Of a DNA stretch of 33,540 nucleotides, positions 1 to 33,540 are shown one piece after another (position 1 is the stretch's first letter; the number at the start of each line of letters is the position of its first letter). Both the position numbers and the translations under genes were made by a program. Below the pieces are notes generated by a model. The model saw only the letters and a list, made by a program, of their open reading frames with translations, had not been told where the DNA came from and searched no databases. Origin of the DNA: Desulfobulbaceae bacterium (lineage in GTDB: Bacteria > Desulfobacterota > Desulfobulbia > Desulfobulbales > Desulfobulbaceae); NCBI GenBank assembly GCA_029865005.1, contig JAOTSI010000004.1, forward strand, positions 1-33,540, in the 5' to 3' direction.

Positions 1-2
1 AC

Positions 3-50
3 GCTCCCTTTGTGGCACATGTCGTAAAAAACTGGATCAAGGAGGGATAA
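3..50 (+). CDS. fliF: C-terminal tail of flagellar M-ring protein FliF (5'-truncated by window edge)
   Basis: Frame 3 reads APFVAHVVKNWIKEG*, resembling the conserved FliF C-terminal 'VAxVxKxWxxE' tail that binds FliG; directly upstream of fliG. Confidence 0.7.
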   Translation, partial: APFVAHVVKNWIKEG

Positions 51-251
51 TGAAACTCTCCTTCATAAACACAATGAGGCATTATTACTTTAATAGATAC
101 CACCGTGAATTTAAAAAATTAATAGGCAAAATACATTATACTTACCTATGGATTATATTTTCACATAATTTATTTACACATCAAATATACTCTAAATCAA
201 AAAACTCTTTGATCACTAGAATAATACTAAACTCAAACCAACATCATCAGT

Positions 252-1256
252 ATGTCACCTGAAAAAGTAACAGGACTCAATAAAGCTGCAACCTTACTTA
301 TTTGTTTAGGTCAGGAATCAGCCTCCAAAATCCTCAAAGAACTCTCTGATGAGGAAATCCATCTAGTTACTAGGGCCATGGCCGATATCAATCATATACC
401 AAATGAAACTAGAACTCGTGTACTAGAGGACTTTCAAAAAGATTGTGAGACATTTGCCGGAATAGTTATCAGAGGTCATGATTTTGCTAAAAATTCCATT
501 AGACAAGCCGGTAACGAAGATCGAGTAGACATACTTATGAAACGATTCATTTCCGGAACCGAGGCGCGACCCCTGGAGACAATTTCCAACATGCAACCGG
601 CCATGGTGGCCGGTCTTCTGGAAGGAGAACATCCTCAGACCGTCGCTTTAGTTCTTTCCACTCAAACACCTGATCATGCTGGCGCAATAATATCTCACTT
701 GCCAGAGGATAGTCGGGCCGATGTGGTTTATCGAATAGCCACGACTGAAAAGGTCTCACCTGAAGTAATCCACCGTATTGAAGATGCTCTACACAGAGAA
801 ATCGGAATAGTAGTCGATAAAGAACGACGTCAAGTCGGTGGAGTTAATAAAGTAGTAGATATTCTCGACGGCATGAAAAACAATATGGACGGGGAGATTC
901 TCGAACAAATGGAGGATATTGATGCTGAAATGGCAGAGGATATTCGAAAACAAATGTTCACCTTCGAAGATCTACTTGGCCTGGACGTCCGCGCTCTGCA
1001 AACCATTTTACGCGAAATCAACAACGATACCCTAACAATTGCCCTAAAAACGGCTTCAGATGAACTTCGAGACAAGATATTCGGCAATATATCAGAAAGA
1101 GCTGCTGAGATGATACGTGATGACCTAGACACCATGGGACCTGTACGTCTCTCGGAAGTGGAATCCATGCAACAATCCATCGTCCATATAGCCTCCAGAC
1201 TTGAAGAAGAAGGTAAAATAATCCTTAGCAAACAGGGAAGCGACGAACTCGTTTAA
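252..1256 (+). CDS. fliG: Flagellar motor switch protein FliG
   Basis: 334 aa ORF, MSPEKVTGLNKAATLLICLGQESASKILKELSDEEI...; C-terminal FTFEDLLGLDVRALQTILREI and MGPVRLSEVESMQQSIV motifs typical of FliG. Confidence 0.97.
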   Translation: MSPEKVTGLNKAATLLICLGQESASKILKELSDEEIHLVTRAMADINHIPNETRTRVLEDFQKDCETFAGIVIRGHDFAKNSIRQAGNEDRVDILMKRFISGTEARPLETISNMQPAMVAGLLEGEHPQTVALVLSTQTPDHAGAIISHLPEDSRADVVYRIATTEKVSPEVIHRIEDALHREIGIVVDKERRQVGGVNKVVDILDGMKNNMDGEILEQMEDIDAEMAEDIRKQMFTFEDLLGLDVRALQTILREINNDTLTIALKTASDELRDKIFGNISERAAEMIRDDLDTMGPVRLSEVESMQQSIVHIASRLEEEGKIILSKQGSDELV

Positions 1257-1319
1257 TAATAGGAAAATTACAACTACACATCAGTTCAAATAATCCAACA
1301 CATAATTTGCAACAACAAG

Positions 1320-1487
1320 CTAAGGGCCACAGAAAATAATAATTATCCCAAAATTGCGCAGGATTTTTAGTCTTCTTTTTTATCAAGGCAATAGGCGCAT
1401 AGTATAACTATGTAACTGTTGCCTTGATAAAGAAGACGGCTAAAAAGACAAGCAAGATAGGATAATTTATTTTTTCTGCGGCCCTAA
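1320..1487. repeat. Family A palindromic MITE-like element, copy 1 (element 1324-1483 with flanking CTAA on both sides)
   Basis: Terminal inverted repeats GGGCCACAGAAAATAATAATTATCC / GGATAATTTATTTTTTCTGCGGCC; internal arms TTTTAGTCTTCTTTTTTATCAAGGCAA / TTGCCTTGATAAAGAAGACGGCTAAAA; CTAA at 1320-1323 and 1484-1487. Confidence 0.85.
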
Positions 1488-1541
1488 AAGAAAAGATTCT
1501 GAAAAAACAAATTTTCCGTATCTACCTGAGGCAGTAAATCA

Positions 1542-2336
1542 ATGATCAGTCATAAACAAAAGAGTTCACCCGAATTAACAAAGATATATAAAAAAGATTC
1601 ATTATTTACCCCTTTAAATTTAATCACCAACCATAGCACTGAAGAATCTCCAGAATCACATGACGATGCCCCAACTATCCAGGACCCTCCCCAAGAAGAG
1701 CCCGAGATGGACCAAACCATTATTGAATCTAAGGAGATTGAACCGAAACCTCTCCCTGAGCAACAATCGGAAAATGTAATTGATGCACAGGCCATCCGCG
1801 ATGAGGCCTACCAGCTCGGTTTCATCGATGCACAAACAGAAGTGCGCATAGAGCTTGAAAACGCCTTGAACGGATTTACAGAAGTATGTCGTAAACTAGA
1901 TGTTTTACGCAGCACTATCTTACTAAGCAACCGAGAGAACATGATAAACATAATCATGACAATGTGTCGCAAAATCATTAAACAAGAATTGAGCATAAAG
2001 CGAGATTTCATAGCAACCACTCTGGAATCTGCAGTCACCCGTGCCCTACAAAGCGATGAATTTCACATTACCCTACACCCCAATGATCTCGATGTAGCTG
2101 AACGTATTAAGCCCTCACTACTCTCTTCTATTCGCGGACTCAAACATATCGAAATTAAAACTGACCCCAATATTCATCCTGGAGGTTGCCTCATAGACTC
2201 AGAGATATGCACGGTCGATGCCACCATAGAAGGGCAACTTGAAGCTTCTCTGGAGTTTCTTCAAAACCATTTACCCAAAAGTGAAGAGCCAAAAATCAGT
2301 CCACCGCCCCACGTAGCAAAGGATAACCAATCATGA
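1542..2336 (+). CDS. fliH: Flagellar assembly protein FliH
   Basis: 264 aa between fliG and fliI; acidic/proline-rich N-terminus and FliH-type C-terminus (LHPNDLDVAERIKPSL...GGCLIDSEICTVDATIEGQLEAL-like). Confidence 0.9.
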   Translation: MISHKQKSSPELTKIYKKDSLFTPLNLITNHSTEESPESHDDAPTIQDPPQEEPEMDQTIIESKEIEPKPLPEQQSENVIDAQAIRDEAYQLGFIDAQTEVRIELENALNGFTEVCRKLDVLRSTILLSNRENMINIIMTMCRKIIKQELSIKRDFIATTLESAVTRALQSDEFHITLHPNDLDVAERIKPSLLSSIRGLKHIEIKTDPNIHPGGCLIDSEICTVDATIEGQLEASLEFLQNHLPKSEEPKISPPPHVAKDNQS

Positions 2337-3688
2337 GTTCATCTTCATTAGAAAAGCTCTCAACCATCAGAGTATATGGCAAAGTGAAACGCATTGTCGG
2401 CCTGGTTGTTGAAGGCCACTGTCCCCATTCCTCCATCGGATCCATGTGCGAAGTTACTCCTCTGGAAGGGGGAGCACCAGTTGTTGCTGAAGTGGTGGGC
2501 TATGATGAAAGCCGGGCCTTGCTAATGCCACTAGGTGAACTACGCGGTCTTGGACCAGGTAGTCCCATTAGAATGAAAACCGAAAAGGCTTCTATAAAGG
2601 TTGGCAATGACCTACTAGGCAGAGTTATTGACGGCATGGAAGCTCCCCTGGATGACGGCCCTCCCTTAAACCTCACCGATGATGTTCCTCTCTATCGCTC
2701 ACCGCCTGGCCCCATGCAGCGCAAAAAGATATGCAAACACCTGGACCTCGGTATTCGGGCTATAAACGGCCTGATCACCTGCGGTCAAGGACAACGAATG
2801 GGGATAATGGCTGGATCGGGAGTTGGCAAATCAGTCCTCTTGGGTATGATTGCAAAATACGCCAAAGCCGATGTCAATGTTATTGCTCTAATCGGGGAAC
2901 GTGGCAGAGAGGTAAGAGAGTTTATAGAAAGAGACCTTGGTGAGGAAGGATTAAAGCGCTCAGTAATTGTGGTGGTAACCTCGGATCAATCACCCTTATT
3001 ACGTATGCGCGGAGCTTTTGCAGCCACAGCCATTGCTGAATATTTCTGTGATCAAGGCAAGGATGTACTACTCATGATGGATTCAGTTACTAGATTTGCC
3101 ATGGCCATGCGGGAAATTGGTTTAGCCATAGGAGAACCCCCCACCACTAAAGGATACACGCCTTCAGTTTTTGCTACCCTACCGAAATTACTTGAAAGAG
3201 CCGGAAGTTACAAAGAACATGGCTCCATTACAGGACTCTATACCGTGCTGGTCGATGCCGATGACCTCACAGAACCGGTGGCTGATGCGGTACGCTCCAT
3301 CCTGGATGGGCATATCGTTTTATCCAGAGACATAGCAGCGAAAAATCATTATCCAGCAATTGATGTAATGATGTCCACCAGCCGAGTAATGCGTGATATC
3401 ACCTCACCGCGCCACCTGGAACTAGCTGGAAAAATACGTAATATACTAGCACTCTATGCAGACTCAGAAGATCTTATCAATATCGGTGCTTATGCCACTG
3501 GCACTAATCCTGCCATTGATTACGCAATCTCCAGAATTGACCCTATAAATGATTTTCTTCGCCAACAAACCCACGAGGCTTCTTCTCTTGAAGAAACAAT
3601 GGCTGCCATCGGAGAACTGGTCGACGAACGAAAAAGCGATAGCCGCAGAAAGCAGGAACGTGTCACAATTGATCGACGTAACAATTAG
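2333..3688 (+). CDS. fliI: Flagellum-specific ATPase FliI
   Basis: 451 aa; Walker A GIMAGSGVGKSVLLG, GERGREVREF, LLMMDSVTRFAMAMREIGLAIGEPPTTKGYTPSVF motifs. Confidence 0.98.
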   Translation: MSSSSLEKLSTIRVYGKVKRIVGLVVEGHCPHSSIGSMCEVTPLEGGAPVVAEVVGYDESRALLMPLGELRGLGPGSPIRMKTEKASIKVGNDLLGRVIDGMEAPLDDGPPLNLTDDVPLYRSPPGPMQRKKICKHLDLGIRAINGLITCGQGQRMGIMAGSGVGKSVLLGMIAKYAKADVNVIALIGERGREVREFIERDLGEEGLKRSVIVVVTSDQSPLLRMRGAFAATAIAEYFCDQGKDVLLMMDSVTRFAMAMREIGLAIGEPPTTKGYTPSVFATLPKLLERAGSYKEHGSITGLYTVLVDADDLTEPVADAVRSILDGHIVLSRDIAAKNHYPAIDVMMSTSRVMRDITSPRHLELAGKIRNILALYADSEDLINIGAYATGTNPAIDYAISRIDPINDFLRQQTHEASSLEETMAAIGELVDERKSDSRRKQERVTIDRRNN

Positions 3689-3709
3689 AGTTCAAATAAG
3701 TAATCTACT

Positions 3710-4150
3710 ATGAAGCGACCTAAAAAATGGGGAATGGAGCCAGTACTAAAATACAGAAAGCAGATTGAAAGAGTTGCCCAACATGAATATTTTAAATGTT
3801 TAGAACAAGAAGAGATATTAAAAGAACAACTTCTAAAACTAACCAAAGATAATGACCACCTTTTTGCAGCCATAGAAAAAATTAGAACTGCTGGAACTGC
3901 TATAGATCAAATACAACTCTATGAAAACAGGATTTTCTTCCTCAAAACACAACTTGAACAAGTTACAAAAGGGTTGGAAAAACAAAAAACTAAAACGAAC
4001 CTATACCGAAAAAAACTTTTACGGGCAAGCCAAAAAAAGAAGGTTCTTGATCAATTAAAAGATCGACAAAATAAAGCATACCAGAAATTTCTATCAGCAA
4101 AAGAAACAAAAATTCTAGATGAAATTGCCGTTCTTTTTCACAAACGATAA
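3710..4150 (+). CDS. fliJ: Flagellar export chaperone FliJ
   Basis: 146 aa coiled-coil protein directly after fliI; PVLKYRKQIERVAQHEYFKCLEQEEILKEQL is FliJ-like. Confidence 0.8.
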   Translation: MKRPKKWGMEPVLKYRKQIERVAQHEYFKCLEQEEILKEQLLKLTKDNDHLFAAIEKIRTAGTAIDQIQLYENRIFFLKTQLEQVTKGLEKQKTKTNLYRKKLLRASQKKKVLDQLKDRQNKAYQKFLSAKETKILDEIAVLFHKR

Positions 4151-4244
4151 CGTTATTAATCACAGGCACCTCATCTTTACAGGACTGCTCTCGCCCGCAT
4201 AGAGCAACTATAGCGAGCAACTGCATAGGGGAATAAGCGATTAA

Positions 4245-4327
4245 TATTTCAATGTAACTGTTGCCTTAACAAAGAAAACGACAAAAAAACAAGCAAGATG
4301 GGATAATTGATTGTTTTCGTGGCTCTA
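4245..4327. repeat. Family A element, degenerate right half (copy 2)
   Basis: ATGTAACTGTTGCCTTAACAAAGAAAACGACAAAAAAACAAGCAAGATGGGATAATTGATTGTTTTCGTGGCTCTAA aligns with the right half of copy 1 and ends in CTAA. No convincing left half. Confidence 0.7.
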
Positions 4328-4380
4328 AGCCTAAGGCACATATAACTACCAATAACCTTTAGCTTCCTTTGGAATATCCT

Positions 4381-4884
4381 ATGTTCTCAAAAATTTTACT
4401 TTCCATATTTTTATTTCTCATTCTAATCACCCTATCCCGTCCACTAGCCGCCGCTGATAATATATCTTTGGAAAAAAAAACATACGAATCAGTTGAGGAA
4501 AGAAGGGTCTACCTTGCCTTGCAGTTGGAACGTGAGTCACTAACCAAAGAACGAAGCCTTCTTGAAGAGAAAAAATTGGAACTAAAGAGATTAGAGACAG
4601 AGGTCGATAAGAAACTTAAGCAACTAACCCAAACCAGAAACGAGATCAAAAATCTACTGACCGAAAAAGATGAAAAGGAAGCGGAAAGAATCAAAGAACT
4701 CAGTAAGATTTACGAAAAAATGGACTCCGAGAGTGTGGCAAAAATCCTTATGAATCTTGAACAAAAACTAGCTGTCGCCATCCTCAAAAGAATGAAAGTA
4801 AAGTCCGCCTCCGCTGCTCTCAACAAAATGGATAGAAAAAAAGCAGCCTCTTTAACGGCCGCCTTTTCCAAACTTGACCCATAA
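4381..4884 (+). CDS. MotE-like / MgtE-N domain flagellar protein
   Basis: Signal-anchor N-terminus, long coiled coil, then IYEKMDSESVAKILMNLEQKLAVAILKRMKVKSASAALNKMDRKKAASLT (MgtE_N-like). The ORF track starts at TTG 4369; ATG 4381 is also possible. Confidence 0.75.
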   Translation: MFSKILLSIFLFLILITLSRPLAAADNISLEKKTYESVEERRVYLALQLERESLTKERSLLEEKKLELKRLETEVDKKLKQLTQTRNEIKNLLTEKDEKEAERIKELSKIYEKMDSESVAKILMNLEQKLAVAILKRMKVKSASAALNKMDRKKAASLTAAFSKLDP

Positions 4885-4896
4885 CTAGGTGCCCTT

Positions 4897-6441
4897 ATGC
4901 ACGCTGCTGAAATTATAACCCCTGAAATTACTGCTTCCAACAAAATATCTCCTGCTAAGAACAAGAATATTTCTCTTGATGGAACGGAAGACAACAATTT
5001 TCATAGAAGCCTCAATAATACCATCCAAAAAGGGCAGTTCGACAAACAAAAACAACAATTAGAATCTGCTAATACAGCAGAACAACAAAAAATAAATGAC
5101 AAGAAAACCCAATCAGACCCAAATAATCAGCCCGATTCAGTTCAACTAATCGCCCTGATGAATAGTGTACTCTCTGGACGCCCGATCAATCTATCTCTTT
5201 TACCGCAAAGTAACGAATCGACAAATCTGTCAACGGAAAATAGAAGCACAGAGCAAACACCTCCACTTAACCCATCTCTTAACCCACAAGATGAATTACA
5301 AAATAACAGCCTAAAATCTCGCGAAAATCTTCTTTTACAAGGACTCCGAGACTTATTTAACAAAGTAAACAGCGACAGTGATTTCGTTCAAAAAACGGCT
5401 GGTTCAATTAAACAATCCGTAGATCCTATTCTTACAAAGCCTGAAAGTCACCCAGCTTCCCTAGCAATACAAGAACTACAAAAACTGCTTTCCAATGAGA
5501 TAAAGGCTCCTAGCGTAAATCACAGTTCATCAAGTACCAATATTTCTGAACCAAAATCCAACGCCATACTCCAAAAAGAGATTGCATCAACGCCTCAGCG
5601 TCAAGAAATTTTATTAGCAAAACTTGCCTCATTCATCGAGGAACCAGTTAACTTTTCGATAGAAAATGGAACCACGAAGGTATCAATTGCCCCCCAACCA
5701 GAAAAAATACCATTTAATTTTAACCAAAGCCAATCCGGAACCAGAGTTGATTTAAGTGACAAAATTATTCTCTCCAATCTTCCCTCGGGAGTAGAAACAG
5801 AAAAGGATAATAATCCAGCCACCGATAATAAAGGGCAACAGGGAAGCAACAACCCCAATAACACCCAAGAAACAGCTAAAAGCAGTCTTTTGTTCAACAC
5901 AGAACAGAGTGAAAACACCACCACTAGTTTTCTTAGTCCGTTATCAGGAATTGATAAAACTGATTCCATTATAAAATTACCATCGGGCGTAACAGTAAGT
6001 GAACATCATATTATCAATCAGGTTGCTGCTCGTATTACAACGAATAAATCTAACAACAGCAGCCAACTAACTCTACGCTTGCAGCCCGAGGAATTGGGAG
6101 AACTCAAACTAGAAATCCGCATGGAACGAGACTCCATAAAAGCCCACATCATTGCCCAAAACCCGCATGTCCAGGACATTTTGGAACGAAACCTTCCACG
6201 ACTGCGTGAAGCATTGGAACAAAACGGCCTACATCTTGAGCATATCGAGGTCTCAGTTGCCGCTGATAACAACTCCAATGAAGGATTTTTTAAAGAAAAC
6301 AATTTGCAACGTCAACTTCACAAGCCTGAAAACATGACCAACTTGATAAACAATAGTGATGATTTCAACGAACCAATAACAACGGCTAGCTCTACTTTAC
6401 AACCCTCCCTACATGGGAATTCATTGAGCGTCCACATCTGA
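4897..6441 (+). CDS. fliK: Flagellar hook-length control protein FliK
   Basis: 514 aa, Q/N/S-rich, with a C-terminal Flg_hook domain QLTLRLQPEELGELKLEIRMERDSIKAHIIAQNPHVQDILERNLPRLREALEQNGL. Confidence 0.92.
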   Translation: MHAAEIITPEITASNKISPAKNKNISLDGTEDNNFHRSLNNTIQKGQFDKQKQQLESANTAEQQKINDKKTQSDPNNQPDSVQLIALMNSVLSGRPINLSLLPQSNESTNLSTENRSTEQTPPLNPSLNPQDELQNNSLKSRENLLLQGLRDLFNKVNSDSDFVQKTAGSIKQSVDPILTKPESHPASLAIQELQKLLSNEIKAPSVNHSSSSTNISEPKSNAILQKEIASTPQRQEILLAKLASFIEEPVNFSIENGTTKVSIAPQPEKIPFNFNQSQSGTRVDLSDKIILSNLPSGVETEKDNNPATDNKGQQGSNNPNNTQETAKSSLLFNTEQSENTTTSFLSPLSGIDKTDSIIKLPSGVTVSEHHIINQVAARITTNKSNNSSQLTLRLQPEELGELKLEIRMERDSIKAHIIAQNPHVQDILERNLPRLREALEQNGLHLEHIEVSVAADNNSNEGFFKENNLQRQLHKPENMTNLINNSDDFNEPITTASSTLQPSLHGNSLSVHI

Positions 6442-6459
6442 AACTACGGGTAAATCACT

Positions 6460-7209
6460 ATGAATGCTATTAACGATATTTCTCAACTCACAGCAAATAA
6501 AAGCAGCACTACCACCGAGAGCAAAGCAACGCTGTTACAGAAAGATTTTCTTACCCTGTTAATTGCCCAACTACAAAATCAAGACCCACTAAACCCTTCT
6601 GACCCTACTGAATTTACAGCCCAACTAGCACAATTCAGTCAACTTGAACAGCTTCTTACCCTGAATTCAAACATGGAAAGTTTGGCTGATGCCCAGAACA
6701 GCTCCCAACGTCTCTCAGCACTCTCACTGATCGGAAAAGAAGTATTAGTCGAAGGATCATCCTTTGAGCTGACCACAGGACCGATACAATTAGGTTACAG
6801 AGTAGAAGGAGCCGCTTCTGACGTCACTCTTCATATCCAGGACAAAAACGGAAAAAATGTGGCCACCTTAATCGGTGACGGCCTTGAGAATGGCAATCAC
6901 TTTATTACCTGGGACGGACTCGACGCCAATGGCGACCCTCTGCCTCCCGGAAGCTACGACATCGTTATTGAAGCACAAAGTGCACTAGAAGAGGGTTCTG
7001 TAGGAGTTATCCCTCTAGTACGTTCAGAAGTAAACGGTGTAGACCTTACCGATAGCGGCATAATGTTGCTTACCAAATCAGGAAGCTACCAGTTCGCTGA
7101 CGTGCACGGAGTATATGATTCTGCCGATACTACCAGCGCAACAAATGCGACTCAAACATCAAACATTTCCACCCTTACTGAGGGTGCTATAGATTATTTC
7201 ACTAATTAA
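6460..7209 (+). CDS. flgD: Flagellar hook assembly protein FlgD
   Basis: KDFLTLLIAQLQNQDPLNPSDPTEFTAQLAQFSQLEQL motif; FlgD Ig-like region ITWDGLDANGDPLPPGSYDI. Confidence 0.97.
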   Translation: MNAINDISQLTANKSSTTTESKATLLQKDFLTLLIAQLQNQDPLNPSDPTEFTAQLAQFSQLEQLLTLNSNMESLADAQNSSQRLSALSLIGKEVLVEGSSFELTTGPIQLGYRVEGAASDVTLHIQDKNGKNVATLIGDGLENGNHFITWDGLDANGDPLPPGSYDIVIEAQSALEEGSVGVIPLVRSEVNGVDLTDSGIMLLTKSGSYQFADVHGVYDSADTTSATNATQTSNISTLTEGAIDYFTN

Positions 7210-7272
7210 TAGAGCTAATCATACTTACCGGGAAACAAATCAACTTTTTTCTCGGATTTTTAGGAGGATACA

Positions 7273-8532
7273 ATGGGTATTCAAAGTGCAATGTTCAGCG
7301 GTGTTAGCGGTTTAAATAGCAATGGACAAGCAATGAGCGTTATCGGTAATAACCTAGCGAACACCAACACCATAGGCTTTAAAGGAGCACGCACCGTTTT
7401 CTCTGATTTGCTATCAAGTAGTATCTACGGTTCCGGTGGATTCTCCCAAGTTGGTAGAGGGGTCAACGTCTCTAAAGTAGACAATATCTTTAGTCAAGGA
7501 ACCTTTGAAACCACCTCCTCGGGGACCGATGTAGCCATTGAAGGCGATAGCTTTTTTATACTCAAGCAACCAGGTGATAAAACAGCCTATTACAGTCGCG
7601 CTGGCGCATTTCGTTTTGACGATGAGGGTTTTTTAGTCAACCCCGAAGGATTCCGAGTGCAAGGGAAACAATATGACATTGACGGCAATTTAGTTGCTGG
7701 CGACCCTACCGATATCCAAGTGCTCAATACCGGTTTAATTCCCGCCAACCCCACGACTGCAATGACCTTCAGCACCAACCTGGACGCTGCCACCCCACCC
7801 CTTGTACCAGTAGTACCTTGGGACCCAAACGATACCACCTCTTTTAATTATGGAGCTTCCACTCAAATATATGATTCCTTAGGACAATCCCATCTCGTCT
7901 CAGTTTACTTCACCAAAACAGCCGCTAATACCTGGGACTGGCATTGGTCTGCTCAAGATGTTAACGGCGTCGATATCGGTCAAGTGGCAGGCGCTGGAGC
8001 AGCAGGCAACTTAACCTTCAACCCCGACGGAACCTTACTCGGAGGCGGAATTGCAGCAGTTGGCCCAATTGATTGGGCCAACGGATCAGATCCCTCCAAT
8101 ATCGATATCACCTTTGACACCACCCAATTCGACAGTGAATCAGTGGTTATTTCCCAGGACCAAGACGGCTACGGAGCCGGTAATCTGACCAATGTCGGCA
8201 TCAACTCCGAAGGCGTGGTCATAGCCTCTTATTCTAACGGTGAGCAAATCAAAATTTCTCATCTGGTACTGGGTAAATTTAAAAATAACCAAGGGCTGGA
8301 GCTGGCAGGTTCCAATCTATTCAGCTCAACCGAAGATTCCGGCCCTGCACGAGTAGGCTTGCCCGGTCCAGAACTTGGACAAATATTTACTAATTCCCTA
8401 GAACAATCAAACGTGGATATGGGTCAGGAATTCGTCAAGATGATATCCGCTCAACGTGGATTTCAAGCTAACTCCAAAATTATTTCTACCGTAGATGAAC
8501 TACTCGGAGAGCTTATCAACCTTAAACGATAA
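7273..8532 (+). CDS. flgE: Flagellar hook protein FlgE
   Basis: SAMFSGVSGLNSNGQAMSVIGNNLANTNTIGFKGARTVF N-terminus and LEQSNVDMGQEFVKMISAQRGFQANSKIISTVDELL C-terminus; AGGAGG RBS upstream. Confidence 0.97.
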   Translation: MGIQSAMFSGVSGLNSNGQAMSVIGNNLANTNTIGFKGARTVFSDLLSSSIYGSGGFSQVGRGVNVSKVDNIFSQGTFETTSSGTDVAIEGDSFFILKQPGDKTAYYSRAGAFRFDDEGFLVNPEGFRVQGKQYDIDGNLVAGDPTDIQVLNTGLIPANPTTAMTFSTNLDAATPPLVPVVPWDPNDTTSFNYGASTQIYDSLGQSHLVSVYFTKTAANTWDWHWSAQDVNGVDIGQVAGAGAAGNLTFNPDGTLLGGGIAAVGPIDWANGSDPSNIDITFDTTQFDSESVVISQDQDGYGAGNLTNVGINSEGVVIASYSNGEQIKISHLVLGKFKNNQGLELAGSNLFSSTEDSGPARVGLPGPELGQIFTNSLEQSNVDMGQEFVKMISAQRGFQANSKIISTVDELLGELINLKR

Positions 8533-8550
8533 CAAAGAACAGCCTAACGT

Positions 8551-8606
8551 AAAAGGGTATTCGCCCAGGCTTGCCTAAGGTAGAGAAACGGATATCCTTT
8601 TTTTTT
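8551..8606 (+). terminator. Rho-independent terminator after flgE
   Basis: AAAAGGGTATTCG (8551-8563) pairs, with G-U wobbles, with CGGATATCCTTTT (8589-8601); inner AGGC-TT-GCCT hairpin; T tract to about 8606; 19 bp after the flgE stop. Confidence 0.75.
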
Positions 8607-8866
8607 GTATATAGATAACAGCGGCAACTGCACAAACCTGATTCACCTGTAACCACTTACTATTTCGCAGTATATTAAATCAGCTAATAATGCCCCCTGT
8701 GATCAGATACTATTTTTATTCTAGAAATTTTCTTTTTCAGAAGCTGGTCAAAAAACTGACACTCCCTGACTATAACAATCAACCTCCACCTCCTAACCAT
8801 AAGCAACTGCAATCCCAACAAGTTCCATGCAACACAATTTTCTATTTACTCTTTTCTCGTGCTAAC

Positions 8867-8965
8867 TAAGGGGCACGAAAAATAACAACCAGTCCAAATT
8901 CGAAGCCCATGCTTACCTGCCCACGCTTTTTAGTCGTCTTCAAGAAGAAACAACAGAAGAATATC
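8867..8965. repeat. Family A element, half copy (copy 3)
   Basis: CTAA|GGGGCACGAAAAATAACAACCAGTCC ... GCTTACCTGCCCACGCTTTTTAGTCGTCTTC matches the left half of copy 4; the distal half is not recognisable. Confidence 0.6.
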
Positions 8966-8993
8966 AACGCGATGTAACTACTATCCCTGAAAA

Positions 8994-9016
8994 GAAAAGG
9001 GTTAGTTACCCTTTTC
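8994..9016. terminator. Perfect hairpin, possible terminator or attenuator
   Basis: GAAAAGGGT-TAGTT-ACCCTTTTC, 9-bp perfect stem; lacks a T tract beyond the stem. Confidence 0.4.
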
Positions 9017-9045
9017 ACATGCACAGACCTCCAACCATAATCATA

Positions 9046-9231
9046 TTAAGTGCTGCGGAAATAATACATTACCCCATCTAGGAGTCTATCGCTTACCTGC
9101 TTGTCTTTTTAGCCGTCTTCTTTGTCAATGCAACAGTTACATAGCAATATGTATCCGCCTATTACCTCTCTTACAAGACGACTAAAAATCCTGCGCGATT
9201 TTGGGATATTTATTATTTTCCGCGGCCATAA
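9046..9231. repeat. Family A element, full-length, opposite orientation to copy 1 (copy 4, element 9050-9227)
   Basis: GTGCTGCGGAAATAATACATTACCCC ... TTGGGATATTTATTATTTTCCGCGGCC ends; the interior is the reverse complement of copy 1 (GCTTGTCTTTTTAGCCGTCTTCTTTGTCAATGCAACAGTTACATAG; GACGACTAAAAATCCTGCGCGATTTTGGGAT). Confidence 0.85.
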
Positions 9232-9344
9232 ATCCACCACCTCATAAATATCGTGAATACTCACTCAAAGCGAATGTTGCCCAACCTTATTGATATTTCC
9301 TTTGATTAATGACAACAACTCCCGACACTATTGATCTATTATCC

Positions 9345-9360
9345 TGGCATTTTTCTTGCT
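9345..9360 (+). promoter_or_regulatory. Predicted sigma-54 (-24/-12) promoter upstream of motA
   Basis: TGGCATTTTTCTTGCT versus consensus TGGCAC-N5-TTGCW; GG-N10-GC spacing exact; about 130 bp upstream of the motA ATG. Confidence 0.7.
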
Positions 9361-9489
9361 TAATCTTTAATGCCACCATTTACCTTATATTGAACTAATA
9401 CGGTACAACATAGAAACAACCTGATGCTTAACACTTCATCCTTTCAACACTTTAAAGATAAATCATTCTTCAAACCATAGGTCTGCTAT

Positions 9490-10254
9490 ATGGATCTCGC
9501 AACAATAATCGGCATGATTGCCGCCTTCGGCCTCATGATCATGGCCATCCTGCAAGGTGGATCATTATTAATATTCCTTGATACACCATCGGCATTAATT
9601 GTGATCGGCGGATCAATAGGTGTAGCAATGATCAACTACCCCATTGCCGATATTCTCAGCGCAGCTAATGTAGTAAAACATGCCTTTATGATAAAAGAAC
9701 AATCAGTTAACAACCTTATTAGTCAATTAATGGACTTTGCCAATAAGGCGAGAAAAGAAGGCATTCTTTCCCTCCAAAGCGCCATGAACAAAATTGATGA
9801 TGAATTCCTGGTAAAAGCTCTCCAAATGGCAGTAGACGGTCAGGAACCCCAAGAATTAAAGCTAATGCTCAACACTGAAATCAATTATATAGAAGAACGT
9901 CACACCAAAGGGGCTGACATTTTCACTTCCCTGGGCAACATCTCCCCTGCCATGGGAATGGTTGGCACTCTTATCGGACTTGTACAAATGCTACAAACCA
10001 TGGATGATCCTTCTTCCATCGGCCCAGCCATGGCTGTCGCACTTCTCACCACCTTTTACGGTTCAGTGATCTCAAATGTTATATGTAACCCAATAGCTGG
10101 CAAACTCAAAACCCGCTCGAAAACAGAACTATTACAAAAAATACTTATCGTAGAGGGCATGGAATCCATTCTCTCCGGGGAAAACCCTCGAATAATGGAG
10201 CAAAAGCTCCATGCCTACATTTCACCGAAATTACGCGAATCCGTCTTCAAATAA
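9490..10254 (+). CDS. motA: Flagellar motor stator protein MotA (PomA-like)
   Basis: MDLATIIGMIAAFGLMIMAILQGGSLLIFLDTPSALIVIGGSIG; GNISPAMGMVGTLIGLVQMLQTMDDPSSIGPAMAVALLTTFYGS. Confidence 0.96.
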   Translation: MDLATIIGMIAAFGLMIMAILQGGSLLIFLDTPSALIVIGGSIGVAMINYPIADILSAANVVKHAFMIKEQSVNNLISQLMDFANKARKEGILSLQSAMNKIDDEFLVKALQMAVDGQEPQELKLMLNTEINYIEERHTKGADIFTSLGNISPAMGMVGTLIGLVQMLQTMDDPSSIGPAMAVALLTTFYGSVISNVICNPIAGKLKTRSKTELLQKILIVEGMESILSGENPRIMEQKLHAYISPKLRESVFK

Positions 10255-10263
10255 GGACCGATC

Positions 10264-11013
10264 ATGTCGGAGAAAAAACCAAAAGAATGCCCACCCGCTG
10301 GTGCCCCCTTATGGATGGTAACATTTAGCGATATGGTCACCTTATTATTAACATTTTTCGTACTACTACTTTCCATGGCCTCACTAGACGAGATAAAATT
10401 TAGCAAAGCCAACAATTCCCTCAAGGAAGCATTCGGGTTTCATCGAGTAAGCCCTAAACTCGAATATAACATTCCCGTACATCCAACCCCTCCAAAAGCT
10501 GAATTCACACCAGTACCTCAAAAAATAATAAAAAAAGCTTTTGAACATATACAATTAAAAATAACTGCTTCCAAACTAAACGAACAAGTGGAGCTAATCC
10601 GAAAAGATAAAAATTCCATAATTATCCGATTAAAGGAATCACTCCTGTTTGCTCCCGGCAAACCAACACTTGACCCTGCGGCCTATCCTCTATTACGTAA
10701 ACTTGGCGATATTATCCGTCCACTCCCCCTCTCTATCCGAATGGAAGGGCATACTGACTCCATTCCAACCACAGACAAAACCATGAGCAACTGGGACCTT
10801 TCAGTCTACCGGGCGGTAAGTGTGATGCGTTTTTACAATAGGGGGAAATTGATCTCCACCGAACGCTTATCTGCCGTAGGTTATGGTGCCGACGCCCCTA
10901 TCGTGCCAAATACCAATCCTGAAAACAGAGCAAAAAACAGACGGGTTGATTTTGTACTCAACAGCAACACCTTAAATAGCAGCTCCACAGATGATGGTGC
11001 TGCACCATTCTAA
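10264..11013 (+). CDS. motB: Flagellar motor stator protein MotB (PomB-like), OmpA-type C-terminus
   Basis: CPPAGAPLWMVTFSDMVTLLLTFFVLLLSM plug/TM segment; OmpA-like IRMEGHTDSIPT...NPENRAKNRRVDFVL. Confidence 0.95.
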   Translation: MSEKKPKECPPAGAPLWMVTFSDMVTLLLTFFVLLLSMASLDEIKFSKANNSLKEAFGFHRVSPKLEYNIPVHPTPPKAEFTPVPQKIIKKAFEHIQLKITASKLNEQVELIRKDKNSIIIRLKESLLFAPGKPTLDPAAYPLLRKLGDIIRPLPLSIRMEGHTDSIPTTDKTMSNWDLSVYRAVSVMRFYNRGKLISTERLSAVGYGADAPIVPNTNPENRAKNRRVDFVLNSNTLNSSSTDDGAAPF

Positions 11014-11050
11014 TCCACTAATTCCATAACTACTCTCAGGAGACCCATAA

Positions 11051-11557
11051 ATGGCTGACAAACCAACGCCTCCTCCGGAAGGACAAAAAGGCAAAAGTAT
11101 AAAAATAATTTTTATCGCTGCCGGAGGCTTACTCTTAGCAATCCTTATCACTGCTGGAGTATATTTCTTTTTCCTACGCAAAGCACCAGACGAGCAAAAT
11201 GGCAAATCAGTCGGACAAGATCCTACCACCCCAGTTATTGAGCAACAGGGTGATATCGGTCCGATGCTTGACATAAAGGAATTCGTAGTCAATATCATCA
11301 GCGAAGACTCCTCACACTATGTAAAAGCAGCTTTAAGCCTTGAGCTTAACAATGAACAAGTAGTAGAGGAAGCTGGAAAACGGATGCCCCAAATTCGGGA
11401 TGCTATCCTGCTGCTTATCAGCAACAAAACATTTGAGGAACTTCAAGATTTACAGGGTAAAAAACAACTTAAGGCCGAATTAAAGATCAAAATTAATTCA
11501 TTTCTCAAAACCGGTCGGGTAAGCAATATCTATCTTACCGATTTCGTGGTCCAGTAG
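11051..11557 (+). CDS. fliL: Flagellar basal body-associated protein FliL
   Basis: 168 aa, single TM, then PMLDIKEFVVNIISEDSSHYVKAALSLEL...MPQIRDAILLLISNKTFEEL...INSFLKTGRVSNIYLTDFVVQ. Confidence 0.93.
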   Translation: MADKPTPPPEGQKGKSIKIIFIAAGGLLLAILITAGVYFFFLRKAPDEQNGKSVGQDPTTPVIEQQGDIGPMLDIKEFVVNIISEDSSHYVKAALSLELNNEQVVEEAGKRMPQIRDAILLLISNKTFEELQDLQGKKQLKAELKIKINSFLKTGRVSNIYLTDFVVQ

Positions 11558-11565
11558 GAAATACC

Positions 11566-12582
11566 ATGGAACCGATTCTCTCCAGGGATGAAATATCCGA
11601 ACTACTCACCGCCATCAAAGATGGTAGAGTCTCCACAGATCTAATCGAAGAAAACCAGGAGACTGGAACCGAATCTTCTTCCACCCCTATAGATATATTT
11701 CAGATATACACCCAAAGCCGATCAGGTGAATCTCGCCTTCCTAACCTTGATATTATACTAGATAATTTTGCAAGTAGCCTCAGTGTATCAATGACCAACC
11801 TGCTACAGCGTACCTTTACTGTTATCCGCCAAGATTTGGAAACACGAGCTTTTCACGAAAGCATCGCTACATTCAACAATAAAGGCGCCATTGCCATTTA
11901 CTCCATTGACCCATTAAAAAACGGCTGCCTCATTCATATAGATCAGGTTCTCTCATTTACTTTATTAGAAATAATGCTGGGCGGCTCATTAGATACAGGA
12001 GCACCACCCATAGACCGAGCCCTGACCACCATTGAGATCAATATCCTAAAAAATGTTATGGCAAGTAACTGCATAGACATCAAGAAAGCATTCCGCTCTC
12101 TTATGGATTTATCACCCGGCCTGGTGAAAATTGAAAATAATTTCCGTTTAGTAAATATCGTAGACACGGATGTTGAAATGATCGTCACTAAGTTTAAGAT
12201 CATAGTCGGAAATCGAGCCGGTGAAATGCAACTACTCATCCCTTATCAATCCCTTGAACCAATAAAAGAAAAATTACGCGATATCGACTCATACTCCACC
12301 CCAACCGCAACTTGGGGTGTCCCCATCAGCAAGGAAATAGCACAAATGAGTACCACGGTGGCGGCAAGATCCGGCAACGTGGAAATGACCATCAGAGAAA
12401 TACTCCAACTTAAAATCGGCGATTTTATCGAACTAACCTACGACCCCGAATTGCCACTGACCATCCTGGTGGAAGAAAAACCTAAATTTCAAGCCATCGC
12501 CGGACTGCATAAAAAGAAAAAAGCTATTCATATAACAGGCCGCTATCAGGATTCACAAGGAACAACATATGGACACAAATGA
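11566..12582 (+). CDS. fliM: Flagellar motor switch protein FliM
   Basis: ILSRDEISELLTAIKDG N-terminus; CheC-like core and SpoA C-terminus. Confidence 0.96.
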   Translation: MEPILSRDEISELLTAIKDGRVSTDLIEENQETGTESSSTPIDIFQIYTQSRSGESRLPNLDIILDNFASSLSVSMTNLLQRTFTVIRQDLETRAFHESIATFNNKGAIAIYSIDPLKNGCLIHIDQVLSFTLLEIMLGGSLDTGAPPIDRALTTIEINILKNVMASNCIDIKKAFRSLMDLSPGLVKIENNFRLVNIVDTDVEMIVTKFKIIVGNRAGEMQLLIPYQSLEPIKEKLRDIDSYSTPTATWGVPISKEIAQMSTTVAARSGNVEMTIREILQLKIGDFIELTYDPELPLTILVEEKPKFQAIAGLHKKKKAIHITGRYQDSQGTTYGHK

Positions 12583-12967
12583 TACAAAACAGGAACAAAC
12601 AACTCAGGAAAATGAAAATTCTAATCCACTAAAACCTGAAGAGGCTGCCGAACTTCTCAAAGAAACTCAAAGCGAACCCTACGATATTGAGCCAAAAACT
12701 TCTGATGCCAACGACTTGGAATTCCTTTACGATATTCCTTTAAAAATCTCAGTTGAAGTCGGGCGAGCTCGTATTCTTATCCGCGACCTGCTTCAGATGA
12801 GCGAAGGATATGTGGTGGAACTTGATAAAATGGCTGGAGAACCATTAGACCTCTATGTCAATTCTAGGCTCATCGCCCGAGGCGAAGCTGTAAAATCCGG
12901 TGATAAATTCGGTATCCGCCTCACCGAAGTGGTTAGCCCTTTAGATAGAATAGAAAATTTAGGATAA
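12569..12967 (+). CDS. fliN: Flagellar motor switch protein FliN
   Basis: LEFLYDIPLKISVEVGRARILIRDLLQMSEGYVVELDKMAGEPLDLYVNSRLIARGEAV; overlaps the fliM 3' end by 14 nt. Confidence 0.96.
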   Translation: MDTNDTKQEQTTQENENSNPLKPEEAAELLKETQSEPYDIEPKTSDANDLEFLYDIPLKISVEVGRARILIRDLLQMSEGYVVELDKMAGEPLDLYVNSRLIARGEAVKSGDKFGIRLTEVVSPLDRIENLG

Positions 12968-12970
12968 CCC

Positions 12971-13420
12971 ATGAAACCATACATAACCACATGCCTTCTG
13001 CTTATGGCTTTTCCAAAAATTGCCCGAGCTGAACAATCTTTTAATGTACAATCTTCCCTATTGCAGGTTACCTGGGCTCTTCTCATAGTACTTGGTATAA
13101 TTTTCGCCATCTATGGCCTTATCACTAAACGCCTACTACCCAACGGCCCAAGAGCAGGTTCAATCCAAATTCTCGAAACCAAACAAATACTCCATAAAAA
13201 TATTTTAATCCTGGTACACATCGAGGGACGAAAATTGCTACTTGCAGGTGGACAAAACGGTATAAATCTACTCGCCGACTTAGGTGGAGAAAACCAGGTT
13301 AACAAAGACGACTCAGGAAAAATAGCTAAAGAACTCTTAAACAAAAACGAACAAGAACTTTCAGGCACGGACTTAAACCACAAGCCCACTTTTGCCTCAT
13401 TTTTAAAGGCTACGAAGTGA
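12971..13420 (+). CDS. fliO: Flagellar biosynthetic protein FliO
   Basis: 149 aa, single TM, FliO-like IQILETKQILHKNILILVHIEGRKLLLAGGQNGINLLADL; between fliN and fliP. Confidence 0.85.
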   Translation: MKPYITTCLLLMAFPKIARAEQSFNVQSSLLQVTWALLIVLGIIFAIYGLITKRLLPNGPRAGSIQILETKQILHKNILILVHIEGRKLLLAGGQNGINLLADLGGENQVNKDDSGKIAKELLNKNEQELSGTDLNHKPTFASFLKATK

Positions 13421-14157
13421 AACACTTCATACCTATCATATTATTATTGTTACTTTTTACCACCTCTGATGCAATTGCGGTGAATCTTCCCACCCTCTCC
13501 TTGAGCGTAAAGGACGCAACCAAACCAGCAGAAATTTCCAAAGTACTACAGATTCTATTTCTTTTCACAATCCTATCGGTGGCACCTGCCATTTTACTTA
13601 TGACCACAGCCTTCACCCGTATAGTCATCGTGTTAGGCTTTGTCCGCCAGGCCATGGGCACCCAAAACATGCCGCCTAATCAAGTGCTGGTAGGGTTGGC
13701 TCTTTTTCTCACTTTCTTTGTTATGTCTCCAGTCATCAACACCATTAACGACAACGCCTTTCAACCATACATGAAAGAAGATATCACCCAACAAGAGGCT
13801 CTTGAGCGTAGCGTGGGAGCCATGCGTGAATTTATGTTCTCCCAGGTACGAGAAAGCGAACTTCAACTTCTAGTGGATATCACAGAACAAAAACAACCAA
13901 CTGATCGTCATGATATCAGTACTACAATTCTTATTCCAGCCTTTATGCTCTCGGAATTAAAATTGGCCTTCCAAATGGGATTCATGATTTATGTCCCTTT
14001 TTTAGTAATTGATATGATTGTTGCCTCTGTATTGATGTCCATGGGTATGATGATGCTTCCACCAATCATCATTTCCCTTCCATTCAAATTATTGCTTTTT
14101 GTTTTGGTCGACGGCTGGCACCTGGTGGTCGGTTCTTTAATGAAAAGTTTCGGGTAA
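13417..14157 (+). CDS. fliP: Flagellar export protein FliP
   Basis: LMTTAFTRIVIVLGFVRQAMGTQNMPPNQVLVGLALFLTFFVMSPV; overlaps fliO by 4 nt. Confidence 0.97.
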   Translation: MKHFIPIILLLLLFTTSDAIAVNLPTLSLSVKDATKPAEISKVLQILFLFTILSVAPAILLMTTAFTRIVIVLGFVRQAMGTQNMPPNQVLVGLALFLTFFVMSPVINTINDNAFQPYMKEDITQQEALERSVGAMREFMFSQVRESELQLLVDITEQKQPTDRHDISTTILIPAFMLSELKLAFQMGFMIYVPFLVIDMIVASVLMSMGMMMLPPIIISLPFKLLLFVLVDGWHLVVGSLMKSFG

Positions 14158-14163
14158 GACGCA

Positions 14164-14433
14164 ATGAATCCAGAAGACGTTGTCGCGATCGGCAAAAAGG
14201 CAGTACAGACCGTACTCATGGGTGCAGGTCCCATGTTGATCGCCGCCATGGTGGTGGGACTGTTAATCTCTGTTTTCCAGGCCGCCACCCAGATAAATGA
14301 ACAGACCATGACCTTTATTCCTAAAATAATAGCGGTATTTGTCACTCTATTACTAGTCGGCCCATGGCTGATAAATATGCTGCTCACCTTTACAACTGAA
14401 ATCATCTCCTCCATCGGCACCATAGGACGATAA
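14164..14433 (+). CDS. fliQ: Flagellar export protein FliQ
   Basis: 89 aa; GLLISVFQAATQINEQTMTFIPKIIAVF. Confidence 0.96.
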   Translation: MNPEDVVAIGKKAVQTVLMGAGPMLIAAMVVGLLISVFQAATQINEQTMTFIPKIIAVFVTLLLVGPWLINMLLTFTTEIISSIGTIGR

Positions 14434-14437
14434 CATA

Positions 14438-15214
14438 ATGAATATCGGGTTATTTCCCTTGGAACAGTATCAGGTTTTTCTCATCTGTGCTGTAAGGGCT
14501 GCCGCCCTGATTACTGCCATCCCGGTATTCAACACCAGACCAGTTCCACCCCAAGCAAGAATCGGCCTCATCTTTACCATCACTCTTCTTCTCTTTCCCT
14601 TGATGAAAGATGTTTTGATTCAACAATCCTATACCCTCTTGGAATTGTCCTTTATCATAATAAATGAAGCTTTACTTGGCATCCTCTTGGGACTGGTAAG
14701 CCAGCTTATTTTTACTGCGGTGAGTTTCGGCGGTACAATTATCGGATATCAGATGGGGTTTGCAGCTGCCAACATCTTTGACCCGCAAACAACCCAACAA
14801 CTTTCTTTAATAAGTAAATTTCAAAATATTCTTGCCCTGCTTATCTTTCTCTCCCTTAACGGACACCATCTCTTTTTTCGACTAATAGTTGAATCCTTTA
14901 CTATTTTGCCTCCCGGCGGCATGGATTTTTCTGGAGCCATCGGCCCCCTCATCATCGACCTGAGTGCGAAAATGTTTCTCCTGGGACTAAAATTCAGCGC
15001 TCCTGTTCTTGCAATCCTCCTGCTGTCCAACGGGGTTCTCGGCATTATGGCTCGGGTATTTCCTCAACTAAATGTATTTCTCCTCTCCTTCCCCATAAAT
15101 ATTAGCATATCGTTTTTAGTCATTGGCTTAACAATCAATATTACCATCCGGATCCTGAGTCGGGAATTTGACAATTTAATGGTGAATATTATCCATATAT
15201 TTGAGCTTCTTTAA
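14438..15214 (+). CDS. fliR: Flagellar export protein FliR
   Basis: 258 aa multi-TM; FNTRPVPPQARIGLIFTITLLLFP; GYQMGFAAANIFDPQTTQQLSLISKF. Confidence 0.95.
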   Translation: MNIGLFPLEQYQVFLICAVRAAALITAIPVFNTRPVPPQARIGLIFTITLLLFPLMKDVLIQQSYTLLELSFIIINEALLGILLGLVSQLIFTAVSFGGTIIGYQMGFAAANIFDPQTTQQLSLISKFQNILALLIFLSLNGHHLFFRLIVESFTILPPGGMDFSGAIGPLIIDLSAKMFLLGLKFSAPVLAILLLSNGVLGIMARVFPQLNVFLLSFPINISISFLVIGLTINITIRILSREFDNLMVNIIHIFELL

Positions 15215-15257
15215 GCATCATTGCCTAAACCTTTTACCTCCCAAGCCAAATACCGAC

Positions 15258-15273
15258 CGGCTCACCGCTTGCA
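15258..15273 (+). promoter_or_regulatory. Possible sigma-54 (-24/-12) promoter upstream of flhB
   Basis: CGGCTCACCGCTTGCA; GG-N10-GC spacing exact, TTGCA -12 box intact; in the 144 bp fliR-flhB gap, about 85 bp upstream of flhB. Confidence 0.5.
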
Positions 15274-15358
15274 GTAAGGTTCCTTATAAAGTGGTTGTGA
15301 CCAGGTACTATTGAAGATCTTGTTAACGTATCAAATATTTACCAACATCGAATAAATC

Positions 15359-16429
15359 ATGGCCGAAGATACTCCCACCGGCGAACGAAGTGAAGCGCCG
15401 TCAGCGAAACGACGAAAAGATTTTAGGGAAAAAGGCCAGGTCTCCCAAAGCAAAGAAGTACAGACGGCCATACTTTTCACCTTTATGCTTGTGGTTTGGT
15501 ATTTTTACGCCTCTATGTTCTGGCGATCCCTTTCTGAGCTCAGCTCCTTTATTTGGAGTCGTAGCGGAGTTTTCAGCCTTACCCCTGACAATCTAATGTC
15601 AATATCAATATTTATTATAGGAAAGGGAGCATTAATAATGACCCCTTTCTTTCTCACCGTACTTATTGCTGGATTTCTATCCACTTTTATCCAAGTCGGA
15701 TGGTTGATTACCGGAAAACCTATGATTCCCAAACTTGAAAAACTTGACCCCATCAAAGGCGCAGGCCGCATGATCTCCAAACGCTCATTCATGGAGATTA
15801 TAAAATCAGTCATAAAAGTTCTTCTCATAGGCTGGCTCGCCTATACCACCATTGCAAAAGATTTCCCCAAAGCGCTTCTTCTCTCTGATCTCCCAGTAAT
15901 CCAAACTCTACTTCTACCAGCCCAGATAGCCGGACTTCTTCTTATGAAGATCTGTGGTCTTATGATCTTTATCGGACTACTCGACTACGGCTTTGTACGC
16001 TACGAGATGGAAGAAAAAATGAAAATGACCAAACAGGAACAAAAAGAAGAAATGAAGGAATCTGAAGGAGATCCATACCTAAAGTCAAAAATCCGATCTA
16101 TTCAGCAAAGCATGGCGCGCAAACGCATGATGGCAGAGGTTCCTGAAGCCGACGTGATTATCACCAACCCAACCCATATAGCTGTTGCCTTACAATATAA
16201 GCGAGGGGAAATGAATGCTCCTATGGTGATAGCCAAGGGCAAAGGACTAATAGCGGAAAAAATCAAAGAAATCGGTAAGGAACACAATATACCAACCATA
16301 GAGAATCCGCCTGTGGCAAGATTATTGCATTCATCAACAGAAGTAGGTCAAATGATACCAGAGGAACTCTTTAAAACTGTGGCTGAAATTTTAGCTCACA
16401 TCTACAGCATAAAAGGAATGCGTCGTTGA
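15359..16429 (+). CDS. flhB: Flagellar export switch protein FlhB
   Basis: AEDTPTGERSEAPSAKRRKDFREKGQVSQSKE; NPTH autocleavage motif in ADVIITNPTHIAVALQYKRGEMNAPMVIAKG. Confidence 0.97.
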   Translation: MAEDTPTGERSEAPSAKRRKDFREKGQVSQSKEVQTAILFTFMLVVWYFYASMFWRSLSELSSFIWSRSGVFSLTPDNLMSISIFIIGKGALIMTPFFLTVLIAGFLSTFIQVGWLITGKPMIPKLEKLDPIKGAGRMISKRSFMEIIKSVIKVLLIGWLAYTTIAKDFPKALLLSDLPVIQTLLLPAQIAGLLLMKICGLMIFIGLLDYGFVRYEMEEKMKMTKQEQKEEMKESEGDPYLKSKIRSIQQSMARKRMMAEVPEADVIITNPTHIAVALQYKRGEMNAPMVIAKGKGLIAEKIKEIGKEHNIPTIENPPVARLLHSSTEVGQMIPEELFKTVAEILAHIYSIKGMRR

Positions 16430-18528
16430 TGGAACAAATCGGACAACAAAGCATCCTTTCTCAAACCAATCGGTTCGACATTCTCAAACGCAAGGACATT
16501 TGGGCCTCTCTGGGATTAATCAGCATACTGATGTTGATGATTATCCCCCTGCCTTCCATGATCCTCGACCTTTGCCTTTCACTCAACATTACTCTGGCCC
16601 TCCTAATTCTGATTATCTCCCTCTACACAGAAAAGGCCATTGAGTTTACCATATTCCCTTCAATCCTACTTACCACCACCTTATTCAGACTCTCACTTAA
16701 CGTAGCTTCAACCAGGCTCATTCTCATCCGAGGCCATGAAGGCCCGGATGCTGCAGGCAGCGTTATTCAGGCCTTTGGACAATTTGTAGTGGGTGGCTCT
16801 TACGTGGTAGGCCTAGTTATCTTTGTTATCTTGGTCACTATCAACTTTATCGTTATAACTAAAGGATCAGGAAGGATAGCCGAAGTTGCCGCCCGTTTTA
16901 CTTTAGATGCCATGCCCGGCAAACAAATGGCCATTGACGCCGATCTCAACGCCGGACTGATCGACGAACAGGAAGCGCGCTCCCGGCGAGAAGAGATCTC
17001 TACCGAAGCGAACTTTCACGGGGCAATGGACGGTGCAGCCAAATTCGTGCGTGGAGACGCCATTGCCGGGATAATTATAACCTTTATCAACATTGGGGCA
17101 GGATTCATTATCGGGGTTCTCCAAAAGGACATGCCCATCTCGGAAGCAGCGCAAAACTACACTATACTCACCATTGGAGACGGTTTAGTCGGTCAAATAC
17201 CAGCCTTAATCATCTCTATAGCAGCCGGTATGCTGGTAACCAGATCCACCGCCAAAGGAGATTTCGGCACCGCACTATACAACCAATTTACCCGATACAC
17301 CATGGCACTATGGGTAGTTGCAGGAGTACTCCTAACTTTTGCACTCATCCCCGGCCTTCCGTTTATTCCCTTTCTTCTTATCTCCTGCGGACTGGGATAT
17401 ACGGCATATCTTCTTGATCTCGAAAAGAAAGCACAGACCATAGAACCTGTTCAGGAACAGCCTGCACCTCAGGTACTGAGCGATGAAGATTATAATAGGA
17501 TGCTCAACGTAGACCTCATTGAATTAGAAGTGGGATACGGCCTCATTCCTTTCGTGGACTCCCACCAAGATGGAGAACTTTTGGGCCGTATCCAGGCCAT
17601 TCGTAAACAATTCGCGCAATCCGCCGGTTTCATCGTTTCCCCGGTCCATATCAAAGATAACCTGCAACTCAACCCAAATCAGTATGTAATCAGCTTAAAG
17701 AATGTCCAAATTGCCACTGCCGAGATGATGCCCGGATATTTCATGGCCATGGATCCAGGTACTGCTACCGAAACAATCAAAGGTATAGCCACTGTTGAAC
17801 CCGCCTTTGGTCTACCAGCCATATGGATTACGGAAGACCGGCGGGAAGCCGTACAAATCACAGGCTACACCGTGGTTGACTGCGTAACTGTAATGGCAAC
17901 CCATTTAAGCGAAATTATCAAACAACACGCCCATGAAATGTTAGGACGCCAAGAAACTCAAAACTTAATAGACAACTTAGCCAAATCCTACCCTAAACTC
18001 GTGGAAGACCTCATCCCACACGTTCTGAACTTAAGCTCCATAATGCACGTCTTGCAAAATCTACTGCGAGAAAATGTTTCCATTCGAGACCTACGCACAA
18101 TATTAGAAACCATGGCTGACTGGACTGCCTCCACCCAGGACCCGGATATGCTCACCGAATATGTCCGCTATGCCTTAGCTAGATCCATCTCCTCTTCCCA
18201 TATACATTTCGAGGACACCATCCAGGTACTTACTCTTAACCGGGCAGTGGAAGAAGAGATTCAAAATTCCATCCAACACCGGGAAACCGGCAGCTATCTA
18301 GCACTAGACCCGGTAAAGGCCCAGAAAATACTCGACACCCTGGCAACCATGCTGGCTGATTTCCCAGGTGGCCAACAGCCCGTACTTTTGGTAATCCCTC
18401 AAATACGTAACCATATCAGACGGCTAACCGAACGCTTCTTTCCTAACATGGCGGTACTATCCCATAACGAAATTACCTCCAACGTAAAAATCAAATCACT
18501 TGGAACGGTAACGGTAAATGCAGGTTAA
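16429..18528 (+). CDS. flhA: Flagellar export protein FlhA
   Basis: FHIPEP family; RIAEVAARFTLDAMPGKQMAIDADLNAGLIDEQEARSRREEISTEANFHGAMDGAAKFVRGDAIAGI. ATG at 16429 overlaps the flhB TGA; the ORF track uses TTG 16426. Confidence 0.97.
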   Translation: MEQIGQQSILSQTNRFDILKRKDIWASLGLISILMLMIIPLPSMILDLCLSLNITLALLILIISLYTEKAIEFTIFPSILLTTTLFRLSLNVASTRLILIRGHEGPDAAGSVIQAFGQFVVGGSYVVGLVIFVILVTINFIVITKGSGRIAEVAARFTLDAMPGKQMAIDADLNAGLIDEQEARSRREEISTEANFHGAMDGAAKFVRGDAIAGIIITFINIGAGFIIGVLQKDMPISEAAQNYTILTIGDGLVGQIPALIISIAAGMLVTRSTAKGDFGTALYNQFTRYTMALWVVAGVLLTFALIPGLPFIPFLLISCGLGYTAYLLDLEKKAQTIEPVQEQPAPQVLSDEDYNRMLNVDLIELEVGYGLIPFVDSHQDGELLGRIQAIRKQFAQSAGFIVSPVHIKDNLQLNPNQYVISLKNVQIATAEMMPGYFMAMDPGTATETIKGIATVEPAFGLPAIWITEDRREAVQITGYTVVDCVTVMATHLSEIIKQHAHEMLGRQETQNLIDNLAKSYPKLVEDLIPHVLNLSSIMHVLQNLLRENVSIRDLRTILETMADWTASTQDPDMLTEYVRYALARSISSSHIHFEDTIQVLTLNRAVEEEIQNSIQHRETGSYLALDPVKAQKILDTLATMLADFPGGQQPVLLVIPQIRNHIRRLTERFFPNMAVLSHNEITSNVKIKSLGTVTVNAG

Positions 18529-19783
18529 AATATTTGAAGCACAAAATATGGCAAGCGGCTTAAAAATGGTGAAAAAATCCCTCGGCCCTGACGCGCTTAT
18601 TCTCTCCACCCGAACCGTACGCAAAGGTCGACTAGGAATGTTAAGCCGACCGATTCTTGAAATCACCGCTGCTGTTGACAAACCATGGCAGGAGAAAGAA
18701 ACCACCCCCGCCCTGCGCACTTCCCTTTACCCACCCTCACCGCATAACGGAAATAATGTTCGCTATCCAAGTAACGAAATCGGAAACAACAATAACGGAA
18801 CAAACTATCTCCACAGCTCCTCACAATTCTCTTCAGAATCACAGGAAAACAACTTCAAACGCGAAATCGGAGAACTTCGCGACATCGTCATGGAACTAAG
18901 TAAAAAAATATCCATTCAGAATCACAACCATTCATCTATCATTTCACCAAAAACTAATACCGAAGAGCATCACTCAGGCTTTAGAGCCGGACACTCCATT
19001 GTACACTTCCTCATGAATCGAGGGGTAAACCAAGAAGCAGCTCGCACCATCGCTGACTTCGCCAGTCAAAAAATGGAAGACGGTGTCCCTATGGACCTCA
19101 ACGGCCTCAAAAACTTTCTCACAGGTGCCATTGCCGGTCTTTTTCAAATCAACACTCTTGAGCCAAGCAAACAGAGAACCCAAAAACGTATCGCGCTCAC
19201 TGGCCCTACAGGAGTCGGAAAAACCACCACAATAGCCAAAATAGCTGCAAACTATTTGGGTCGCTACGGCAACAACATCGCGCTCATAACCATTGACACT
19301 TACCGCATAGCAGCTGTAGAGCAGCTCAAAGTATATGGAGAAATAATGAACTTACCTGTTGAGGTGGTCATACGCCCAAAAGACCTTAATTATGCGTTGA
19401 AAAAACATCAAGATCGCGACTTAATACTGATTGATACTGCGGGTCGCAACCCCCGCAACAAAAAAGACCTCGACGAGCTAATCGATTTTCTTCAACCCAA
19501 ACTAGCTTTAGAAAACCACATGGTCCTCTCAGCAACCACAAGAGAAAGCGAGCTTAACGAATCAATCAACAAGTTCAGCTCCCTGCCCATAGACAACATC
19601 ATTTTTAGTAAAATCGATGAATGCAATTTACTTGGTACCATTCTCAACATGCAGATTAAAAATAATTTTTCTATTTCCTTTCTCACTAATGGGCAAAAGG
19701 TGCCGGAAGATCTGATCACACCGACTCCAGAAATAATCGCCAATCTCATCATCGATCAGCACGGGGCAGCTTACAATGGATAA
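18518..19783 (+). CDS. flhF: Flagellar SRP-type GTPase FlhF
   Basis: 421 aa; IALTGPTGVGKTTTIAKIAANY; ITIDTYRIAAVEQLKVYGEIMNLPVEVV; LILIDTAGRNPRN. Confidence 0.95.
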   Translation: MQVKIFEAQNMASGLKMVKKSLGPDALILSTRTVRKGRLGMLSRPILEITAAVDKPWQEKETTPALRTSLYPPSPHNGNNVRYPSNEIGNNNNGTNYLHSSSQFSSESQENNFKREIGELRDIVMELSKKISIQNHNHSSIISPKTNTEEHHSGFRAGHSIVHFLMNRGVNQEAARTIADFASQKMEDGVPMDLNGLKNFLTGAIAGLFQINTLEPSKQRTQKRIALTGPTGVGKTTTIAKIAANYLGRYGNNIALITIDTYRIAAVEQLKVYGEIMNLPVEVVIRPKDLNYALKKHQDRDLILIDTAGRNPRNKKDLDELIDFLQPKLALENHMVLSATTRESELNESINKFSSLPIDNIIFSKIDECNLLGTILNMQIKNNFSISFLTNGQKVPEDLITPTPEIIANLIIDQHGAAYNG

Positions 19784-20675
19784 TCAAGCCGTACTGTACA
19801 ACGATCAAGCCAACACCTTACGGACTATTAATACAAGAACAAGAGAAAAAGATGGTATTCAGAAAAGCAGTACAAGAGTTTTTTCAATCACTAGCGGTAA
19901 AGGCGGGGTGGGGAAAACATCTGTAGTGGCTAATTTAGCGGTACTACTAGCCAGGATGCATAGAAGAGTACTCATCCTTGATGCCGACCTTGGATTAGCC
20001 AATATCGATGTAGTATTCGGCTTAGCACCCCACCACAACCTCAACCACTTCTTCGCTGGCCACCTTGATCTCGAATCAATTTTAGTAGATGGACCAGAGG
20101 GAATCAAAATACTACCTGCTGGCTCCGGGGTCCAACGTTTCACCAGACTTGACCCCCACCAAAAATTACGCCTTCTCGACGCCCTTGACTCTATGAACAA
20201 TGAATTTGACGTCGTACTAATCGACACCGAGGCCGGGATTTCGGAAAACGTCACCTATTTTGTTACTGCTTCTCAAGAAATCCTGGTGGTAACAACCCCA
20301 GAGCCAACTGCTATTACAGATGCTTATGCCCTGATGAAACTGCTATCCACCCAATACCATGAAAAACAGTTCGGTCTGCTAGTTAACTTCATTAACAACG
20401 AGGAGGAAGCCCTAGATGTATTTCGAAAATTAACCATGGTCGCCAACAGATACCTCGACATTTCGATAGACTACCTCGGATCCATCCCATCAGACAAGCT
20501 AATGATTGACTCCATTAGAAAACAAAAAGTCATCGTAGAACTATTTCCCGGTGCCAGAAGCAGCGCAGCCTTTGAATCACTAGCCAGGACAATTATTCAG
20601 GAACCCCAACACATGGAGCCTAAAGGTTCTATTCAGTTCTTTTGGAAACGTTTAATGAACCTAAACAGCAAATAA
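19776..20675 (+). CDS. flhG: MinD/ParA-type flagellar number regulator FlhG (FleN)
   Basis: ITSGKGGVGKTSVVANLAVLLARMHRRVLILDADLGLANIDVVFGLAP; N-terminal DQANTLR motif. Confidence 0.94.
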   Translation: MDNQAVLYNDQANTLRTINTRTREKDGIQKSSTRVFSITSGKGGVGKTSVVANLAVLLARMHRRVLILDADLGLANIDVVFGLAPHHNLNHFFAGHLDLESILVDGPEGIKILPAGSGVQRFTRLDPHQKLRLLDALDSMNNEFDVVLIDTEAGISENVTYFVTASQEILVVTTPEPTAITDAYALMKLLSTQYHEKQFGLLVNFINNEEEALDVFRKLTMVANRYLDISIDYLGSIPSDKLMIDSIRKQKVIVELFPGARSSAAFESLARTIIQEPQHMEPKGSIQFFWKRLMNLNSK

Positions 20676-20723
20676 TACGCCAACTGAAAGATATCTTAAA
20701 AAAACAAAATACTTGTAAGCATT

Positions 20724-21473
20724 ATGATACATCACCATATGGCTCATATCAATCCACTTGACGATAGGTCCCAACTCATACGAACCCATATGTCTTTGGT
20801 TGAATTACTGGTTGAACGAATGATCTCCCAGGTCCCCTCATTCATGTCTCGTGACGACATGTTTAGCGCCGCTATGGAAGGCCTCATTGACGCGGCCAAT
20901 AAATTTGACGAATCTAAAGGAGCCAAATTTAAAACATTTGCAGAGTACCGTATTCGTGGAGCTATTTATGATGAGATGCGCAAACTTGACTGGTTCTCTC
21001 GATCTCTGCGTGAAAAACAGTCTCGTTTATCCAAAACCATGCTCAGCCTGGAAAGAAAACTTGGCCGCTCCCCCGATGATGAAGAGATGGCGCAAGCCAT
21101 GGAGATAGACTTAGACCAATACCACGCCCTGCTAGGAAAAGTAAGTCACTTGGGCTGCGTAAGCCTACATGAAACTCTGGATAACTCAGAAGGAGGTCGC
21201 AGTTTTTTGGATAACCTGGAAGACTGCAAATCCCCCACTCCACATGAGATCATCGAGTCCCATGAAATGACATATATCGTTGGCGATCTACTAGAAAAAC
21301 TTTCAGAAAAAGAGCGAATGGTCATTTCATTATACTACTATGAAGAGCTAACCCAGAAAGAAATTGCGGATATTTTATCTGTTTCAGAAGGACGCATTTC
21401 ACAGCTCCACAGCCAGGCACTCATAAAGCTCAAAGTAAAGTTTATGAAGCTTAATTTGGTAGAAGGGGTATAA
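20724..21473 (+). CDS. fliA: Flagellar sigma factor FliA (sigma-28)
   Basis: FDESKGAKFKTFAEYRIRGAIYDEMRKLDWFSRSLREK; ISLYYYEELTQKEIADILSVSEGRISQLHSQALIKLK. Confidence 0.95.
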   Translation: MIHHHMAHINPLDDRSQLIRTHMSLVELLVERMISQVPSFMSRDDMFSAAMEGLIDAANKFDESKGAKFKTFAEYRIRGAIYDEMRKLDWFSRSLREKQSRLSKTMLSLERKLGRSPDDEEMAQAMEIDLDQYHALLGKVSHLGCVSLHETLDNSEGGRSFLDNLEDCKSPTPHEIIESHEMTYIVGDLLEKLSEKERMVISLYYYEELTQKEIADILSVSEGRISQLHSQALIKLKVKFMKLNLVEGV

Positions 21474-21500
21474 ATTTTGTACAAAATATACTAATAAACC

Positions 21501-21926
21501 ATGGCACTACCCACTTATCCACTTACTATATGGACCTTCATCATAAGCGCAACCCTTCTCTGCACCTTGACCTTTTTCTGTGCCTACTGGTATCTTCAAA
21601 ACAAAAAAAAAGAAAATACCATACTGGAATTACAGCGGGAACTGCAAATAGTACAACATAAAATTACCATACTGAATCGTGAGGGCAAAAAGAAAGAAAA
21701 GTTTATCCAATCCCTCTCCGAGGCCGAAGTGACCAATCGTTTTCAAGCACTCCGTTCACCACGCAACGCAGGCTTTATCCCCGGCCCTCCAGAAAGATAT
21801 CGCTACCTAAGTGCCATGATCAAGGCAGGAATTCCAGTCCAGGACATCGCCGATATCCTAGACATCCCACCTATGGAAATCGATCAACTCATTACCTTGG
21901 CTAAAATAGCCGGGAACAACAAATAA
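21501..21926 (+). CDS. Membrane-anchored DUF2802-like protein
   Basis: 141 aa, N-terminal TM, coiled coil, helix-turn-helix-like end RYLSAMIKAGIPVQDIADILDIPPMEIDQLITLAKIA; immediately after fliA. Confidence 0.65.
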   Translation: MALPTYPLTIWTFIISATLLCTLTFFCAYWYLQNKKKENTILELQRELQIVQHKITILNREGKKKEKFIQSLSEAEVTNRFQALRSPRNAGFIPGPPERYRYLSAMIKAGIPVQDIADILDIPPMEIDQLITLAKIAGNNK

Positions 21927-22038
21927 CCGTTTTATTCAAAAAAATTATCTTATTCTTTAATACATCAACCTTATAACTCAAAACAAAAAATAATGTAAAA
22001 CAAACCTCTAGAAATCAACCTACCCAATATATTTCGCG

Positions 22039-22096
22039 TTGCATCAAATCAGCGCGGCTAGACATACAGCGCATAAGTAGCTGATTTAATACGCAA
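22039..22096. repeat. Imperfect palindrome (family C)
   Basis: Arms TTGCATCAAATCAGC (22039-22053) and GCTGATTTAATACGCAA (22080-22096). Confidence 0.5.
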
Positions 22097-22145
22097 GAGT
22101 TACATATAAATTATAGTTACTAAAAATTATTTCAAGCCAAAAGAC

Positions 22146-22270
22146 TCATTTATTTGAATAATTTTCAAATATCTCGATCATATCTTTTTCTTTTTTCTTA
22201 AAGACGTTGAGTACTTCAGGGTCAAAACAGTCCGGCGAGGTTCTATCATCGCCTTTGGTTATTATTGATT
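22146..22270 (-). pseudogene. Truncated C-terminal fragment resembling an HD-GYP domain protein
   Basis: Minus-strand reading ...SIITKGDDRTSPDCFDPEVLNVFKKKEKDMIEIFENYSNK*; preceded in frame by a stop, no start or catalytic domain; 'FDPEVLxVF' is typical of HD-GYP C-termini. Confidence 0.5.
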
Positions 22271-22633
22271 GTCAGGATGTACGATAACAATGATAGTAAA
22301 ACATAATATCATTCTAGATACAAATTATGTTTTATACAAATTAATTGTATAATATATCCTTTTCACTACAGAACAACAATCGTGTTAGAAAAATACTGAT
22401 TTATATAACTGGCAAGCCTTTCAGGCATAGAAAACTGGAAGTAATTAACAGGTAGGGATGAAGAGAATATTAATACAAAATAACAATAACAAGAAATTAA
22501 CCAAAAACGGATTGAACAATACTAATAATTTACTTTAAACGCCTATGTCTCATTCAATTTACCCGGTTATTAAAGTCGATTCCACTGGAAAAACGAGCAA
22601 CAAGAAAAACTACCTTTTATCCAATATAAATAC

Positions 22634-22745
22634 GTAAGCATTAACAAGCACCACGTCTGCGCGCGATCAGGCCGAATTCACGTGGGATTAATATAACTCA
22701 CCGACCTGCTTGCACACATCCTAAGAAGCACTGGTAAACAATTAC
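22634..22745. repeat. Family B palindromic element, copy 1
   Basis: GTAAGCATTAACAAGCACCACGTCTGCGCGCGATCAGGCCGAATTCACGTGGGATTAATATAACTCACCGACCTG...AGCACTGGTAAACAATTAC aligns along its length with the reverse complement of 25748-25857. Confidence 0.75.
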
Positions 22746-22837
22746 TAATATACTTATTAGTGCTAAGTTTATTACTCATATATATTATGTACCGATGTTT
22801 TTATAGCACCTTAATTATATATATTTTTTGTACAAAA

Positions 22838-25432
22838 CTAATCAATTGCCTTACCTAGCACTTCTCTTATCATATTCACCAGACTGGTTGGACGAACTGG
22901 TTTTTGAATAAACAACAAACCTTCTTCCAATAACCCTTTGCTCGTTATCAAATCTTGTGAATAACCGGACATAAAAATTACCTTCATCAGTGGATAACTT
23001 CGAACCAGAATGTCCGCTAACCGCTTACCATTCATTCCTTTCATTATGACATCGGTAAGAAGAAGATCAATATGTATTCCACCGGAAGAATACAGCTCCA
23101 AAGCTTCCTCGCCACTTGAAGCTTTAAGCACCGTATATCCAAGAGGCTCTAAAGTATCCGCTACCATACCCAAGATAGAAATCTCATCATCTACTAAAAG
23201 TATAGTCTCATTCCCTCGGATATAAGTCATTGGTTCACGAGTGGCAATTTGCCCGGCCTCCTCATCAACAACTGGAAGATATATTTCAAACCTAGCCCCC
23301 CTTTCCAGCACGCTATCCACATAAATATAACCATCGTGTTGCTTAACGATACCATACACGGTTGACAATCCAAGCCCTGTACCGTGATCTTTAGTGGTAT
23401 AAAAGGGCTCAAATAACTTTCCTAGCACATCACTACTCATCCCTTTCCCATTGTCAGTTATAGATATGAGAATATATGATCCGGCTACAACCTCCTTATG
23501 ATTGATATCGCCCTCATCATCAATCACAACATTGGCTGTTTTAATATACAAAGCCCCACCTTCTCTTCTACCAATAGAGTCTTTAGCGTTAACCACCAAA
23601 TTAACGATAACCTGATCCATTTGAACAGGATCAGCTCGAACACTCCACAGGTTTTCTTCTAGACCTAACTGTAACTGAATATTATCTCCAATGGTCCTGG
23701 ATAGCATTCCCGACATCCTCTCCACTATCTCATTAAAATTAACAACCTTTACCTCAAGAAGCTGTTTCCTACTAAAGGCGAGTAATTGCCTAGTAAGGGC
23801 TGCAGCTTTTTCACCAGCAGTCAAAATAGCATCCGCATCATTTCGAACACTGTCACCTTTAGGAAACTGCATGGTCAACATCTCGCTATAACCGATAATA
23901 ATGGAAAGAAGATTGTTAAAATCATGAGCCACGCCACCGGCCAAACTCCCGATGGCCTCAAGCTTTTGAGCCTGCCTAAGTTGCTCTTCGAGATTTTTCC
24001 TCTCTGTGATATCAATATTATATTCTATAATTTGAACAAGGTTTCTCTCTTTATCATAAATAGGATAGGCGTACACCTCAAACTGCATTTTCTCGCCATC
24101 ATCACCTTTATGCATATGCTCAAATACTACTGGCTTACCTGCCTTTTTTATTTCCTCTATAGCACAGGGACAATTCTCGGAATCACAAGGTTTGTCCGAC
24201 CCGTGGGTCAACTGATAACAGGTCTCACCTTTCGACAAATCACCAAACCGGGCAGCTGTATTGGCAAGTTCTACCGTATAATCTTTAACATTTACAACAT
24301 AGAAAGGATGACTCAATGACTCAATAACATTTCGAACAAAATCCTTTTCCGTTTCCAGGTCTTTGATAGTATGCACAAGACGGTGAATCATGTGATTAAA
24401 TGCTTTAGCAAGGTAACCGAATTCATTTTCACCATAAATATCGGCTCGCTTACTATAGTTACCTTTTCCAATTTCCTGAGCAGTTAAAGTTAGATTCTCT
24501 ACCGGTTCCACAAGCCAACGCACAAGAACCAAACCAAACAAAAATGTTCCCCCGACACACAACAAAATAAAAAGTATATTTACAAGCAATCCACTTGTAA
24601 CATGCTCAAAAGCCTCTTCAACCGGAAGCTCGATAACAAAATAGAGTAATCGACTTCCTATATTAATATTATCAGTCGCCACCACGGACCAATCCCCCTC
24701 AAGCCCTTTCAGTATCCCTGCCTGCTGGGGTATTTCATAGTAGGTATTCTTCAACACAACCGAAGAACTAGGATGTGCCACAACCCTACCATGACGATCC
24801 AACACATATGCGACACCCGTATCGCCAACCCGCATATCAGCCACTACATTCCAAATAAATTTCAAGCTCAACTCTACAACTACCACACCATAACTAGCAG
24901 CACTTCTAACATCCTTAACCGGCACTGAAAGTTTCAGCAGAGGTTCACCTGTAATACCGTCAAAATAGACAGAACCAAAATATGTTTCACCTTTACGAAT
25001 TGGATATATAAATTCCGGTGAGTCAGCTCTAGATACTAGATCCTCTTGACCAACATAGCGAATTCGAGAAACTCTTACCTTTTCCATCCCTGAGTTATCG
25101 ATATAAGATATTTCTTTAAAAACGTTACGATAAACGCCGGTCCCCGTCAAAACCAACCAATTGGAAAGAAATAATTTCTGCTCCTCATATGACATATCAG
25201 GAATATAATTGATTCTTAATATAGTATTAATTTTATTTTCTTGTTCTTGAAAATAATTATATATATTTTGAGAAGCTTGGTTGGCTAACTCTTGCTGAAA
25301 AGAAATAATTTCTTTTTTGTGAACATTGAAACCTTGCCATGGAAGAATAATACTCTGTAAAAAAATTGGAAAAAATACCAAACAAACAATCGTGGCAACT
25401 AGCCGATTTCTTAAACTATAATTCATTATCAC
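22838..25432 (-). CDS. Membrane-bound hybrid sensor histidine kinase (Cache-like sensor, HAMP, PAS, HisKA, HATPase, REC)
   Basis: Two TMs; HAMP-like VRWLVEPVENLTLTAQEIGKGNYSKRADIYGENEFGYLAKAFN; PAS; GGVAHDFNNLLSIIIGYSEML; ITDNGKGMSSDVLGKLFEPFYTTKDHGTGLGLSTVYGIVKQHDG; C-terminal receiver ETILLVDDEISIL...LLLTDVIMKGMNG...IQKPV. Confidence 0.93.
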   Translation of the reverse strand: MIMNYSLRNRLVATIVCLVFFPIFLQSIILPWQGFNVHKKEIISFQQELANQASQNIYNYFQEQENKINTILRINYIPDMSYEEQKLFLSNWLVLTGTGVYRNVFKEISYIDNSGMEKVRVSRIRYVGQEDLVSRADSPEFIYPIRKGETYFGSVYFDGITGEPLLKLSVPVKDVRSAASYGVVVVELSLKFIWNVVADMRVGDTGVAYVLDRHGRVVAHPSSSVVLKNTYYEIPQQAGILKGLEGDWSVVATDNINIGSRLLYFVIELPVEEAFEHVTSGLLVNILFILLCVGGTFLFGLVLVRWLVEPVENLTLTAQEIGKGNYSKRADIYGENEFGYLAKAFNHMIHRLVHTIKDLETEKDFVRNVIESLSHPFYVVNVKDYTVELANTAARFGDLSKGETCYQLTHGSDKPCDSENCPCAIEEIKKAGKPVVFEHMHKGDDGEKMQFEVYAYPIYDKERNLVQIIEYNIDITERKNLEEQLRQAQKLEAIGSLAGGVAHDFNNLLSIIIGYSEMLTMQFPKGDSVRNDADAILTAGEKAAALTRQLLAFSRKQLLEVKVVNFNEIVERMSGMLSRTIGDNIQLQLGLEENLWSVRADPVQMDQVIVNLVVNAKDSIGRREGGALYIKTANVVIDDEGDINHKEVVAGSYILISITDNGKGMSSDVLGKLFEPFYTTKDHGTGLGLSTVYGIVKQHDGYIYVDSVLERGARFEIYLPVVDEEAGQIATREPMTYIRGNETILLVDDEISILGMVADTLEPLGYTVLKASSGEEALELYSSGGIHIDLLLTDVIMKGMNGKRLADILVRSYPLMKVIFMSGYSQDLITSKGLLEEGLLFIQKPVRPTSLVNMIREVLGKAID

Positions 25433-25442
25433 TCATTCAAAC

Positions 25443-25605
25443 TTAAGGTCACGGAAAAATTCAATATCCCAAATTTGCATATTGCCCTTAATCATCTTCA
25501 AAATATGACGAAAGGCACACAGTTATGCGATATAGCTATAGCCTCAACGATAAAAACGGCTAAAAAGACAAATAAATCAGCAGTAAGCTGCGAAACGAAA
25601 TAGTA
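25443..25605. repeat. Family A element, degenerate copy (copy 5)
   Basis: TTAA|GGTCACGGAAAAATTCAATATCCCAAATTTGC left end and AACGGCTAAAAAGACAA internal segment match copy 1; right boundary uncertain. Confidence 0.55.
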
Positions 25606-25747
25606 AAAATATTTTTTTCCCAAACCCCATTTATTATCCTAATCACCAGGTTAACTTACCTTAAACCATGTAAAAATAGATATGGTTCTATACAAGATTC
25701 GAATCTGCTCACCGGGTGGAAAAGAAAAGTTCTATTACATCGGCGTG

Positions 25748-25857
25748 GTAAGCGTTCACCAGTGCTGCGGATATGGCTGATCAGGTCTGTGAGCTATAGT
25801 TATTCCTATGTGAATCCGGCCTAATCTAGCGCAGACGTGGTATTGGTGAACACCTAC
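25748..25857. repeat. Family B palindromic element, copy 2 (inverted relative to copy 1)
   Basis: Ends GTAAGCGTTCACC and GGTGAACACCTAC are inverted repeats; the interior is the reverse complement of 22634-22745 with scattered differences. Confidence 0.8.
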
Positions 25858-25898
25858 CGAGATTAAACATAATCAGATCACAATACCTAACCCATAAA

Positions 25899-26888
25899 TC
25901 ATCTAACTACAAAATCTGCCCGAAGAAGAACCTCTTTAGGAATTACTACTCCAGCCTGATTGGCGGTCTTCAAGTTTACCCCAAGAAAAAATTCACCAAC
26001 CTCTGCTGGCGTATTCGCCGCAGACTTTCCCTGCAACAAGCGATTAGCCAAACGACTCGCCTGCCCACCCCCTTGATAACCAGTACTACCAAAAGTAACC
26101 ATAACCCCTTTTTCATAAAGGGTAGAACCTGAACCAGTAGGGATTCCAGCATCAATAGAAGCATCAACTATTTTCTGCACATTTGAAAATATCAAAATAG
26201 AATGAAGAATAAATATTGCGTCAACATCATCAGGAAGTGTGGCCAAAGCTTGTTCCAAATCAGCTTCTGAACTCACCTCTCTCACATGTAATTGAATACC
26301 TAACCGATGGGTTATAGTCTTTAGGTCATCAAGACTTTGCCTTGCAGCTTTAGTATCATATTTTATAGGCACATATATATTTTTAATATGAGGATCAATA
26401 ACCAAAAGCCACTCCACCGCTTTAGCCAAACTTCCCCGTAGCTGAATACCAGTGAGATTGCCTGAAGGATGAACAAGACTTTTAATCAATCCTGAACTAA
26501 CAGGATCATGTACAGTGAAAACAATAGGGATACCGTTCGGCGCTGTCGCATCTTTAGCTTTTTTGGTTGCAGGGGTTGTAACAGAAAAAATCAAATCAAC
26601 TTTAGATTCTATCATTGAAGCCAGCGATTCTTCCACACCATCTACTGTTTCGTGTCTGATATATATAACGTTATCTTTTTCGATATAGCCATTATCTTCC
26701 ATACCCTTTACAAAACCACTTGTGGTACTCTTCATCCCTGGATTAGGATTCACTATTCCTACAACATATTTTTTTTCAATATTACTGTTGAAAATATAGT
26801 AATTCACCCCGAAGATAATCATCATTAACGTTAAAATAACTAATGAAAGATATTCCCATCTTCCAGGTGCCCTACACCAAGATTTCAT
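25899..26888 (-). CDS. ABC_sub_bind (PF04392-like) periplasmic substrate-binding protein with N-terminal membrane anchor
   Basis: VGIVNPNPGMKSTTSGFVKGMEDNGYIEKDNVIYIRHETVDG...SVTTPATKKAKDATAPNGIPIVFTVHDPVSSGLIKSLVHPSGNLTGI...; no permease or ATPase gene alongside. Confidence 0.85.
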   Translation of the reverse strand: MKSWCRAPGRWEYLSLVILTLMMIIFGVNYYIFNSNIEKKYVVGIVNPNPGMKSTTSGFVKGMEDNGYIEKDNVIYIRHETVDGVEESLASMIESKVDLIFSVTTPATKKAKDATAPNGIPIVFTVHDPVSSGLIKSLVHPSGNLTGIQLRGSLAKAVEWLLVIDPHIKNIYVPIKYDTKAARQSLDDLKTITHRLGIQLHVREVSSEADLEQALATLPDDVDAIFILHSILIFSNVQKIVDASIDAGIPTGSGSTLYEKGVMVTFGSTGYQGGGQASRLANRLLQGKSAANTPAEVGEFFLGVNLKTANQAGVVIPKEVLLRADFVVR

Positions 26889-27556
26889 AACCAGTCTCCC
26901 AACAACACTGACAAATTAACAATATTTAATAATGAATTTAAGATCCAAAAAACGCTTTATAAGAAAAAATACGCAATCCTTTGACTACTAATACAATTAT
27001 TATTATCTCCCTCCCTAATTATTGCAAACACATCACATAAACTACCAAAACGAAATTCAATAGCAAACGACGCTAGACGGAAGATAATAATAAGCATATC
27101 AAAAAATAACCCCATAACCACAAACAACCAAACATAGGACAACATAGCCCTAATAACAGTTGCGCTGGAAAGAAAACAGGACATTATACATTAATTACTT
27201 ATACCAAAAGGTAGTATCTTTAGTAAATACTTTTACAATTAAAGAAGAATTAATACCCTACCGCACCATAACCACAAGCTTATTTAGACTCTCAACTAAT
27301 TATAAAATTATCTACACACAGTTTAAGAATATTAAGTCAAAACACTTTTGTTACATTTTCGTATTCATAACGAAAATAATATTCACTCCTATTCAATTAC
27401 AATATAAGCAGGGAAAAACAATACAATATAGCACAGTTACGCCAAACATAAGTGAAACAAATAAGCGATGAAATGAAATGAAGTCTGGGGAGGGAAAGGG
27501 AATTTTTACAATATCTAATAGATACTAACAAAAACAAGCTATTTTAGACTATAATA

Positions 27557-27684
27557 GGTGCGAAAAATAATATATATCACAAATTCGCTCCAAATTTTCA
27601 GTTATCTTCAAGGAAAGGCGTCAGACGCGTAGCAGGTAAACGCAAACTCCGAAATAGGATAATTTATTTTTCCAGAGGCCCTAA
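27557..27684. repeat. Family A element, short copy (copy 6, element 27557-27680)
   Basis: GGTGCGAAAAATAATATATATCACAAATTCG ... AGGATAATTTATTTTTCCAGAGGCC|CTAA; terminal segments match copies 1 and 3, with a different, shorter interior. Confidence 0.7.
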
Positions 27685-27693
27685 AAAATAAAC

Positions 27694-27731
27694 AAAAAAA
27701 AAGGCACCGGTACATGACCGACGCCTTTTTT
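27694..27731 (-). terminator. Bidirectional terminator hairpin after the beta-helix operon
   Basis: AAAAAAAAAGGC-ACCGGT-ACATG-ACCGAC-GCCTTTTTT, GC-rich stem flanked by A and T tracts; 24 bp beyond the 27755 stop. Confidence 0.85.
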
Positions 27732-27754
27732 CATTCTCTATAAAAGAATATTAA

Positions 27755-30709
27755 TTAATTAGGATACTGAAACCCTCTACCTTTTGCAGGCGATGACGGA
27801 TCCAGAAAGTACTGACCATGCTTAACTCCATCCTTAGTGATGAACTTAGGATCTTGAGAGATATCGTTAGCTCCAGGTTTAACCCCTTCATAATCTCGAG
27901 TATTACCCCAAATAACGTTATCTTTGTTAAGAATTGTAGCCCCAGGAGCAGTTATAAGCTCAGTTCCTGTAAAGCTTGCTATACCGTTAACCTTATTATT
28001 GGTAACAATATTATTTTCTACCACTGCGGTAAATTCACCGGGCTCAGGCCAACCAAAAACCAAACCGCCCGCTCTATCAGGGAATTCGAGCAGGTTGTTT
28101 GAATCAACCGTATTGTTAAGGATGAACATTTTACACATGTTAAAGTTAGTAATCGTTATACCAGACCGTTTATTATTAAAAATCATATTATTGCGAAGAT
28201 AGATATCATCCCCTGCAAATTTCTTAATAGTTGACACCGGACTGATAACAATACCGTCATAGTTATTATAAATATGATTATTTTCCACTCTCGGAGCAGA
28301 TACTTCCCTGGTACCAACACCCAACCTATTGTCATGGATACGGTTTCCATCAACCCAAGGCTTAGCAAGACCACGGCAACCAATACCTACAACGTGATTG
28401 TCATGAATATCATTGTCAAAAACATGAGCATTACTACCAAGTCCATTACCTAACCCTAAACCATTATCATAAATTTCATTCTTATGAATTTTGGTTTTGC
28501 TGGTCAAGGTACCGCGACCATGAATACCAACACCGTTATGGTAATTACCGTGAATTTTATTACCTACAATATTTGGAGATGAATCCCAAATATTGATACC
28601 ATGACCCAAACCACCTTGGCCACCACCGGTAATGATAAATCCTTCTAACTTCCCAGCGCTATCACCAAGATAAGCAAACATCAAGGTATTAGTATTACCC
28701 TTCATGGCACCGCCAGTTATAGTCGGCCAATCTACTCCGGTTAAGCTAACGTTTTTATCAACAACTATATTTTCTTGATAAGTTCCTTTTTGAACAATAA
28801 TCTCATCACCAGGATCGGATGCATCAATTGCAGACTGAATGGTTGGATATTCGCCGGGTACATGACGCTTGCCGCCAACGGCTTTATGTCCGGTACTAAC
28901 ATAAGCCAATTCCGATTTACTATCAATTTTACCATCGTTAACAATTAACTGGATGGCATAGGTACCAAGAGCATCAACCTGAAAGGTAGGATTGACCTTA
29001 GTAGCATCTTCCAAAGTAGCGTTACTTTTTTCAGGTTTAAATGCTATTTCCCACTTATAAGTAATGGGATCACCATCTGGATCTTTACTGGCACTTCCAT
29101 ATAAAGTTACATTGTCACCAACTTTTACGTTAGCCAATGCTTCGCCAACATTAGCCTTAGGCGGCTTATTATCTAAAACCGTAATGGTATACATAACTGG
29201 TTTACTTTTGACCCCAAAACGATCCTTCACCATGAGACCAAATTGATAATCACCAGCCTTATCGGCTTTCACCGCTATTTTGATATCATTACTTTTCTTT
29301 TTCTTGACATTAGCCTTGCTTCCATCAGGTTTGGACATTAGTCGCCATTTATAAGTAATGGCGTCTCCATCAGGATCAACACTCTGATCAGCCAACAATT
29401 TAATTCTATCGGATTTATATACCGGCGCATCTTCACCATCATGGTGAATCTTTGCAACAGGAGTTTGGTTGTCGCCTTTTAATTCTTCCTTCATTGCATA
29501 AGGGCCGCCATAGGCTCCCAAATCATTAATGTCCCATCCAAGAGAGGGCGGAAAATTAGCATCATTATATTTAACGTCAGGATCTCCGGCATCGATTGCT
29601 GGAGAAGAAGCCTGCAAGTGATAATCGTGATTGGCGGGATCAACAAACATAGGATCTTCTATAAGATTCTTATCTTTAAGATGACTATCTTCATCCTCAT
29701 AACCGCCAAAGTTTAACTTTACACACCACAGGTAATGGTAGCTACAGTTGCCAGCGGAGTTATTGGAAAATAAAAGATTATGAGTATAACCACCGCCCGG
29801 TGATCGAATACCTGCTTCTCCATTATTAACCACAATATTATTCTTAATCATTGGTACCAATTTAGGATCCAGTACCATTATTGCGGTTCTAGCATTTCCA
29901 ACGACAGTGTTATTTACAAATTCAAAAGGTCCAATCACTATACGTATGGCAGCATCCTTATTGCTGTCAATAACATTATTGTATACTTTACCACTTGCCG
30001 AAGCGACGTCAATACCTGCTCTCCCGTTCATCTTAACGATATTATTACGAATATCAACCTGAGAGTCCGGTTTATTTTCCGGTTTATCACCAGCAGTGAT
30101 CCCAGCAAAGGTGTTTTCCTCAACAAGGTTACCGTGAATTTTAAGATTACTTCCCTTCTCTATGAAAACACCACCTTCCTTACTTTTTGCGATGGTATTA
30201 TTAACAATTACTGCGTTAGACCCATTACAGTAAATACCGGCTGGTTCATTACCTACGATCTTATTATTACTGATAGTAGGAGAGGTCTTTTTACAATAAA
30301 CACCGGAACCCATGGTCTCACCGTTACTAAGAACCTTACGAGTACCATTAATAACAGTAAAACCATCCAAGGTTGCATTATCAGCACCTTGAACAACCGG
30401 TCCCGGCTCCTTGGAACCATCTAAAATTGTCTCATTTGCCGCTATATCACGGGCTGAAAAATCTTTATTCCATCCGCCTTCCAAGATAACATCGCTTTTT
30501 AATACTAGGTTCTCTTGATAAGTACCAACAGCAACAGCAATGGTATCTCCAGCCGCTGCTGCTTCAATGGCGGCCATGATCGTAGGATGCGTTCCGGGAA
30601 CCTGAAGCGTTGCCGCAAATGCGACACTGCTAAGACAGGACCCAAAAAGTATCATTGTTACGGCCAATCTAGTGATCGACCAGTTTAATTTTCTTTTTTC
30701 TTTTCTCAT
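27755..30709 (-). CDS. Secreted right-handed parallel beta-helix protein with two internal PKD-like domains
   Basis: 984 aa; signal peptide; two VPGxxPTIxxAIxAxxxGDxIxVxxGTYQEN modules; many PbH1-type repeats (NNTIAKSKEGGVFIEKGSNLKIHGNLVEEN...); two SxDPDGDxITYKW PKD-like domains. Confidence 0.9.
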   Translation of the reverse strand: MRKEKRKLNWSITRLAVTMILFGSCLSSVAFAATLQVPGTHPTIMAAIEAAAAGDTIAVAVGTYQENLVLKSDVILEGGWNKDFSARDIAANETILDGSKEPGPVVQGADNATLDGFTVINGTRKVLSNGETMGSGVYCKKTSPTISNNKIVGNEPAGIYCNGSNAVIVNNTIAKSKEGGVFIEKGSNLKIHGNLVEENTFAGITAGDKPENKPDSQVDIRNNIVKMNGRAGIDVASASGKVYNNVIDSNKDAAIRIVIGPFEFVNNTVVGNARTAIMVLDPKLVPMIKNNIVVNNGEAGIRSPGGGYTHNLLFSNNSAGNCSYHYLWCVKLNFGGYEDEDSHLKDKNLIEDPMFVDPANHDYHLQASSPAIDAGDPDVKYNDANFPPSLGWDINDLGAYGGPYAMKEELKGDNQTPVAKIHHDGEDAPVYKSDRIKLLADQSVDPDGDAITYKWRLMSKPDGSKANVKKKKSNDIKIAVKADKAGDYQFGLMVKDRFGVKSKPVMYTITVLDNKPPKANVGEALANVKVGDNVTLYGSASKDPDGDPITYKWEIAFKPEKSNATLEDATKVNPTFQVDALGTYAIQLIVNDGKIDSKSELAYVSTGHKAVGGKRHVPGEYPTIQSAIDASDPGDEIIVQKGTYQENIVVDKNVSLTGVDWPTITGGAMKGNTNTLMFAYLGDSAGKLEGFIITGGGQGGLGHGINIWDSSPNIVGNKIHGNYHNGVGIHGRGTLTSKTKIHKNEIYDNGLGLGNGLGSNAHVFDNDIHDNHVVGIGCRGLAKPWVDGNRIHDNRLGVGTREVSAPRVENNHIYNNYDGIVISPVSTIKKFAGDDIYLRNNMIFNNKRSGITITNFNMCKMFILNNTVDSNNLLEFPDRAGGLVFGWPEPGEFTAVVENNIVTNNKVNGIASFTGTELITAPGATILNKDNVIWGNTRDYEGVKPGANDISQDPKFITKDGVKHGQYFLDPSSPAKGRGFQYPN

Positions 30710-30712
30710 AAT

Positions 30713-31825
30713 TTACTTCTCCACGTATGCTTTTGGGCCGCCAAATGCTCCGATGTCACTTACCGATCCGTCCGGATCGAAAAAAACCGGTTCTGGATTG
30801 CCAGTATTGATACAGGGTGATTTTTCCTGGAAGGAAAAATCACCATTCTGTAAATCCTTAAATAACGGGTCAATTGAAATATTTCCATTTGTCCCCATAA
30901 AATCACCATCACTTATATTCGAAAAGGCAGGTTTAGAAAATGGGCTATAACCTTTAAAATAAAAATCGCCAGTATTTTTCCAAAGAATAACATTAATGAT
31001 ACGAACCGGACCGCCGTCAACCATAATGCCGCCACCGTATGCAGCCTCATTCTCAATAATTGAATTATTAAGAATTGCTGCCGCTGCTCTATCACAAGCA
31101 ACACCACCTCCAAAACGTGCTTTATTTTTCCACATAATATTATTCGTAACTATTGCCCGATCCCGATTACAAAATACCGCTCCACCAGAATTACCGGCTA
31201 GGTTTGCAATAAACTTATTACGAAAAACTTCAGGTGATGCTTTAAAAGAAAAAACTCCACCTCCAGAAGTCATAGCTTCATTTTCTACAATCTCATTATC
31301 AAGTATAATAGGCGAAGAACCTTCAGCGCAATATATCGCTCCACCAAAGACCGCTCTGTTTCCCTTAATTATATTTTTGGCAATGGTTGGGGTTGATGAA
31401 GAAGCGCAATAAATCCCACCACCTTTTAACACACTATAATCAACATCAACTTTACTGGTAATGGTAAACCCCTCTATTATCGCCTTACTTTTATCAAGTA
31501 CATTTATAACAGGGCGATCTCCCCGACCGGTAATGATTGTTTCAGAGCTACCTTTAATACTCTTTAGAGTCAATATTTTTTGCGCAATAACTATATTGCC
31601 GTATCCCAAAAGATATGATCCGGCATCAACTAAAATCGTATCACCGGTAACGGCACTCTTTATCGCCTGTTCAATTTTTTTATAATCATCTGGGACCGTA
31701 ATAATTGTTGCTTGAGCAGAAAAACTCGAATTCAATACTAAAAATGAGCAAAAAATAAATAAAAAATAAACACCCGTGACGGACGGCGACCAAAAACGAT
31801 AGTACGCAAAATATTTTAAGATCAT
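30713..31825 (-). CDS. Secreted right-handed parallel beta-helix protein
   Basis: 370 aa; signal peptide; ITVPDDYKKIEQAIKSAVTGDTILVDAGSY; repeats GGGIYCASSSTPTIAKNIIKGNRAVFGGAIYCAEGSSPIILDNEIVENEA; C-terminal SPCINTGNPEPVFFDPDGSVSDIGAFGGP. Confidence 0.9.
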   Translation of the reverse strand: MILKYFAYYRFWSPSVTGVYFLFIFCSFLVLNSSFSAQATIITVPDDYKKIEQAIKSAVTGDTILVDAGSYLLGYGNIVIAQKILTLKSIKGSSETIITGRGDRPVINVLDKSKAIIEGFTITSKVDVDYSVLKGGGIYCASSSTPTIAKNIIKGNRAVFGGAIYCAEGSSPIILDNEIVENEAMTSGGGVFSFKASPEVFRNKFIANLAGNSGGAVFCNRDRAIVTNNIMWKNKARFGGGVACDRAAAAILNNSIIENEAAYGGGIMVDGGPVRIINVILWKNTGDFYFKGYSPFSKPAFSNISDGDFMGTNGNISIDPLFKDLQNGDFSFQEKSPCINTGNPEPVFFDPDGSVSDIGAFGGPKAYVEK

Positions 31826-33012
31826 TACCGTACCGAACCAATAACATCAATACCGGCGGTTATGTTACGATAAATATAATTACCCCTCATCATCACCCTG
31901 GGCACATCGATTAAGCGAACGCCAGCGGTTAAATTCCCCCGGACATTATTATCAGTTATCACAGCTTTATCAACATTAGTTAATATAATACCTGCTTTAC
32001 GATTATTGTAAATCGAATTATATCGAAAAGTAATATCATCAACCTTGGCGTGCATGATCCCAGCCTTCATGTTCCCACTAATCTGATTATTCTCTATAAT
32101 TACTTTAATCTGAGTATCTGTTCCATCAATAATACGCAATCCTATTCCGGCTCGCCTACCGTTATAAAAATGATTATTGCGAATGACCAAATCCTCTTTA
32201 TAATCTTCAAAATTCAGCCCTCCTACACTGGCCCCACAGTTATAACAATCGTTATTTATTATAACTGGACGTGCATATGATCTCATTCCAATGGATGGTG
32301 CTTCTGGATCCTTATTACCAGAACCGGGAAAGGTATTTTGAAAAATTTCATTAAATTTTATTACAGCCGCCGAGTTAGCTCCATTGGCAATACCAGGACC
32401 ATAATTATCGTAAATAACATTATTTTGAATAAGCGGCCGCGCAACAGCCTCCATAGCAGGACCCATACCTACGCCGAGTCCGGTTGCAAGAATCGCGCCC
32501 CAGGATTGATTACCATAGAAAATATTATTTACAACCTTCGGCGAACACCCCCTAACCTCCATAATAAATAGTTTTACCCCGGAATTATATTTAGGCATAT
32601 TACGAAAGGTAAAACCATCAACCCGCATGGGAGCTGGGGTATCATATGGAAATGAAAATAGATAACCAGGCTCATCAATATCACTCCCATCTATAATAGT
32701 ACGAAGAGTTCTCGTCAGAACCTTTTTATGCCCTGGACCGGGTTGCAATTCGTTTCCCCCGTCCTCTGCCGAGCTCACCATATTAACGCCTTCTTTTAAA
32801 ATAAGACGTTCTTTATATACACCAGGGCCGATGATAATTGTATCACCAAACTCCGCGTCCTCCATTGCTTCCATTATATATTCAAAATCTTCCGGCACAT
32901 GAAGATTGGCTGCCGAACAAGACGAAACAAACCAAACCCGGCTGAAAACCACTAAAGATACAATAAAATAATTCACTAAAAGGACAATATATTTATACGG
33001 TAACATACGCAT
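31825..33012 (-). CDS. Secreted right-handed parallel beta-helix protein
   Basis: 395 aa; hydrophobic N-terminus; NLHVPEDFEYIMEAMEDAEFGDTIIIGPGVYKERLIL; C-terminal repeats NQISGNMKAGIMHAKVDDITFRYNSIYNNRKAGIILTNVDKAVITDNNVRGNLTAGV; stop overlaps the next ATG (TAATG). Confidence 0.88.
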   Translation of the reverse strand: MRMLPYKYIVLLVNYFIVSLVVFSRVWFVSSCSAANLHVPEDFEYIMEAMEDAEFGDTIIIGPGVYKERLILKEGVNMVSSAEDGGNELQPGPGHKKVLTRTLRTIIDGSDIDEPGYLFSFPYDTPAPMRVDGFTFRNMPKYNSGVKLFIMEVRGCSPKVVNNIFYGNQSWGAILATGLGVGMGPAMEAVARPLIQNNVIYDNYGPGIANGANSAAVIKFNEIFQNTFPGSGNKDPEAPSIGMRSYARPVIINNDCYNCGASVGGLNFEDYKEDLVIRNNHFYNGRRAGIGLRIIDGTDTQIKVIIENNQISGNMKAGIMHAKVDDITFRYNSIYNNRKAGIILTNVDKAVITDNNVRGNLTAGVRLIDVPRVMMRGNYIYRNITAGIDVIGSVR

Positions 33013-33118
33013 ATATTTTATAATCGCTCAATTATTTGTGTTTTTTTGCAATTCAACGAACATATTTACATACAGTCCACAGAAATATCCCAACGGCTTG
33101 TTAATTAAAGTACGTATT

Positions 33119-33134
33119 TGCAACCTGAATACCG
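33119..33134 (-). promoter_or_regulatory. Weak candidate sigma-54-like promoter upstream of the beta-helix operon
   Basis: Minus strand CGGTATTCAGGTTGCA; GG-N10-GC spacing and TTGCA box present, -24 box degenerate; about 107 bp upstream of the 33012 start. Confidence 0.3.
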
Positions 33135-33540
33135 CTTTGGAAAAAGTTAATTTTATTATTTCACCTAGTATAATACGCATCAGAAATATTTCCACTGTTC
33201 ATACCATGCATGACAACGATATCATAGTATGGCCCAGGCCTTCTCAATACATCAATTATAGTTACGAACACCACTGGATTCAAAATAAATCTATTCATTC
33301 TAATACCAATATGATATGGCAAAATATCATAAATATATTGACAGAGGAGACCAAGACTTCTACCTTTTTAATAACCATTCACGCCGGATAATAAAAAAGT
33401 TGTATAAAAAATTTGAAAAAAATATATTAATTAAAAATCACCAACCATGCTCGAAAGACATTGTATAGTGAAGAACTCTAGACAATCTCTGTAGCGAGGA
33501 GTTTATTAATTGAATTTTAGATATAATTTCATAGCAATGG

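Follow-up and report, generated by a model that had tools for sequence, protein, structure and literature searches.

A transposed palindromic element with ISAzo13-type ends and a conserved strand-specific fold between fliG and fliH of a Desulfobulbaceae bacterium

The gap between fliG and fliH in the window (the whole stretch of DNA analysed, 33,540 nucleotides of a Desulfobulbaceae bacterium) contains a palindromic mobile element. It is probably (about 0.78 by our own estimate) a non-autonomous element of ISAzo13 type that carries in its interior a conserved hairpin of structured RNA (or single-stranded DNA). The element and its parts are as follows.

1324–1484, plus strand: mobile element, full length, 161 bp, with borders from an alignment of 30 genomic copies
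1321–1323, no strand: left target-site duplication TAA, based on the identity of left and right TWA in 30 of 32 intact copies
1485–1487, no strand: right target-site duplication TAA, on the same basis
1324–1349, plus strand: left terminal inverted repeat GGGCCACAGAAAATAATAATTATCCC, with the same end type on the ISAzo13-family elements L196 and L259
1459–1484, minus strand: right terminal inverted repeat, with the same end type on ISAzo13-family elements
1354–1368, plus strand: left core motif TTGCGCAGGATTTTT, 5' side of a helix and internal loop, conserved columns across genera in alignments A1 and A3
1447–1458, plus strand: right core motif GACAAGCAAGAT, 3' side of an internal loop and helix, conserved and used for orienting the element
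1364–1446, plus strand: long covarying stem arms and apical part (helices 3–4 of A1, helices 4–6 of A3)
1398–1412, plus strand: apical hairpin CATAG-TATAA-CTATG, whose CATA/TATG stem is nearly invariant in A3

The element encodes no gene. Covariance model R1 matches 1324–1484 over its full length (positions 1–161 of 161; 173 bits, E = 2.7e-40). On its two sides are fliG (252–1256, stop at 1256) and fliH (1542–2336, start at 1542). In 26 of 29 relatives the fliH start precedes the fliG stop, so that the two genes can overlap, and the 285-bp gap seen here is therefore derived. The fliG-fliH regions of the relatives do not contain the element. With the element in this derived gap, a strong mRNA hairpin is expected there.

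As the original prediction proposed, the palindrome covers nearly the full length and has the short CATAG-TATAA-CTATG hairpin at its centre. The terminal inverted repeats pair 1323–1348 with 1460–1485 (26 nt, 85%), and the internal ones pair 1364–1403 with 1407–1446 (40 nt, 83%). The folding energy of the segment is −85.7 kcal/mol, against −31.4 ± 3.6 kcal/mol for shuffled sequences (z = −15; 0 of 200 shuffles).

The element's own genome (G000) is an assembly of 450 contigs, 84% complete. It contains 213 candidate places, and 40 copies were scored and matched. Allowing one mismatch, the end pattern has 164 occurrences and the reversed pattern 3. In an alignment of 30 copies with their flanks, the flanks are unrelated and the borders are sharp. 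The terminal inverted repeats are conserved in every copy compared. The further genomic copies looked for thus number in the dozens.

The same TWA is seen on the left and right of 30 of the 32 intact own-genome copies (TAA/TAA in 19, TTA/TTA in 11), while the next three bases outward agree in 1 of 32. This agreement, lost one step out, indicates that the duplication is 3 bp long and is TWA. At D. japonicum-type loci, TWA is identical in 40 of 64, and the control agrees in 0 of 64. A direct repeat CTAA had been taken as a target-site duplication lying wholly outside the element. A duplication is present, although it is the 3-bp TAA (TWA generally) and not CTAA. Comparison of the copies assigns the C to the element, as the base that closes its ...GGCCC end, and the base before the left TWA is unconstrained (T in 13, C in 8, G in 7, and A in 4 of 32 copies).

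Empty sites are also seen. When one target-site duplication is removed, the joined flanks of four copies (L013, L007, L004, and L025) align to unoccupied copies of other repeat families. One of these is in the window:

25732–25851, no strand: copy of another repeat family with an unoccupied insertion site (CTATAGTTATTCC), to which the joined flanks of L013, L007, and L004 align

The joined flanks of L013 match it at 78% over 120 bp, gap-free across the junction. Those of L007 also align across the junction without gaps, and those of L004 align as well. Further cases are found in D. japonicum. Empty sites had been expected at CTAA, but the junctions carry TWA. Among 77 analysed elements, only one is inside an ORF and nearly all are intergenic; the orientation relative to neighbouring genes is random, with no bias. 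These facts show that the element transposed as a unit into TWA (TNA), duplicating 3 bp. The predicted MITE-like, non-autonomous nature is borne out by its inverted ends, target-site duplication, many copies, and absence of a frame of its own.

The host genome contains a second palindromic family, at least about 120 bp long (GTAAGCGTTCACCAGTGCTGC...CTATAGTTAATCC...GTGAACGCTTAC), with members at 22626–22745 and 25732–25851 of the window and at L004, L006, L007, L013, L023, L028, and L051. The TTAA centre of this family is the landing site of three element copies (L004, L007, and L013). A third repeat family (ACAGGGTTTATAATTACCTGATCTATTATA...) is intergenic in the host, occurs in the flanks of L025, at 8611–8705 of the window, and at L002:1352-1486, and is also an insertion target. 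In D. japonicum, several more multi-copy intergenic repeat families are targets too (L112, L114, L119, L121, L158, L172, L176, L188, and others).

Model R1 was used to scan 196 genomes in 60 genera of the host's order. Homologues, mostly full-length at about 157–162 bp, are found in 47 of these genomes and 28 of these genera, and the length is constant across the 28 genera. A pattern scan of named genomes yielded about 100 stretches, the majority in Desulfogranum japonicum. The remainder are from Desulfobulbaceae, Desulfobacteraceae, Sedimenticola, and Chromatiaceae MAGs; some Gammaproteobacteria (Chromatiaceae, Sedimenticola) thereby also carry the element. A few stretches, among them those of Terrimonas and Lentibacillus, have no such ends and match by chance. 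A search of Rfam 15 gave nothing above the gathering score, only sub-threshold miRNA-hairpin noise.

The fold is conserved while the stem sequence changes. Alignment A1 covers elements of the host, D. japonicum, relatives, and Chromatiaceae over their whole length, with a structure from RNAalifold. Alignment A3 was made from sequence only and takes in 38 elements of many genera. Double changes that keep the pair are seen in 281 cells of A1 (104 when shuffled, 20–76 when slid), and double-change cells number 443 in A3 (140 shuffled, 73–137 slid), where compensatory double changes occur at 45 of 51 pairs. The most conserved stretches include loop motifs (left, TTGCGYNGGAT; right, GACAAGCAAGAT; apex, GCGCATAG...CTATGTAAC), and some of the strongest conservation in the element is in unpaired and asymmetric motifs. 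The covariation exceeds the controls, as in a conserved structured RNA, and is equally compatible with folded single-stranded DNA. It had been listed as evidence against a transposed element; here transposition and a covarying fold both hold.

The fold is also specific to one strand. With the AGACAAGC motif used to set the strand, folding is better for the top than for the bottom strand in 93 of 98 elements, with a median advantage of 15–20 kcal/mol, and in 59 of 60 later finds. For 90 model-found copies, the strand was assigned by the structure-including model. Mismatches in the stem are G.T in 160 cases and A.G in 70, against 32 A.C and 27 C.T, their bottom-strand mirrors. Family consensuses contain 28 G.T and 5 A.C. 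Changes confined to one host-genome copy show symmetry (33 G.T, 43 A.C). In D. japonicum, G.T is in some excess among post-insertion changes (128 versus 83), so a mutational strand bias could contribute. The simplest reading is that the active lineage is selected for the folded top strand and that copies drift once they have landed. As the orientation to neighbours is random and nearly all copies are intergenic, a role in host mRNAs does not select the strand. Such a role is unsupported, and neither a promoter nor a terminator was identified.

MITEs are commonly regarded as insertion-sequence debris. Here, at least 28 genera have kept a strand-specific fold with conserved loops, which implies that the folded molecule itself is under selection. 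In the active (master) lineage, selection has probably been for a top-strand molecule in its folded form, with RNA more likely than single-stranded DNA; the wobble pairs and purine-rich loops make RNA the first choice. As a guess, the folded strand helps the element to spread or to be tolerated, perhaps by binding a protein of the host or a transposase, or by insulating or processing read-through transcripts.

If the selected molecule is single-stranded DNA, the top-strand hairpin would be recognised in replication or transposition, as with attC of integrons, IS200/IS605, and REP elements. A strand-specific hairpin with a variable stem and conserved loops fits this well, and so do the lack of an identified promoter and the unbiased orientation to genes. 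Transposition via single strands leaves no duplication, however, and the exact 3-bp duplications and the inverted ends of a DDE-type family fit double-stranded cut-and-paste. We regard single-stranded DNA as an unlikely but serious alternative.

Somewhat less probable still is an ordinary MITE, derived from an ISAzo13 element by internal deletion, with a palindrome that has no function and is a by-product kept perfect by template switching or arm-to-arm conversion. MITEs often have long palindromes, and paired changes can arise by template switching. The symmetric post-insertion changes in the host genome also agree with this explanation. Conversion should be strand-symmetric, yet the family consensuses are biased to G.T, and the one-strand folding advantage, the conserved unpaired and asymmetric motifs, and the constant length over 28 genera would not be expected from it. 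The element resembles MITEs in being short, geneless, multi-copy, and intergenic, with inverted ends common to full-size insertion sequences and direct target repeats. It differs from them in an interior conserved across genera with a strand-specific covarying fold, and in that an autonomous copy was not found in the same genome.

Sequence comparison shows that the element's ends are of the type borne by ISAzo13-family insertion sequences. L196, in a Chromatiaceae MAG, is a 1,304-bp element with a decayed PF07592 transposase and the duplication TAA/TAA. Its ends, GGGCCGCGGAAAAAATAAATTGTCC and GGGCCACGGAAAAAAAATAATCATCC, agree with the MITE ends over about 25 bp. L259, from the same order as the host, measures 1,400 bp and has an intact transposase frame of 425 aa; its ends, GGGACCCGGAAAAAATAAAACATCCC and GGGACTCGGAAAAAAATAATCATCCC, are similar to the MITE ends. 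With TCA on one flank of L259 and TTA on the other, the duplication there is imperfect. L246 and L248 are ISAzo13 genes in the same family, each with such an end beside it. Several ISAzo13 subgroups have 26-bp ends starting with GG and TNA duplications; identical 3-bp TNA flanks are seen at L195, L196, L240, L243, L245, L258, L260, L262, L272, L276, and others. The element shares with this family (PF07592) the terminal GGG..CGGAAAA..ATCC and the 3-bp TNA duplication. It differs in having no transposase and in its interior; its core motifs are absent from the ISAzo13 elements inspected.

A search for an ISAzo13 transposase (PF07592) was negative in the host genome (84% complete) and in G030, a genome with a 100% completeness estimate and about 120 contigs that is full of the element. 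G030 appears to be Desulfogranum japonicum, based on an element at identical contig coordinates in both (G030:C42:1221-1381, L103). The enzyme that moved the copies is thus inferred from ends in other genomes, and an ISAzo13 transposase would have acted in trans. A search of D. japonicum and host loci for an autonomous copy with paired ends 0.6–6 kb apart gave only pairs of neighbouring MITEs, plus L196/L200. Plasmids searched with the element or its ends gave no significant match. Viral contigs searched with the end pattern gave six single-end matches, among which no paired element was recognised.

The original prediction considered an IS5-like element plausible. TNA duplications and ends starting with GG are found in IS5 subgroups as well, and a non-autonomous element of the IS1031/IS427 kind could be considered on this ground. 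The 4-bp YTAR duplication of the IS5 subgroup is not seen, the duplication being 3 bp. PF13586 has no match in the own genome and PF13340 none in 14 carrier genomes. An IS5-family transposase with matching ends was sought, and the PF01609 loci inspected lack the ends, whereas ISAzo13 loci have them. An IS5 origin is thus very improbable. It is scarcely credible that the flagellar operon has here a structured RNA or regulatory element of its own, encoded by the host and not mobile, since this would fit the strong fold and covariation but not the dozens of copies at unrelated places, the target-site duplications, the empty sites, or the absence from fliG-fliH of relatives.

One core is combined with three types of ends. 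Group (i) has TWA-GGGYCNCGGAAAA. Group (ii) has TNA-GGGACTGTAAGGAAATAA / GGACTTGTGACGAAATAA, which resembles other ISAzo13 ends, such as those of L261 and L262. Group (iii) has CTA-GTGTCGCGTCAACGATGAAATG...TAG (CTA-GTGTC..GACAC-TAG) and retains the common core (L345-L350, L341-L344, L351-L359, L373-L375, L377, L380, L383, and L385). A sequence-only HMM of the type (i) core matches 29 of 29 type (iii) elements (median score 16.6 bits, versus 2.7 for the highest-scoring of 580 shuffles), although these elements were chosen by a structure-including model and the score is therefore supportive, not independent. The type (iii) ends may resemble those of IS481 (TGT..ACA, CTAG target). No parent or transposase with CTA-GTGTC ends was found in viral contigs or plasmids. 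Neither rapid end swapping nor swapping within a genome is supported: the core tree largely tracks the end type, indicating that ends and core evolved together. A wider reading, which we hold tentatively, is that a strand-specific structured RNA of about 160 nt is itself widespread and mobile, travelling as a DNA element with ISAzo13-type ends and, in one lineage, with different, CTAG-associated ends. The unit of selection could then be the folded RNA, around which ends and transposases diversified.

ERIC and YPAL of enterobacteria and bcr1 of the Bacillus cereus group are mobile-like, intergenic repeats of 100–170 bp with a large predicted RNA hairpin. MITEs are already known, as are palindromic mobile repeats with predicted RNA folds (ERIC, bcr1). 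The present element differs from these in sequence, host range, and target (TTTAT for bcr1, TWA here). Its ends also indicate the mobilising family, and its covariation spans an order plus Gammaproteobacteria. The mobility of bcr1 repeats and their association with TTTAT have been reported (PMC6542083). Candidatus Thiomargarita nelsonii, a sulfur bacterium, has abundant palindromic MITEs whose parent insertion sequence was not identified (PMC4853749). Those have 10-bp direct repeats or TATAG ends, and identity with the present element is not indicated. A literature search found no description of the element or of ISAzo13-derived MITEs. The results tie an abundant Desulfobulbaceae-type repeat to the little-studied ISAzo13 family, and R1 is a searchable model for a family missing from Rfam. 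They also open a testable question: do short transposons spread with the help of functional RNAs or single-strand DNA signals of their own?

Other copies of the element are present in the window.

9050–9227, minus strand: second, older full-length copy in the gap after a flgE-type gene (7273–8532); R1 94 bits, E = 4.6e-21; inverted match to 1325–1454
4228–4325 (within 4150–4335), plus strand: decayed or truncated copy downstream of fliJ; R1 E = 6e-4; direct matches D1/D2
27556–27681 (within 27545–27690), plus strand: decayed copy with a well-kept right end (87% match); R1 E = 1e-4

Decayed or truncated relatives are also seen in intergenic positions at 8864–9024 and 25443–25580. The occurrence of decayed relatives in several gaps of the flagellar region and downstream indicates that this region was hit repeatedly. 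Right after the third copy listed, 27686–27740 shows weak similarity to the patAB leader (E = 0.49, below gathering); this stretch is probably an ordinary terminator hairpin. Elsewhere in the host genome, an 84-bp stretch (G000:C422:116-199) consists of two element ends only (TTAGGGCCGCAGAAAATA and inverted TAAGGGCCGCAGAAAAAA), and might be a minimal derivative.
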